A stretch of DNA of 64,000 nucleotides from Methanomassiliicoccales archaeon (lineage in GTDB: Archaea > Thermoplasmatota > Thermoplasmata > RBG-16-68-12 > SOIM01), in contig SOIM01000012.1 of NCBI GenBank assembly GCA_004377185.1, positions 1 to 64,000 on the forward strand. The letters are read 5' to 3'. Below the pieces are notes generated by a model. That model was given only the letters and a program-made list of their open reading frames with translations, did no database searches and was not told the DNA's origin. Below, in pieces: positions 1-64,000 of the stretch (within the stretch, counting starts at the first letter, position 1; each line of letters begins with the position of its first letter). Both the position numbers and the translations under genes were made by a program.

Positions 1-1
1 C

Positions 2-526
2 GTCACCTTCCGGAGGAACCTCTCTGCCCAGATAATAGGGAATGATGTTGATCTGAGGTGGGGGTATGTGGCAGAAGCGAGCAGGTATCTGATATTCAGA
101 AGCGAAAGAAGAGATGGTCTTCATAATCTCTCATTGTCCCCAATCGCAGAGACGATATCGAACAATTGGCAGGATATTTCAATCATCGGAAATGAGAAAA
201 GCGAGTATTACTACACGGTCATCCCCGTAGATTCCCAAGGAGAGTTGGGAAGTAGCACATACAGCATCGGAGTGTTCACCGAAATCTACCTAGCAGGTTC
301 GGATACCTTCGCATTGCCACTTGAGCCAATGGAAGTATACTCAATAGACTGGTATTGTGACAATATTCCCAACATTGTTGGAATTGTTCACTTGATGAAA
401 GGCATGTGGAGACTCCACGCGATAGAGATGCCCGAAGGAGTCTATGATGCAATTGCCACGCTTGGCAAAGGATATCAGATCTTATTCAACGGAACAACAA
501 CAATATTTACTTTCATCGGATATTAG
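2..526 (+). CDS. C-terminal part of a secreted surface protein (FN3-like segment plus GMWR/GYQI C-terminal module); 5' end outside window
   Basis: Frame open from base 2 through the listed ORF 68..526; NLSAQIIGNDVDLRW and GIVHLMKGMWRLHAIEMPEGVYD...GYQI match paralogs at 36371..38083 and 38459..40345. Confidence 0.8.
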   Translation, partial: VTFRRNLSAQIIGNDVDLRWGYVAEASRYLIFRSERRDGLHNLSLSPIAETISNNWQDISIIGNEKSEYYYTVIPVDSQGELGSSTYSIGVFTEIYLAGSDTFALPLEPMEVYSIDWYCDNIPNIVGIVHLMKGMWRLHAIEMPEGVYDAIATLGKGYQILFNGTTTIFTFIGY

Positions 527-946
527 TGGGAATTAATACTCAGGGGAGCAGAGATATCGTGGAGCTCCTGGTAAGAATGAAGATTTCACATGTTCAACAC
601 ACAATCTTCAATGAACGTGAAAATGCACAACTGTTGACCTTGTCTAGGATTTTGGTGACCTAGGTATAGACTTTCGCGGATCACTTCGAAATAGAGATGC
701 GGTGGGGGCCATAGGCTTGCAAACGAGGACTGCGAATAGGAGGTTCACACTAACCTCATTCAAGTAGGCATCCGTGGGCATCAACATGAAGCCCCGTCAT
801 CAAACAAAGGGCTTGTCACAGCTCAATCTACTTCTTGCCTGAGTGAAAATAGGGACAAGCTCACACGCATGTCAGAAGGATTACACACCTGACATTTCAC
901 AACAAGTCGTCAAAACAACGACTGTCCTCTTGTCATACCCATCTCA

Positions 947-1252
947 TTAGTCGATCTGACTGCCACTTTCCTGTCTCCATTTCCGTTCCATTATATGCAA
1001 TGAATCTACAGGGGTGTGAGCCAATTCAAGACCTATTGGCGTAAGCACATGAAACATCCTCCAGGGAAATCCACGTTCATTTCGTACGCTGACAAATCCT
1101 GCTTGTACTAACTGCTCTATTGCATCACACACGGACTGCCGACAAGCGGAGACCTCATGAATTAGTTCAGTCTTTGTGGCTTCCTTACTCTTTGAGAGGT
1201 AAGAAATACATTCCAGAACACCAGCCTTTTCCACAAGCTTGGTAATGTTCAT
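947..1252 (-). CDS. Winged-helix/ArsR-MarR-like transcriptional regulator
   Basis: 101 aa ORF with wHTH-like pattern (TKTELIHEVSACRQSVCDAIEQLVQAGFVSVRNERG...VLTPIG). Confidence 0.6.
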   Translation of the reverse strand: MNITKLVEKAGVLECISYLSKSKEATKTELIHEVSACRQSVCDAIEQLVQAGFVSVRNERGFPWRMFHVLTPIGLELAHTPVDSLHIMERKWRQESGSQID

Positions 1253-2054
1253 TCAGTTTTCCTCCTCAACGGTCTTCGAGGTTCAATGATGGGAATTTCC
1301 TCGCTTTAGAACCCCATAGAACTGGTTCTATTAGAGTTTTGCCTGAGTATTTTCGCTTTTCAAAGCCTTCAAGCCAACCAATTAACCCGTGAGCAAAATG
1401 ATGCTCATTACCTGTTCCTGTCCTTCTTTGCCTGAATTGAGAGGCAACATCAAGGATAGTGTAAGGGCCAATCCCACTCCAGACATCACTTTCCACAAGA
1501 GACCTTCAATCGCCTACAGATTGGCGTGAAGCATGCTGTTGCAATCAAAAGAATGAACTCACCTTTTTCCACGATAGCAAACTTCTTCCACTTCAAAAAA
1601 GGCTAGTCCCTTTCGGCCTATCGGGGAAAAGGTTAGCCCCGCGGCCAGAATATGATCCAAAGTACTATTGTCTTCGCAATTACCTACTAGAGTAGTCAAG
1701 AAGGTCGTCTTTGATGAATTAGCATCCTTCATTCCAGATGCTCTTGTTTCCCTTCTGATGGGGATCGAAGACTTATGTCAGAGTTGATAATGAACTTCGT
1801 CGTTTTCCAATTCTTGTATGTCGAATAATCAAAAAAGTAGAAGGGGGTTGTTGTGCTCAATTGCGTCCAACAATGGTGAGTCACTTCGTAATCGAAATCG
1901 TGAACATCAGAGATGATAAGGAAGAAGAATTCTGGCTTCGCATCAACAAAAACCCTCTGAACCACAGATATTTCATAATGGACTGGAAGTACCAAAAACA
2001 AGACAGTGACATCTTCCTGGCACTTGAGGAGGGTGGTGACCAAGAATTAAGGAC

Positions 2055-2100
2055 AAAGGATTCCAACCTTCAGTCAACAACCTCCCAGTGGCTTGATATC
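2055..2100. repeat. Interspersed repeat copy A (GGATTCCAACCTTCAGTCAACAACCTCCCAGTGGCTTGATATCGAG)
   Basis: Shares ~45 bp with copies B, C, D. Confidence 0.75.
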
Positions 2101-2266
2101 GAGCGGAATTCCTTCAAGAGCAGAAGACATGTGTCACTAAACAACTGAGTTCGATACTTCATCCATTGAAAGCGAGAACCTGTTGTTTCTACTGCATTCT
2201 CTCTCAAACGACCCATGCTCAACCTCAAATGGTAAGATTGTTATAAACTAAACTCGTTTCCCCAAG

Positions 2267-3208
2267 ATGGGTATAAGAATGGAACGAAAGCATTGGGGAG
2301 AGATGAGAGAGTTGCTGGAGGCCCTCTACTCTAATGATGTATCTGAACTCTGCTGGTACTTTGGACTACCCTATTCAGGAACGAAAAACCGGAAGATCAA
2401 TCGAATATTGAAATCAGACCTTGAATATCAAGATGTGAAGAGAAAGGTCCTCCTTTTGAGATTTGCATCTGAGATACTGCAGTATTTCTATTCGGACGAA
2501 CTGTCAGAAATACTCGACGACCTTGACCTGCCCGTATCCGGGAACAAAGATGAGAAGATACTGAGAATCGTTTTCAGTGATATGGTGAGCCCTAGGGAAT
2601 TGCTGGAAACGAGAGTAACAGATGAAATCGATGAAATCTACTCTGATCTATTCGATGAGGAGAATGAATTGACGAGAAATAGTGCATTGGACAGAATCCT
2701 GCATCACTTCGACATAACTGACGTAGAAACAGAAAGAGAAGAGGGGGACCAGACGGGAAAGAAGCGAGAGAAGTTGGATTTGGACAATCTCAAGAAGTTC
2801 CTTGAAACTGAAGAGGGACAAACACTTGAGTTCAAGAGTCACAAGATTCTGGGTAGAAAAATTGACATTGCGAAGATACTGTGTGCATTTGCTAATAGAG
2901 ATGGAGGCAAATTGCTGATTGGAGTAAGTGATGATAGAACTCTTTCCGGAATGAAGGCCAAAGAGAAATACCATGAGGACTACATCCGACAGATTGCTAG
3001 ATTCAGGTGCGCACCACCCGTTCCATTAACGTTTCAGGTTGTCTCATCGACACAGGGGGATGTCTATGTGATAGAAGTCCTTAGGAAGAAACCTCGCAGC
3101 ACTCCCTTTGGGGTCAAAACCAAGGTTGGAGGAACAACGTATTTCGTGAGGGATGGGTCAATGGTTGTGGAAGCCCATCCATCAGAACTCAAGGACATTA
3201 TTGATTGA
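2267..3208 (+). CDS. AlbA_2 (Schlafen-type) putative DNA-binding domain protein with two SAP-like N-terminal repeats
   Basis: LEFKSHKILGRKIDIAKILCAFANRDGGKLLIGVSDDRTLSG is typical AlbA_2; N-term repeats ELCWYFGLPYSGTKNRKINRIL and EILDDLDLPVSGNKDEKILRIV. Confidence 0.75.
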   Translation: MGIRMERKHWGEMRELLEALYSNDVSELCWYFGLPYSGTKNRKINRILKSDLEYQDVKRKVLLLRFASEILQYFYSDELSEILDDLDLPVSGNKDEKILRIVFSDMVSPRELLETRVTDEIDEIYSDLFDEENELTRNSALDRILHHFDITDVETEREEGDQTGKKREKLDLDNLKKFLETEEGQTLEFKSHKILGRKIDIAKILCAFANRDGGKLLIGVSDDRTLSGMKAKEKYHEDYIRQIARFRCAPPVPLTFQVVSSTQGDVYVIEVLRKKPRSTPFGVKTKVGGTTYFVRDGSMVVEAHPSELKDIID

Positions 3209-3344
3209 TCTTGCTTCGGGAGTTGTCACCCAGGCCTGGCGTTAGACGTTGTGCAACGTTACCATGGGGTGTTCTTTGGATCCGGTTTTGAAGCGTAAGG
3301 TTGATTGACAAACACACGAAGGACAAAGCAGTACAGGTTGGCAA

Positions 3345-4169
3345 CTACCGGCGAAATGAATGCCATTCCAACTTGTATACAGAGAATAAGTCTTCGATTG
3401 CAACGAGAAGGCTAGGATACACTTCAGCTAGAATCAGCTTCTTCTCGAAGAGATTGTAGAGACTCTGGATATCGGTTGCTTTGAGCACTGTTCTGAACGT
3501 TTCATTCCCCGAACGATCTAAGTCCCAAAGCTCGACCCGATCTTCGTCAAAGAATCGGAAATGCGCATGCGCGAAGGCATTTCTCAGGTGAGTTGTGTCT
3601 GCTTTACCATCACTCCCTTTACTCCACAGCATCAGGAAATCCTCCACGAGTTGCTCTCGGTCCTTCCGTGAGCTCGTCGAGGGAGATGCCCAATAGTGGA
3701 TTCTGGCTCTGACAAACGCTCCCTTCGTCTCATAGCGTATGATGTGACCCAAACCTGCCAGCAAGATTGAGCTTTGGATGTCACTAGTCCGATGAAGTGC
3801 ACGAGTGAGGAAGCCCAGCGAAGCTTCTAGCTGCGAGAGTTGCTCTTGACTCCACGATACACCAAAAGGCTCCATACGTTTCCCTTTTCGACGCTTCACC
3901 TCGAAAGTCCTCTGAAGAATTCGATCTAGAATCGCCAGTCCTTCGGCGAGCGTTTTATCCTGCTGAGAATATTCCAGGACCAAGGTGGTGACACAATCCT
4001 CAAAAAGTCCCCAGTCCCAAGCTTCCTTTTCAGCTCGGCGTCGGAGCAGGATGGATAATGCGTCAGAGGAGTCGACGAGACCTAATGTCCGGGCTGTGAC
4101 CTCGAGGTCCCTCAGCCGTTCGAAAGCCGCCTCCTCTTGAATCCCTTTCCAAACCAGAGGACGCTCCAT
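3345..4169 (-). CDS. Hypothetical protein with candidate HEPN-like motif
   Basis: 274 aa ORF; contains HLRNAFAHAHFRF (R-x4-H). Confidence 0.55.
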   Translation of the reverse strand: MERPLVWKGIQEEAAFERLRDLEVTARTLGLVDSSDALSILLRRRAEKEAWDWGLFEDCVTTLVLEYSQQDKTLAEGLAILDRILQRTFEVKRRKGKRMEPFGVSWSQEQLSQLEASLGFLTRALHRTSDIQSSILLAGLGHIIRYETKGAFVRARIHYWASPSTSSRKDREQLVEDFLMLWSKGSDGKADTTHLRNAFAHAHFRFFDEDRVELWDLDRSGNETFRTVLKATDIQSLYNLFEKKLILAEVYPSLLVAIEDLFSVYKLEWHSFRR

Positions 4170-4366
4170 ATCTGGGAACTATACAGTTGGTGCAACTTAA
4201 CCATTTCGAGGAGATGCCCAACCATGGGAGAAGGGCAAATAGCCGGACAGTCCTCAATAGTCATTGATCTGAGGGTAAGCATATGAGAGTCCCAGAGTGG
4301 GTGAGTTGTGCTGGACCAAGGGAGTGTCAAACCGAATCTATGTTAGAAGACCTCGGCTCAACAACC

Positions 4367-5914
4367 TCATCTAGGTTTGCTTAGCTTCAGAAGTTTCTTA
4401 GAATTCCTAATCGCATACCTCGAAATCTCAGAGAGCCTATTGTCTAGGAACTGACGCAACGGAATGACATAACTATCAATGAATGGTGCGATGTCGCGAA
4501 CTTCATAGTTCGGATATCCTTGGCTGCTCATCGCCTTCTTGAGTTGTGACACGGTGAGATTTGATATCTCCAAGAGACTCTTGAGTCCAAGTCTGCTGAG
4601 AATGGCTTCGGTTTCTTCTCTGAGGTATTCCTTCTCTCGTTGAGAAATATCTTTGACGAGGAAATCAAGAGAAAGCATGTCTGCAAGGTCAAGAAAAGTG
4701 ACATCGAAGTCAGTCAGCAATTCTTGGAACGTCTTTCTGTCCCTTTTGAAGAAAGCTGTCCATTTCTGGTAGAAATCTTTCTGGGCTGGTCTAAGAGTAG
4801 TAGGGTCTTCTGGATAGAAATAGGCATCATTGACAATCAGGGGAATAGCCACAAGACCTGCACGCTTGAGCTCTTCCATATTCAGACTAGGTATCTCTGA
4901 GAAATGCTTCCGTACGAAATCCTCAGCAGTGGAGAATCTGGAAGAAACCCTCAGGATGCTGACTGACTGGTTCCTCGTAGCTTTGCCCCTTGTGTATAAC
5001 CAACCCGGAGCGACAATCCTGTTCGAGACTGCGTTTATTCTTTCTTTCAAATATCTGTCTCCACCCCTTTTCTCTTGCTTCAGAATCAAAAATGTATTGA
5101 ATGATTCCCGGGATGGCTTCCTCTTAGGAGTCATGGCAGACAAGCCTTTGATCAATCTCCTTCCGCTCATTTTCCTTCTCACCAAATCGAGCAAATCACT
5201 TCCTTTGCCGAGTTCGTAAACCATAAAACTGAGTTGAGGATCAGACAGTTCCAAGCTGACTTTGTTTCTTTCGATGGCGTCCATATCACTTCTTAGGTAT
5301 CGTCGAAAATCCTCCAAATCAAACACTCCTCCTCGACTTCGCAGATATACAACGGATTTGACAAAGGTTTCACCTTCTGGCGAATAGACCGGGCCAGTAT
5401 CCAAAAAGACTATGTTCTCGCCCAAGAAAGCCCTCAGAATTGATTTCGTCAGTCTCTTTCGGCGTCGGTTCAGTTTCTCTGAGGTGATGTGGAGTACAAG
5501 ATGATGAAAGACCTCTATTCCAAACTCATCCACAATTGCGTCTCTACATCTGTTTTGAATTGCTTGATCAGCCACTTCCTCCAGGAATAGTGAATCTGAG
5601 GAAGGAATCTCATCCAAACGCCTGAAAAGAGAGAGTGTAGATTCTCCATCGTCAATGGACTTACCGACAACAAATGCGGGAAATCTTCTCTCTATGGCGT
5701 CTTCGAACTCAGAAAGCAATGTCTTTATGGTCCGCAGTTTTGCCTTTGTCTTCTCATATTCCTCCAGTCTGTCGTAGAGCCAAGGAATCAAACCAGCTAT
5801 GAACGTGATGAGAGACACAATCGCTCCTAAGGTATTCTGAAGTAGGAATAGAACGACAAACAGCGATATTGCGACAAGGGACATCAATAGTCCGACAACA
5901 GATTTCCTCCGCAC
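4367..5914 (-). CDS. Hypothetical protein with N-terminal two-TM hairpin
   Basis: 515 aa uninterrupted ORF; N-term VVGLLMSLVAISLFVVLFLLQNTLGAIVSLITFIAGLIPWLYD hydrophobic. Confidence 0.7.
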   Translation of the reverse strand: MRRKSVVGLLMSLVAISLFVVLFLLQNTLGAIVSLITFIAGLIPWLYDRLEEYEKTKAKLRTIKTLLSEFEDAIERRFPAFVVGKSIDDGESTLSLFRRLDEIPSSDSLFLEEVADQAIQNRCRDAIVDEFGIEVFHHLVLHITSEKLNRRRKRLTKSILRAFLGENIVFLDTGPVYSPEGETFVKSVVYLRSRGGVFDLEDFRRYLRSDMDAIERNKVSLELSDPQLSFMVYELGKGSDLLDLVRRKMSGRRLIKGLSAMTPKRKPSRESFNTFLILKQEKRGGDRYLKERINAVSNRIVAPGWLYTRGKATRNQSVSILRVSSRFSTAEDFVRKHFSEIPSLNMEELKRAGLVAIPLIVNDAYFYPEDPTTLRPAQKDFYQKWTAFFKRDRKTFQELLTDFDVTFLDLADMLSLDFLVKDISQREKEYLREETEAILSRLGLKSLLEISNLTVSQLKKAMSSQGYPNYEVRDIAPFIDSYVIPLRQFLDNRLSEISRYAIRNSKKLLKLSKPR

Positions 5915-6065
5915 ATTCGAAAATCGGCTTTGGTGCTATAAAAGGTTGCTCCGTCGCCAACCCTTTCCCTAAGGGCTTTCGTGCTAGAAATCAGATTCTG
6001 TTGAGTAAATTCCAACGTTGAAGCCGCCAAATATGTGTTGCTCCGTGAATAGGGATCAAGGGCAA

Positions 6066-6180
6066 AGGATTCCAACCTTTAGTCAACAACCCCCCAGTGG
6101 CTTGACTTTTGACAGAATCTCCAAGCTTCGTCGGGCTCCATTGGCAGAGAACCCCTCCCGCCTTGGATAGAGAGAGATGC
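6066..6180. repeat. Interspersed repeat copy B
   Basis: GGATTCCAACCTTTAGTCAACAACCCCCCAGTGGCTTGA plus downstream TCTCCAAGCTTCGTCGGGCTCCATTGGCAGA similar to C and D. Confidence 0.75.
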
Positions 6181-6246
6181 CTCATGGTCCATTGAATTGC
6201 CAATGTGCGGAAACATTTATGGTTGATTCATGGGATGTGCTGAATC

Positions 6247-6873
6247 GTGTACAGAGAGTATTCGAAGATATCTGGAATTCGCTTTGATGAGCAACTTCAG
6301 GCGTTTGAGGTTGACGTGTATCCAGTATTTTCACGAGATTGGCCTACTGCTGGAGAAGTACCGGAGTCCTCTCCACTGCCATTCCCATTGGGGCACAGAT
6401 GTGTTGGCCTCGACCTCTTGAGAGATGTGAGAAGTCGGTTTCCCAATCTCGCCGTGGTGTTTCGAGATGGAAACGTTGACGAAGACATCTTCATCAAAAC
6501 AGATATCTCTCATCCATCCTTGCAGAAGAGGATTCTAAGAGCCGAAGGCCCTCGGCTGTTTGGACGCAACCTTGGCGCAGGTAAACGAGTAACTTATCTT
6601 ATCGCCGAAGTGGGAGGACTCGACCTGCTTGGTCTTGCTGAAGGATTCGTCAATCAATGCGCTCCGGCTGTCTTCTTCTATTGTGCGAATGTGGAGGAAA
6701 CATCTTCAGAGGATTTGATTCGCGCTCTGGAGGATTCCTTAGATGAGACGAGCCTGATCCGCGAACTCATGAGGTGCTGTGATCTCCTTCTCAGCACAGG
6801 ACCCGATGCATATTACTTCACCGTTCGGTCAAAGGAAGAATCCTCCCTGAGGGGCGTTGTCGAATCGAGCTAA
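6247..6873 (+). CDS. Hypothetical protein
   Basis: 208 aa ORF lying between repeat copies B and C. Confidence 0.55.
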   Translation: MYREYSKISGIRFDEQLQAFEVDVYPVFSRDWPTAGEVPESSPLPFPLGHRCVGLDLLRDVRSRFPNLAVVFRDGNVDEDIFIKTDISHPSLQKRILRAEGPRLFGRNLGAGKRVTYLIAEVGGLDLLGLAEGFVNQCAPAVFFYCANVEETSSEDLIRALEDSLDETSLIRELMRCCDLLLSTGPDAYYFTVRSKEESSLRGVVESS

Positions 6874-6926
6874 TGAGTTACTGGAAGCATGTATTGGAAA
6901 TCCAATATGTGACAAGGGAAGTTGCG

Positions 6927-7045
6927 CGTGGGGGTTCCAACCTCAGTCAACTACCCCCCCAGTGGCTTACAATTGAGTAATCTCCTAGTCAAACTCTGTC
7001 AGGTTCCATCGGCTTGATGTGTCATTGTCCGAAAGGAAATGCGAT
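6927..7045. repeat. Interspersed repeat copy C
   Basis: GGTTCCAACCTCAGTCAACTACCCCCCCAGTGGCTTACAATTGAGTAATCTCCTAGTCAA...GTCAGGTTCCATCGG...GTCATTGTCCGAAAGG. Confidence 0.8.
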
Positions 7046-7083
7046 ACAGAGGACAAGGCCCTTCAGAATCAATCTCGTGGGGG

Positions 7084-8238
7084 CTATTCGGTGATTCTTC
7101 TGGACACCCGAATCGCTTGAATTCGAGTGGTCAGAAATGGAAAGAAGTACTCCTCATCGAAGGGGAATAAGTAGAGGAAGGAATTCTCCCTTATAGACTC
7201 GTCACCCATTACTTCCCATGATGCCGTGAGAAGCATCGTCACGGGCTGAGGCTTCCAATCGAATTTGGGGGAGATAATCTCTCCTTGAGGACCTAGAAAC
7301 CCGAGACTGTTTTCGTGAGCGTCCTCGGCCATGGCTTGGAAGATGGCCTTGAACGAGTCTGGGTTCTCTTGATAGAGAACGTGCGCGTTCCTCCATATCC
7401 AATAGGTCCGACTGGTCGTGTCCTGGGCTAGGGCCTCGCAACGGAGTATGTCATCCATAGCGTCCAGGTTCGAACCCATGTAATCCGCAAGAGGTACGGC
7501 CCGCCGAAGCTCTGAGTACAGCCCCTCGCTGTCCGTCACGGATTCTCCGCGTATGAGTATGACAAGATCGGTCGGGTTCCTTGTGCTCGTGAATCGCTCA
7601 AGAAAACTGTCGTGCAAATCGCTCAGACCCTTGTCCCATAGGAGAAGTATGTGATGGTTTCCAGCGACCACTTCCTCTATTGAGGTCATTAGCTCATCCA
7701 GATTCCTAGGCCGAATCTCGCGTGGGGCCGGTACTGCCGCCCAGTCCCGATCTGACTTTGAGGTCCCTGGTTTTTCATGAGGTTCCAAATACTGAAGAGT
7801 GCCCATCCCTTTCGCAACTTTGCCCCCATCGCTGTCGAGAAGTTCTATCTTCACATCAATGGGGATCTCCGTGGAGATGTCTTTAATTGATTGTCCCCTT
7901 TGTCGGGGAGTGACAATAACGGTGCGGTTGAGGAGCTCAGGACAACTCAAACTGCTCATTATGATCTTTAGTCCCTTGTGACGGCGACGTCCTTCGAAAG
8001 GCCAGAGGAAAATGACGCATCCTATGGACTCTTGTCCTGAAGCCAACGGTGGACTCCCTTTCTTCACGAAAAGTCGTACAAAGGAACTCTTCAAATCCGC
8101 ACCTATACTAATTCCTCCACGTCTTAACATCTCCAAGAGAGATTGCCAAGACTTAACTCTTTTCCCCGAAGCGTCTCCTTGTGATGCCGGAAGTATGCGT
8201 TGCCGACTTGACCAATTGCTAGAGACAAGGGATTCCAA
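7084..8238 (-). CDS. Hypothetical protein with barstar-like segment; true start probably downstream of listed TTG, which lies in repeat D
   Basis: 384 aa ORF; VPLADYMGSNLDAMDDILR...YWIWRNAHVLYQENPDSFKAIFQAM resembles barstar core. Confidence 0.55.
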   Translation of the reverse strand: MESLVSSNWSSRQRILPASQGDASGKRVKSWQSLLEMLRRGGISIGADLKSSFVRLFVKKGSPPLASGQESIGCVIFLWPFEGRRRHKGLKIIMSSLSCPELLNRTVIVTPRQRGQSIKDISTEIPIDVKIELLDSDGGKVAKGMGTLQYLEPHEKPGTSKSDRDWAAVPAPREIRPRNLDELMTSIEEVVAGNHHILLLWDKGLSDLHDSFLERFTSTRNPTDLVILIRGESVTDSEGLYSELRRAVPLADYMGSNLDAMDDILRCEALAQDTTSRTYWIWRNAHVLYQENPDSFKAIFQAMAEDAHENSLGFLGPQGEIISPKFDWKPQPVTMLLTASWEVMGDESIRENSFLYLFPFDEEYFFPFLTTRIQAIRVSRRITE

Positions 8239-8340
8239 CCTTTTGTCAATAACCCCCCAGTGGCTTACTATTGAGTAATCTCCTTCTCAAGCTCCACAAG
8301 GTTCCATTTGCCAGAAACGTCATTGTCCGAAAAGGAGTAC
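8226..8340. repeat. Interspersed repeat copy D
   Basis: GGATTCCAACCTTTTGTCAATAACCCCCCAGTGGCTTACTATTGAGTAATCTCCTTCTCAAGCTCCACAAGGTTCCATTTGCC...GTCATTGTCCGAAAAGG. Confidence 0.8.
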
Positions 8341-8546
8341 GACACATCACAACTTATGCAGTGCTCAAGCCTTTTGCATGAGCATCTAATGCGAGGCATC
8401 AAATATCTGTCATTTCAAGTCCTTGAGCATAAGAAAGACAGGTAGACGTCTGAAGCCATATTGGGCGACGGTTGGTGACGCACCCGTCCATCCCATTGGG
8501 TTGTAGTAGCTATCGAGAGGGGAAAGGATGGGCTAAATTTATGATA

Positions 8547-10235
8547 CTAAATATCTGTTATCTCAAGCTTACAAGCCGGCGATAATCTTTCTCTCAGGTT
8601 TTGAGCTAGGTAGGCTCCTATGTAGGCAAGAAAGCATAAAGGTAGAAATAAAATAGCGAACACGATGAGAAAATAAGCAAGGATTCTTATGATAAAAGCT
8701 GCACTTATCACTAACCCCATATTCAGAGGGAACGATCCCAAAGAAACAAGAATCAGAATCGAGAACAAAATTGCGCCTGCTACTATCCCAGAAAGGATTA
8801 TCTCAGCGCGCCATCTATACCCGATAATGTAGCATACTAATCCAGAGGCAAAAGAGGCTATCAATATCGCTTCAAGTGGCTTCCCAAACAATAAGATCGG
8901 AACGAAAAAGAATGCTGTGGGAACGCTGATAAAAGCGCCTTTTCTTACTTCAATCCAATCGAGATCTAGAAGCCAACCGAAACATTTCTTGAAGGCTCTC
9001 CTTAATCTATGCTTCTGAGCTGCAAACGTCTGTATAAAGTTGTAGACGGAGTGAAGGTGTACATGGAGCCATAATCCGGGCTTCCATGATGCATAAGCTC
9101 TCCACATAATATATTCATCAATTAACGTGCTAACGACAAATAAAGCCATAACCGAAATGATACTGAGAATGAATGCAGATAGCAAATCGAAGACTATAAT
9201 AGCACCTCTAGGATTCCATTTCATCATGTCTTCCATGAAGCCTGTAGGCAAAAGCATCCAGAAGGGTGAAGAGTAAACGTAAACGTAACCTTCATAAGTT
9301 CCTGCTGAGCTTCCATAAGGAACATAAGCCGCAACGTTTCTGCTTTTTGTATCACCAGATTGTAGCGTGTAAACACTCTCATTAACATAGATATATGCTG
9401 TAATGTTTCCCTCAGCGAACGCAACGAATCTGAGGGGCAAGAGTGTTGGGTTAATCGCATCATATTCCCTTATTTCCCTTCCCCCATCACCCAAAGTCCC
9501 GAAGTTCACACTTGACTCTGGGACATTACCGAAGGTTTCAACGCCTAGAGATGTGCTCCTGCGATCATAAGCAAAAAGTGCTGTAAGAAGCAAGAGGATA
9601 ATGAATATTGTTATTGCATAAGCAAACACGCGTCTATATCGCAACCTTTCCGGTCCGAAAAGAAGCGCGGTTAGTCTGTTTTTCTCATCCTTCTTTTCCC
9701 GCCATGCAATGAGAGCAGCAAACACGAGCAAACCTGTCACAGTAAAGCATATAATAGCAACAGCGATGATTTTGCCTTGTGATTCCTCACCCCAAAGCCA
9801 AAGATTACCTATGTACGGTATCCTTAAAGGCTCTTGCTTGATTGATAAAACCTTTCCTTTGATGCGTTGCTCCCCTATAAATGGCTCAGGAGCATGAGGT
9901 CCTTTTTGGTCTGTATAGTTATTTGCATCGCCCTTAGTCTCAAAATATATTTTGCCGTTTATTGAAGTGACGTTTACGACCCTATGAATAACCAAAGCAT
10001 CATGACGGAGATAACTCTCATAAACGATAATATCACCAATTCTAATTTCCTCAAGCTTGACAGGCACCCACGTGACGATATCGCCTCTATGAAGCGTAGG
10101 CTCCATACTATCGCCCATAACAACTGAAGTTGGACTTTGGTTGCCTGTACCAGTAAACAACAAGTGGCTGAAAATTATGAGAACTACAGCTACGAATAAC
10201 ACATTATAGAGAATGGACTTGAGCTTAAGTTTCAT
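8547..10235 (-). CDS. Signal peptidase I (archaeal/Sec11-type, SipW-like) with long multi-TM C-terminal extension
   Basis: SVVMGDSMEPTLHRGDIV, RIGDIIVYE, DALVIHRVV motifs; C-terminal ~350 aa with extracellular beta-like stretch and TM helices. Confidence 0.85.
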   Translation of the reverse strand: MKLKLKSILYNVLFVAVVLIIFSHLLFTGTGNQSPTSVVMGDSMEPTLHRGDIVTWVPVKLEEIRIGDIIVYESYLRHDALVIHRVVNVTSINGKIYFETKGDANNYTDQKGPHAPEPFIGEQRIKGKVLSIKQEPLRIPYIGNLWLWGEESQGKIIAVAIICFTVTGLLVFAALIAWREKKDEKNRLTALLFGPERLRYRRVFAYAITIFIILLLLTALFAYDRRSTSLGVETFGNVPESSVNFGTLGDGGREIREYDAINPTLLPLRFVAFAEGNITAYIYVNESVYTLQSGDTKSRNVAAYVPYGSSAGTYEGYVYVYSSPFWMLLPTGFMEDMMKWNPRGAIIVFDLLSAFILSIISVMALFVVSTLIDEYIMWRAYASWKPGLWLHVHLHSVYNFIQTFAAQKHRLRRAFKKCFGWLLDLDWIEVRKGAFISVPTAFFFVPILLFGKPLEAILIASFASGLVCYIIGYRWRAEIILSGIVAGAILFSILILVSLGSFPLNMGLVISAAFIIRILAYFLIVFAILFLPLCFLAYIGAYLAQNLRERLSPACKLEITDI

Positions 10236-10332
10236 TTCTCATCCGCGCCTCTTCCTCCGCATCTGTATTCTGAGTTTTATTTGAATTTGAAAGAATAAAA
10301 AAAGAAAGAAAGTTGGGTTTGGATTAGCTTAT

Positions 10333-11064
10333 CTAGGATATCTCAGATGTTGCCTCGAACTCGAAGTATATCGTACCGCTCAAGGAAGCTGCAGTAGCAC
10401 TAGATGGAATTATCAAGCCTACCTCCACCCATACGTAATCGGCTGTACCGTTAACTGCTTCCTTTGTATTGCCTGTATCATCCGTAGCGTCGAACTTCCA
10501 TCCGTAGTATGTACTGTCCCATGTTGCGTCCAGCGTCGTAGTACCGTCGCTGTATGTATTTGTGCTCTGATCGCCAGCTACTAATACCCAATAGTGTGTC
10601 GTAGAGCCGCTGGAACCGTCCCACATCGTCTTGTAGTCACTAGATGCTTCCTGCTTACTGCTGTCGGCTGTGAAAGCTTCGTTACACGTCTTCTGTGCGT
10701 GCTCGTGCACATAGATATACATGTAGTCCTTGCCTGTACCTGTGACAACAACCTTGTCCAATGTTATCGAATATGCTTCTTCGTTCACTATTGCAAATGC
10801 AGCTGTGTAGGTCTTGTTCGTTGCTTGTGCCCATTTTCCTAGACTTATGGAATACGTCTTGTTGTCAGAGCTGTAGATCAGCGGCTTTGATGTATCTGTA
10901 GGACTTGTATCTCTTGATAGCCAATGCACGTAGTTGTCGGATGTAGTTATTTCGTAGTCCCAAGAGACTTGTATCACACCGTATTGCGTTGCCAAGACTG
11001 TCGATATTGCCACTAGCATTGCCAGACCGATGAGCGTTTTCTTGCGCAATCTCAACTTTTTCAC
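10333..11064 (-). CDS. Secreted TasA/camelysin-like (archaeal bundling pilus-type) protein
   Basis: N-term signal RLRKKTLIGLAMLVAISTVLATQYGVIQVSW; ISLGKWAQATNKTYTAAFAIVNEEAYSITLDKVVVTG; upstream of signal peptidase on same strand; strong RBS (AAAGGAGGTG), real start may be an internal TTG. Confidence 0.65.
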   Translation of the reverse strand: MKKLRLRKKTLIGLAMLVAISTVLATQYGVIQVSWDYEITTSDNYVHWLSRDTSPTDTSKPLIYSSDNKTYSISLGKWAQATNKTYTAAFAIVNEEAYSITLDKVVVTGTGKDYMYIYVHEHAQKTCNEAFTADSSKQEASSDYKTMWDGSSGSTTHYWVLVAGDQSTNTYSDGTTTLDATWDSTYYGWKFDATDDTGNTKEAVNGTADYVWVEVGLIIPSSATAASLSGTIYFEFEATSEIS

Positions 11065-11114
11065 CTCCTTTTTGTTATATTCGTTTCCTACTTTGAGAGA
11101 CTAACTTTTAGGGC

Positions 11115-11128
11115 GAGTATATATAAAG
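11115..11128 (-). promoter_or_regulatory. TATA box for TasA-like gene
   Basis: minus strand CTTTATATATACTC, ~50-60 bp upstream of the RBS/start. Confidence 0.6.
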
Positions 11129-11224
11129 ATATGATACGATTATCAGCAATGAGACGAGGGGAGTGTGAAAGTGATAAGGGTCAAACTGCAAAGGACCCAT
11201 TTTCCTCAGCGCTTGTCAGAAGGG

Positions 11225-11876
11225 GGTGGGATGTATCCTGTTACAGCGAACGGTGGAGTGGATTAGAGCTAAGAGAATTTCTGTGCGCCAGAGGAAGGAT
11301 GATGGCGTAGGAGCACTTGCAGCATTGCTTTACTATCCGGGTCTTTCTTGCAGGAAGACCAGAGATGCGTTGAGGGAATAGGTGGATGTCTCTCACGAAG
11401 CAATCAGACAGTGGTACCATAGGATCAGAGATGTCTTCCCTGAGTCAAGGAGAGAGCGTAGAAGAATGGTACCCATAGATGAGACAAAGATCAAAGATAG
11501 AGAAAAATTGATGTATCTGTGGGCGATGGACACAGACACTAGAGAGATTCTCTCTGTCTATCTGTCCACTGCAAGAAGCGGACTAGACACGCTGAGATCT
11601 CTCAAAAAGACAATGAGATACTGCAGGAACAAGCCACTCGTACTGATAGATAGAGGCCCATGGTATCCATGGGCATTGCAGAGATATGGATTGAAGTGGA
11701 GACATGAGACATTTGGAGAGAGGAATCCAAGAGAGCAGTGGTTTGGTATAGTTATGCATCGAACCAAGAGATTTTGGAACAAGTTTCCTCATAGTTCCAT
11801 GAATTCCACCTTTTCGTGGATGTTGTCATTCATGGCTATATACAATTCATGGAGGTGTCATGTTGACACATTCTGA
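11225..11876 (+). pseudogene. DDE transposase interrupted by in-frame TAG
   Basis: RISVRQRKDDGVGALAALLYYPGLSCRKTRDALRE*VDVSHEAIRQWYHRI...IDETKI...DRGPWYPWALQRYGLKWRHETFGERN; TAG at 11379-11381. Confidence 0.75.
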
Positions 11877-11957
11877 TAGCCACGCCGAAAAGTACAAATA
11901 TGGGTGTTGAGGACATTACCAATCCTGAGAATCATTTATGATAATAGAGGGTAAAAC

Positions 11958-12998
11958 ATGCCTTCTGTTCGAACGATATCAGACAAAATAAGAGGCTTTA
12001 TCCGGTCTTCGTGGCAAAGAAGTACTATTGGTAAGGAAGTCTACTTTGAGGACACAGGTGAAAAACTAGGCATTGTTTTTGATGCAGTAAGAGGAAGGGA
12101 TGGCGAAGTTGTTGGATATAACATAAAGGATGAGAATTCAGAAGCAATGATGGATTTTCCAGTCGAGCGGTTTGAGGAAAACGCCCGAGGCTTGATTTTT
12201 CGACCTCTATGGTATACCGAAGCAAAAGAGCTGATTAGTCAATTAGAATTTCAGCCGTCGATTATACCCGAACTTACTGAGATGGTGCTAGATGGCGATA
12301 TGTCAAAGGAAAGCCTGTATGAAGTAATGGCGCACTCACACCCTAATCTCAAACGATTTGTCGACGAAGCAATAACTCTGAGAGAAGTGTTAAGAATCAA
12401 ACTTGAAGCTTTGGAAATCTCTGGATTGGGGTTGAGAAATGAGGTTGGCGAGCTGGCTGAAAAAAGGTTGTTAGGCGAAAACAAAAGAAGAGATTTCGCA
12501 AGAGCATTGTTAGCGTTGAGACGGAAAACAAGGATAGTGAATATAAGCATCAAGCGGTGCAGAGAGTTGTTACTTAGGTTAGATCGTTCGCCTTTTGTAC
12601 CCAAGGAAGGGTTACATGGCACAACGGAATTGAGAGGAAGCGCACTACCAGCACAAGCAATGTGTCCGTTTTATGGTTTGAGCGAGCACTTAGAGAGCAT
12701 GTGCCCTTTTGCAGAGGAGGTTATAGAGAAAGAAAGAGAAGAAGTAGAAAAAGAAGAAGCGAAAGCCGAAGTTCCGATGAAGCGATGTTTTGCCTGCGAT
12801 GCAACCCTCGATGCTGAGGCTACAGGATGTGACGTATGTGGTGTCGAACTTGCCGAAGGTAGAGAGAAGATTGTTTGCTCGCTATGCGGCTTCGCACCCC
12901 CTCTAGAGGCAAAAGAATGTCCACAATGCGGTGCAAGATTCATTGAGGAAGAAGAGCCTAAGAAGTTACCTTCTGAAAAGGAGAAGTACAAAGGCTAG
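11958..12998 (+). CDS. PRC-barrel-like protein with C-terminal zinc ribbons
   Basis: N-term GKEVYFEDTGEKLGIVFDAVRGRDGEVVGYNIKD; C-term CFACDATLDAEATGCDVCG and CSLCGFAPPLEAKECPQCG. Confidence 0.7.
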   Translation: MPSVRTISDKIRGFIRSSWQRSTIGKEVYFEDTGEKLGIVFDAVRGRDGEVVGYNIKDENSEAMMDFPVERFEENARGLIFRPLWYTEAKELISQLEFQPSIIPELTEMVLDGDMSKESLYEVMAHSHPNLKRFVDEAITLREVLRIKLEALEISGLGLRNEVGELAEKRLLGENKRRDFARALLALRRKTRIVNISIKRCRELLLRLDRSPFVPKEGLHGTTELRGSALPAQAMCPFYGLSEHLESMCPFAEEVIEKEREEVEKEEAKAEVPMKRCFACDATLDAEATGCDVCGVELAEGREKIVCSLCGFAPPLEAKECPQCGARFIEEEEPKKLPSEKEKYKG

Positions 12999-13137
12999 GT
13001 AGCTAGAGAGGACGTTAGAAAAAGAAGTTGAAGTGAAACCAGTTGCTAATAATGTGAAGTCGGAGTTGAGACCACAACAATCAATGGGAAAGTATGGTTG
13101 AATGATACGTGATGAGAGGAGAAAAGGAGAAAAATGC

Positions 13138-14052
13138 ATGAAAAAAGCACTTATGCTTGCTTTCTTGCTTGCAGTCTCGTGCACGCTCTCTTTTGCTTAC
13201 GGCACTCAATACGCCATCACCGAGGCGAACTATGAGTATGAGATCGTAGAGCAGGAAAACAAAACACTTTATCTCCACAACAATAGTGGAGAGTATATCC
13301 TAAACACAACGAAAGGCTCGTCAGAAGAAACAACAAACTACACAATCAACACAGATGCATACCGTGCTTGGACGCAAAAGCCAAGTTTTGCTGGTAGTTT
13401 TAACATAGTTAATATTTGCACTGCCCATCTTTTCATCGAACCAATAAATGATGGGGCGTATTGGCCTGATGTGACAGTGAACATGACCTACAACGACGAT
13501 ACTTGGCTCGATACCGAGACCATAGGCGACATCTCAACTACTAGCTGGTACAATTTTACGCTCCATATAGATCGAAGTGCCGTAATTGTGCATTACAATA
13601 AGAACATAACGCTAAACATCTCAGCAAGTTCAGAGGGCGGTGCACCTTCAATTAAGGTTTATTATGACTCCGCCACAAGGGATTCTAGGCTGAATCTTAC
13701 TACTAGCACATATGTTGATGTCGATTGGATCAAGACTTACAATGGCGGCATAGAGACTTCTGAGTTTGGCGTGTTGGATGTCATCACTGTCAAAGCAAAC
13801 ATCTCAGACCCTATAGGCTCTTATGATATAACGGAAGCGAAGATAACAATAAGAGATCCGAACGGTGATGATGTCGTAACAAATGCTACTATGACGCTCG
13901 AGCAGATAGATCCTAGCGATCCGTCGGCATGGAAGCGCTTCACTTATGATGCAGGACCTTATGGGACTACTGGGACATATTCCGTGTTTGTTTTTGGGCA
14001 CGAATCTAATGGTGTTTCAAGTTACAAAACAACAACATTTACCGTAAGCTGA
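13138..14052 (+). CDS. Secreted beta-rich surface protein
   Basis: Signal peptide MKKALMLAFLLAVSCTLSFAYG; many N-x-S/T sequons; C-term Ig/FN-like strand pattern; start preceded by GAAAAGGAG. Confidence 0.7.
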   Translation: MKKALMLAFLLAVSCTLSFAYGTQYAITEANYEYEIVEQENKTLYLHNNSGEYILNTTKGSSEETTNYTINTDAYRAWTQKPSFAGSFNIVNICTAHLFIEPINDGAYWPDVTVNMTYNDDTWLDTETIGDISTTSWYNFTLHIDRSAVIVHYNKNITLNISASSEGGAPSIKVYYDSATRDSRLNLTTSTYVDVDWIKTYNGGIETSEFGVLDVITVKANISDPIGSYDITEAKITIRDPNGDDVVTNATMTLEQIDPSDPSAWKRFTYDAGPYGTTGTYSVFVFGHESNGVSSYKTTTFTVS

Positions 14053-14251
14053 ATCTTTGGGTTATTAACAGTTCTATGGCATTACCTAGAATACAGAACT
14101 AGAGAGGTCGATCTGTTCTGAATAGGCAAGAAATGTCTGAAATCCCTCGTGAAATGGGCTCGATTTACGAACGCTATCTCTCTTCTTTTTGTCTTCTTTC
14201 ATAGGGAAGGAAGACATTTTCTTCCTGTCAGAAGTCAAACGGAGAGATTAT

Positions 14252-14260
14252 GTTTATATA
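14252..14260 (+). promoter_or_regulatory. TATA box upstream of hairpin/RAM-domain gene
   Basis: GTTTATATA. Confidence 0.5.
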
Positions 14261-14310
14261 CAGCGACTTCTAATTTACTCTTAGTTATCTAAGCATCCCT
14301 CCACAACGAA

Positions 14311-14361
14311 GAGGCCGTTCACACCCTGATTTTTCATCAGACCGGCCTCACCCCCTTTTTT
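14311..14361 (+). ncRNA. Leader hairpin or small RNA ending in a T-run
   Basis: GAGGCCG(14311-14317)...CTGAT-TTTTC-ATCAG...CGGCCTC(14343-14349), then CCCCC and T6 (14356-14361). Confidence 0.5.
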
Positions 14362-14468
14362 CCAATGAATTGGACAACCATATTGCTATCAATCTTGATA
14401 ATGGAGAGAATCGTTTTTTATGCGCTTCCTTTATTTTTCAAAAAAGACAAGAGCGGAGGCAAGGAGAG

Positions 14469-14963
14469 ATGACGAATCTATCTGGAAGAAGCATAATATT
14501 GTTGAAGGTGTTTCCCGATCAACTGGGGAACGCCCATAGAGAGATATCAAGAATGCCGAATGTGACAAACGTGTGGCCCATATTGGGCTCCTATGATCTT
14601 CTTGTGTCTGCTGGGTTTTCGGACTACGAAGGTCTCAGAAATCTCGTCGGAGAGATGAGGTCCAAACCTTATTGCCAGGAATGCAAGGTCCATCCGGGAT
14701 TCATGGATTGGGAGAGGGAAGGAGCAAGGGATACGCCTATGAAAGGATGGGTATTCATAGACACTGCGGATTTCGATTCCACATTTGAAGAATTGAAGAA
14801 GATAGACAAAGTAAACTACGTCGTCTCCATCTCGGGCGAGTACAACATGGTTGCAGGCCTCGGTGTGGAAGGATTTCAGGAATACGGAAACATTCTCAGG
14901 AACAACGTGCTCACGATACCTGGGGTGAGAAGGACGGAAACATACACTCATACGCCTGAATAA
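14469..14963 (+). CDS. Lrp/AsnC ligand-binding (RAM) domain protein, two tandem domains, no HTH
   Basis: SIILLKVFPDQLGNAHREISRMPNVTNVWPILGSYDLLVSAGFSDYEGL and GWVFIDTADFDSTFEELKKIDKVNYVVSISGEYNMVAGLG. Confidence 0.75.
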   Translation: MTNLSGRSIILLKVFPDQLGNAHREISRMPNVTNVWPILGSYDLLVSAGFSDYEGLRNLVGEMRSKPYCQECKVHPGFMDWEREGARDTPMKGWVFIDTADFDSTFEELKKIDKVNYVVSISGEYNMVAGLGVEGFQEYGNILRNNVLTIPGVRRTETYTHTPE

Positions 14964-15024
14964 GGTCTGTAGTGGGCGTCTTTCACAATCAAGAAGAGCC
15001 TGAAACAAAGTCGTAGAGGAGAGC

Positions 15025-15588
15025 ATGACAAGCCGAGAAGAGATGACCACCAAAATCTGTCTGGTAGGAGACTCAGCTGTAGGCAAGACGAGCCTCGTAA
15101 GGAGATATGTTTTCGACGTGTTCGACGATAGATACCTCACGACATTGGGAACGAAAGTGACCAAAAGGGAATTGGTTCTCCCCTATTCCGAGTTGGAACT
15201 TGAAGTGGATGTGAAGTTGCTTATTTTCGACATCATCGGAGAGAAGGTGTTCAGACGATTGTTGAGGGAGGCTTACTTTCAAGGAGCGAAGGGGCTCATG
15301 GCCGTCTGCGATGTCACCAGAGGAGAGACTCTGGATAGCCTCGAAGACTGGATAGACAATGCCTACGAAGTGACAGGAATAGTTCCCTTGCATCTCTTGG
15401 CAAACAAGTCAGACCTCAAGGTTGATATTGTGGTGTCGGAGAGAGAGGTTAGCCAGGTTTCTGGAGCTTTTGATTCTCCCTATGATTTTACAAGTGCCAA
15501 GACCGGAGAGAACGTGGAAAAGGTATTCGAGCTCATCGCCAAGAGATTGGTAACCCGGGCGATTGGCCGTAGATACGGAGATCGATAA
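15025..15588 (+). CDS. Ras/Rab-like small GTPase
   Basis: P-loop GDSAVGKTS; DIIGEK (DxxG); NKSD; TSAKTG; ~187 aa. Confidence 0.85.
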   Translation: MTSREEMTTKICLVGDSAVGKTSLVRRYVFDVFDDRYLTTLGTKVTKRELVLPYSELELEVDVKLLIFDIIGEKVFRRLLREAYFQGAKGLMAVCDVTRGETLDSLEDWIDNAYEVTGIVPLHLLANKSDLKVDIVVSEREVSQVSGAFDSPYDFTSAKTGENVEKVFELIAKRLVTRAIGRRYGDR

Positions 15589-15686
15589 CATGATTCCGAA
15601 GCATATCTTCCCTGTTTCCGTGACCGCCGAGCATCCTATCTCTGAGAAGTTTATCGAATCCCGTGTGTCTGAGGATTGAAGGATAT

Positions 15687-15995
15687 ATGAAAGAAAGTGG
15701 AGGAGGAGAGGAAAATTCCCAAAAGGCTGTCCAGGGACCCCCATCCTCGGCAGTCGAAAGTATTCTTTCTCCTCTGTCTTCCACCCGACTTGACAAGAGG
15801 GATTCGGAAATCCTCTCTCTTGCAAGAGATCGCCCGACCACCTTGGTAAACATATCTGAGAGAATGGATATTTCTTTTGTTGAATGTCTGGAAAGGGCGC
15901 AGAGGCTTCAGCGTATGGGTCTCCTCAGGAAACTTGATGACCCACTTCGTTCCGACGGCCTCTTTCTTTACCTTGCGGTCCAGCGAGAGATTTGA
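15687..15995 (+). CDS. Small winged-helix-like protein
   Basis: DSEILSLARDRPTTLVNISERMDISFVECLERAQRLQRMGLLRKLDD. Confidence 0.5.
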   Translation: MKESGGGEENSQKAVQGPPSSAVESILSPLSSTRLDKRDSEILSLARDRPTTLVNISERMDISFVECLERAQRLQRMGLLRKLDDPLRSDGLFLYLAVQREI

Positions 15996-16095
15996 TTGGC
16001 TCAACCGCATACCGAGAACTTGGTAAGATCTGTGCAATGGTTCCTCCAGACGTAGGAGCTCTCACTCAAGAGATTAGGAAATATCTCGGATGAGG

Positions 16096-16455
16096 CTAAT
16101 GACCTTCTATGCGGAGAGCACCCAATTCGCAGGCAATGTCGTCAGTGAGCTGATATACGAACATACCTCCGCGCTTCTGTCCCTTGGGAGATTTGGGACT
16201 ATGTCGGTTCAGAAGACCTGCTTCCATGAGCTTCCTGACCTTTGCTATGCATGTCGACTGCTTCAGACCGGTAGAATAGCATATCTCTTCGATGGTGAGC
16301 GGCTGTTCCAGGGCACATGCCAGTATGAAGATGTCTGCTTCATCAACTTCAACATCGGACTTGTTATGAAAATAGCTCTTCAAATCCTCAAGATTGCCAA
16401 GGGTCTTTTCTCGATGCATTTGGCCCGGTCCCTCTGCAATACAAAATCGTCGCAT
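16096..16455 (-). CDS. Winged-helix regulator
   Basis: LEQPLTIEEICYSTGLKQSTCIAKVRKLMEAGLLNRHSPKS. Confidence 0.65.
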   Translation of the reverse strand: MRRFCIAEGPGQMHREKTLGNLEDLKSYFHNKSDVEVDEADIFILACALEQPLTIEEICYSTGLKQSTCIAKVRKLMEAGLLNRHSPKSPKGQKRGGMFVYQLTDDIACELGALRIEGH

Positions 16456-16542
16456 TGGTTACCAATAAGGATATTGTCATCATTATCAGGCGGGATAATA
16501 ATGAGAACGAACCCCTGGGTGCCAGAGGATTCACATTAGGAC

Positions 16543-16923
16543 TCAGGACTTGTACACGTATGCGACAACATCAGAGGTCGGTTTTATGCGCTTGGTGAGG
16601 TCGGTGACCAGATCGCCATCAACATATACATCGCCTCCCCTCTCTTGTAGGACCAGAAGGGTGTATGGCGAGTACATCTCCCGAATATACTTCTTCAACA
16701 CTACGCTCTTTTGAGTAAGCCAGGGGGGTTTCGTGACCTTCTTCCCGACTACGATCTCTTTCCTTCTCATCATTTGCCAATTGAGAGAAGAGAATAGCTT
16801 AAGGCTTTCGGAGTTGTCCTCAGGAATAGCAAATGATGTTTCCAGTGCTATTATCAGAATTGATAACGGTCTTGTTACCTCTCTCTCAGGAACTGATGAG
16901 AAAAGGTTGCGTCCCTCGAACAT
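16543..16923 (-). CDS. Hypothetical protein
   Basis: 126 aa ORF. Confidence 0.4.
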   Translation of the reverse strand: MFEGRNLFSSVPEREVTRPLSILIIALETSFAIPEDNSESLKLFSSLNWQMMRRKEIVVGKKVTKPPWLTQKSVVLKKYIREMYSPYTLLVLQERGGDVYVDGDLVTDLTKRIKPTSDVVAYVYKS

Positions 16924-17111
16924 GAGAAAAAAAGGGAGACCGTTCCGACCAAAAACCAGAACTGAACGGCCTCGTTGTGGAGGGATGCTTAGATAACTGG
17001 GATAGAATAGATGCGCCCCTATATAAGCGTACTTCCCGTTACCCTCATCGACTCTAACCTCCCGCTAGGGCCAGTCGAGGACCACTATGCGCCAATTTTG
17101 GGACGTGCACT

Positions 17112-17552
17112 CTAACTTTTCCAACTTTCAATTTTTTCACAGTCGTAGCATTTTCCGTTATGGATGGAGATTGTGCCACCGCATTTCGGGCATCCGTGCC
17201 TTTTCCGTTCATTTTCTAGAAAAGTGTCAATGCCGTCATACTTAATCTCATTAAGATTTTCGATTGGGCTTGTGTTGAAATTTTTTCTGTAGCGTTCATC
17301 TATATGTTCAAGTCTTTCACAGGGAAAGTCTTCGCATTCAAAGCAAAAATCTACCTCATTATTGCTAAGTTTATTGCAACGTTTTTTGAGGTAAGCGCAT
17401 TGTTTGTTGCGGGGGCGACATCCTATGCAATGACTGATCTTACCTGCCTTTTTGGGAATATTCCTTGAATAGGCTAGATAGTGACTGCAAGCTCCACAAT
17501 TAATTCCGCAAGGCGCGACCAACTCTGCCTTCTCTCTGGGCATCAAGTACAC
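17112..17552 (-). CDS. DUF3795-type cysteine-rich protein
   Basis: VAPCGINCGACSHYLAY...CIGCRP...CAYLKKRC...FCFECEDFPCERL plus C-terminal zinc ribbon. Confidence 0.75.
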   Translation of the reverse strand: MYLMPREKAELVAPCGINCGACSHYLAYSRNIPKKAGKISHCIGCRPRNKQCAYLKKRCNKLSNNEVDFCFECEDFPCERLEHIDERYRKNFNTSPIENLNEIKYDGIDTFLENERKRHGCPKCGGTISIHNGKCYDCEKIESWKS

Positions 17553-17710
17553 ATCCTTCTGCTTTTTGTGGTAGTCGCCTCCAGAAGTCCCGTATCTAGG
17601 TAAGCTTTCACCTACTTATCGTTTCCTAAATCTTCTGTGGGATCGGTGTATATCGCTCATATTAGCCCTCCCTCAATTATACTACTTCTTACCCGTACCT
17701 GCAGAGTCAA

Positions 17711-17883
17711 GAAAATGTCTCAGTTCAATGAGAACTCCGACACATTGTGATACTGGGTAGTTGTTTCTGTCACAGAATGTCCGAGTTGGTATAGCAAACT
17801 CGGACATTTCAGGTCAATTTGAGGGGTTTTTCGGGTAATATCTTCATATAGGAGGGAGAAAGGGAACACGAACTCGGACATTT
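17711..17883. repeat. Intergenic inverted-repeat cluster (AATGTCCGAGTT / AACTCGGACATT)
   Basis: Perfect 12-bp arms 17776-17787 and 17797-17808; further copy 17871-17883; degenerate pair ~17715-17745. Confidence 0.75.
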
Positions 17884-17973
17884 GGGAATCTTTGAGCTAG
17901 GTTCTGCCTATTGACCTATTCAATGTCCCTTTGCCACAACCAGAACAAACGCTGCGTGACATCGCTTCTGTCG

Positions 17974-18093
17974 TCAGTCCTCTTTCTTGCGACGTTTCAA
18001 ACCCTTCTCCAAAGTGGCCCTGACTCCAGGATCTGGTTTGACTGAGGTGATTTGACCGCCGGGCTTCTTGGGCTTCTTTCCCTCTTTGTCCAT
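17974..18093 (-). CDS. Small basic protein (39 aa), below ORF-track cutoff
   Basis: MDKEGKKPKKPGGQITSVKPDPGVRATLEKGLKRRKKED*; starts 11 nt after the stop of the upstream gene. Confidence 0.5.
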   Translation of the reverse strand: MDKEGKKPKKPGGQITSVKPDPGVRATLEKGLKRRKKED

Positions 18094-18104
18094 GATTTCC
18101 ACCC

Positions 18105-18674
18105 TTAACTCAATTGACTAAGGACTAACACAGTAATAAAGGCTAGCATTGTGCCGACTGCGAACCAGAGGGATTCCTGAGCTGACCTTACCAGATTAAC
18201 TATCCTTCTTCGTCTCTCGTAGTTTACCCTGAACTCATCCGCTATCTCAACCACAAGGAATTTCCTAGTGTAGGTCTCCGTTTCGTCTTCGAATTTCTTG
18301 ATGAATTCCTGAGGATTGATTATTTCTATTTCACTCGTCATCCAAGCCCTCAGCGACAGCATCATCGCCCCGATGCAGAAAACGAGACCTAGCCCAGTCA
18401 CGGTGGCCAGCAACCAAGACACCTCTGGGGTAGCATATCCTCCCCCACCTATCGAGATAACACCTGTAGCTAGAAAGAGGCTCGCGACCACTGCCCCCAC
18501 GTTAAAGATGCTCCCAGCCTTGGAATCAATAGATTCTGAAGCCTGAAAGAGCCCATCATAGGATCTGAGGACCGTTTCGTAGATTAAATCAAGCGACGAC
18601 TTGTCTTCTTCTGGCTCTGCCGGTTGCTGGTCGGGCTTTTCTTCGTCAGTTTGCCTATTGCTGTCAGTTTCCAT
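18105..18674 (-). CDS. Membrane protein resembling SLATT/Pycsar two-TM effectors
   Basis: YDGLFQASESIDSKAGSIFNVGAVVASLFLATGVIS plus further TM segments; start ATG 18674 preceded by GAGGTG. Confidence 0.6.
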   Translation of the reverse strand: METDSNRQTDEEKPDQQPAEPEEDKSSLDLIYETVLRSYDGLFQASESIDSKAGSIFNVGAVVASLFLATGVISIGGGGYATPEVSWLLATVTGLGLVFCIGAMMLSLRAWMTSEIEIINPQEFIKKFEDETETYTRKFLVVEIADEFRVNYERRRRIVNLVRSAQESLWFAVGTMLAFITVLVLSQLS

Positions 18675-18720
18675 CTGGAGCACCTCTGCGTTGTCCCACC
18701 AAATGCAGGGGGAGTCAGGT

Positions 18721-19161
18721 CTACGTCTCGGGAGGAGGTAGAAACCACTCAGGAACGGGGACCTTTGCATTCTCTGGTCTCCGCGTTATGAGGGACCGCC
18801 AAATCCCCTCCTGCCATCTTGTTCTAATGGCTTTGTTGGCTACCATTTTCCCTAGATCCTTGTAGGTGAACTTTCGGCAATGGTTTAGATAGAGGGTGAC
18901 CAAGTCAACATACAAATCAGCATTGCCCCGGTGGACTGTCGCTATGAGAGCCTTCAACTCATCTGTAGTGGCGGCCTCAATGAGTTCCTGACGATGCGCC
19001 TTCCGTAGTACTAGAGTCCTTGTGCGCTGTATCGCCGCCATCAAGTTGGTCCTTATCATAGTCACAACTCTTCTTTTTGACTGATGCTCAAAGATGGCAA
19101 GCACAAATCCTAATAGTCCGATGCTGATTCCAATGACACCGATCCAAACCTCAACTGTCAC
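18721..19161 (-). CDS. Hypothetical protein with one N-terminal TM
   Basis: MTVEVWIGVIGISIGLLGFVLAIFEHQSKRR...; same strand as next gene. Confidence 0.6.
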   Translation of the reverse strand: MTVEVWIGVIGISIGLLGFVLAIFEHQSKRRVVTMIRTNLMAAIQRTRTLVLRKAHRQELIEAATTDELKALIATVHRGNADLYVDLVTLYLNHCRKFTYKDLGKMVANKAIRTRWQEGIWRSLITRRPENAKVPVPEWFLPPPET

Positions 19162-19282
19162 TATATCACCTCAAGGCTCGCTCAACGCTCACAATAGGAA
19201 CCTGACAGCAACTACATATATATTAGGTACAGCGTTATCCTCATCGACAAGAATGGTCACCTTAAAGATGAGGTGAATATGG

Positions 19283-19459
19283 ATGGAAAAAGTATACGTG
19301 GTTGTGGCAAACTGCCAGGGATTGACCGAAAGTGTACACACATTCCGTGATGAAGAAATAGCTAACGATGAGAAAGGAAAAATCCGTAATGACTACCTCA
19401 AAACATATTCAGATGAGGATGAGGTTATTGTTACTGTTCACGAAACGGTATTACAGTGA
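19283..19459 (+). CDS. Small acidic protein (58 aa), below ORF-track cutoff
   Basis: MEKVYVVVANCQGLTESVHTFRDEEIANDEKGKIRNDYLKTYSDEDEVIVTVHETVLQ*; AGGTGA RBS; TATA ACATATATATTA at ~19214. Confidence 0.5.
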   Translation: MEKVYVVVANCQGLTESVHTFRDEEIANDEKGKIRNDYLKTYSDEDEVIVTVHETVLQ

Positions 19460-19590
19460 AACCTGGAATGCAGAATAATCCGACTAGAAGTCCATCCTGA
19501 GTTGAGGGGGGCATGAGGTAGGGATGACTGATGAGCATTGATTTGAAGAAACTAGGAAGAAAGGACGACCACCGATTGGTGAGTGCCTCC

Positions 19591-20805
19591 TCATCTCGGA
19601 CAGGGATGTTCCTCGTCTGGGAACCAAGCATCTGGCAATGCTCTTTTGACTCTGCTCTTTGACATGTCTCTCAATTCCATTGATTTCCTCTTGCTAACTT
19701 TTTTGTTCTCGAGCGTTTTGCTATGGAAAGAGAATCCGTGACGCACGCAGATATTATGTCTTCTTACGTTCCTCCTGAATTCCTTGACTTGCCTATCTGT
19801 CCATTTGGGATGTATGTAGTAGTCTTCTCGAGTCTGTGATTTTCGGGAGTTGAAATTATCGAACAATTGGTCAAGCGGTCTGAACCTGCAGTCGTCCACT
19901 TGGACCCTCCAGTTCCAACATTTCACTCTTTTCTTCTCCATCTTCGTGTACGGGATTTCCCAGTTGAACATCATGAAGATGCCGATGTCCTTATGAGCGA
20001 ATCCTGCGTCTTCCAAAATCTGGACTTGCTTTTCAATTCGAGGATGGTTGCCGTACTTAGTATCCCATGCAATCTTCGGATTCACAAATCTTGCCTTTCT
20101 CAGAAGCTTCCCCAGATGGGGATTCTTCTCTAGAATCCTCCCATCAAATCCGCTCTGGGACTCGCAGACCATGGACTTTCCTTTCCACCTGGTCTTCGCC
20201 AATTCCTCCAGTATGTTCTTAATCGATGGATTGGCCAGGAGATTGTTGTCATAGAACACAATCTTGTTGTTGCATATCAGACGTCTCACACTCTTTTTGA
20301 AGCTTATCTCAGGCTCAACTTTCCATGTGCCGCAAAACGAACATCTCCTGGGGCAGCCCCGCGATGCATGCAGAATCTGACAGTCTAGAGGCCCCGGATT
20401 AGTCTTAATGAGCGAGTAGTCGGCCTTGTATTTTTCTGCCGATTTGAAGATTCCCTTACGTGGTTTGACTCTGTATCTGTCGCAGGTCTCCTTGAATCTG
20501 GGATCATCAAACATCAAGGATACGTATATGCCACCCACTCGAATCTCCGCTTCTGGAAAGCGGTCACGATAGAACTCAACGCTTTCCCAGAATTCCTCAC
20601 TCCAGTAGGTGAACAGAGATGTGATGTAGATCTCATCCGGGGTGAAGTTCACATCCAAATTGCCCCGAACCAATTGGACCCTTTGGGCGTGCCTTCTGCG
20701 TTTCAAATAGGCACCGATCTTGAGCAGCCCTATTGGTAGGAAGTTCTTATGATTCCGGCTCTTCTTTGGAATTGGGAAATCAGGCTCGACTAGAAGGAAA
20801 TCCAC
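19591..20805 (-). CDS. Radical SAM protein of B12-binding-like architecture
   Basis: CxxxCxxC in ASRGCPRRCSFCGTW; N-term VEPDFPIPKKSRNHKNFLPIGLLKIGAYLKRR. Confidence 0.8.
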   Translation of the reverse strand: MDFLLVEPDFPIPKKSRNHKNFLPIGLLKIGAYLKRRRHAQRVQLVRGNLDVNFTPDEIYITSLFTYWSEEFWESVEFYRDRFPEAEIRVGGIYVSLMFDDPRFKETCDRYRVKPRKGIFKSAEKYKADYSLIKTNPGPLDCQILHASRGCPRRCSFCGTWKVEPEISFKKSVRRLICNNKIVFYDNNLLANPSIKNILEELAKTRWKGKSMVCESQSGFDGRILEKNPHLGKLLRKARFVNPKIAWDTKYGNHPRIEKQVQILEDAGFAHKDIGIFMMFNWEIPYTKMEKKRVKCWNWRVQVDDCRFRPLDQLFDNFNSRKSQTREDYYIHPKWTDRQVKEFRRNVRRHNICVRHGFSFHSKTLENKKVSKRKSMELRDMSKSRVKRALPDAWFPDEEHPCPR

Positions 20806-21679
20806 TCTCTACACCTCCAACAATCAGCGGCGGACGCACGGGGCTTGCCTCAACTTTATCGGAATAGACTTGGAAAAGGGGGCAATTTAGGATTGATTTG
20901 AGACTTAGCCTTTTTGGGAATACAATCCTCTTGCTGTATTTGAGATCGAAAATGAAATGCATCATGGGCACGTTACCGGTTCCTTTGTAGTGAAAACAGC
21001 GATATGCCCTGAGAGAGAATCTGAAGGTTCTTCCATAGTCTTCAATGAGATGAGGGACATAGACCTTAAGCTTGTGTTTGACACCATGAGAGAGGTACCA
21101 ATTGATTGTATCTTGGGCATTGATGCCGAGTTCAGCCAGTTCCTCTCGAATGTGATGAAGATTGAGATCATATTCCTGGCCTCTCTTTTCTCTGAATCCC
21201 ACCGTGAGGAAAAGGAGGAAGGATGTCTGTTGATGCATCTGCCGTCTGAAAAGCTCCCGAATTGCGTCGATTCGTAAGTCGTGGACGAGGATGTTTGAGA
21301 ACCCTATGAAGCCTCCTTCAAAGTCGAGGTTGACTACTTGGAACGAGTCCTTGCCAGGGATTTCGCCGACATCGTCCTCCCAGTTCAAAAGTATCGACTC
21401 AACATCACCTTGGAGAATCTGGGTCCTATCACTCAAACCTAGGGATCCTGCAGTCATCTGCATTATTCCGAGATTCTCGGTCTTATTTTCCACCGCTATG
21501 ATGAAGCCCAGGTAGTCCCCCCACTCTTTCACGTCGAGCATTGAAGGACCTGGCATCCCGAAGTATGTTATGTCATCATATGGCTGCTGGAACTTGCTTC
21601 GTATCGCAGCAACATCATATTCTCTCCGTAACAAGTCTTTGGGACGATTCGTCACAAACATCTCCAAATCCATCCTCAC
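20780..21679 (-). CDS. Putative SAM-dependent methyltransferase-like protein
   Basis: YFGMPGPSMLDVKEWGDYLGFIIAVENKTENLGIM...VVNLDFEGGF; GTGA overlap with upstream ATPase. Confidence 0.5.
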   Translation of the reverse strand: MRMDLEMFVTNRPKDLLRREYDVAAIRSKFQQPYDDITYFGMPGPSMLDVKEWGDYLGFIIAVENKTENLGIMQMTAGSLGLSDRTQILQGDVESILLNWEDDVGEIPGKDSFQVVNLDFEGGFIGFSNILVHDLRIDAIRELFRRQMHQQTSFLLFLTVGFREKRGQEYDLNLHHIREELAELGINAQDTINWYLSHGVKHKLKVYVPHLIEDYGRTFRFSLRAYRCFHYKGTGNVPMMHFIFDLKYSKRIVFPKRLSLKSILNCPLFQVYSDKVEASPVRPPLIVGGVESGFPSSRA

Positions 21680-23358
21680 AAGGCGAGCCTGTGTTCAATC
21701 TTTTCAAGGACATCTCTAATCTCTTCGTCGTTCTTCAATATGGATTCAACTGTAAGAACCTCCATAATTAGGAAAATGGCATCGCTCCAATCTGAGTGGC
21801 CCACTCGATGACACATCTCCTCTACTGCGCCAGGAATCCACTTGGGAAGGGGCTTTTCTTCCTCTACACCTGCCACGGCCTCTGCAGGAAGCCCTTCCTC
21901 TATTTCCCCCACAAACTCACGGCCACATCCAGAGCACGTGGTCTCGTCCGCACCCAGAACTACGCCACAATCCGGGCATATAGATCCTTCAATCACGGCA
22001 CTCTCCTCTGCTTCAGATGGGGCCTCCTCTGCCAGCACCTCCTCCTTTGGAGGTTCAGAGTTCTTCAGGAGCCAGCTCTCTACCCTTTTGAGTTTTGTTT
22101 CTACCTTCTTTTTCATCACGTTAGGTATCAGCTTGTTTTTCTTGTCATTCCTCAGGTTGTCTCGGAGTCTCTTTGCGTTCGTTATGGCACTAAGCCAGTC
22201 TTCTCTGTCAGCGAACTCTGGACGTGTGTTAAGGAGTTCACTAGCTTGCTCGATTCTTTGTTCAGCTCGCATTTTTGCTGACTTCGTCCGACTCATCTTG
22301 ACGATGCTCTTCAGGACTTTCTTCCTGAGTGCTTCTTCAAGGGCATCACGATCTGGGGATGCTTCGAATTCGACTCGCTCGGTGTTCGGTAACAGCCTAC
22401 TCGAGGTAATATGAATCTCGCCAGTGACATATTCCACCAGATGTTTGTTCTTCACATCTGCAAAGACATTGGCCACGGTTGACCGATTGCCTATGGCGAA
22501 GCCCTTTTTTCTATATAGAAGTCCTCGGGATTGTTCATCATCTATCTTCCCGGTCTTGCTGTTCTGGCATATCCAATAGACGCCCACAAGCCTTTTACCC
22601 TTATTGATGGTTCCGAAATCTGGTGAATCGAGGCTGATGTACTTCGGGGATTTGTAGACTGGTTTGCCGTCAAGTTTGAGGTCCACAACCTTGAAGTCCC
22701 GTCCAAGCTGTTTCTTGAGGTGAGAATCTATCTTGCCTCGATATGGGAAAGTCCGCTCGAACTTGACAGGGACCGTCGTCTCGAGATAGTTTCTCACACT
22801 GTCATAATCCAGAATCTCCTCGAAATCTTCATTAATGTCAATGAGCTGGACGACAGTGCCATAGCGCCTTCTGAGGGCTTTGGATGCTGGTATTTCCTTC
22901 CATCCAACATTGCTCTCAAGACTCTCAACCAGTGATATGGACTCCCCTTTCGCCACATCTTTCCGCAGTCCTTTGCAGTCAATGATGATGTGGTAGTAGT
23001 TCTGGTTGTCTGTTCGTTTTGTCGTCAGAACAACCCGGTCGCATATTGCCACACCTGAGTAGATACCAATGCCTCTAAAGCCTATGTTCTCGACGACATC
23101 CTTGGGCGAGAACCCCACCCTTACAGCCTCTCTGATTCCATCGAAGTCCATACCTGGACCATTGCCGCTGATAGTGACCTTTTTTGATTCAAGCTTCAGT
23201 TCGATTTTAGATGCGGGAGGCTCGTTGTCCATCTCATTCGAAATATATTCTCTCAGCACATTCATTGGATTCTTATACAACCCTGTTGTGATTGACTCCA
23301 TCAGGAATATTCCGACATCGTCCACTCCGAATTCAAACGACTTGAGGTCTTCTTCCAA
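21676..23358 (-). CDS. GHKL (Hsp90/MORC-like) ATPase with C-terminal zinc ribbon
   Basis: LREYISNEMDNEP, SGNGPGMD, NIGFRGIGIYSGV; CPDCGVVLGADETTCSGCG; TTG start preceded by AGAGGAGGG. Confidence 0.8.
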   Translation of the reverse strand: MEEDLKSFEFGVDDVGIFLMESITTGLYKNPMNVLREYISNEMDNEPPASKIELKLESKKVTISGNGPGMDFDGIREAVRVGFSPKDVVENIGFRGIGIYSGVAICDRVVLTTKRTDNQNYYHIIIDCKGLRKDVAKGESISLVESLESNVGWKEIPASKALRRRYGTVVQLIDINEDFEEILDYDSVRNYLETTVPVKFERTFPYRGKIDSHLKKQLGRDFKVVDLKLDGKPVYKSPKYISLDSPDFGTINKGKRLVGVYWICQNSKTGKIDDEQSRGLLYRKKGFAIGNRSTVANVFADVKNKHLVEYVTGEIHITSSRLLPNTERVEFEASPDRDALEEALRKKVLKSIVKMSRTKSAKMRAEQRIEQASELLNTRPEFADREDWLSAITNAKRLRDNLRNDKKNKLIPNVMKKKVETKLKRVESWLLKNSEPPKEEVLAEEAPSEAEESAVIEGSICPDCGVVLGADETTCSGCGREFVGEIEEGLPAEAVAGVEEEKPLPKWIPGAVEEMCHRVGHSDWSDAIFLIMEVLTVESILKNDEEIRDVLEKIEHRLAL

Positions 23359-23393
23359 GTGAAACCCTCCTCTTGAGTTTTGTGTCTGTTTTT

Positions 23394-24359
23394 CTACCAA
23401 ATGCAATTGCATCTTATAAAAGTATAGTCCATGCCCAAGGAATCCCACATAGACAATGTCTCCTTGCAGAGTGCAACTTTGTCATAGTTATGTTGTTGGG
23501 AAAGATGACCCATCAAAGTCATGTAGACTTCCTTCCTCAGATCGGAACAAGTTCTTCTTCCCCAACCAGATTTCTCAGAGATGTATTCCGTCCAAGACTT
23601 GTCCTTCGCTTTCCTTACTGTACTCTGCAGACCCCTCAGTGTACCCAGTGTTATTCTTTCAGGAACGAATCTGTCGAAGATGGAGTCAATCAAACTACAA
23701 TACTGCTCCTTCCAGTCTGAGACGGGGACTATCGGGTCAATCCTTATCCGTGTTTCATATCCCGCATCATATACCTTGCCCGCGGCACGGATTCTATCCT
23801 GCAGACCTGGTGCCCTTTCCCATCTGCTCGAGACCGATTCCGCGTTCATGCTGAAACTCATTATTGTGTTTGAGTGTTGCTGGATGTCAAGCAAATTGGA
23901 CACTCTGGCAGACTTCGTAAGGAAGAGCACCTTGTGCCTCTTCTGTGCCTCAAACATGGGTATGACAAATCTAGAGAACGGGTCCGGAACGCTTTCCCAC
24001 ATCAATGAATCTGCAAGCTCACCGGTATTCAGAACCTCGTCTTCGCCGTTGTGTTCAAAGAATGCCAGCAAATGTTTCTTCACTTTGTCGAAATCCTTGA
24101 CTACAGGCCTTGTCCCAGTTGGCAAAAGCCTCAGGGTCCCTTTGAGGTAACACCATGCACAGTCAAAAGGACATCCATACGCCCACTTCAACTCAACAAA
24201 GTGAGGACATACTACATCGGTTTCCCGTTTTGGCAAAGGAGTCCTCTCAAACCTCTTGACAATTGAACCATCGGAGATCTGCTGAACGAGAGTTTTCATA
24301 CTTCCGTCTAGCATCTCATATTCCTTCATCTTTACCTTCAACCTTATGCCTCTCCTCAT
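23394..24359 (-). CDS. Radical SAM protein, spore-photoproduct-lyase-like
   Basis: WAYGCPFDCAWCYLKG (Cx3Cx2C), ADSLMWESVPDPFSRFVIPMF; start uncertain (listed ORF to 24470). Confidence 0.75.
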   Translation of the reverse strand: MRRGIRLKVKMKEYEMLDGSMKTLVQQISDGSIVKRFERTPLPKRETDVVCPHFVELKWAYGCPFDCAWCYLKGTLRLLPTGTRPVVKDFDKVKKHLLAFFEHNGEDEVLNTGELADSLMWESVPDPFSRFVIPMFEAQKRHKVLFLTKSARVSNLLDIQQHSNTIMSFSMNAESVSSRWERAPGLQDRIRAAGKVYDAGYETRIRIDPIVPVSDWKEQYCSLIDSIFDRFVPERITLGTLRGLQSTVRKAKDKSWTEYISEKSGWGRRTCSDLRKEVYMTLMGHLSQQHNYDKVALCKETLSMWDSLGMDYTFIRCNCIW

Positions 24360-24440
24360 CGCTCTGCCCCAACTTACCGAACCTACTCTCCTCGATTCTG
24401 AATATCCCACATTTCTACTATAATCTTTGCCGTTCCCAAA

Positions 24441-24788
24441 ATGGTCACAAGGATCCGTTGGTGCTCTCAAAGATTGCGGAAGCTAAAGCAGAGTGGAAAA
24501 CACGTTAAGAAAGTGTATGTTGCTAGTCTATGCGAGGGCCCAGTTAGATGCGATTCTCACATGCACATACACTTAGTTCCTCGCTATGAAGGAGATCGCG
24601 AAGGGTTTGGTTTCTTGGGTGAAAGAGAAGAGAAGTTTGGAATGTTAAGAGACTACCTGATCACAGTAGGCTCGTGGGACTTGTATAAAGGAACTTTGCG
24701 AGTTGAGTACCTTAAGAAGATTAGGGAAGATATTGGTAGGAATTGTGGTGACTGTAAAAAGAAGGGAAGTTGTGAGCACCAAGGCTGA
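24441..24788 (+). pseudogene. Truncated HIT-family protein
   Basis: HIT-like motif SHMHIHLVPRY with no recognisable N-terminal half; an alternate frame just upstream gives LVLSKIAEAKAEW. Confidence 0.45.
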
Positions 24789-24953
24789 AATCGTGTATTC
24801 AGGGAGGCATCCCCTCTTCCCTACTAAATTGTTTATCTCAACGGGTGTACTCATAACATCCTCCTCCTTGCCGCCATCGTCCAGACTCTATGAGTACCTT
24901 TCTGAAGCTTTCGCTAATCGAATGGTTTAATAAGCCCAAATCCTTACGAATGA

Positions 24954-25643
24954 ATGGGAAAAGAGGAGGATGCCGGTATGCTTGAGACCATTATAAGCAA
25001 TCTCGTGAGTATTATCATTGGGTTTGGGGCAGCAATACTTGGTGTTGTTCTTGCGACTCGTTATGGGAGGAGAAGGGCAAAGGCTGAAAAACTGTACGAC
25101 ATAAAGCGAGATGCCTATGCCGAAATCGCCTGGAAACTCAACCTCGAACATGATCTTGTGAGAGAAATGGGACTCCTCAGCTCGGCAGATATTTCTGAAG
25201 CGAGCAAGGATCCATTTACTTTCTTGCGCGAAGTTGCAGCATCAGCTCCTATCGACTCAAGGAAACTGTGGCAAGAAATGAATAAGGATCTTGATATGGT
25301 TCTGAGTGCTCAAACTGATGATGAGAGAATCAAGCACTTCTCTATTGCCATAGGCCTCATTCTTGAAGAGAGTTCCCTCCGCGCAACACGATTGTATGGA
25401 GAAATTGAGCAAAGAATCAGAATGCTGAGACTAGTCGGCCTTCCTGTCGACGTTTTTGACGGCATACTGGAAGTGAGCGAGCTTCTGCTGGATCACATTG
25501 GCCGTTGTCCCCGCCTGATTCAGGGGACAGACCCTCGAGTGTCGGGTTTCCAAGAGGTGACGGAGGAATGGTCAAGCCAAGTCCAGCTTGCCATTGAAAG
25601 GATGGAACAGACCATGGAGAAGGATCTGGACCACACGTTGTGA
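24954..25643 (+). CDS. Hypothetical protein with one N-terminal TM
   Basis: 229 aa; LETIISNLVSIIIGFGAAILGVVLATRYG. Confidence 0.6.
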   Translation: MGKEEDAGMLETIISNLVSIIIGFGAAILGVVLATRYGRRRAKAEKLYDIKRDAYAEIAWKLNLEHDLVREMGLLSSADISEASKDPFTFLREVAASAPIDSRKLWQEMNKDLDMVLSAQTDDERIKHFSIAIGLILEESSLRATRLYGEIEQRIRMLRLVGLPVDVFDGILEVSELLLDHIGRCPRLIQGTDPRVSGFQEVTEEWSSQVQLAIERMEQTMEKDLDHTL

Positions 25644-26003
25644 AAATGAGGAAGAGTCATGAATCTCTGTCTTTGGAGTCTTCGGAGTCGAGTTCCCATA
25701 TTGTCCCATTTCTCGCCATTACATAGTCGTTGCCTTCACGTTCACGTCGCTCCGTCAAGCCAACAACCATCGCCATGAAACAGACACTTCATTGACGTCT
25801 TATCCAATGTCAAGAACACTTAATAAGATTCGTAATCATCATCACCATACATTGACAATTCTTGATTCCACTGTTATCATAACCATCCGCACGGATGACC
25901 AAATCTGCACGAAATACCTCATCTGTGGCGTGACTTTTGGCTTTCGGCGTGTCTCTATGCGCCAAGCATAAAAGTTAAGAAACGCAACCGTTATCTTAGG
26001 ACT

Positions 26004-26291
26004 ATGACGAAAGCGGGGCGCCCACCAAAGATAGGAGAGAAGGCAATCCTAGAGGTTCTGAGCGATAAGAAGCCACGATTCAGTTGGGAGATCGCCAACG
26101 TTCTCAAGTGCGATAGGAGATATGTAGAGTATTATTTGTGGAGAAGGAGGTACGGCTCCAACGAGCCTTCGCTTCTCGAAAAGGGCTTGGTGAAGATGGA
26201 GATACTCGCAGAGATACCAACAGGCGATTCCAAGCGGGCATTGAGACATTTCTATATTACCAAGAAAGGAATTGCGTTTTTGAAACGGTAA
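26004..26291 (+). CDS. Winged-helix DNA-binding protein
   Basis: RFSWEIANVLKCDRRYVEYYLWRRRYGSNEPSLLEKGLVKME...YITKKGIAFLKR. Confidence 0.6.
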   Translation: MTKAGRPPKIGEKAILEVLSDKKPRFSWEIANVLKCDRRYVEYYLWRRRYGSNEPSLLEKGLVKMEILAEIPTGDSKRALRHFYITKKGIAFLKR

Positions 26292-26674
26292 GCAATAACA
26301 TGCTCCAAGCATATAATAATAAGAATATGAAATCTGACAATTCAAAAGTAGGATCATCTACAGACATACCTGATTGAGCTCTTAGAGAAGGATTGAGAGG
26401 AAGGCAATGAATTACTACATACAGAGAGATAGCGACGAGAACCCCGTTGTAAAGGCTTAGAATCAAAACTAAGGAGTATTCTCTCATAACCTTCGTTGTG
26501 CCGACCGATTTTTCTGTCTCCTGCAAGCATAGATACGGCAGTGTTGAAATCCCCGCATGTAACTGGTATTTAAGTATGATGCCGTTCTCAAGGCTGTTTT
26601 GCTTTCAAATTGTTCATAAGACAGCAGTCATAGACAAACTTTTAACTCAAGACTTCATGTTATCTACGAGTGAA

Positions 26675-26914
26675 ATGAAAGCGTTCAGGATAGAAGGAGA
26701 ATTCCTCATGAAGGACAGATGGCAGAGGTTTGTCCGAGAGGTCGCAAGCAAGGACAAGAAGAGTGCGGTGGAGTACATCCTGTCCGACATGGGCGGAAGA
26801 CACAGAACCAAGAGGAAGAACGTGAAGATCCAAGATGTGAAACAGGTCAAACCCGAAGACGTCGAGAGTCAGTTAGTGAGGGATACGCTGGAAGGTGATA
26901 AGGGTGACAAATGA
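26675..26914 (+). CDS. rpl18a: 50S ribosomal protein L18a (LX)
   Basis: MKAFRIEGEFLMKDRWQRFVREVASKDKKSAVEYILSDMGGRHRTKRKNVKIQDVKQV; directly upstream of pfdA-ftsY. Confidence 0.85.
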   Translation: MKAFRIEGEFLMKDRWQRFVREVASKDKKSAVEYILSDMGGRHRTKRKNVKIQDVKQVKPEDVESQLVRDTLEGDKGDK

Positions 26915-27329
26915 GGACCTTCAGCGCGCCGTGATGGAATATGAGAGGCAGCGCGCAGAGCTTGAGGCTTTGGCCCGTCAGGATGAATTGGTCAAACTCA
27001 GCCTTGAGGAGTACATGAGGGCAAAGGAGACGATGGCCAGATACCAGAAAGGGGGGAAAGGGGCTGAGATTCTTGTTCCTGTAGGGGCGAATTCTTTTCT
27101 TTTTGCGGAAATCAAGGACCCTGACAAAGCGGTGGTTGGCGTTGGTTCCGACCTCAATGTTGTAGAGAGCATGGATGAGGCCATCGCACGCCTGGAAGGA
27201 AGGATAGAGGACCTCGCTGCTGCCGAGAAAGGGATTATGGGAAGAATGGTCGAGGTCAGTGAAATGGTGAGGGAGAGTTCTGAGCTTGTCAAGGGACTCT
27301 ACGAAGGAGCTCAGGGCCAGAACGAATAG
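26904..27329 (+). CDS. pfdA: Prefoldin alpha subunit
   Basis: EYMRAKETMARYQKGGKGAEILVPVGANSFLFAEIKDPDKAVVGVGSDLNVVESMDEAIARLEGR. Confidence 0.85.
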   Translation: MTNEDLQRAVMEYERQRAELEALARQDELVKLSLEEYMRAKETMARYQKGGKGAEILVPVGANSFLFAEIKDPDKAVVGVGSDLNVVESMDEAIARLEGRIEDLAAAEKGIMGRMVEVSEMVRESSELVKGLYEGAQGQNE

Positions 27330-27351
27330 AGAACCTTGGAAGTAGAAGCAG

Positions 27352-28281
27352 ATGTTCAAGATTCTCAGAGAGAAACTGAGCGGTTGGAGGAAGAAGACCG
27401 CCGAGGAACTGGATGAAGTTGTTTCGACTGAGAAGGGCAGGAAGATCGGGGAATCCAAACTCGAGAGCTTCCTTTGGGACCTTGAAATGGCTCTCATGGA
27501 GGCCGATGTCGCCTTTCCGGTCATAGAAGAGATCAAGCAGAAAATCCAGGAAGACCTCGTGGGGAAGAGGATAACCAGGCAGGTCAGCTTCTCAGACGGG
27601 ATTGAGCGCGCCCTCAAGGATGCGTTGAGGGACGTTCTGCTCGTGGAACCTCTCGACTTCATAGATTTCGTGAAAAGCCATGAAAAACCTGTTGTGATAA
27701 TGTTCGTGGGGGTGAACGGGACGGGCAAGACCACGGTCATAGCCAAACTGGCACACCTTCTGCGCAAGAACAAGCTCTCTTCCGTTTTTGCCGCTTCGGA
27801 CACATTCAGGGCGGGAGCAATTGAGCAGCTGGAGATACATTCACAGAACCTGGGCGTGAAGATCATCAAACATCAAGCAGGTAGCGATCCGGCAGCGGTA
27901 TCGTACGATGCAATCGAACACGCAAGAGCAAGAAGGAAGGATGTCGTTCTGATAGACACCGCGGGTAGAATGCAGACAAATGTCAACCTCATGGACGAGA
28001 TGAAGAAGATCAAGAAGGTCGCCCAACCCGACCTAATCATCTTCGTGGGTGACGCGCTGGCAGGTAATGATGCCGTGGAGCAAGCAGAGAAGTTCAATGA
28101 AGTGGTGGGAATAGATGCCGCCATTCTGTCTAAGATTGATGCGGACGCAAAGGGCGGTGGAGCTCTGTCCATTACTCACTCGATAGGCAAGCCCATAATC
28201 TATGTGGGAACGGGTCAAGAATATGATGACCTGGAACCCTTTGACGCGAGATGGATGGTAGAAAGGATTTTTGAGGTTTAG
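27352..28281 (+). CDS. ftsY: Signal recognition particle receptor FtsY
   Basis: GVNGTGKTTVIAKLA, DTFRAGAIEQL, DTAGRMQTN, LSKIDADAKGGGALS. Confidence 0.97.
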   Translation: MFKILREKLSGWRKKTAEELDEVVSTEKGRKIGESKLESFLWDLEMALMEADVAFPVIEEIKQKIQEDLVGKRITRQVSFSDGIERALKDALRDVLLVEPLDFIDFVKSHEKPVVIMFVGVNGTGKTTVIAKLAHLLRKNKLSSVFAASDTFRAGAIEQLEIHSQNLGVKIIKHQAGSDPAAVSYDAIEHARARRKDVVLIDTAGRMQTNVNLMDEMKKIKKVAQPDLIIFVGDALAGNDAVEQAEKFNEVVGIDAAILSKIDADAKGGGALSITHSIGKPIIYVGTGQEYDDLEPFDARWMVERIFEV

Positions 28282-28285
28282 ACGG

Positions 28286-28972
28286 CTAGCTGCTGAGCCG
28301 CTTTCTGAAGAGAAATCGGAGGTTCAACCAAGCGTCAGCCCAGGACCGTATCTTCGCCTCACCTTTCCTCGGTGAATAGACGATGGGGACCTCTTTCACG
28401 CGAAAACCGCGCATGGTTGCTTCAAGCTTTATCTCTTCTGAGAGGGGCATACCGTCATGAGTCAGTTTGAGCTTGGGCAGAATGCTCCTTCGGAAAAACC
28501 ACATTCCAGACTGACTGTCCACAATCTTCGTTGAGAAGAGCAATCGCGCGGTCGTGCTGAGGATCCAGTTCCCCATACGGTGCATCGTGCTCATGGAGTC
28601 CTTTTTCAGAAGAGTCAATCTGTCCCCGGTTATGAAATCAAGGTTCTCCTCTTCCATCATCTTGAGGAATTTGGGTATGTCCTCAGCGGGATAGGTGCAA
28701 TCTGCATCAAGTGTCGTTATGTATTCTCCCTTAGCGTTCTTGAAGCCAGTCTTGTAGGCACGACCATAGCCTCTCCTTGGTTCATCAATGACCCTTGCCC
28801 CTTTTTCCTTCGCGATTTCCACCGTTCGGTCTTTGGAACTGGTGTCAACGATTAATATCTCATATGGAACGGAAGTCTTGCCCATTGCCGCATGTACGTC
28901 ATCCAGAACCTTGCCTATCGCCTCCTCCTCGTTCATGGTCGGGATGATCACAGAGACCTTGGGGACCTCCAT
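28286..28972 (-). CDS. GT2 family glycosyltransferase (dolichol-phosphate sugar transferase-like)
   Basis: VSVIIPTMNEEEAIGKVLDDV...TTLDADCTYPAEDIP. Confidence 0.9.
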   Translation of the reverse strand: MEVPKVSVIIPTMNEEEAIGKVLDDVHAAMGKTSVPYEILIVDTSSKDRTVEIAKEKGARVIDEPRRGYGRAYKTGFKNAKGEYITTLDADCTYPAEDIPKFLKMMEEENLDFITGDRLTLLKKDSMSTMHRMGNWILSTTARLLFSTKIVDSQSGMWFFRRSILPKLKLTHDGMPLSEEIKLEATMRGFRVKEVPIVYSPRKGEAKIRSWADAWLNLRFLFRKRLSS

Positions 28973-29015
28973 GGTCCAGCCAATGCAAGTCCGAATAATA
29001 AGGTTTCGTTCTCCA

Positions 29016-29822
29016 TCAGGTCTGTCTCGGCCATCCGAAGAACTTGTAGCCCACGTAACCAAGGAGAGCTGCGATGAGCCTTGAGAAGGACCAGAAATTC
29101 GCCTCACGCCTGATCATCTCTCCGGGACGGTAGTTCTGCCAGAGCTTTCCATGCTTCATCGTCAACTGTTTCCTGCCTGCACCGTTCCAGAAAGCTTGTT
29201 TGTAGAACTTGAAGAAGGAGCCCCTTGTTCTGTGATAAACAACTGCATCCTCTCGGTACAGGATCTCTCCCCCACGCTCCACTGCTCTGAGGTTCAGGTC
29301 AATGTCCTCCGCTGTGATGAACCACTCATCGAAGCCGCCTACCGTCCGGAAAAGGTCCTTGTCATACGCCAGATTTGAAGTTGGAAATGTTATGTCGAAC
29401 CCCTTGTAGATGAGTTCAACCCTTTCCAAGTCCTCGAAGGCATGGTAGCCCATCTGAATCGTCTTGCCGGCCACAATGTTGGATTCCTGGAGACCGGCTC
29501 TCATGTTCTTGAGCCAAAAGGGATTCGCAATGCAATCCCCGTCGATGAAAGCGACCGCCTGGCCGTTTGACTGTTCAACACCGTAGTTCCTTCCCGCGCC
29601 GATCGTTCCGCCTTTGAGAAAATACTTCACGTAATCATAGCGGTCGTGATACCGTTCGACGATTTCCCTGGTTCTGTCCGTGCTGTAGGCATCCACGATC
29701 AGTATCTCCAGAGGACCTTCTTGGGTAACGAGACTGTCGAGCAGATCGCCCATGTTCCCCTCTTCGTTCTTTACCGTCACGACCACGCTGATTAGCACGA
29801 GAATGGCAAAGTTATCTACCAT
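29016..29822 (-). CDS. GT2 family glycosyltransferase
   Basis: SVVVTVKNEEGNMGDLLDSLVTQ...AVAFIDGDCIANPFWL. Confidence 0.9.
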   Translation of the reverse strand: MVDNFAILVLISVVVTVKNEEGNMGDLLDSLVTQEGPLEILIVDAYSTDRTREIVERYHDRYDYVKYFLKGGTIGAGRNYGVEQSNGQAVAFIDGDCIANPFWLKNMRAGLQESNIVAGKTIQMGYHAFEDLERVELIYKGFDITFPTSNLAYDKDLFRTVGGFDEWFITAEDIDLNLRAVERGGEILYREDAVVYHRTRGSFFKFYKQAFWNGAGRKQLTMKHGKLWQNYRPGEMIRREANFWSFSRLIAALLGYVGYKFFGWPRQT

Positions 29823-29930
29823 AATAATACTTCTCAAATGGGAACTGCCATTACATATCAAGCCAGTTTGGAAGAGAACAACCCAACAAATTCTTAAACG
29901 ATGATATGGTATCTCGAGAAGCGTATCGAC

Positions 29931-31034
29931 ATGAAAAGCCTGATGATAGTCTCCAACAACGTTCTGAGGGACGCAAGGGTGCAAAGGGAGGGTAAATCCA
30001 TCGCCAGAGCAGGGCATCAGGTCCGAGTCATCGGCTGGGACAGAAAAGGAGAGGCTTCGAAAGAAGAGGAGATTGACGGCATCCAAGTGACTAGGATAAG
30101 GAACTCAATTCTCATGAGAATTGCTCCCAGCGACCTATTCAGAAATCCCCTGTGGTGGCGCTTGGCTTACAAAGAGGGCCTCAAACACGAATTTGACGTT
30201 GTACACTGCCATGACCTGGACACACTTCATTCCGGTGTTCGGTTGAAAAAGAAGAGGAACACCCCCTTGATATTCGACGCGCACGAGATCTTCAGCTACA
30301 TGATAGAAGAAGATGTTTCCAGAATCATACTGAACTACGCCAAGAGAATGGAGAGGTCGCTCCTGAGAGATGTTGATCACATAATCACGGTGAACGAAGC
30401 CCTACGGAAACACTACCAGGAACGGTTTGAGGGAAATGTCACCGTGGTGATGAACTGCCCTGAACAAGTGCTGGAAGAGTACGAATCTCCCACATCCGAA
30501 GAATTCACGATACTGTATGTGGGAACCCTTCACAAGAGCAGATTCGTAAGGGAGCTTGTCGATGTCGTTTCTTCGATAGAAGGAGTTCAGCTCATGATTG
30601 GCGGTGAGAAAGAGCTCTACAGCGAGATAGAGAACAAATCCTCCAAGACTGAGAATGTGCAATTTTTGGGGACCGTCCCGCTCGAGAACGTCATTCCCCT
30701 CACCAAGCAGAGCAATGTCATCTTCTGCATGTTCGACCCTGCCAGTAGGATTAATCAGGTGGGGAGCCCCAACAAGATATTCGAAGCCATGGCTATGGGG
30801 AGACCAGTCATTGCAACCAAGGGCATTTTGAGTGGCGAAATAGTTGAAAAAGAAGGTTGTGGCTTGGCGATCGATTATGACGGACAATCTCTGAGAAAAG
30901 CAATCACTACGTTGAGGGATAGCCAATCACTGTGTGAGCAGATGGGGGAGAGGGGACTGGAAGCCGCGAAAAGAGAGTATAACTGGTCAACACAGGAAAG
31001 AAGTCTATTGAAAGCCCTCGATCACTTTGCTTAA
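29931..31034 (+). CDS. GT4 family glycosyltransferase
   Basis: MKSLMIVSNNVLRDARVQREGKSIARAGHQVRVIGWDR...SPNKIFEAMAMGRPVIATKG. Confidence 0.9.
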   Translation: MKSLMIVSNNVLRDARVQREGKSIARAGHQVRVIGWDRKGEASKEEEIDGIQVTRIRNSILMRIAPSDLFRNPLWWRLAYKEGLKHEFDVVHCHDLDTLHSGVRLKKKRNTPLIFDAHEIFSYMIEEDVSRIILNYAKRMERSLLRDVDHIITVNEALRKHYQERFEGNVTVVMNCPEQVLEEYESPTSEEFTILYVGTLHKSRFVRELVDVVSSIEGVQLMIGGEKELYSEIENKSSKTENVQFLGTVPLENVIPLTKQSNVIFCMFDPASRINQVGSPNKIFEAMAMGRPVIATKGILSGEIVEKEGCGLAIDYDGQSLRKAITTLRDSQSLCEQMGERGLEAAKREYNWSTQERSLLKALDHFA

Positions 31035-31123
31035 GCGAAATCAAACATCACAGTTTGAACAATGGAAAGACTTAAATCGGACCTACTTTTAGCCTATCAA
31101 CCGTTCTGATTTCCAGGTGTGAC

Positions 31124-32413
31124 TTGATTAATATGCCGAGCTATTTGAGGAAGGTCTTTGAGAACATCGTCGGTTCCCCCGTGGAACAGTCTGATGAAGT
31201 GAATTGGCAAAAGTTTGAGAGAAGACTTAAGGAATTCCGTTCAGTACTCAGTGGGAAGACGCTCTCTCAAACACCAAAAAGACCTATTATGAACGAACTT
31301 CTCAAACAGATTGAAAGAGAATCATTGAGGATGTGCCAGAAAAAAGGCTTGCCTTGGATTCAGAAATGGTATTGTCCAGGGGAGAAGAAATTCATGGTGT
31401 TTCTATCGCACGATGTTGATGAAATCGAATGGAGCTGGAGAAGGAAGCTCCTGATGGCTGTCAAGCATCCATCGACCCTTACTGGAGGCAGGAAACACTA
31501 CTGGGGATTTGACGAAATAATGGATCTTGAGAAGGAAATGGGTTTCAGGTCAACCTTCTTCTTTGTCGCGAAGAAAAGGCACAAACGCGACCCACCATAT
31601 AGTATTGAAGATGTGGCAGACATATGCAACGAGTTGAGAAAAGGAAGTTGGGAGATAGGCGTTCACGGCTCCTACCTATCCTACAACAGAAAGGAATTTC
31701 TTGAAGAAGAAAAGAGAATCCTTCAGAGTACAGTGGGTGAGGATATTATCGGAGTCAGGCAACATTTCGTTAACTTTGATCCTGATATCACCTTCAAAAT
31801 CCAGGAATCAACTGACTTTGCATACGATAGTACGATTGGTTTCAATGAAATATCAGGCTTTGCCCCTGGCATATGTCATCCTTATCGATTCGCGGGTTTA
31901 TCACTTCTGGAACTTCCTCTGATGGTGATGGACGGACAGCTTTTCTGGCATGAGAAACTGAGTCGTGAGGGGGCGGTCCAAGAGGTGTCAAAACTGTTAG
32001 CTACGGTAGAAGAATATAACGGCTTCTTGACACTGGATTGGCACCAACGGTCTTTTGACGAATATAGTTTCCCTGGCTGGGCCGAAACGTACACGGAAGT
32101 TCTGTCACATCTCAAATCGATGAATGTATTTTCTGCAACCGGAGAAAGAATTGTGGACTGGTGGAAACGAAGAGAAGCCGCTCAGTTCGAAAGACGTCTA
32201 ATTACGAAAGATTCAGTAGATTGGCGTATTGTCGCTAATAGCGCGATAGAGGATCTCAGTCTGAGGATATTGGTACCTGGAGGTTCGAAATACAGGACAC
32301 CAGATGTCCAAAGCAAAGCAAGATACTCCATCGAGGAGAGGAATAGCGAAATTTGGATAAAGTTTGATGCAATTCCTGAGGGAGAGAGAATTGCAGTCTC
32401 AATGACGAAATAA
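31124..32413 (+). CDS. Polysaccharide deacetylase-like protein
   Basis: MVFLSHDVDEIEWSW...FRSTFFFVAKKRHKRDPPYSIEDVADICNELRKGSWEIGVHGSYLSY. Confidence 0.7.
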   Translation: MINMPSYLRKVFENIVGSPVEQSDEVNWQKFERRLKEFRSVLSGKTLSQTPKRPIMNELLKQIERESLRMCQKKGLPWIQKWYCPGEKKFMVFLSHDVDEIEWSWRRKLLMAVKHPSTLTGGRKHYWGFDEIMDLEKEMGFRSTFFFVAKKRHKRDPPYSIEDVADICNELRKGSWEIGVHGSYLSYNRKEFLEEEKRILQSTVGEDIIGVRQHFVNFDPDITFKIQESTDFAYDSTIGFNEISGFAPGICHPYRFAGLSLLELPLMVMDGQLFWHEKLSREGAVQEVSKLLATVEEYNGFLTLDWHQRSFDEYSFPGWAETYTEVLSHLKSMNVFSATGERIVDWWKRREAAQFERRLITKDSVDWRIVANSAIEDLSLRILVPGGSKYRTPDVQSKARYSIEERNSEIWIKFDAIPEGERIAVSMTK

Positions 32414-32432
32414 AACCCTGGAGGCCCTGAGA

Positions 32433-33452
32433 ATGAAGCTTTGGAAAAAGGTCATTGTTGGAATAGGTCATGTAATTCCATCTTCCAAAGTCAAGATTTT
32501 GGGTTACAAAATGATAGGCGCCAAGATAGGAAGAAATGTCAGGATCAGGTCAAAGTCATACATCATTGCGGACAAAATCACTCTGAAGGATGGAGTGGTA
32601 GTCGAGCCCAACGTTCACGTCGTCTGTGACGAGCTTTTCATGGGGGAGGAGACAAGAATAGACTCCCAGACTACAGTGTTCGGTGAAGGGAGATTGGAGA
32701 TGAGAGATGGTTCCTACATTGGCCCTCGTACATGGATAAACTGTACTGCACCCATAATCCTCGGACGGAATACTGGAATTGGCCCAGGAAGCATGGTGTT
32801 CACTCACGGCGTTTGGTTATCCTATCTGGAAGGCTACCCTAGGAAGTTCAGTGAAGTGATCCTGGAAGACAATGTCTGGGTCCCGGCCCGGGTCACAATT
32901 TTGCCAGGAGTGAGGATTGGGGAGGGCTCGATGATTGGGACCGGAGCGCTGGTGAACAAGGATATTCCACCTAGAATGTTCGCAACGGGCGTTCCTGCGA
33001 AGGTTGTTTCTGAAATGTCCAGAATCGTTGAGGATGTCACGCCTGAGAAAAGGAGAGGTCGTTTGGTGGAGATGCTGGAGGATTTCGGCAGATCAATAGT
33101 CAAGGAAGGTGGACGAGTGGGGAGGGGGCAAGAACCGTTACTTATGATCGTTTCCAGGAAGAAGAGAATCGGGTTTCGCAAGTTCGGAGTTCTCCTCTTC
33201 GAGAAATTGGTCTCAACAGACGACATACGGAAGCTAGCTGGTTGTACGGCCGGCCTCAAGTCCTCTATTCTAATCTCTTTAGGAGGTTTCGATAACGAAT
33301 CCAAGAGACTCATGCAGAGTTCGAAGTTCTTTCACTGGATAGATTTCAAGGAAGGTGCGTGCAAGAGGAGTTGGCAGAAGGACTTCTATTCTCTCAGAAG
33401 ATTTCTTGCACGATTCTACGGAACCCGTTTCTCGCTCGAAAGTGAGAAGTAA
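32433..33452 (+). CDS. Left-handed beta-helix acyltransferase with C-terminal extension
   Basis: Hexapeptide repeats (IGRNVRIRSK, GEGSMIGTGALVNKDIPPRMFATGVPAKVV). Confidence 0.85.
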   Translation: MKLWKKVIVGIGHVIPSSKVKILGYKMIGAKIGRNVRIRSKSYIIADKITLKDGVVVEPNVHVVCDELFMGEETRIDSQTTVFGEGRLEMRDGSYIGPRTWINCTAPIILGRNTGIGPGSMVFTHGVWLSYLEGYPRKFSEVILEDNVWVPARVTILPGVRIGEGSMIGTGALVNKDIPPRMFATGVPAKVVSEMSRIVEDVTPEKRRGRLVEMLEDFGRSIVKEGGRVGRGQEPLLMIVSRKKRIGFRKFGVLLFEKLVSTDDIRKLAGCTAGLKSSILISLGGFDNESKRLMQSSKFFHWIDFKEGACKRSWQKDFYSLRRFLARFYGTRFSLESEK

Positions 33453-33472
33453 ACTAGATTTGGATGAGCTCC

Positions 33473-35377
33473 ATGTGTGGAATCTGCGGAATCTACAGCC
33501 CGAAGATACAGGTTGATGAGGAAATTGTGAAAGTGATGATGGGTGGTATGATTCACAGAGGACCAGACGACGAGGGAACCTATTTTGACAAGGATTTGGG
33601 TTTGGGATTCAGACGACTCAGCATCCTTGATCTCGAAACAGGGAATCAGCCTATGTCCAACGAAGACGGAACCATATGGGTTGTCTACAATGGGGAACTC
33701 TACAACTATCTGGAGCTGAGGGAAACCTTGAAGAAAAGAGGTCACAAGTTTTCCACCTTGAGCGATACAGAGGTCTTCTTGCATGCTTACGAAGAGTGGA
33801 ATCTGAATTTCCTGGATCGTCTCAGAGGAATGTTTGCCTTTGCCCTTTGGGACGGAGCAAAGAGGAAACTCATTCTGGCTAGGGACCGAATCGGAGTAAA
33901 ACCTCTCTATTACTTCTTTGACGGTGAGAAGCTTGCTTTTGCGTCCGAGATGAAGTCTCTGCTACTCTGCCCCGGGGTTCCAAGATCTGTCAACAGAACT
34001 GCTCTCCTGGATTACCTGTCATATCAGAGCGTTTTCGGGCAGAAGACTTTTTTTGACGGTATCCATAAAATCCTCCCAGGACATTTTCTTGTCTATGACG
34101 CTGGGGACGTTGAGATTCGCCAGTATTGGGATTTAGTTTTCGACGAAACGGGTTCTGGCGACGAAGATTACTACGCCAGAAGGTACGAGTCGCTTTTGAA
34201 CGAATCAGTTGAGATGCAACTGATGAGTGACGTTCCTGTCGGCTTTCATTTGAGCGGAGGGATTGATTCCAGCTCCGTCGTTCTTGCTGCCTCCAAACAT
34301 ATGAGAGGTTTCAAGACCTTCTCTGGTAGGTTCCCCGAAGGAGGGTTTGACGAAACACAGTTCGCAACGGAAGTCGCAGAATTGGTTGGTGCCGAAAGGC
34401 TGGAAATATCCCTCCAAGCTGAGGATCTACCTCGAATAATGAAGCAAATCCTATGGTGTCTTGACTCTCCTCGTGCAGGTCCGGGAGTCATACCTCAATA
34501 TCATGTGGCGATGCTCGCAAGCCAACATGTCAAGGTTGTCTTGACGGGACATGGTGGGGATGAGTTGTTCGCAGGATACCCAGTCTACATTATTCCTCAC
34601 ATTCTGGAGTGTTTGTTGGAAAAATCAACTGACAGAGGCATGTCGAGGGGCGGGGAGATGTACAGGGCTCTGCAAGACCTCGTTCCGCGTGGCAAGATTG
34701 AAGGGTTTGGGAGAGTATTGGGACTTCCCGCATACTCGATTATCCAAAAGGAGTTAAGAAAATATGCGAGGGCATCTTTCTTCAACAGGAGTCAGCTCAC
34801 CAAGCTTTTGCGTCCCAATATTGTTCATGAGTGCGGTGGGTACAGACCGCAACAAGTTCTTGACAGTTACCTTGAACGCACGTCTGCAAAGTCCCCCCTA
34901 AACAAGCTCATCTACCTGGATGTGAAGACCTATCTCCCCTCTCTGCTAACCAATGAGGACAAGACGAGTATGGCATTTTCATTGGAGGCACGGGTCCCCA
35001 TTCTGGACGACGCCATGGTAGACTTCTCAGGAAGAATTCCTGCGTGCTACAAGATTAGAGGACTGACCCTCAAGAACATCCCTAGAAGAGCCGCGACAGG
35101 ACTTCTCCCGAAGGACGTGATTGACCACAAGAAACTGGGTTTCCCTGTTCCCATTGCACTGTGGTTCAGAAAAGAGCTTCGGAATTTCCTTTACGATGTC
35201 CTGCTGGCTCCCGAGGCAAAGAAAAGAGGTTTCTTTGACCCTGGCTTTGTAGAGAGATTGATTGACAAACATGTGAGGGGGTTGAGAGACTACAGTAATC
35301 AGCTGTGGTGTCTTTTGAACTTCGAATTGTGGAACAGATTATACATCGATCCTGAGAAACTATCAAGGCCTTCTTAG
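33473..35377 (+). CDS. asnB: Asparagine synthase (glutamine-hydrolysing) / amidotransferase
   Basis: Start chosen at MCGICGIY (Cys2 nucleophile); MIHRGPDDEGTY; SGGIDSSSVV. Confidence 0.95.
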   Translation: MCGICGIYSPKIQVDEEIVKVMMGGMIHRGPDDEGTYFDKDLGLGFRRLSILDLETGNQPMSNEDGTIWVVYNGELYNYLELRETLKKRGHKFSTLSDTEVFLHAYEEWNLNFLDRLRGMFAFALWDGAKRKLILARDRIGVKPLYYFFDGEKLAFASEMKSLLLCPGVPRSVNRTALLDYLSYQSVFGQKTFFDGIHKILPGHFLVYDAGDVEIRQYWDLVFDETGSGDEDYYARRYESLLNESVEMQLMSDVPVGFHLSGGIDSSSVVLAASKHMRGFKTFSGRFPEGGFDETQFATEVAELVGAERLEISLQAEDLPRIMKQILWCLDSPRAGPGVIPQYHVAMLASQHVKVVLTGHGGDELFAGYPVYIIPHILECLLEKSTDRGMSRGGEMYRALQDLVPRGKIEGFGRVLGLPAYSIIQKELRKYARASFFNRSQLTKLLRPNIVHECGGYRPQQVLDSYLERTSAKSPLNKLIYLDVKTYLPSLLTNEDKTSMAFSLEARVPILDDAMVDFSGRIPACYKIRGLTLKNIPRRAATGLLPKDVIDHKKLGFPVPIALWFRKELRNFLYDVLLAPEAKKRGFFDPGFVERLIDKHVRGLRDYSNQLWCLLNFELWNRLYIDPEKLSRPS

Positions 35378-35413
35378 CCAAGGACTGCGTTACACCACAC
35401 ATCCTGTGCGAAG

Positions 35414-35424
35414 TTTATAAATAG
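35414..35424 (+). promoter_or_regulatory. TATA box upstream of secreted protein gene
   Basis: TTTATAAATAG, ~39 bp before ATG; GAGGAGGAG RBS. Confidence 0.6.
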
Positions 35425-35462
35425 GGCCAAATCGATGGTAATTCCTGAGGAGGAGTGCGTAA

Positions 35463-36413
35463 ATGAAAGAGGTTTGGGCTCAGACCATTTCGGCACTTTG
35501 TTTAGCTGTAACATTTTCAATTGTAAGTGTTGGTCCGAATGAGTTTGAGGATTCGGTGGAAGGCTTTGCACAAACGGTCGTCCCGGTTTCAGATGGGTCT
35601 AGCGTCACGATTTACGAGAGGACTGGAGATTATGTTATTAACACTTATTCCATTGAGACTCTCACAGGTGGAGGGGGAAAGTTCTCAACCGCTGCAAACG
35701 AACGGTATACAATCACAAGTGGCGGAACGTATTTGATATCTGATTGCTACAGGCCCTATTCTGACGGGGGTGGTCACAATATTGCGGCAGCCAGACTCAA
35801 TGGCGTTCCTGGTTATCCAGACGGTATATGGGCTGGGCTAGTGGTCAGCTATGTTCTGGGACAAGATGGAATACCCGAGACCAGGTTCAACTCACTGGGG
35901 AATCATATGGAGAATCACACCAGACTTGGGGATGAAAACAGCCGATTGGTGTTGGCTTTCTTGGTCGAGACTGCTCCAGAAGAAATCGAGGCCGAGTTGG
36001 ACTGCGGTCCGAAAACTCTGAACCTCGGGAGCATGGGAAATTGGATTACGTGTTATATCGAGCTCCCCGAAGGCTATGATCCAAAGGATATCGATGCCAA
36101 TAGTATACTAATGAATGAGATCCTGGCCCCGGAGTTGGATCCCAAATACGGATTTGTTGTTTCCGAGGACTCTTATATCGTGGATCACGACGGTGATGGC
36201 ATTCTCGAGAGAATGGTCAAATTCGACCGCTCAGAGGTTCAGAAAATTGCGATCCTTTCACCGCAGTGGAGAATAACCATAACGGGGAGTCTCTATGACG
36301 GAACGGACTTTGTTGGCCATGACACGATTGCGATTATTCTTCACCGAGCGAAACCTTTTGCAGGTATGGAGTGGGCAGAATGGTCTTTGAGAAGAGGCTT
36401 CTCTCAAGGTTAA
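35463..36413 (+). CDS. Secreted surface protein (ERTG/NHTRLGD module + DCxPxxLNL/DHDGD module)
   Basis: Signal-like N-terminus; shares modules with next ORF and with 40363..41493. Confidence 0.75.
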   Translation: MKEVWAQTISALCLAVTFSIVSVGPNEFEDSVEGFAQTVVPVSDGSSVTIYERTGDYVINTYSIETLTGGGGKFSTAANERYTITSGGTYLISDCYRPYSDGGGHNIAAARLNGVPGYPDGIWAGLVVSYVLGQDGIPETRFNSLGNHMENHTRLGDENSRLVLAFLVETAPEEIEAELDCGPKTLNLGSMGNWITCYIELPEGYDPKDIDANSILMNEILAPELDPKYGFVVSEDSYIVDHDGDGILERMVKFDRSEVQKIAILSPQWRITITGSLYDGTDFVGHDTIAIILHRAKPFAGMEWAEWSLRRGFSQG

Positions 36414-38083
36414 TCGCACTTCTGGTCCTGCCTCTCTTTCTTGGTCCTGCCTTCTCAATCGGAAATGTGTCCATGTCAGGGAATGTGGGTCGCGATATCC
36501 TCCAAATAGAAGGAGCCGAATTCCCGAATTCTCCCACGAATGAGAAGAACATCGGTGACAACCCTTGGGTCGAGGTCCATGTCGGAGTTTCTGAAGCGGA
36601 GAGTGTCACTGTCATTGAGAGAACTGGCACATACCATACTAACACCTACGATTTGGCCACCCTCATGGGTCCCGGTGGGACTTTCTCCACAATCGCTGAC
36701 GAGTACTATGCGGTTACCAGTGACGGCAATAACCTGACAATACACTGCTTCAGACCTAATCTTGATGGTGGAGGAAACAACATCGTTGCTACAAAACTCA
36801 ACGGGGTTCCAGGGGTTCCAGACGGCATTTGGGCGACTGAGATTGTCGACTATACGCTTGGAACTGGTGGTCTACCCGAAACAAGATTCAATGCCCTTGG
36901 AAACCACATGCAAAATCACACCAGACTCGGTGATGACCACAGTGAGATAGTCCTCGGGTATTCCCACACCTACGAAGTGCTCCCACCAGAGAACCTAACG
37001 ACGCGGGTTCTAGGCCCCGACATCGTGCTAGAATGGTCCCCCTCAGTGTCTTTGGGAATAGACTACTACCGCATCTATGGAGGCCACTCACCGAGGACAA
37101 TCGATTTGTTCGATCCCATCGGGTCTACCCAACCTGGGTCCTTGACGACCTTTTGGACTCACTCTGGTGGAGCTCTCGTCCAAGAACACTACTATCTCGT
37201 ACGGGCATACAATGCGACATATGGATTGGAGAGCTACACTTCAAACACTGCAGGCATATTCAACATACAATTTGAAAAGGGAAGAAACCCATTCTCGCTA
37301 CCACTCGAGCCATTCAACGAGATAAATGTGAGTGAGCTTTCGGACGATATTCTAGAGTCGATTGCCACCTATTGGATGAATTCTTCGGGCCACTGGATAG
37401 TGTACAAGGGGCCAGGATTTCCTGACTCAGTTGTTGAGATTGGGAAAGGCTACATGGTCGACATTCACAAAGAGACAGAATTCATTTTCGCAGGTCTACC
37501 AGGGTCAATGATTAGACACAAAGATGGCTTTGGTTTTGATCTTGGAACCAGGGACAGCCTAAATGCGACCTCGGGCAATGACAGGGTCCTCTTGAGGTGG
37601 AAGGGACCCTCTCAAGAAGTGGCTTATTACAGAATATTGCGCTCCAACTTCCGGGACGGATTCTTCAAAAAGGACGGATATCAGGAACTTGGGATGGCTA
37701 CCGGAGGCTCCGGTCTTGTCTATTTCACCGACCTAGACCCCTTCTCGGATTCAAATGAGAAGTACTACCTCATCGTCCCAGTTGACAACTCGGGAAAAAA
37801 CGGGAGCAGTTCTTTCAGCATAGCTGCTGTTAGAATGGAATTCAAGCCTGGGATGATGAGCTTCGGAGTCCCTGTGAAAACTCTTGAAACCCATACTGTC
37901 GATTCTCTGTCCGAATCAAATGATTCCATTATTGGTGTAGTCTACTTCATAAAAGGTATGTGGAGATTTCATGCAAAAGAAATGCCACCAGGTGTTTATG
38001 ATTCTGTCATTGCACAGGGGGAGTCTTACCAAATATCTGTGGAATCAACTGAACCAGTGAAAATAGAGTTCATTGGAATTTGA
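36371..38083 (+). CDS. Secreted surface protein (ERTG module + FN3-like repeats + GMWR/GYQI C-terminal modules)
   Basis: 570 aa; signal peptide LSRLIALLVLPLFLGPAFS; paralogous N-module to preceding gene. Confidence 0.8.
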   Translation: MGRMVFEKRLLSRLIALLVLPLFLGPAFSIGNVSMSGNVGRDILQIEGAEFPNSPTNEKNIGDNPWVEVHVGVSEAESVTVIERTGTYHTNTYDLATLMGPGGTFSTIADEYYAVTSDGNNLTIHCFRPNLDGGGNNIVATKLNGVPGVPDGIWATEIVDYTLGTGGLPETRFNALGNHMQNHTRLGDDHSEIVLGYSHTYEVLPPENLTTRVLGPDIVLEWSPSVSLGIDYYRIYGGHSPRTIDLFDPIGSTQPGSLTTFWTHSGGALVQEHYYLVRAYNATYGLESYTSNTAGIFNIQFEKGRNPFSLPLEPFNEINVSELSDDILESIATYWMNSSGHWIVYKGPGFPDSVVEIGKGYMVDIHKETEFIFAGLPGSMIRHKDGFGFDLGTRDSLNATSGNDRVLLRWKGPSQEVAYYRILRSNFRDGFFKKDGYQELGMATGGSGLVYFTDLDPFSDSNEKYYLIVPVDNSGKNGSSSFSIAAVRMEFKPGMMSFGVPVKTLETHTVDSLSESNDSIIGVVYFIKGMWRFHAKEMPPGVYDSVIAQGESYQISVESTEPVKIEFIGI

Positions 38084-38088
38084 AGACC

Positions 38089-38448
38089 CTATCCGTCCTG
38101 GGAGGGAGGCGGTCCTTGCCCCTTCTCCTCAGTTTCCGATGTCTCAGAAGCCGACTCCTCCTCTTCCTCTGGTGGCTCTTGCTCCTTCTTGCCGCGCTTC
38201 ACCAACAGAACCGCTATGATGGCCAAGAGTACTATGACCACAACAATCAGTATGATCCACCAGTAGTCGAGAAGATTGAAAGCTTTTTCTTCCACTCTGA
38301 GAATCGTGGGTCTTGTCACCGTGTTGGTTTCCTCGTTTCCGGCGCCATCCTCTGCTCTTACTACGAAATAGTAGGTCACTCCTTTCTCAGGGTTTGAGAA
38401 GATATGTTGGTTGGACTCTGTTGTGACCCAAGGCTGGGAGCTCAGGAA
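38089..38448 (-). pseudogene. Orphan C-terminal anchor of an FN3-type surface protein
   Basis: SNPEKGVTYYFVVRAEDGAGNEETNTVT...YWWIILIVVVIVLLAIIAVLLVKRGKKEQEPPEEEEE; no proper 5' portion. Confidence 0.6.
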
Positions 38449-38458
38449 ATCTCAGTTC

Positions 38459-40345
38459 TCATTTGCCCAAATAGATGAAAGAGGTAGACTCGCCTTCTAC
38501 CAATATCTGATATCCTTTTGATACTGTTACGATTGTATCATAGACATTCGGGGGCATTTCCCAGGCGTGGAGCCTCCAATACGATTTGACCATGTAGACA
38601 ATTCCAATGACTCCATCTATCTGGGAAGTATGCCAACTCAGCAAGTGCTCTTGGAGCGGTTTGAGCTCCAATGCAAATGATTGCGATCCACCGCGGAACG
38701 TCTTCTTCGCCACACCCCTACTGAATGTGCTACTTCCCAAACCGCAGTAATCGTCCTCTGGTATGACCGTGTAGTGCAATTCACCTGAGAACCCATCAAG
38801 TACATTGACATCCCTGAACGAAGTAGAACCAGTTGTTTCGATCGGGTCCAGGATGAAGTCATAGAGACTCTCCCTGTCGGTTGTTCGGTAGATATTGTAT
38901 CGCGTGGTATTCTCGATGTTCATCCAGGTCAAAGCAACACTATTCCCCTGAATCTCCAGTGTTAGGCTCTTTTGGAAGAGGGAAGAGTTCCCTAAGCGGT
39001 CCACCGATCGAATCATTGTCCCTGGATAACCAATGAAGGTATAGTTAGTCTCTTGATAGAGAACGAGTTGATAGGTCGAACCAAGGGTTGCCGTGGTGTC
39101 GTTTCCAGCGTTGGGATTCTCATGGTCGTATCTCACCCACTTCCCACTCACGTCTATCCAATCGAAAGTCTTCACCTTTGGAATGTCGTTTGCGTACCAA
39201 CTGATATTAGCGGAAAGCAAAGGTTTCAAAGGCAAAGAAATGGCATTCGCTCCCTCATCAAGATGTTTAGTCCATTTCCCAATCGTAAGGGATGTGGGAC
39301 TCTTGATCTCATCTTTGCCTACCGCTTGCACAATGTAGTAGTACTCTCTCGGGGAGCTGTTACTTGCCGCGCCGACGTCCAGCCAGTATTGTCTCAGCGG
39401 ATTGGAATCACTAGCCGTACTGTAATGGGGGTAACTGAAGTTGAATCCGTCTGGTTTGACATCGCGATATACCAGATTATATGCAACCTGAGAAAGGTTG
39501 GAATTGTCCCATTCCAGCCTAATGTCATTTCCAATGATCGTCGCACTCAAGTTGATTGGTGCATCAATCTCAGGGAGGGGCAGCGTCCAAGCGATTGGAA
39601 TCAGATCTCCACTATGATTTGTTTCCAATAGGACCAACATGCATCTTTTGAATTCGACGTCAAAATAATACTGCTCATCGGGCAAACTCCAGCTGTCTGC
39701 AATGTTGATTGTAATGGGATGATCCAAGGCCTTGAGATAAGTTACAGTGCCCAGAAACCAACCATCGCCGAGAGTGTTACCGTCTCCTCTAGCAGTTGCT
39801 CCGAAGACATTCTCGAGAATCGGATTGTTGGTTCCCTGCCAAATGACATCATGGCTTCCAATAACGCCTCCACCTGAGCTATGGAAATCTGCGAGAGATT
39901 GCTCGACACTTGAATCAAAGTCTTCGGCGTTCGAGTGGACGATGACCACATCATATGAGGGGAGGGAAAGCAAATCGTTTTGATTTGTGGTCATTACAGG
40001 AAGGATATCGGATTCACTAGAAAGATCATCGTATATGGCTTGTGCGCGGTCCAAGGTACTTGCGAATATCAGAACTGATATCGGACCCGTCTTGGAAGGA
40101 CTGACGAATCTTGTGGCGTTTCTCAATACATTCGCAACGTTCGGATTCAAAAGGGAAGCAACGTGATGCGTCGGATTTATGTAGAATACACGTCCACCCG
40201 TGGGATTGTAGGTTCCGTCACATTCGTCAAGAGGCGCGGAGGCCAATTCTTGTGGAATGAAGTCCTTTTCCATGAGATTTGCCTCCATAACAAAAACAAG
40301 AACGAACGTAAGGAGAACCGCTATCGTTTTTTGGCAGAATCTCAT
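38459..40345 (-). CDS. Secreted protein: ThuA-like glutamine-amidotransferase-fold domain + FN3-like + GMWR/GYQI modules
   Basis: GGGVIGSHDVIWQGTNNPILENVFGATARGDG...HPITINIADSWSLPDEQYYFDVEFKR; signal peptide. Confidence 0.75.
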   Translation of the reverse strand: MRFCQKTIAVLLTFVLVFVMEANLMEKDFIPQELASAPLDECDGTYNPTGGRVFYINPTHHVASLLNPNVANVLRNATRFVSPSKTGPISVLIFASTLDRAQAIYDDLSSESDILPVMTTNQNDLLSLPSYDVVIVHSNAEDFDSSVEQSLADFHSSGGGVIGSHDVIWQGTNNPILENVFGATARGDGNTLGDGWFLGTVTYLKALDHPITINIADSWSLPDEQYYFDVEFKRCMLVLLETNHSGDLIPIAWTLPLPEIDAPINLSATIIGNDIRLEWDNSNLSQVAYNLVYRDVKPDGFNFSYPHYSTASDSNPLRQYWLDVGAASNSSPREYYYIVQAVGKDEIKSPTSLTIGKWTKHLDEGANAISLPLKPLLSANISWYANDIPKVKTFDWIDVSGKWVRYDHENPNAGNDTTATLGSTYQLVLYQETNYTFIGYPGTMIRSVDRLGNSSLFQKSLTLEIQGNSVALTWMNIENTTRYNIYRTTDRESLYDFILDPIETTGSTSFRDVNVLDGFSGELHYTVIPEDDYCGLGSSTFSRGVAKKTFRGGSQSFALELKPLQEHLLSWHTSQIDGVIGIVYMVKSYWRLHAWEMPPNVYDTIVTVSKGYQILVEGESTSFIYLGK

Positions 40346-40362
40346 TCAATCATCTTCAGAAC

Positions 40363-41493
40363 CTAACCTTCTAGGTGTACAGGTTCGAACACTCTGATTT
40401 GGGCTGCTCCTTCAAACCTCGTGCCGTCTTCCAGACAACAGGCTAGAACCAATTCCACATTCTCGCCCACAAGAAGAATTTCCTCAACCTCCGTCCTATC
40501 GAACTTCACCATCCTTTCCGTGACGCTGTCACCATCATGGTCCACAATATACGACTCTTCAGATCTCACAAAACCGTATTTGGGATCGAGCTCGGGTTTC
40601 AGAACCCCATTCAGGAGGACAGTATCGGCATCTATGTCTTTCGGATCATAGCCAGCTGACAGCCCGATATAGCAGGTAATCCAATCCCCCTTGCTCAGCA
40701 GATTCAGTGCATCAGGGTCGCAATCAATCTCAGCTTCGATTTCGGAAGGTTCTTCAATCTCATACGAGAAGGTCCAGGCTATAGGAATCACCTCTCCCTG
40801 CCACACTGTTCCTATGAGAGCAGTGAAATTCCTTTTAAACTCGACATCGAAAAAGAACTGCTCGTTGTAGAGCTGCCAAGAGTCACTCAGGCCCGCGGTG
40901 ATGGGGTGCTTTATGATTTTCAAAGCTTCGAAATCCCCATTAAACCACCCCTCACCAGGACGGCTTCCATCGCCTCTCGCAGTGGCTCCGAAGACCTCCT
41001 CAAGAGTCGGGTTGCCGAACTGCTTCCAGATTACATCATGGCTTCCTATGAGATTGCCGCCATTTGAGATATAATCCTGTATGCTTTGTTCAATTGTCTG
41101 AGGGAAGTTATGGCTATTGGAGTGTATGAAAACAACGTCATAGTCGCTGAGGATTTCCAGGTCCGAATCGTCCAAGGTCAGAGTTGTAGTCATGTCAGCC
41201 GCGGTCTCAAGGATATTCCTGATTGCGATTCCCCTATCGTAGACATTCGAATACACGAGCGCATCGATTGGGATCTTATTATCTGCAAGATATCGAATTG
41301 CGTTGATAATGGAAAGAGCGATGTTCGGTTCCTCAAGGGATTCCACGTGGTGGGTAGGCATCATGTAGTAGACTTTTCCGCTTTTGTCTCCATTGAAGTC
41401 ACCAGGATTTTTCTCATTCGAAACTGCGATGAATCCAGACAATAAACCTGAGAAGATTGCTCCAACCACTAGGAATACCGCTAGATTTCTCAT
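40363..41493 (-). CDS. Secreted protein: ThuA-like domain + DCxPxxLNL/DHDGD module
   Basis: GGNLIGSHDVIWKQFGNPTLEEVFGATARGDG; MRNLAVFLVVGAIFSGLLSGFIA signal. Confidence 0.75.
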   Translation of the reverse strand: MRNLAVFLVVGAIFSGLLSGFIAVSNEKNPGDFNGDKSGKVYYMMPTHHVESLEEPNIALSIINAIRYLADNKIPIDALVYSNVYDRGIAIRNILETAADMTTTLTLDDSDLEILSDYDVVFIHSNSHNFPQTIEQSIQDYISNGGNLIGSHDVIWKQFGNPTLEEVFGATARGDGSRPGEGWFNGDFEALKIIKHPITAGLSDSWQLYNEQFFFDVEFKRNFTALIGTVWQGEVIPIAWTFSYEIEEPSEIEAEIDCDPDALNLLSKGDWITCYIGLSAGYDPKDIDADTVLLNGVLKPELDPKYGFVRSEESYIVDHDGDSVTERMVKFDRTEVEEILLVGENVELVLACCLEDGTRFEGAAQIRVFEPVHLEG

Positions 41494-41649
41494 CTTTCCC
41501 TCCTTCTCACATACTCCTCTTAATCTATTCCCACTTGACATATCGATTTGCTCATATTTGGTTTTTGCCAAAGTCTTCTATCATTGCTTCGAAAAGGAGA
41601 GCATTCTCTTACAAAACCCTTAAATCACCTTCTTGATATCTGCAGCCAG

Positions 41650-42777
41650 ATGACCGAAGATAGAATCAGACTCATCCAGCCCGTTGTCGGCGAGGAGGAG
41701 CTTGCCCTTATCGATGAGGTTCTGAAATCTGGGCACATGACCGAAGGGCCAAAGACCATGGAGTTCGAATCCAAATTCGCGGAATATGTGGGCGCGAAAC
41801 ATGGGATTGCGACCACTTCATGCACGACTGCAATGGAGCTTTCCCTTAGGGTCCTGGGAATTGGAAGAGGGGACGAAGTTATCGTTCCCGATTTCACATA
41901 TCCAGCCACGGCGGACGTTGTAAGGTTTGTGGGTGCTACGCCGGTCTTGGTCGACGTAAGCCCCGAAAGCTACAATGTCGATGCCGAACACATCAAGGAA
42001 GCCATCACCCCACGCTCCAAGTGCGTAATGCCGGTTTCGCTGTTCGGAAATCCCATTGATATTGAACCAATCGAGGACCTTGCGGAAGAGAACGACCTCT
42101 ATGTAGTCGAGGATGCCGCATGTAGCGCTGGAGCAAGACGAGGCCAGAGAAGAACCGGTAGTATGGTGGATCTCACTTGTTTCAGCTTCCATCCGAGAAA
42201 GATCATTACAACGGGGGAGGGTGGAATGGTCACCACCGACTCGGACGAGCTGGCCGAGCTCGCGCGTTCTATCAAGAAGTTCGGCATGACAGCGGGAGCC
42301 GGTGGCATCTCTACCTTCGCTCGCGCCGGTTCTAACTTCAAACTCAGCGATGTACTGGGTGCGATTGGAGTAGTACAGATGAGCAAGATAGATGAGATCA
42401 TCTCTCGGAGACAAGAGCTCGCAGGCAATTACGATGAGCTTCTTGATCGGGTTTCGGGTGTTGTCCCTCCTAAGGTGGATGATGGCGTTAGACATGTCTA
42501 CCAGACCTACGCAGCAAGAATAACTGTCGAGAAAGTAAGAGACAGGCTAATCAGCGATCTCGAAAAGAAGAACATCGAAACTCAGATCGGTACGTACTCT
42601 CTTCACATGCAACCCAGCTTCTCCCCGGTACCTAAGTCAGGTGACCTTGAAACCGCGAGGATGCTGTTTGAGAACCTTCTCGCATTCCCGTTATCACATT
42701 ACATGACGGAAGAGGACCAGGAGTTTGTTGTGACCTCCTTCAAAGAACTTCTTGAGAAAAACCAAGCGAATGGCTGA
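41650..42777 (+). CDS. DegT/DnrJ/EryC1/StrS aminotransferase
   Basis: HGIATTSCTTAMELSLRVLGIGRGDEVIVPDFTYPATADVV; FSFHPRKIITTGEGGM (PLP Lys). Confidence 0.95.
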   Translation: MTEDRIRLIQPVVGEEELALIDEVLKSGHMTEGPKTMEFESKFAEYVGAKHGIATTSCTTAMELSLRVLGIGRGDEVIVPDFTYPATADVVRFVGATPVLVDVSPESYNVDAEHIKEAITPRSKCVMPVSLFGNPIDIEPIEDLAEENDLYVVEDAACSAGARRGQRRTGSMVDLTCFSFHPRKIITTGEGGMVTTDSDELAELARSIKKFGMTAGAGGISTFARAGSNFKLSDVLGAIGVVQMSKIDEIISRRQELAGNYDELLDRVSGVVPPKVDDGVRHVYQTYAARITVEKVRDRLISDLEKKNIETQIGTYSLHMQPSFSPVPKSGDLETARMLFENLLAFPLSHYMTEEDQEFVVTSFKELLEKNQANG

Positions 42778-42779
42778 AC

Positions 42780-42946
42780 ATGAAGATTGCCGTTTTTTGT
42801 GCAACCGGCTTCATAGGCCAGAACATCGTCGAGAAACTGAAGTCCGAAGGCCAGGATTTCATTTCAACGGACTTCGCGGATTCTCCTTCTGAAGAAGAAA
42901 TCGATTACAGAAGGGTGGACATACTCAGATTCCTCGGAAGAGCAGT
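42780..42946 (+). pseudogene. 5' fragment of NAD-dependent epimerase/dehydratase
   Basis: MKIAVFCATGFIGQNIVEKLKSEGQDFISTDFADSPSEEEIDYRRVDILRFLG then joins IS sequence. Confidence 0.7.
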
Positions 42947-43034
42947 GAGATACCGTAGTAGCAAGCCACGCACGCCATAGATAGGGGCCAAAGGTGCAAT
43001 TGGGCATTGCAAGATATGGATTGAATTTGAGATA
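42947..43034 (+). mobile_element. Fragment of the same transposase family as 11225..11876
   Basis: GAGATACCGTAGTAGCAAGCCACGCACGC...ATAGATAGGGGCC..GGGCATTGCAAGATATGGATTGAATTTGAG aligns to 11617-11700. Confidence 0.75.
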
Positions 43035-43044
43035 TTCTGATAAC

Positions 43045-43473
43045 CTAGATTTGTGCCGGTCCTTTTCTATCGATTCTTTTCAAGAACCTGGCGGGTGTTC
43101 CTACCCATATTTCATTTGGGGGGATGTCCCTATTAACAAAGCTATTTGCCCCAACAATAGTCCCACTTCCAATTCTCACACCAGGCATTATGACGGTGTT
43201 ACTACCTACTTTGCAGTCTTTCTCTAAAACAACCTTACCCTCCTTTTCATCAATTGAGGAGTAACTTATTATGGTGCACCCAAAACCTATTCTGACATTG
43301 TCATCAATCCTAACACCTTTCATTGCATCGATTACTGTGAATGAACCTATCTGAACGTTTCTTCCCAAGACAAGATTCTCGGGATATAGAACCCGCCAAT
43401 ACCACTGGGTTAGGCCCCTTTCGTCATATTTCGGCCCAACCCATTCTCTCTCCTTTCCAGATTCTTTCCCCAT
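43045..43473 (-). CDS. Left-handed beta-helix acyltransferase
   Basis: LGRNVQIGSFTVIDAMKGVRIDDNVRIGFGCTI...GTIVGANSFVNRDIPPNEIWVGTPARFL. Confidence 0.9.
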   Translation of the reverse strand: MGKESGKEREWVGPKYDERGLTQWYWRVLYPENLVLGRNVQIGSFTVIDAMKGVRIDDNVRIGFGCTIISYSSIDEKEGKVVLEKDCKVGSNTVIMPGVRIGSGTIVGANSFVNRDIPPNEIWVGTPARFLKRIDRKGPAQI

Positions 43474-43621
43474 TCATACCACCCATATTCTTTCGAAGGA
43501 GGGTACTCTTCTGGTGTGATAGTCTTCCAAACTGCAGAAGACTGAATGTTTCGACCTTCTCAGAAACTTTGTATGAGCACAGCATTTCAGACAACTCTCC
43601 TATGCCTTTTGATCTTACTCC

Positions 43622-44857
43622 TCATCTTTTATAGTACTCTAATATCTTTTGGACAGAAATTGCCACGTCGTCGAGGTCATCTTTCTTCAACGTCGGATAG
43701 AGAGGGAGAGAAACTAGTCTCTCATAGGCCCATTCTGTAACAGGGAAGTCCTCCCTCTTGAAGTTGTATGTCTTTCGATAGAAGGGATGCCTGTATACGG
43801 GAATAAAGTGGACGCTTACACCCACATTCTCGCTCAGCATTGCTTTGACGAATTCATCCCGGTTGATAGTGAGATTTTCGACATCAATCAAGATCGGATA
43901 GAGATGCCAGACTAGCTCCGCGTCTTTTGTCGACCGTGGAATCTCGACCTCTGAGATCCTCTTAAGTTTGTTGTTGAGATATTGTGCCATTTCCCGTCTT
44001 TTGGCATTGAATCCCTCAAGTTTTCGGAGCTGGACCAAACCCAAAGCCGCCTGCACATCCGTCATGTTGTACTTCTGCCCAGCGTACTTCACTTCATAAT
44101 ACCAACTCTCTCCTTTGTCATATCGTTTCCACGCATCACGGTCCATTCCGTGTAGGCGTAACATTCGTATCTTATCTGCAATATCTCCGCGATCTGCAGT
44201 AACCATTCCCCCCTCGCCAGTCGTCATGTTCTTCGTGGCATAAAAGCTGAACGAAGTCGTTGTTCCAATAGTTCCAATTCTCTTTCTTGCATATTTGGCC
44301 CCAACCGCATGGGCAGCGTCTTCAAATATTTCGATGCCTCTCTCATCAGCGATTCTCATGATTCTTTTCATGTCACACGGATTTCCAGCGTAGTGAACTG
44401 GCATAATTGCCTTGGTTTTGTCACTCACTGATTCGAGAATCTTGTCAGGGTCGATGTTCAAAGTTTCCTTTTCGATGTCTGCAAATATCGGCGACGCACC
44501 AACATTGACGATCACATTGGCTGTAGAGGCGAAAGTCAATGGGCTGGTTATCACTTCATCGCCTTTGCCAATGTTCAAGGCTAAAAGAGATAGATGAAGA
44601 CCTGCCGTACACGAATTGACTGCGACCGCTTCATTGCATCCAATGTAGTTCTTGAACTGTCTTTCGAATTCGACCACCTTTGGTCCAGAGGTCAACCATC
44701 CTGATCGGATGACCTCAGAGACTTCATCTATTTCTTCTTCTGAAATGGAAGGTCGACAGTATTGCAGGAAAGTCTCTCTTACAGGCTTTCCTCCAGCAAT
44801 TGCTGGTTTTTCCGCCACGTCCTCACCCGCCCTGCTGCCGTCTATATGTGGGCACAA
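43622..44857 (-). CDS. DegT/DnrJ/EryC1/StrS aminotransferase
   Basis: AVNSCTAGLHLSLLALNIGKGDEVITSPLTFASTANVI; FSFYATKNMTTGEGGM. Confidence 0.95.
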   Translation of the reverse strand: MCPHIDGSRAGEDVAEKPAIAGGKPVRETFLQYCRPSISEEEIDEVSEVIRSGWLTSGPKVVEFERQFKNYIGCNEAVAVNSCTAGLHLSLLALNIGKGDEVITSPLTFASTANVIVNVGASPIFADIEKETLNIDPDKILESVSDKTKAIMPVHYAGNPCDMKRIMRIADERGIEIFEDAAHAVGAKYARKRIGTIGTTTSFSFYATKNMTTGEGGMVTADRGDIADKIRMLRLHGMDRDAWKRYDKGESWYYEVKYAGQKYNMTDVQAALGLVQLRKLEGFNAKRREMAQYLNNKLKRISEVEIPRSTKDAELVWHLYPILIDVENLTINRDEFVKAMLSENVGVSVHFIPVYRHPFYRKTYNFKREDFPVTEWAYERLVSLPLYPTLKKDDLDDVAISVQKILEYYKR

Positions 44858-46289
44858 TCTCTCCGATTTCTCTTAGAATACCCTCACGGTCAAGATCTTC
44901 AGCTAGTTTGAAAAGATTGGGAAGTCTGGTCTCTAATAATTCCTTGTTCACCTTTTCTGCTCTTGCAAGAAAGATCCGTTGGTTCCTTGTTTCAATTAAG
45001 TTCTCTCTTTCCGTGAATAGTTCCTCGCGGAGCTTTTCCCCCGGTCGAATCCCTACAAACTCAATGCTGATATCCGTTTCTGGATCTAACTGAGAAAGTC
45101 TAATCATATCCTGTGCTAGGTCAACTATCTTCACAGGTTCACCCATGTCAAGAACGAATATCTCGTCTCCGTTTCCCATACTTCCGGCCTGGATAACCAA
45201 TTGAGCCGCTTCTGGCACAGTCATGAAATAGCGAATCATATCAGGATGCGTTATCGTAATCGGGCCACCTCTGGAGATTTGCTTCTTGAAAATCGGCACC
45301 ACACTTCCCCTGCTACCCAATACGTTTCCGAATCTTACGATTACAAAGCGTGTTCCTCTCTCCCCAGAAAGATTCCCAATGATCATTTCCGCAATGCGTT
45401 TTGAGACACCCATTACACTTGTGGGGTTCACTGCTTTGTCAGATGAAATGAAGACAAATCTCTCGATTCCGAACTTCCTCGATACTTCCGCTACATTCTT
45501 TGTCCCAAGGACATTCGTAAGAACGGCTTCCTCCGGGAATCTCTCCATCATTGGAACATGCTTGTATGCCGCGGCATGGAATACCACGTTGGGTTTGAAA
45601 TCTTCAAAGACCTGTTCAATCTTCTCTGTGTTACGTATGTCACATAGCACGATTTCCAACCTACTGTTTGGATGGCGCTGAGACAATTCAAGCTCCAATT
45701 CAAAAAGATTTGTCTCCTCATTGTCCAAAGCGATCAGTATCCTTGGCTTGAGGTCGGAAATTTGACGGCAGAGCTCAGATCCAATTGACCCAGCCGCCCC
45801 AGTCACCAACACACCTTTATCCGCGATATGTTCCTTTGTGGCTTTCAAATCTGATACTATTGGTTTTCTTTTGAGCAGATCTTCCACTTGAACTTCACGC
45901 ATCCTGCTGACTTTCACTTTGTCACTCAGGATTTCGAAGATTCCTGGTACGATTTTGAACTCAACCTCGGCCTCCTCGCATTTTTTGACGATTCGGCGAA
46001 TCACCTTTCCTGGTGCAGAAGGAATACAGATTAACACTCTCTCTATGTTGAGATTCTTGGTTACGACTGGAATTTCAGCGATTTCTCCTAAAATGGGTTT
46101 GTTGAAGATGTGCTTTCCCAGCTTGTCGGGATCATCGTCAACAAATCCTACCAACGACAATCCAAGGGCATGATGCTCTTGGATTTCGCGAGCTACCATC
46201 GTGCCAGCCTCGCCCGCACCAGCAATGAGCACTCTAGGCTTCCTTTTACCTGGATCCTTCTTGATGAGTCTTACCATTTGGCCTCCCAC
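44823..46289 (-). CDS. Nucleoside-diphosphate-sugar dehydratase/epimerase, FlaA1/CapD-like
   Basis: GAGEAGTMVAREIQEH; VTGAAGSIGSELCRQI; HAAAYKHVPMME; VMGVSKRIAEMI. Confidence 0.93.
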   Translation of the reverse strand: MGGQMVRLIKKDPGKRKPRVLIAGAGEAGTMVAREIQEHHALGLSLVGFVDDDPDKLGKHIFNKPILGEIAEIPVVTKNLNIERVLICIPSAPGKVIRRIVKKCEEAEVEFKIVPGIFEILSDKVKVSRMREVQVEDLLKRKPIVSDLKATKEHIADKGVLVTGAAGSIGSELCRQISDLKPRILIALDNEETNLFELELELSQRHPNSRLEIVLCDIRNTEKIEQVFEDFKPNVVFHAAAYKHVPMMERFPEEAVLTNVLGTKNVAEVSRKFGIERFVFISSDKAVNPTSVMGVSKRIAEMIIGNLSGERGTRFVIVRFGNVLGSRGSVVPIFKKQISRGGPITITHPDMIRYFMTVPEAAQLVIQAGSMGNGDEIFVLDMGEPVKIVDLAQDMIRLSQLDPETDISIEFVGIRPGEKLREELFTERENLIETRNQRIFLARAEKVNKELLETRLPNLFKLAEDLDREGILREIGEIVPTYRRQQGG

Positions 46290-46539
46290 GAGAGAATCTT
46301 TCCCCAGTTAGGAGATTTGTCCATCTCCTTCAGATTGCATTCCTTGCTAAGAGATTTGCAGATATCGAGGACCAATTCATTATCGAAATCAACCATTGTC
46401 CTCTCGATCAATCCCCGAAATAGTCGCATTTGCATCGACACAGTTCCAAATCTGTTCTTGCTCTTTCTATTGGATATTCCTGGTTCGATATCATAGGCAA
46501 AACGAACAACGGTATATTAAAAACTGTCGTTGATGTATG

Positions 46540-47170
46540 TCGAGAGTGTCAACTTGACGCCTCCATGAGTTGCATATGGCTGTGAACGCCAGCAACCAGG
46601 AATATGTGGTTCTCATTGTACTGTGATGAGGGTACCTGTTCCAAAATCTCTTGGTTTTGCGTTTGACTGTGCCAAGCACTGCTATGTGGGATTTCTGTCT
46701 CCGAATGTTTTATGTCTTTGCTTCAGCCCACATCTCTGTGGAGCCCACGGATACTATGGCCCTCTGTCTTTCAGTACGAGTGGTTTGTTCTTGCAGCCTT
46801 TCATCATTCCCTGAGGAATGTCAGTGTGTCCAATCCACTCCTTGCTGGAGAGAGACAAACAGCCAGAGTCTCTCTTGTGTCTGTCTATGGCTGCCCAGAG
46901 GTACATCCACCTGTTATCGATTTTCGTCTTTGTCTCATCCATGGCTATCACCTTTCTGTGCTTCTTCCTCAGTTCAGGAATCGCCTTCCTGAACTTTTCA
47001 ATCTGAATGCGCCTCCAGATATCACAACTCCAATATTGTCCTCTGCAGACGACCCCACAGTCCCTTGCAGAAAGGTTGCATTTTGCACAGACTATCCTGA
47101 CAAAGGCATTTTGGTGGTGATTCGCTATTGTGCGGGAGTGCAACCATCTCTTGGAACGACCACAACACTG
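46540..47170 (-). pseudogene. Degenerate DDE transposase, diverged relative of 11225..11876
   Basis: VIAMDETKTKIDNRWMYLWAAIDRHKR...NKPLVLKDRGP and KTKRFWNRYPHHSTMRTTYSWLLAFTAICNSWR in different frames. Confidence 0.75.
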
Positions 47171-47243
47171 TGAGAGCCCAGGATCACATGTATCTCAATA
47201 GCCTCGAGGAAGATTCCCTAAAAAGCATGATATAATAAATATA

Positions 47244-48836
47244 ATGCGATTATTGGCCGGCCTCAAAGCCCATCAATTGGCGAAAAGAATGAATGGAAAT
47301 CTGGGAATCACAATCGGCTTGCTGATACTCTCAGTAGCAATAGCTTTCTTCGTTCGGGTTGGTTTCAGACTACGTTATCCCAAATCGTCAGGAAGCGATA
47401 TGTGGTACCACCTCTATGCATCGGAGGAGATAAGAAAAAACCGATTTAGAATACCACGCAGATTGAGCAAATTCAGTCTTGATACATCTTTTGATATGCC
47501 TCCCCTTGTATACATAATTCTCGCACTGCTTCCCAAGCGATTGAGAGAAAGGGATTATGTTTTTGGACCCCTCGCCGACTCAATACAGTCCATCGCGGTC
47601 TTCCTTGTGTCTCTGTGGATTTCCGGCAGTTCCTACATAGCGTTTCTCTCTGCTTTTTGTTTTGCTCTGACACCAGCTCTGTTGAAGGCCGATGCTAGGG
47701 TCTTTTTCTTGAGTCCCAGACCCTGGGCGGAGCTTTTTGCATCTATCTCGCTATTGTTTGCAGTATTATTCTATCATGAACACACCCTGGCATTGGGCTT
47801 TCTGTCTGTACTGTTCGGTTCTTTCGTATTGCTTACTAGCAGATTTGGACCCCAGGCAATCTTCTTTTTGTCATTGGGACTCACAGTTGCCCTCCTGGCG
47901 TGGGAATTCCTTCTGTTGTTGTGCTTTGCTTTCTTGCTAGCAGTCTTGCTATCCAAGGGTTATTATTTGAGGGTTTTGCGCAGACATATTGGGCACACGA
48001 ATTTCTTTCGAACAACACTCGTAGAGAGATACAGCGGAACAACTCAAGTGACTGGCTGGAAAGATATCAAGTTGGCCCTGGTTGAGAGGAAAAATGTGAT
48101 TAACATATTCGCAAGAAATCCAATAATCAGCTGTCTGGCTTTCACACCTCTACTCCCCCTTCTATGGGTCGTAGCTGTTGTTGACTTTTCGCCCCTCCTA
48201 TCTAGTCCGATACTTCTCACTTTTTTTGTCTGGGCTAATGTTGCATTTGCAGTTGTTGCACTCATATCTACTCGTCAACTCAGGTTTTTGGGTGAAGCTG
48301 AGAGGTATCAGAATTATGCCATGCTGCCAATTTGCGTGATTGCCCCAATTATCTTGGAAAGCATTGGTGCAGCAGTACTATGGTTTCTTTTTTCTTTTGT
48401 ACTTCTGTACTCCGTTCTTTTGATACGCAAGAGCTACTCATTGGCCTTTCGTTGTTTTGGTGCTACACGTAAGGAAGAAAGGCTCTCTGATGAACTCTTC
48501 TCTTTTCTGAATCAGATTCCAAGCGAGAAGATCCTCTGTATTCCCTTCAACGTGTCTACCGAAGTATCATACAAAACTCATCACACGACAGTGTATTGGG
48601 GTGGTTATCCCTTGACGGGGAACTTCACTTCCGAGGACTTAGAGGAGGTTTTTGATGAGCTCCCTTATCCGAAAAAGGACATCGCTAGGCTATGCAGGAA
48701 ATTCAGCGCGACACTTGCCCTTTTTTCAAAACGGTCGATGGGCGAGATACCTCTGTCCTATTATGTGTTGGATGGCCTTGAGAAGGTCTTTGAGAATGAG
48801 GGTTTTGATGCATATAGAATGAGAAAGAACGGCTAA
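47244..48836 (+). CDS. Polytopic membrane protein, GT-C/STT3-like glycosyltransferase
   Basis: 530 aa, >8 hydrophobic segments; SGSDMWYHLYASEEIRKNRFRIPRR. Confidence 0.65.
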   Translation: MRLLAGLKAHQLAKRMNGNLGITIGLLILSVAIAFFVRVGFRLRYPKSSGSDMWYHLYASEEIRKNRFRIPRRLSKFSLDTSFDMPPLVYIILALLPKRLRERDYVFGPLADSIQSIAVFLVSLWISGSSYIAFLSAFCFALTPALLKADARVFFLSPRPWAELFASISLLFAVLFYHEHTLALGFLSVLFGSFVLLTSRFGPQAIFFLSLGLTVALLAWEFLLLLCFAFLLAVLLSKGYYLRVLRRHIGHTNFFRTTLVERYSGTTQVTGWKDIKLALVERKNVINIFARNPIISCLAFTPLLPLLWVVAVVDFSPLLSSPILLTFFVWANVAFAVVALISTRQLRFLGEAERYQNYAMLPICVIAPIILESIGAAVLWFLFSFVLLYSVLLIRKSYSLAFRCFGATRKEERLSDELFSFLNQIPSEKILCIPFNVSTEVSYKTHHTTVYWGGYPLTGNFTSEDLEEVFDELPYPKKDIARLCRKFSATLALFSKRSMGEIPLSYYVLDGLEKVFENEGFDAYRMRKNG

Positions 48837-49298
48837 TAGTGACTTCCCTCTTGGCCTATATCGCGAACCTTTTTTTGCAAGAACCAACTGTGCTGAATAG
48901 TTCTGAATTAAGAGAGTGGCATACTCCCTGCGCCGTGCGACGCAGGAATGGGAAGCATGCCGCGGGATTGGATAACTGAAACCGACAAGAGGGACCACTA
49001 AAACCAACGAGAATCTTGTCAGGAGAGATGAATTGCACCTCCTTGGATTTCGTGGATCATTGGGATGAGGAGGTCGAGGAACGAATGAAGGGTGGAGGGG
49101 AGGGCCGTACGCATGTCCATGGAGCAGGTTCGAATTCCACGGGCATGTCCACAACCTTCTCATACCACTCAGATTAAACATAGGGCTCCTGGGAAAACTC
49201 TCCCAGTCCGTATCACAAATCGCATTGCCTGACTACACAAACATATTGTGGAAGGTAAATGCGTTCGTGAGTTCAGGTCAATGAGGCCTGAGAGATAG

Positions 49299-49457
49299 AG
49301 GGAGGAGAAGGAGTATAGGAAACGCTGGTCAGCGGAAGCCCTCTTCTCCTCCTTCAAGAGGATCTATGGTGAGAATGGCGTGTCAAAGAGGACGGACCTG
49401 ATGTGCAGGGAGATGAGGATAAAACTCGTTCTGTATAATCTCCTGTTGAACCTGTAG
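49299..49457 (+). pseudogene. C-terminal remnant of an IS4/IS5-type DDE transposase
   Basis: REEKEYRKRWSAEALFSSFKRIYGENGVSKRTDLMCREMRIKLVLYNLLLNL*. Confidence 0.65.
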
Positions 49458-49588
49458 CAGAATAGGGGGGTCATCTGAGGCCACAAGGGAAGAGGTGACC
49501 TCTCTTGGATGATTTGGTCAACACAGTTGCAAGAACCTATAAAATGAAATAATTGATTGGCTCTCACCCATTCATCATCGCCAGGTAA

Positions 49589-50125
49589 ATGAAAGGTGAG
49601 TCTGTGCCATTGGAATCGATGAGAACAATCTACGAGAGCTTGAGAGAAAGGATCGCCAATCTTTCGATGAAAAGATGGGACAGGATGCTCCCACTTGATG
49701 AAATGATGGCTGACAGATGGGAGAAGGCCAATATGCTGGGATTCGGTGAGGGAACGAACATCTACGAGAACGCATACGTCTACGGAAAACCCAAAATCGG
49801 AAAAGACACATGGATCGGACCCTTTGTTCTGCTCGACGCTACTGGCGGATTGGAAATCGGAGACAACTGTTCGATTTCCTCCGGAGTTCACATCTACACT
49901 CATGCGGTCCAAGAATGGGTAGTGTCAGAGGGTAAGAAACCAAGAACTCATAGCCCAGTGAGAATAGGTGACTACGTTGCCATTGGTGCGAACGCCACGG
50001 TCCTTCCAGGAGTCGAGATCGGGCATCACACCATGATCGGAGCCGGAGCCGTCGTCACAGAGAACATCCCCCCAAGGTCGGTTGCTATGGGTGTACCTGC
50101 GAGGGTTACCAGGAAGATTGAGTGA
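49589..50125 (+). CDS. Left-handed beta-helix acetyltransferase
   Basis: DNCSISSGVHIYTH...YVAIGANATVLPGVEIGHHTMIGAGAVVTENIPPRSVAMGVPARV. Confidence 0.92.
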   Translation: MKGESVPLESMRTIYESLRERIANLSMKRWDRMLPLDEMMADRWEKANMLGFGEGTNIYENAYVYGKPKIGKDTWIGPFVLLDATGGLEIGDNCSISSGVHIYTHAVQEWVVSEGKKPRTHSPVRIGDYVAIGANATVLPGVEIGHHTMIGAGAVVTENIPPRSVAMGVPARVTRKIE

Positions 50126-50146
50126 CACGAGACGGATTGTGGTGTT

Positions 50147-51355
50147 GTGCGAAAGCTGGTGTTCCTTGAGATTGCCCAGAATGTTTGGTCAAAGGTCGTC
50201 AGCTGGACGCCGATAGTCTATCTTACCAGGAAAGAGCTCATAGAAAGGGGGCACGAAGTCCACTATACGATTCCGGACGATGGCAACGACTACGAGGAAC
50301 ACGAAGGGATAAGGATCCACAGATTCTGGATGCCCTTCTATTATAACAACCCCGAGAAGTTTGGCAAAGGAGTGAGTTTCATCGTAGCGAAGGCTCAGTA
50401 CTTCTTCTTTCAAATCTTCGGGACACTGAAGATGGCGATTCTTGCGAAGAAAGTCAAGCCCGATGTCATATACTCTCATGGTCCCTATGGCATCCCGATT
50501 GGTTCTTTTATCGGAAAACTCAGAGGGATTCCGAACGTGAGCAGAACATACGGTTTTGTATACGCTTCGATTTACTCACCAGTTCAACAGCTGGCTTACT
50601 TCGAACTTCCTTTGTCTCTCAGGCTCCCATCGGCTCTGTACTTAATAGGGGACGACGGCACAAAGGTCAAGACGCTTTCCAAGAGATGGAGGGTACCACA
50701 AGACAAGGCCCATTATCTGGTTGGTGGGCACAACAAGAACTCATACGATCCCAGTTTTGATGTTGAATCCTTCAAGAAGAAGATCGGCATACCTTCAGGG
50801 TCAAGAGTCATTCTTTCTGTTTGTTCCCTTACTAAGCTCAAGAGGACCGAGTGTGTTGTCAAATCTTTACCGAAGGTTCTGGAGAGTCACAAGGATGTCT
50901 ATCATGTCATAGTTGGGGACGGTCCAGAAGAAGAGAATCTGAAAAGGCTTGCGAATTCCTTGGGAGTCAGAGAAAGAGTGAAGTTCATGGGCAGAGTGCC
51001 ATTCTCAGATGTTCAGAAGTTCTACAACATTGCTGATATTGTTGCAGCGATTTGGTCCATGTACCCTGTCTTTGAGGGAATGTTGTCCAAGAAGTGCGTG
51101 ATGACCCTGAACCTCGGAGAAACTGACAGATTCGTAAAGAACATGGAAACTGGGGTCTTGATTGAATATCCAGACTTGGACGAACTTGATCGCGTATTCA
51201 TCAAGCTTCTCGACAGTGACGAATTAAGGGAACGAATTGCGGAGAATGCAAGGCGATGGGCTCTCGAGAACCTCGACACAATTGAAGGGAGGATATCAAA
51301 GGAAGTGGATCTAATAGAGAAGACGGTCGAGGACTGGGAAAAAGGGGAAAGATGA
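50147..51355 (+). CDS. GT4 family glycosyltransferase
   Basis: VILSVCSLTKLKRTECVVKSLPKVLESHKDVYHVIVGDGPEEENLKRLANSLGV. Confidence 0.92.
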   Translation: MRKLVFLEIAQNVWSKVVSWTPIVYLTRKELIERGHEVHYTIPDDGNDYEEHEGIRIHRFWMPFYYNNPEKFGKGVSFIVAKAQYFFFQIFGTLKMAILAKKVKPDVIYSHGPYGIPIGSFIGKLRGIPNVSRTYGFVYASIYSPVQQLAYFELPLSLRLPSALYLIGDDGTKVKTLSKRWRVPQDKAHYLVGGHNKNSYDPSFDVESFKKKIGIPSGSRVILSVCSLTKLKRTECVVKSLPKVLESHKDVYHVIVGDGPEEENLKRLANSLGVRERVKFMGRVPFSDVQKFYNIADIVAAIWSMYPVFEGMLSKKCVMTLNLGETDRFVKNMETGVLIEYPDLDELDRVFIKLLDSDELRERIAENARRWALENLDTIEGRISKEVDLIEKTVEDWEKGER

Positions 51356-51467
51356 TCCAGAAACTCAGAAGGACATCGAATTCATGGACAAATGGATGGA
51401 CAAACTGCTGGAAGATCCAGAGATTGGGAAACAGGTGGAAGACACTGAGGAGATGATTCTTTCCTGA
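51354..51467 (+). pseudogene. Tail fragment homologous to the 3' end of 56278..56826
   Basis: DPETQKDIEFMDKWMDKLLEDPEIGKQVEDTEEMILS* versus DPEAQRDIEFMDKWMEKLMEDPKIRKQVEDTEKNILS*. Confidence 0.85.
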
Positions 51468-51520
51468 GGTGTCATATGGGCCCGGACTCATTTCTTGTTG
51501 TGAGATTGCCGGACATCTTT

Positions 51521-52480
51521 TCACTGCTGACCTTGAGCTTTCCCTTCAAACCACTCAACGGTCTTCTCTATTCCATCCTCGAACAATACTTGTGGTTCAT
51601 AATCAATGAGTTCTTTTGCAAGACTGATGTCGGCCTGATGCCTTCTTACATCACCAGGTCTGGGCTCGGTGTGTTCTATTTCGCCTTCATAACTCATTGC
51701 ACTGCATATCTGTTCAATCACTTCATTTATCGTGATTTCTCTACCCGAACCGATATTAACAATTCGCCCCCTTGTCCGGTCAGACTCAAATGTTAGGATT
51801 GCAGCTCTTGCGGTATCAGTAACATACACGAAATCTCTTGTTTGTTCCCCATCTCCATGGATTACCGGTGGCTTCCCGCTCAAGATGCGTTTGATGGTTA
51901 ACGGGATAACGGCAGCATATGACTGATCATTCTGTCTTGGACCGTAAGTGTTGAATGGTCTTACGATTGCAGCATCGATTTGAAAAGTATGAATGTACGA
52001 CTGGATAAGATGATCTGTGGCAGCCTTGCTTGCAGCGTAGGGGGTCTTGGGATCCAGCAAATGGGTCTCTGGCATCGGTACGTCAACACCCGTGCCGTAG
52101 GTCTCCGAGGATGAGAAGTGTATGAGGGTTTTATATTCCTTTTTTCTGGCAAGTTCACTCAATATTTGTGTCATCTTAATGTTCTGTTCCCATGTCCATA
52201 TAGGCTCTTTAAGGGATGCAGGTAGAGGGATGATTGCCAGATTGAAAACGACATCTATCTTGTGACGCCTGAAGAGCTTCTTCATCAAGAAATAGTCGCC
52301 AGAATCCCACGTAACGATCTTGAGTCTTGACCCTAGCTTACTCGATGAGTCAACAAGATTCTCCATGCTGCCGAGGAAGAAATTGTCAACAACCACAACA
52401 ATCTCTGGATCCTTCTCGGCAAGCTCATCTACAACATGGCTACCAATAAATCCAGCCCCGCCTGTAACTAGAACTCGCAT
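51521..52480 (-). CDS. NAD-dependent epimerase/dehydratase (UDP-sugar)
   Basis: MRVLVTGGAGFIGSHVVDEL; TPYAASKAATDHL. Confidence 0.93.
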   Translation of the reverse strand: MRVLVTGGAGFIGSHVVDELAEKDPEIVVVVDNFFLGSMENLVDSSSKLGSRLKIVTWDSGDYFLMKKLFRRHKIDVVFNLAIIPLPASLKEPIWTWEQNIKMTQILSELARKKEYKTLIHFSSSETYGTGVDVPMPETHLLDPKTPYAASKAATDHLIQSYIHTFQIDAAIVRPFNTYGPRQNDQSYAAVIPLTIKRILSGKPPVIHGDGEQTRDFVYVTDTARAAILTFESDRTRGRIVNIGSGREITINEVIEQICSAMSYEGEIEHTEPRPGDVRRHQADISLAKELIDYEPQVLFEDGIEKTVEWFEGKAQGQQ

Positions 52481-52591
52481 GAGAGTCCGACCCCCTATGC
52501 TCTGCCAATATGGTCATCAACCTTGAATGTTTCCCTTGCCAAGACCGGGGATTGACAACTCAAGACCTCTGAGCACTCTACGTCAGCATGA

Positions 52592-52690
52592 AGCTCGTGA
52601 GCCATGAAGAACCTGGTCACAATCGAGGAAAGAATATCAAAGAAGTGGATCTGATAGAGTGGACGGTTGATCGCTAGGAAAAAAAGAGAA
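52592..52690 (+). pseudogene. Tail fragment homologous to the 3' end of GT4 50147..51355, frameshifted
   Basis: NLVTIEERISK(-1)EVDLIEWTVDR* versus NLDTIEGRISKEVDLIEKTVEDWEKGER*. Confidence 0.75.
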
Positions 52691-52693
52691 GAA

Positions 52694-53626
52694 CTAGGAC
52701 CTGAAACTCTCCACTGTGAATTCCATACCCTTTCTCATAGAGTGTTTTGGATCGAAACCCAACAAACGCTTTGCCTTCGAAATGTCCGCCCAAGAATCCC
52801 TTATCTCTCCTGGCCTGGGAGGAGCGTGCTCGACGCCGGTGTTTCTCCCTACCAACTCAAAGACCATTTCCGCAAGGTCGTTAACCTTTGTTGTTGAACC
52901 GCACGCCACGTTCAGGACCTCTCCGTCACTGTCCTTGTTTTCCGCTGCCAGGATGTTCGCTTCCACCACGTCAAGAACGAATGTGAAATCCCGGATCTGA
53001 TTCCCGTCGTCATAGATTATCAACTTTTCTCCAGCCAAGGCTCTTGTGATGAACCTAGGAACAACGGCGGCGTACTCGGATTTCGGGTCCTGCCTCGGTC
53101 CATAGACGTTGAAGTACCTGAGCGAAGTCGTTCTTAGGTCGAAGATCTCGTTGTAGACGCGGCAGTAGTGCTCTGTTGCTAGCTTGCTCACACCGTAAGG
53201 GGAGATGGGCTCTGCAGGCATTGTCTCTACCTTGGGAAGCGTTTGAGAAGCCCCGTAAACGGATGAAGAGGAAGCATAGACGACCTTCTCCACATTGTTC
53301 TCCCTTGCCGCCTCCAGGACGTTCAGAGTTCCCTTCACATTCACAGTATTGGTCGTTGCTGGGTCCTTCATGCTTCTCTCGACTGAAGGCAAGGCCGCCT
53401 CATGGAAAACGTAGTCAATGTCCTTCATCACTTCTCTTAGTAAATCGAGGTGCAGTATGCTGCCTTCGTGGAACTTGACCCTCTCTCTAAATGATGAGAG
53501 GTTCCCCTCTCTGCCAGTGCTCAGATCATCCAGAACGAGGACTTCATTATCGTTCGAAAGCTGCTCAGCGATGTGGGAACCGATGAACCCCGCGCCACCG
53601 GTTACGAAAACCTTCTTGTCCTTCAG
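52694..53626 (-). CDS. NAD-dependent epimerase (UDP-glucose 4-epimerase-like); likely CTG start
   Basis: Frame extends upstream of listed ORF: (CTG)KDKKVFVTGGAGFIGSHIAEQLSNDNEVLVLDDLSTGREGNLSSF...; SPYGVSKLATEHY. Confidence 0.88.
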   Translation of the reverse strand: MKDKKVFVTGGAGFIGSHIAEQLSNDNEVLVLDDLSTGREGNLSSFRERVKFHEGSILHLDLLREVMKDIDYVFHEAALPSVERSMKDPATTNTVNVKGTLNVLEAARENNVEKVVYASSSSVYGASQTLPKVETMPAEPISPYGVSKLATEHYCRVYNEIFDLRTTSLRYFNVYGPRQDPKSEYAAVVPRFITRALAGEKLIIYDDGNQIRDFTFVLDVVEANILAAENKDSDGEVLNVACGSTTKVNDLAEMVFELVGRNTGVEHAPPRPGEIRDSWADISKAKRLLGFDPKHSMRKGMEFTVESFRS

Positions 53627-54972
53627 AAACGAATCCTCCCTATGCCTCGGTAAACCATTCCTTCGGGTATTTGATCGGGGTCAAAGACGTTCCTTGTGTC
53701 GACCAGGACGCACTTTTCATTCGCAAGGCCTTGAATACTCTCTGGCGTGATTTCCTTGATGGAATCGTGGTCTGTGGTGATGACAACGCAATCTGCTCTC
53801 TCTAACGCCTTCTCCAACGGCAGGTTCTCCACATTCAAAGCATTGCGAACTGCTTCATCCTCTACCAGTGGATCATGAACCCTGATGTGCGCACCTTTCT
53901 CCTGCAGTCTTTTCGCGATCTCCACTGCCGGACTTTCTCTCATATCGCCTATATTGGGTTTGAACGCCAGGCCCAGGACAGCTATTTCGGAACCTTCGGT
54001 CGATTTTCCAACCTCTTCGAGACCGCTCTCCACAAGTTCTACTGCATGAGATGGCATGAGGCTATTCACATACCTTCCAGCAAGAATGACCCTCGGTTCG
54101 TAGCCCAGTTCCCTTGATTTGTGTGTGAGGTAGTACGGGTCCACTGGTATGCAATGTCCTCCGACTCCCGGCCCGGGATACATCTTTACGAAGTTCCACT
54201 TTGTACCTGCCGCTTCTATGACGTCGATGACATCGATGCCCATCCTTTCGAAAATCAGAGCTAGTTCATTGACCAGAGCGATGTTCAAGTCCCGTTGGAC
54301 GTTCTCCACGACCTTTGCCGCCTCGGCCGTCTTGATATTCCGTACAAGAATGATCTCGGCAACAATCGATTCGAAAAGATTCTTCACTACCTCCGCCCAT
54401 TCCTTTGAGTTCGCAGATGCGATACGTGTCATTTTCTCCATGGTGTGTTCCGGGTCAACGGGATTGAAGCGCTCAGGGCAATAGCCCAGACCGAAATCTT
54501 CCGGCGTCCTCAGACCAGTCTCTTCCAATATTGGTTTCACGACCTCTTCCGTCGTTCCGGGGTAGGTTGTAGATTCTAAAACCACCAACTGCCCTTCTCT
54601 TAACCCCTTTGATACGAATTGTGATGCGGACACAACGTAGCTCAAGTCCGGATTCTTCGCTTCTGATACAGGTGTGGGTACGACGATGGAAACAACATCT
54701 GATTCTGAGACGGCCTCAGCTATCTCGGTCGTCGCCTGAAGCTTGTTCTTCAGTTCCTGGAGACGCCTGTCCAATATTAGGTCCCTGATTGGGGACTCGC
54801 CTCTGTTGATCATCTCCACCTTACGTTCATCTATGTCCGCCCCCAAGACCTCGAACCCTTTCTCTGCGAACGCAACCGCGGTGGGAAGCCCGGCATATCC
54901 CAAGCCAACTATGCAAATCTTTGCGGTTTTGTTGCTAATCTTCTCAGCAAGGACCTCGGGATGCAAAGTCAC
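53623..54972 (-). CDS. UDP-sugar dehydrogenase (UDP-GlcNAc/ManNAc or UDP-glucose type)
   Basis: ICIVGLGYAGLPTAVAFAEKGFEVLGADID; GPGVGGHCIPVDPYYL. Confidence 0.95.
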   Translation of the reverse strand: MTLHPEVLAEKISNKTAKICIVGLGYAGLPTAVAFAEKGFEVLGADIDERKVEMINRGESPIRDLILDRRLQELKNKLQATTEIAEAVSESDVVSIVVPTPVSEAKNPDLSYVVSASQFVSKGLREGQLVVLESTTYPGTTEEVVKPILEETGLRTPEDFGLGYCPERFNPVDPEHTMEKMTRIASANSKEWAEVVKNLFESIVAEIILVRNIKTAEAAKVVENVQRDLNIALVNELALIFERMGIDVIDVIEAAGTKWNFVKMYPGPGVGGHCIPVDPYYLTHKSRELGYEPRVILAGRYVNSLMPSHAVELVESGLEEVGKSTEGSEIAVLGLAFKPNIGDMRESPAVEIAKRLQEKGAHIRVHDPLVEDEAVRNALNVENLPLEKALERADCVVITTDHDSIKEITPESIQGLANEKCVLVDTRNVFDPDQIPEGMVYRGIGRIRF

Positions 54973-55087
54973 GTCTCCTGAATAGATATCGAGAATAGCA
55001 TTCCCTTAAATAATTTGTGAGTCGTGTTCGCCTGAATCGAAAAGGTATTTATTGGCGCCAACCATTGACTGCGGAAACCGTGCTCAT

Positions 55088-56203
55088 ATGAAGATAGCAA
55101 TGATACGTTCGAGGAACCGAGTCGTCATGCGACACATTGCCGATTCTCTCTCGGAAAGAGGACATGATGTTACTCTCTACAGCGTTCTGTTCAGGGGGGT
55201 GGACAAGGAATCCTACCCGGGCGAAGTGGTCATGGGCAGGTTCCCCAACTGGGCGGACAGGAAAAGGTTCGGAACTCTGCTTGGATATGGGCGGTATCTT
55301 TCCAGACTGGCGCGTACCGTTGAAGATGTGGATCTTGTTCTTGTCAGAAACGTGTTCCCCTGTGGACACGGGGGCGTAATGCTGCAGAAACTGAAGGGAA
55401 TGCCCAGCGTCCTGATGCTCCAGGGTGAGAACGACCTGTTCAACTTCGACGAAGCTCACTGGACAGTGGACAGGCTCAGACCCATTGTGATTAGAGAGTC
55501 CAGAAAGATCATCGCCCAGACAAGCTATCAGAGAGACTTCCTGGAGAAGGAGTACGGTGTGTCCTCTGTTGTTTTGCCAAATGGAGTGGACGTGGAGAGA
55601 TTCAAACCCGTGCCCAAGGAAGAAGCTATGAACGAATTGGGTTTGGACCCCTCGTCAAAATATGTGATCAGTGTTGGTGCTTTTCTTCCTTTCAAAGGTT
55701 TCGATTACCTGATACATGCCTTCGCCAGAGTTCTTGAGAGCATTCCTGACGTACGCCTGCTTCTTCTGGGTGACGGGGCTCAAAGGAAAAAGCTGAGGAA
55801 ACTGGTAGAGGACCTGAAGGTTGAGGATAATGTCCTGTTCCAGGGTTGGGTTCCGTTTGAGAAGATGCCTCAATACCTCTCCGCTTCCGATGTGTTCGTG
55901 CATCCGTCCACAAGCGAAGGTTTTCCGAATGTCGTGTTGGAGGCCATGGCCTCAGGTCTTCCCATCATAATGTCAAACGTCGTTGGACTGGGTGACTACT
56001 TCGAGGACAAGAGGAACTGTTTCTCTGTTCCCCCAAGGGATGAGAAATCGCTGGAGGAGAAGATGCTGGTTCTGCTCAGAGATGATGCACTGGCCGGAGA
56101 GATGAGAGAAAGGAACCTGGAAGATGTGAAAGGGTTCGATTGGAGCGTCTTTGCCGAGAAGCTTGAAACAGTTCTTGAGGAAGTGGCGGAGTCATCGGAA
56201 TAG
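55088..56203 (+). CDS. GT4 family glycosyltransferase
   Basis: VISVGAFLPFKGFDYLIHAF...HPSTSEGFPNVVLEAMASGLPIIMSNVVG. Confidence 0.93.
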   Translation: MKIAMIRSRNRVVMRHIADSLSERGHDVTLYSVLFRGVDKESYPGEVVMGRFPNWADRKRFGTLLGYGRYLSRLARTVEDVDLVLVRNVFPCGHGGVMLQKLKGMPSVLMLQGENDLFNFDEAHWTVDRLRPIVIRESRKIIAQTSYQRDFLEKEYGVSSVVLPNGVDVERFKPVPKEEAMNELGLDPSSKYVISVGAFLPFKGFDYLIHAFARVLESIPDVRLLLLGDGAQRKKLRKLVEDLKVEDNVLFQGWVPFEKMPQYLSASDVFVHPSTSEGFPNVVLEAMASGLPIIMSNVVGLGDYFEDKRNCFSVPPRDEKSLEEKMLVLLRDDALAGEMRERNLEDVKGFDWSVFAEKLETVLEEVAESSE

Positions 56204-56277
56204 CCAGCTTCTGAATCCCATGGTCCTTCGTTCTTCCACTATGTTTTTATATCCATCCCCTTTTTTGTTAGCTCGTC

Positions 56278-56826
56278 ATGGCCAATACAAGAAAGACTAG
56301 GGTAAGGAAGGCTGGAACAAAAAGGGGATTGACGAGTCCTGGACGCATCAAGAAAACACTGATGACTTATATCTGGAGGGTTCAGCAGAGCCAAATGCTC
56401 ATAAGTATAATTTTCTGGAGTCTTACCCTGACAGGTGTTTTCTACCAATACATCCGGGAATGGTGGCTTTTCACAGAGGTTTTTCATATTCCACCAGAGA
56501 ATGTGGGTCTGGGCATGACTGTTCTCTTCTTTCTCGTCATTTTCTCCATAGTACTCATCGGCGTGGCCTACGACAAGGTCTTCAGACTCTGGCAGGAACA
56601 GTCGATAGTGGCCGTCGAGAGGAATCCCTATTCTAGGTTCCTGTTGATGCCCAAGGAGATCCTGCTCTGGAAAAGGTGTCAAATGAGGATTCTGAAGGAA
56701 GTCGTAAAAGATGACCCTGAAGCGCAGAGGGACATCGAGTTCATGGATAAGTGGATGGAAAAACTGATGGAAGATCCCAAGATTAGGAAACAGGTCGAGG
56801 ATACCGAAAAGAACATCCTTTCCTAG
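56278..56826 (+). CDS. Two-TM membrane protein, hypothetical
   Basis: 182 aa; two hydrophobic segments; paralogous tail at 51354-51467. Confidence 0.7.
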   Translation: MANTRKTRVRKAGTKRGLTSPGRIKKTLMTYIWRVQQSQMLISIIFWSLTLTGVFYQYIREWWLFTEVFHIPPENVGLGMTVLFFLVIFSIVLIGVAYDKVFRLWQEQSIVAVERNPYSRFLLMPKEILLWKRCQMRILKEVVKDDPEAQRDIEFMDKWMEKLMEDPKIRKQVEDTEKNILS

Positions 56827-56885
56827 GACCACAAAGGTCTCGATATTCTATTGTCATTTGCATCCTTTTGCCAGTGGCCCCGCAA

Positions 56886-56937
56886 CATTTATATATGGTG
56901 TCTTTGATGTAGTGATTTGTCCGACAAAACGTCGGAC
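56886..56937 (+). promoter_or_regulatory. smc promoter: TATA box plus inverted repeat near predicted TSS
   Basis: CATTTATATATGG (56886-56898) then GTCCGAC-AAAAC-GTCGGAC (56919-56937). Confidence 0.55.
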
Positions 56938-57014
56938 TAACAGAAGGGAACTAATGGGATAGCACAAGTGAATTAGCCAGTGAGTCCCAGCTTTTTCCCG
57001 TACCGGTGATCGCG

Positions 57015-60000
57015 ATGCACTTGAGAGAAATAGAGATGGAGAACTTCAAGTCCTTCCAGAAGAAAACGACGATACCATTTTTGGAGGGCTACACTGCCGT
57101 GACTGGCCCGAACGGAAGCGGTAAGTCGAACATTGCGGACGCAGTTCTTTTTGTGCTCGGACCTCGCAGTTCTAGGGCAATTAGGGCGGGTCGTCTGACA
57201 GACCTCATATTCAACGGAGGAAAGACAGGGAGAAGGGCCAAGTACTGCAAGGTGTCGCTGGTTTTCGATAACCAGGATAGAACAATTCCCATAGATTCTG
57301 ACTTGGTGAAGCTCACCAGGTTCGTCAAGGTCTCCACTTCCACCCCAGACGGTTACTACTCCTACTTCTACGTCAATGGTAAGAAATCAAGTCTGTCAGA
57401 GTTCGATTCCCTCCTGGCTCACGCCCGCATAAGTGCGGACGGATACAACATCGTTCAACAGGGGGACATCTCCCGCATCGTCGCCATGGGAAATGTGGAA
57501 AGGAGAAGGATCCTGGACAGCATTGCTGGAATCACTAAGTTCGATGATGACATCGCAAGAGCAGAGAAGAAGAAAATCGAGGTTGTGGGCAATCTTGAGC
57601 GGATAGGCATAATCCTGGACGAGATCAGAAAACAGATCCGCCAGCTTGACAGGGACAGAGGCGGCGCCCTCAAATACAAGGAACTTATGAGCAGACTGAA
57701 TCTTGCAAAAGCCCAAATGGTCCACAAGAACGTAGAGATGATTCAGGCGGAGATCAACAGCACCAGGGGGCAGATCAGGAAGTTCGAGGAGGAGAAGGAC
57801 AGACTCATTCAGAAGAGGGAAGAGTTCCAAGCCGAACTGGAGCAAGCTGGGAAGGAACTGGCAGATCTGGAAGACCAGATAGCCGAAAGGGCAGGAGAGG
57901 AAGCAAGGGAATTGAAGATAAAGATGGATCAGATGAGGATAGAGAGGGCCAGAGCTGAAGACACAATCGAAACCTCAACCGAGGAGAACTCGAAGCTCAA
58001 GATTGAAATGAAGCACATTAGGGAAGATAGAAAGAAGGTTGAGGAGGAAGTATCGAAACTGGAGAGCGAGAAGGAGGAAATGGAGAGGAGACTGGCAGAG
58101 CTCGAGAACGTCCTCGAGGAGGGTGGGAAGGAACTGGCTTCTCTTGAAGAGTTAGCATCCAAATCCGATGACAAGGTCGTCCACATAAGAAAGGAAGTAA
58201 TCTCCCTCGAAAAGCAGGTGGACCAGACCAAGGATGGGGTTCACAATCTTACGCTGGAGGACGATCGCCTCAAGGAGAGAATCGAGAGAATCGGAATGGA
58301 GATCGCTCAGATCGAAGAAGACCTAAAGACCTATAGGTTCGAGATGAAAGACGCTCGATGGCAAATGGGAGAGATTAAGTCCAACACGAAGGAATCCCGG
58401 AAAAGCGCGGGTCCTCTCAAGGAAGGACTCGATATCCTCAGGGAAAAGGAAAGGAAGCTGGCGCAACAGGCCCAGGAGTTGGAGGGAGCCATTAGGTCTC
58501 TGACCAGAGATTACAACAACCTCAAGGCAGAAGCGGACGCTGCAGCCTCCGTCGAGAAGGGATACAACCGTGCAGTGATGTCGATTCTGGAGGCCAGGGA
58601 CAAGGGCACTCTGAAAGGCATACAGGGGACCGTGGCCGAGCTGTGCGAGGTTGACGAGAAATTCGAAACGGCCATCAAGATCGCTGCCGGTGCCAAGTTG
58701 CAGGCAATAGTGGTTGATACGGACCACACCGGTCAGGGTTGCATCAACTATCTCAAGAGGAAGGGCCTGGGAAGGGCAATATTCCTCCCGCTGAACAAGA
58801 TGATGCCGGGAAGGCCAAGAGGAAAGGCGGTTCTGGCTCACAAGGAGTCTCTGGGGTACGCGATCGACCTGGTAACATTCGATGAGAAGTTCCGAAAAGC
58901 GTTCTGGTATGTCCTCATGGATACAATCCTGGTTGAAGACCTGAAACAGGCCAGGAAGCTGATGGGCGGTGTGCGAATAGCGACCCTGGGCGGAGAGTTG
59001 ATTGAGGCCAGTGGGGCGATGATTGGCGGGACGCTTCAGAAAACCGCCTTGAAGTTCGGAGCTCCAAGCCAGAAGGAAATCGACAAGGTAGGGGAGAAGC
59101 TTCGTAGGGCCATAACGGAGTCGGACAGGATTTCAAAGGAACTCCAAGAGATTGGAACAGAGATTCAAGACACCGAATCAAGACTCAAGGAAGCGGAAGA
59201 AACGACCGAATCAACTCAGATTAAGATCGGCACACTGGCAGCCAAAGAGAAGGAATTCAAGTCCAAGGTGAAACTGCTTGAGGAGGAGTTGGAAAAGAGG
59301 AACCACGAGCTCCAAGGGGCCGAGGAGAAGAAGGCGTCCAACGAGAAAGAGATAGAGGAGCACACCAAACGGCTTGAGGAGATGAAGTCCAGAAGGGACG
59401 AGGAAAAGAAGAGGATCATTGCATCCTCCCCCGAGGAACTCTCGAGGAAAATCACGAAGCTTCAGTCCGAGAGAACCAGGATTCTGAACGATACAAACGC
59501 CGTCAAATCAAAGAAAGAGACGCTTCAGACTCAGATTGATGTGATCACTGACCGAATCAATGAGATGGATTCCAGGATGGAATGCATTCGAGAACAGATG
59601 AAAGAGAACAAAAAGAAGTCCGAGTCTTCACAAAGCAAGCTGGAGAAGCTCGAACACGAAATCAAGGCGATGGAAAAAATCGAGGACTCGATGGGAAAGG
59701 AGACCTTGGAACTGCGGGAGAAGAGGGATGAGGCCTACAAGGCCAAGACGAGGATTGAGAACGAGATAGACAAGAATGTTCACCAGCTGCACACCAAGGA
59801 GGATTTCATGCTAGGCCTCCAGGCGGAGTTGAAGGTGGGAGAGGAGAAGCTGGCAGAAGCCGATAGAGAGCTGGAATCCCTGGACGTCGAGGTCGGGGAC
59901 GACATACCTCCAACCGAGGAGTTGAAGAGGACGGTCAACGAATGCCAAGTGGCCATCGAAACCATGGGACCTGTCAACCTGCGAGCACTGGAGGACTTCG

Positions 60001-60608
60001 ACCAGCAGCAGGGACGGCACAAAGAGCTTGCCGAGGAGTTCAAACAGCTCAAGTCTCAGAAGGGTGATTTGATTAAACTTGTCGAGAGGCTCAATGAGAG
60101 GAAGAAGGACGGGCTGATCAAGGTGTTCCACGGCATCAACGAGAACTTCAAGACGGTCTTTTCCGAGCTCTCAGACGGTGGAGAGGCGGAACTCATCCTC
60201 GAGAACGAGGAGCACCCCTTCGAAGGCGGTTTGATCATCAAGGCAAAGCCCCACAACAAGAGAATCCTGAGACTGGAAGCCCTTTCGGGCGGTGAGAAAA
60301 GCTTGGTGTCCATGGCGTTCATATTCTCCATCCAGCAGTACGATCCGTCCCCGTTCTACCTGCTTGACGAGGTGGACCAAAACCTGGATGCAATAAATGC
60401 CGAGAAGGTCGCCAGGACGATCAAGAGGAATTCCCTCACCGCGCAGTTCGTACAGGTGTCCCTGAGAAAGGTCACTCTGAAAGAGGCGGACCACATCATC
60501 GGTGTCACCATGCAGAAGAATGCTGTTTCCGATGTGGTCATGAAGGTCAACCTAGGCGAAATGTCTGAAGAAGAACAACTGCCAGAGCGGCAGGAGGTTG
60601 CCGCGTGA
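57015..60608 (+). CDS. smc: Chromosome segregation protein SMC
   Basis: GPNGSGKSNIADAVLFVLG; coiled coils with SMC hinge; LSGGEKSLVSMAFIFSIQQYDPSPFYLLDEVDQNLD. Confidence 0.98.
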   Translation: MHLREIEMENFKSFQKKTTIPFLEGYTAVTGPNGSGKSNIADAVLFVLGPRSSRAIRAGRLTDLIFNGGKTGRRAKYCKVSLVFDNQDRTIPIDSDLVKLTRFVKVSTSTPDGYYSYFYVNGKKSSLSEFDSLLAHARISADGYNIVQQGDISRIVAMGNVERRRILDSIAGITKFDDDIARAEKKKIEVVGNLERIGIILDEIRKQIRQLDRDRGGALKYKELMSRLNLAKAQMVHKNVEMIQAEINSTRGQIRKFEEEKDRLIQKREEFQAELEQAGKELADLEDQIAERAGEEARELKIKMDQMRIERARAEDTIETSTEENSKLKIEMKHIREDRKKVEEEVSKLESEKEEMERRLAELENVLEEGGKELASLEELASKSDDKVVHIRKEVISLEKQVDQTKDGVHNLTLEDDRLKERIERIGMEIAQIEEDLKTYRFEMKDARWQMGEIKSNTKESRKSAGPLKEGLDILREKERKLAQQAQELEGAIRSLTRDYNNLKAEADAAASVEKGYNRAVMSILEARDKGTLKGIQGTVAELCEVDEKFETAIKIAAGAKLQAIVVDTDHTGQGCINYLKRKGLGRAIFLPLNKMMPGRPRGKAVLAHKESLGYAIDLVTFDEKFRKAFWYVLMDTILVEDLKQARKLMGGVRIATLGGELIEASGAMIGGTLQKTALKFGAPSQKEIDKVGEKLRRAITESDRISKELQEIGTEIQDTESRLKEAEETTESTQIKIGTLAAKEKEFKSKVKLLEEELEKRNHELQGAEEKKASNEKEIEEHTKRLEEMKSRRDEEKKRIIASSPEELSRKITKLQSERTRILNDTNAVKSKKETLQTQIDVITDRINEMDSRMECIREQMKENKKKSESSQSKLEKLEHEIKAMEKIEDSMGKETLELREKRDEAYKAKTRIENEIDKNVHQLHTKEDFMLGLQAELKVGEEKLAEADRELESLDVEVGDDIPPTEELKRTVNECQVAIETMGPVNLRALEDFDQQQGRHKELAEEFKQLKSQKGDLIKLVERLNERKKDGLIKVFHGINENFKTVFSELSDGGEAELILENEEHPFEGGLIIKAKPHNKRILRLEALSGGEKSLVSMAFIFSIQQYDPSPFYLLDEVDQNLDAINAEKVARTIKRNSLTAQFVQVSLRKVTLKEADHIIGVTMQKNAVSDVVMKVNLGEMSEEEQLPERQEVAA

Positions 60609-61531
60609 AGGAGAACTACGAAGCTGTACTCAATCATCTGCTATTCCACAAATCCCTCATCAGTGAGGAGGACGATTCAACTAGAATAGACAGGTACCTC
60701 CACATGGTTGAGGAAATCGACAAGGGCATGCACATCGTGGTGGACGATCCGTTCGAGAAGAGCATAGCCGCCATGTTCGAGTTGGTGATTGAACACCAGT
60801 TCGATCCGTGGGATGTGGACCTGCGGGAGTTCACCAAGATGTACCTGAAGCAGATGAAGGGGGGTGGCTACGTCAATTTCGTGGTTGCGGGGAAGCTCGT
60901 ACTTATGGCCTGGTCGATACTCAAACTTCAGAGCGAGGAGGTCCTGGTTTGGGCGGAACCTCCCAGGGAGCGGGAAGAGTACTACTTTGGCGATTGGGAC
61001 CTCGACCCGACCGTGTACCAAGAACCGGAGGATTTGGATTTCACACATGCCGTACTCAATAGGTCAGACCCACCAGTCATGAAACCGGTGAGAACCCAAA
61101 ATACAAGGCCAGTGACATTGATTGAGCTGGCGGATGCATTCGATGAGGCCCGAAAGGAAGCGGACCTCCAGATGAAGATAGACGAGCTCAGATCAAAGAG
61201 CAGGAAACAAGTACCGCATGACTTCGTGAAGAAGGTCCACATGGAGAACCTCACCGAGGATATCAGCGTCACTTGGAAGAGGCTCGGTAAGTTCGACGGC
61301 CAGGCTGTTCCCCTGCACAACCTCTACAATCATGACATATGGGACAGGGTGACGGTATTCGTGTCCGTGCTATTCCTGGCGATGATGCAGAAGGTCAGGA
61401 TATGGCAAAGGAAGTTCCCTCACGGGGAGATAATGGTGAAGACACTGACCGAATCCGAAGATGATATTGTAAGGTTCTCAGAAGAAGAGATTCAAAATGA
61501 TTTGACTCAAGAGAAACTCGCGGTGGTTTGA
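60605..61531 (+). CDS. scpA: Segregation and condensation protein A
   Basis: GTGA overlap with smc; HQFDPWDVDLREFTKMYLKQMK; LVLMAWSILKLQSEEVL. Confidence 0.93.
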   Translation: MKENYEAVLNHLLFHKSLISEEDDSTRIDRYLHMVEEIDKGMHIVVDDPFEKSIAAMFELVIEHQFDPWDVDLREFTKMYLKQMKGGGYVNFVVAGKLVLMAWSILKLQSEEVLVWAEPPREREEYYFGDWDLDPTVYQEPEDLDFTHAVLNRSDPPVMKPVRTQNTRPVTLIELADAFDEARKEADLQMKIDELRSKSRKQVPHDFVKKVHMENLTEDISVTWKRLGKFDGQAVPLHNLYNHDIWDRVTVFVSVLFLAMMQKVRIWQRKFPHGEIMVKTLTESEDDIVRFSEEEIQNDLTQEKLAVV

Positions 61532-62038
61532 TTGGAGAAAGATGCGATCGTTGAAGCTGCCCTTTTTTGCGCAGGAAGACCGATGGAAACCGAGGAAATA
61601 GCCGAGGGTGTGGGACTGACACTGGAGGAAGTGAAAGCCTCCTTGTCCAGCTTAGTGAAGGACTACTCATCAACCGGTGGTGCCGTTGAGGTCGTAAAGA
61701 TGGGGAAGAAGCACGTCATGCAGCTGAGGGGTAGCTATGCCAAGCGTGTGATGGGTCTTGCGGAGGCACGAATTCCAAAGGACCTCCTGAAGACTGCAGC
61801 TCTCATTGCCTATCATCAGCCCATTCTGCAGAGCCATCTCCAGAAGATGGTGGGCCAAAGAGCGTACGGTCATGTGAAGGAATTGAAGGAAATGAACTTG
61901 ATTCTGACCAGAGCCAAAGGCAACTCTCTGGAGTTGACGACAAGCAAATCCTTTCCAAATTACTTCGGCATAGACGCGACCAATAGAGAGGACCTCAGGA
62001 AATGGTTTCAGGAGAAGGTCCAGGGAGCAAGTCCTTGA
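61532..62038 (+). CDS. scpB: Segregation and condensation protein B
   Basis: EAALFCAGRPMETEEIAEGVGLTLEEVKASLSSL; LKTAALIAYHQPILQSHLQKMVG. Confidence 0.93.
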   Translation: MEKDAIVEAALFCAGRPMETEEIAEGVGLTLEEVKASLSSLVKDYSSTGGAVEVVKMGKKHVMQLRGSYAKRVMGLAEARIPKDLLKTAALIAYHQPILQSHLQKMVGQRAYGHVKELKEMNLILTRAKGNSLELTTSKSFPNYFGIDATNREDLRKWFQEKVQGASP

Positions 62039-62210
62039 AGAAGCCGGTGAAATGACCGCGAACCACCTTTGGCCATGAACGTAAAGCTATAAATAGTCAT
62101 GAATTCATACTTTTCCTTCACATATCAGCAAAGCACTGAAAAAGATATATATAGGCCATGGCTAGCAGAAGGGTTAGTAGTGAGAATTTGTCAGATTTGG
62201 GGTTGAAAGA

Positions 62211-64000
62211 TTGAGCTATCTTCGTCAGATTCAGCTCCAGAAACAACTGGAAGAAAAGGCCAAAGAAACCACCCAAATGAGGGAAGGCGCTGAAAAGGAG
62301 CTCGAAGAGGTATCCAAGATCATCGAGAAAGCCAAGAAGATCGATGCCAACGTGGCAGATGCCGAAGCTCTTTTGGAAGAGACCAACCAGGCCATGAAGC
62401 TCAAGGACTTCAAGGCGGCCCTGGAGAAGGCGACCGAATGCAGGGAGAAGAGCAAGAGGATCTACGAGGAGAGGGTGAAGGCAATCGTAGATTCAAGTGA
62501 GGGCATGGTCCGTCTTGTCAAGGGCATAGGACAGAAAGTTGATGAGAGCGAGACACTTGTAAAACAGGCCAAGGAGGCGGTTGCGGGAGAGGACCTCGAG
62601 AAGGCGGTCGAGCTTGCCAGGAAATCCTGGCAACAGAATGAGAAGATCCTGCACGAGCACCTTTCCACCCGATTCTCATCCGCCCAGTCTCTCTTGATGG
62701 TTGCGAAGAATGCTGGCAAGGACATTTCGGTGCCGGAAGACCTGCTTTCCCGTGCAAGATCCTCATTTGAGGCTAATGATTACGAATCCGCTCTGAACTT
62801 CACAAAGGACTGTTTCCAGTCCGTCGCATCGGAGCTGAGGGAAGACATAGAGTCGTCCCTGGAGGAGACAGAGACCATAGTGAACTTCCTGAAAGAGATG
62901 AAGGCGAATGTTAGCAAGATCACCCCCATAATCCAAAGGGCGAAAACGGAGCTGAAGAAGGGAGAGTTTGACAAGTCCCTGAATTCGACCAAACAGGCCA
63001 GAGTGGAGGGAGAGAGGACTCTTCAGAAATGCGTGGAGGACCGCATTGAGGCATTTGATAAGGTTGTTGCCAGTGCCGAGGAGATCAGCGCGGACGTGTC
63101 CAAAGCGAAGACCATTTTGGCCGAATCGGAGGGCGCTCTGAACGAAGGCAACTTCCGGGAGGCGGTTCTGAAGCTCAAGAACGCAGAAGAGGAAGCCCGC
63201 AATGCTCAGTTCCAAAAGGTCCTGCTCACGATATCAACATCACGGTCCAAATTCGTAACTGCAAAGAACATAGGTGCCGATCTCACAAAAGCCCTGGAAC
63301 TAATGGGAAAGGCTAGAGAAGCTCTTAGGCAAGGGAGCTTCAAGGAAGCGTTGGAGTTCGCGGAGAGCACGGACGATGAGGTCAACAAGATTGTCAAGGA
63401 ATTCGAGACTGTGGAGGCGGAAATCAAGTCCATGCAGAAAAGCTTCGCCCTTGCTGATGAGCTGGGAGTGGAGACCACCTCCGCCAAGAAGTTGCTGGAA
63501 AAGGCGAGAATATCCCTTCAATCGAGGGATTTCTCAAGCGTGCTCGGTTATGTCAAAAAGAGTAGGGAGACCATCGAAAAGGCCCAATATGACAGAACAA
63601 TGGCAGCAATCGAGGCGGCCGAGTCCTCTTTGACACTCGGACAGAAAATGGGTATCGACCTGACCGAGGAAGACAAGACACTAGAGAAGTCAGTCGCCTC
63701 CATGAAATCCAAGGACTATGAGAACTCTATCAAGTTCGCCGTGGAATGCAAGACCTCCGCTGATGAGAATGTCGATTCCAACCTTTCGGATGCCATTTCC
63801 TTCCTGCAGAAGGAAGTGCAGGTGGGTGGCGATAGTTACGTTGGTGCAAGAAAGCTTCTTGACAAGGCAGAAGCGGCATATGCCAGGGAGGATTTTGCCA
63901 AGGCCTTCGGCTTTGTTGACGAGGGCATGAAAATCATCGAGACGGGCTTGAAGGAATTTGCGAAGAAGTCAGTGGAAGCAATGGGACTCGCGCTCAAGAT
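62211..64000 (+). CDS. Large repetitive coiled-coil protein, runs off window end
   Basis: TTG start 62211; frame open to 64000; recurring A..LL.KA..AL...DF..AL..AK units; TATA AGATATATATAG at ~62143. Confidence 0.8.
   Translation, partial: MSYLRQIQLQKQLEEKAKETTQMREGAEKELEEVSKIIEKAKKIDANVADAEALLEETNQAMKLKDFKAALEKATECREKSKRIYEERVKAIVDSSEGMVRLVKGIGQKVDESETLVKQAKEAVAGEDLEKAVELARKSWQQNEKILHEHLSTRFSSAQSLLMVAKNAGKDISVPEDLLSRARSSFEANDYESALNFTKDCFQSVASELREDIESSLEETETIVNFLKEMKANVSKITPIIQRAKTELKKGEFDKSLNSTKQARVEGERTLQKCVEDRIEAFDKVVASAEEISADVSKAKTILAESEGALNEGNFREAVLKLKNAEEEARNAQFQKVLLTISTSRSKFVTAKNIGADLTKALELMGKAREALRQGSFKEALEFAESTDDEVNKIVKEFETVEAEIKSMQKSFALADELGVETTSAKKLLEKARISLQSRDFSSVLGYVKKSRETIEKAQYDRTMAAIEAAESSLTLGQKMGIDLTEEDKTLEKSVASMKSKDYENSIKFAVECKTSADENVDSNLSDAISFLQKEVQVGGDSYVGARKLLDKAEAAYAREDFAKAFGFVDEGMKIIETGLKEFAKKSVEAMGLALK

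Follow-up and report, generated by a model that had tools for sequence, protein, structure and literature searches.

The four closely spaced minus-strand genes at positions 19591-24359 of the window (the whole 64,000-nucleotide stretch of archaeal DNA analysed here) raise the question of what an operon combining two radical SAM enzymes with a GHKL ATPase might do. The original prediction described four overlapping or nearly overlapping ORFs, quoted motifs from them, and saw in their make-up a co-translated unit. This layout is borne out by the sequence. Gene 1 (23394-24359) encodes 321 aa counted from an ATG, with a TTG-started version extending to 24470; gene 2 (21676-23358) encodes 560 aa from a TTG with GAGGAGGG ahead of it, and a GTG version extends to 23448; gene 3 (20780-21679, 299 aa) and gene 4 (19591-20805, 404 aa) both start with GTG, the latter preceded by TGGAGGTG. 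A gap of 35 bp separates genes 1 and 2, a 4-bp GTGA stop/start overlap (21676-21679) joins genes 2 and 3, and genes 3 and 4 overlap by 26 bp (20780-20805). The motifs CPFDCAWC, LREYISNEMDNEP, GNGPGMD, GFRGIGIYSGV and CPRRCSFC are all found in the translations, and the proposed composition and co-transcribed-like spacing are supported. Because each of the four has homologues elsewhere, they are real genes and not chance ORFs.

Gene 2 is missing from four genomes of the same genus or family, and synteny with three family members stops just left of the prefoldin/FtsY genes, both of which support the accessory neighbourhood that had been proposed. No named system was matched by the four proteins in PADLOC-DB 2.0.0, the sole weak GHKL-domain match being to TmtA (0.0045 over 60 residues).

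Judged from its sequence, gene 4 is a member of a cobalamin-type radical SAM family resembling phrog_9298 (8.9e-28), with an N-terminal domain of the cobalamin-binding type. Radical_SAM PF04055 is detected in 15/20 and B12-binding PF02310 in 10/20 of the aligned family, the source gene 4 itself matching the core only. The family appears to share with the class B (cobalamin-dependent) radical SAM enzymes the placement of a B12-binding domain N-terminal of the radical SAM core. The CxxxCxxC cluster motif, CPRRCSFC in gene 4 (20332-20355, minus), is kept in 82/82 family members, and a DNN motif (20242-20250, minus) is equally invariant. The cobalamin-ligating DxHxxG is absent from all 82 gene-4 homologues; base-off cobalamin binding without the histidine is known for some class B members.

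Gene 2 encodes a GHKL (Hsp90/MutL/MORC-type) ATPase (HATPase_c_3, 1.1e-6) with a coiled region and a C-terminal zinc ribbon. A profile comparison covering the N-terminal ATPase domain matched HtpG/Hsp90 N domains (1e-12), and homologues are located on rhizobial plasmids (4e-25). In an alignment of 25 GHKL proteins, the N-box REYISNEMDNE (23221-23253, minus) keeps the catalytic-type Glu and Asn, and the G2 box is GFRGIGIYSG (23053-23082, minus). Because the G1 box, ISGNGPGMD (23146-23172, minus), reads SGNGPGM, the usual adenine-contacting Asp of DxGxG is Gly, a change that gene 2 has in common with an archaeal protein from locus L132 (ITGNSPGM), the other 23 of the 25 having Asp. Loss of this residue makes ATP binding by gene 2 uncertain. 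The zinc ribbon (CPDCG...CSGCG; 21916-21978, minus; Zn_Ribbon_1, weak at 0.014) is absent from the rhizobial homologues and from that of L036, a bacterial locus from another phylum.

Genes 2 and 4 recur as a pair far beyond the window. On viral contigs, which gave no matches to single genes 2, 3 or 4 and needed profiles, a search from the GHKL side found, in 15 of 17 loci, a gene-4 homologue directly next to the GHKL gene and on its strand. A search from the gene-4 side often found a GHKL neighbour (for example in L117-L120, L122-L125, L131, L132, L168, L171, L173, L181 and L182). A GHKL, Drm, DndB/DGQHR or ParB-like gene lies within 6 kb in 35/58 gene-4 loci, or 30/53 once five loci retrieved via another gene are removed, compared with 1/70 in the gene-1-family loci that served as the control. 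PADLOC models match DrmA (3.5e-161) and DrmB (1e-52) in L124, and DrmC (9e-14), DrmB (6e-20) and DrmA (1e-64) in L133. In L168 a DndB gene (Pfam, 2.8e-14) adjoins the gene-4 homologue, and alphaproteobacterial plasmids carry DGQHR-rSAM-GHKL operons. The association of the pair with loci for defence or modification is strong. It is in this respect, together with the lack of a matching named PADLOC system, that the prediction of an undescribed repair, modification or defence module stands; the idea of repair by a spore photoproduct lyase (SPL) does not. No description of a radical SAM/GHKL defence pair was found in the literature searched, subscription papers lying mostly outside its reach. A large neighbour of 825-1128 aa in the DISARM-like loci had been labelled DrmE by position only, and this label was dropped because two members lack a PADLOC match.

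Recurring beside DISARM- and DndB-type antiviral genes across archaea, bacteria and viruses, the pair may represent a form of defensive DNA marking that has yet to be described. For the operon itself the reading we favour, at somewhat less than an even chance, is an accessory, horizontally assembled modification/defence cassette of the DISARM/Dnd type in which gene 4 marks DNA and the GHKL protein acts as a clamp. Its core would consist of the cobalamin-type radical SAM enzyme and the GHKL clamp ATPase. Gene 4 would most likely set a radical-chemistry mark on DNA, such as a methyl group on an unactivated carbon, which would take the place of the DNA methyltransferase in classical systems; the GHKL protein would close on DNA and gate or load the gene-4 enzyme; and a second modification would be added or processed by gene 1, TcmP-type and SPL-like, probably in partnership with gene 3. 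That DNA is the substrate is inferred, as are the chemistry, the clamping by the GHKL protein and whatever genes 1 and 3 contribute.

The reciprocal pairing and the excess of defence genes over the control both favour DNA marking, as does the two-domain B12-binding/radical SAM architecture. The closest relative of the source gene 4, and its sister in the tree (59% identity, support 99/94), is the homologue from L133, of the same class, which lies inside a drmA-B-C cluster. Furthermore, the methyltransferase motif [DNS]PP[YFW] is lacking, apart from one spurious 129-aa ORF, among the 73 neighbours without a label at 12 DISARM-like gene-4 loci, and equally in wider flanks taken from eight of these loci, in a motif search that diverged methyltransferases can escape. 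Against this, the operon contains no nuclease or helicase, the window proteins scanned nearby revealed no further defence gene, and no other member of the 18-member clade of gene 4 has a GHKL neighbour. The lost G1 Asp and the missing DxHxxG count against it also.

Comparison with known systems places the operon near several of them. Close relatives of gene 4 sit in PADLOC-confirmed drmA/drmB/drmC loci and may do the work of the DISARM methyltransferase there, but no drm gene was found in the operon or among the other window proteins scanned, the operon has no drmMI or drmMII methyltransferase, and none of the PADLOC models for DISARM is matched by gene 4 or by the GHKL protein. DndB/DGQHR genes of the Dnd/Dpd type (DndB, DGQHR, DpdB) adjoin gene-4 homologues in several loci, whereas the window lacks DndB, and an undirected reading of the loci noticed no dndACDE or dpdA partner. 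The prokaryotic MORC/paraMORC proteins are likewise GHKL proteins whose mobile, restriction-type surroundings include helicases and nucleases; the constant partner of the GHKL protein here, however, is a B12-type radical SAM enzyme, and the text of Iyer et al. 2008 (PMC2292703) on MORC/paraMORC in restriction systems does not mention radical SAM. The ARMADA, BRIGADE and TALON YprA-helicase systems come from the same broad range of DISARM-like and Dpd-like loci. The authors of PMC12458937 note many uncharacterised classes among such loci, and radical SAM enzymes and GHKL proteins go unmentioned in their main text.

A broader proposal, possible but doubtful, takes a B12-type radical SAM enzyme and a GHKL clamp as a DNA-marking module in wide exchange, used instead of a methyltransferase by defence systems that are DISARM-like, Dnd-like or stand-alone. 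These would make up a radical-chemistry family of restriction-modification with a novel DNA modification, and the window would hold an archaeal member of it, compact and including a further radical SAM enzyme. If the pair does mark DNA, defence systems own a self-mark invisible to ordinary methylation assays, DISARM-like loci without a methyltransferase are explained, the GHKL proteins that rhizobial plasmids and viral contigs carry acquire a role, and it becomes possible to test what TcmP-type radical SAM enzymes do.

The same linkage can be read in terms of attack on the virus. Here the radical SAM enzyme, triggered by a GHKL sensor, would make a chain terminator or damage viral nucleic acid in the manner of viperin. 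Defence linkage without methyltransferases would suit such an effector, as would the several loci in which the pair lies without any other labelled defence gene (L117, L134/L182). The pair is present in viruses as well as in their hosts, again in keeping with an effector, and may therefore serve attack as well as defence. Gene 4 is, however, of the B12-type architecture, from which that of viperin differs, and the DndB/DGQHR linkage points toward modification; we regard an effector as unlikely.

Modification of RNA or protein, for example of tRNA or ribosomal targets in virus-host conflict, is brought to mind by the solved structures closest to gene 4 by sequence, which are RimO and, more weakly, MiaB. 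Most of what these matches span is the radical SAM core; gene 4, for which the AlphaFold2 model has a mean pLDDT of 73, showed no C-terminal TRAM domain for RNA binding, and the neighbours of gene-4 homologues are DNA-defence genes. A MiaB/RimO-like function is accordingly a distinctly unlikely one.

A further question is whether all four genes work together. Gene 1 is an SPL-like radical SAM enzyme of the three-Cys-motif type (Pfam SPL PF20903, 1.3e-18), with a family found at 66 loci in genome contigs (39-62% identity), many of them adjoining TcmP. Its iron-sulphur cluster motif CPFDCAWC (24150-24173, minus) has the GCPxxCxxC form kept in 67/79 family members, and its C-terminal CxC (CNC; 23403-23411, minus), kept in 77/79, is shared with the three-Cys-motif radical SAM/TcmP pair (TIGR04474). 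TcmP was detected within 6 kb in 39/70 gene-1-family loci, but is absent from the operon; the genome's single TcmP gene is on another contig, next to a radical SAM gene other than gene 1. This displacement would suit a working unit of genes 2 and 4, perhaps with gene 3, beside which gene 1 happens to lie as a passenger out of the TcmP-pair family, as would the fact that among the 70 loci only L036 combines gene 1 with close-by GHKL, gene 3 and gene 4 homologues. Yet in L036 the 2-3-4 run stands beside gene 1 on the same strand, so that two very distant genomes both place gene 1 next to these three genes, and we consider a passenger role improbable.

Because L036 holds all four genes adjacent, the homologues do co-occur in another genome, a point on which the original prediction had staked itself; the full set is nevertheless rare, having been found only in the source archaeon and L036, and genes 1 and 4 usually occur apart from it. 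This adjacency favours the DNA-marking cassette, whereas the detection of the set in no more than two genomes and the different lineage of the L036 gene 4 (p-AU 1.8e-61) weigh against it. Because of that difference in lineage, the set was not simply inherited, and the operon gives the impression of having been put together from exchangeable parts.

Repair of DNA photoproducts or other lesions, as the SPL label had suggested, is highly improbable, for although gene 1 matches SPL in Pfam and in the PDB (1.8e-15, radical SAM core only, including the CxxxCxxC cluster) and MutL is among the GHKL proteins, SPL models give it only 39-72 bits where their cut-offs are 400-438, and the partner genes are modification or restriction genes. 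Glu114 of gene 1 occupies, in a profile alignment, the column of the SPL catalytic cysteine, which we take to be the H-atom donor Cys140/141; photoproduct repair was dropped as the main reading of gene 1 for this reason, its family being usually a TcmP partner.

Gene 3, finally, is an orphan. The 'methyltransferase-like' label first given to it is not confirmed: with no TcmP profile match or detectable homology to TcmP, no relative in the PDB and an unusable AlphaFold2 model (pLDDT 33) that yielded no fold, the label rests solely on motif resemblance judged by eye, and its candidacy as a TcmP homologue was rejected. A search for the NCBIfam PP_RS20740 family in 402 genomes returned no matches, and its controls likewise gave none. 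Gene 3 is weakly like this family (NF047698, 1.4e-11, under the family cut-off), and its homologue in L036 is 31% identical.

Four open reading frames occupy the minus strand of the window across 19591-24359, their coordinates agreeing exactly with the original prediction: the spore photoproduct lyase (SPL)-like radical SAM gene 1 at 23394-24359, the GHKL ATPase gene 2 at 21676-23358, the orphan gene 3 at 20780-21679, and the cobalamin-type radical SAM gene 4 at 19591-20805. A 35-bp gap is followed by a 4-bp and then a 26-bp overlap, and the ribosome-binding sites at genes 2 and 4 are good. The contig that holds the window is a 165-kb piece of an archaeal genome. The neighborhood had been described as accessory, and this is borne out because gene 2 is missing from the four closest genomes (a congener and three members of the family) and synteny is lost on the operon side: the prefoldin/FtsY side (from 26498) is conserved in three family members, but thyX-like and other genes replace the operon side in the two with enough flank. 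No other defense genes were seen around the operon. A transposase-like ORF recognized by eye at 11382-11876, some 8 kb from the operon, is a possible trace of mobile DNA, and a cysteine-rich DUF3795 protein is encoded downstream on the operon's strand (17112-17552), with two small ORFs between.

The partnership of genes 2 and 4 reaches far outside this genome. Homologues of gene 4, which matches phrog_9298, are found in archaeal and bacterial viruses, in genomes from several phyla, and on alphaproteobacterial plasmids, where the order DGQHR-radical SAM-GHKL occurs in Bradyrhizobium, Novosphingobium, and Mesorhizobium. A GHKL gene lies within 6 kb in 22 of 58 gene-4 loci. In a separate scan from the GHKL side, gene 4 was the immediate same-strand neighbor in 15 of 17 viral-contig loci, the two exceptions being one locus at the end of its contig and one extra GHKL copy on a contig that had been counted before; some contigs are shared between the two sets, so neither tally is wholly independent of the other. 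The gene-4 tree shows at least 10 changes of GHKL linkage and at least 8 of DISARM linkage, numbers somewhat inflated by truncated contigs, and the association has therefore arisen repeatedly. On the same rhizobial-type plasmids, a second GHKL gene paired with a PIN-like (PIN_8) protein adjoins the DGQHR-radical SAM-GHKL operon (L014, 5095-8539; L015, 4989-8542; L018, 5077-8560).

Many gene-4 homologues lie near genes linked to defense systems. At least one such neighbor (GHKL, Drm, DndB/DGQHR, or ParB-like) is present within 6 kb in 35 of 58 gene-4 loci, or 30 of 53 once those retrieved through other genes are removed, compared with 1 of 70 gene-1-family loci handled identically. PADLOC models identify drmA and drmB next to the gene-4/GHKL pair of L124; in the archaeal locus L133 they identify all three of drmA, drmB, and drmC next to gene 4. 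Profiles built from these Drm proteins marked drm genes in nine further loci (L136, L164, L165, L167, L168, L170, L174, L176, and L180). In L133, from an archaeon of the window's class, gene 4 directly follows drmA-drmB-drmC and a large protein, and is sister to the window's gene 4 (59% identity; support 99/94). A DndB protein (PF14072) adjoins gene 4 in L168, as do DndB-like proteins in L165, L167, and L172. ParB-like genes and an SNF2-type helicase do so in L120, the ParB-like pattern recurring in L119, L123, and L131. A motif (not profile) test for amino-methyltransferases found none among unlabeled neighbors in 12 DISARM-like loci, except one spurious 129-aa ORF, and none in the extended flanks of eight of these loci.

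Several other neighbors deserve mention. A large protein of 825-1128 aa adjoins drm genes in archaeal DISARM-like loci with gene 4 (L133, 8302-11451; L170, 4996-8178; L168, 9553-12882; L132, 2583-5165); those members that were scanned matched nothing in PADLOC or Pfam. In L124, DrmB is separated from the radical SAM/GHKL pair by a NERD-helicase (5359-6990) related to RTasNERD-Hel of a reverse-transcriptase defense system (9e-67). In Marinitoga camini virus 1 (L019, 6995-10821) and a Methanofastidiosa virus (L020, 6561-9352), genes close to the gene-4 homologue carry the annotation HerA helicase, exonuclease, or Holliday junction resolvase.

With Radical_SAM detected by Pfam in 15 and B12-binding in 10 of 20 members, the gene-4 family has a class B radical SAM architecture. 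Every one of the 82 members carries the CxxxCxxC cluster and a DNN motif; none has DxHxxG, the motif that ligates cobalamin. The AlphaFold2 model is good over most of residues 1-306, and the solved structure nearest in sequence is RimO, with TokK and MiaB weaker. Gene 2 combines an N-terminal GHKL domain of the Hsp90/HtpG type, a coiled region, and a zinc ribbon. Its N-box and G2 box are retained, but the G1-box Asp, present in 23 others, is Gly here and in one archaeal relative (L132), a substitution that places predicted ATP binding in doubt.

Most economically, the operon would be a DISARM/Dnd-sphere cassette whose B12-type radical SAM enzyme marks DNA with the GHKL protein as its clamp; next to them is a second radical SAM enzyme, gene 1. 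We consider a tie between the gene-2/gene-4 pair and defense or conflict quite probable; DNA marking, suggested by position and DndB partners, is a more tentative proposal, and any role given to genes 1 and 3 is a guess. No PADLOC model fits the operon proteins, and the literature searched holds no description of the radical SAM/GHKL pair, although papers beyond it may.

All four genes meet again in a distant bacterium (L036), contiguous and on one strand as GHKL-gene 3-gene 4-gene 1-TcmP, with housekeeping genes on both sides. No further case was found in a gene-3 search of 296 genomes of the window's phylum, in 25 genomes with a gene-1 homologue, or in 147 genomes of the bacterium's phylum. 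Chance adjacency in both places is unlikely, few as the cases are (n = 2). Because the two gene-4 proteins belong to separate lineages (p-AU 1.8e-61), the choice is between an ancient set whose gene 4 was exchanged and two assembly events.

The bacterial cluster also supplies the one clear relative of gene 3, for which no fold, PDB match, or TcmP link was found, and only a sub-threshold match to PP_RS20740. Gene 1 is SPL-like, with Glu in the column of SPL's catalytic cysteine; its family (66 loci in genome contigs) mostly adjoins TcmP and has a C-terminal CxC in 77 of 79 members. The sole TcmP of the window's genome lies off this contig, beside another radical SAM gene (L194, 7010-9176, contig C10), whose 'CTHGCPFC'-type product resembles DUF5131 by eye. 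In viral-type contigs and in a bathyarchaeon (L023, 6983-10261; L025, 3429-6700; L027), SPL-like radical SAM genes occur two in a row, with TcmP in convergent orientation.
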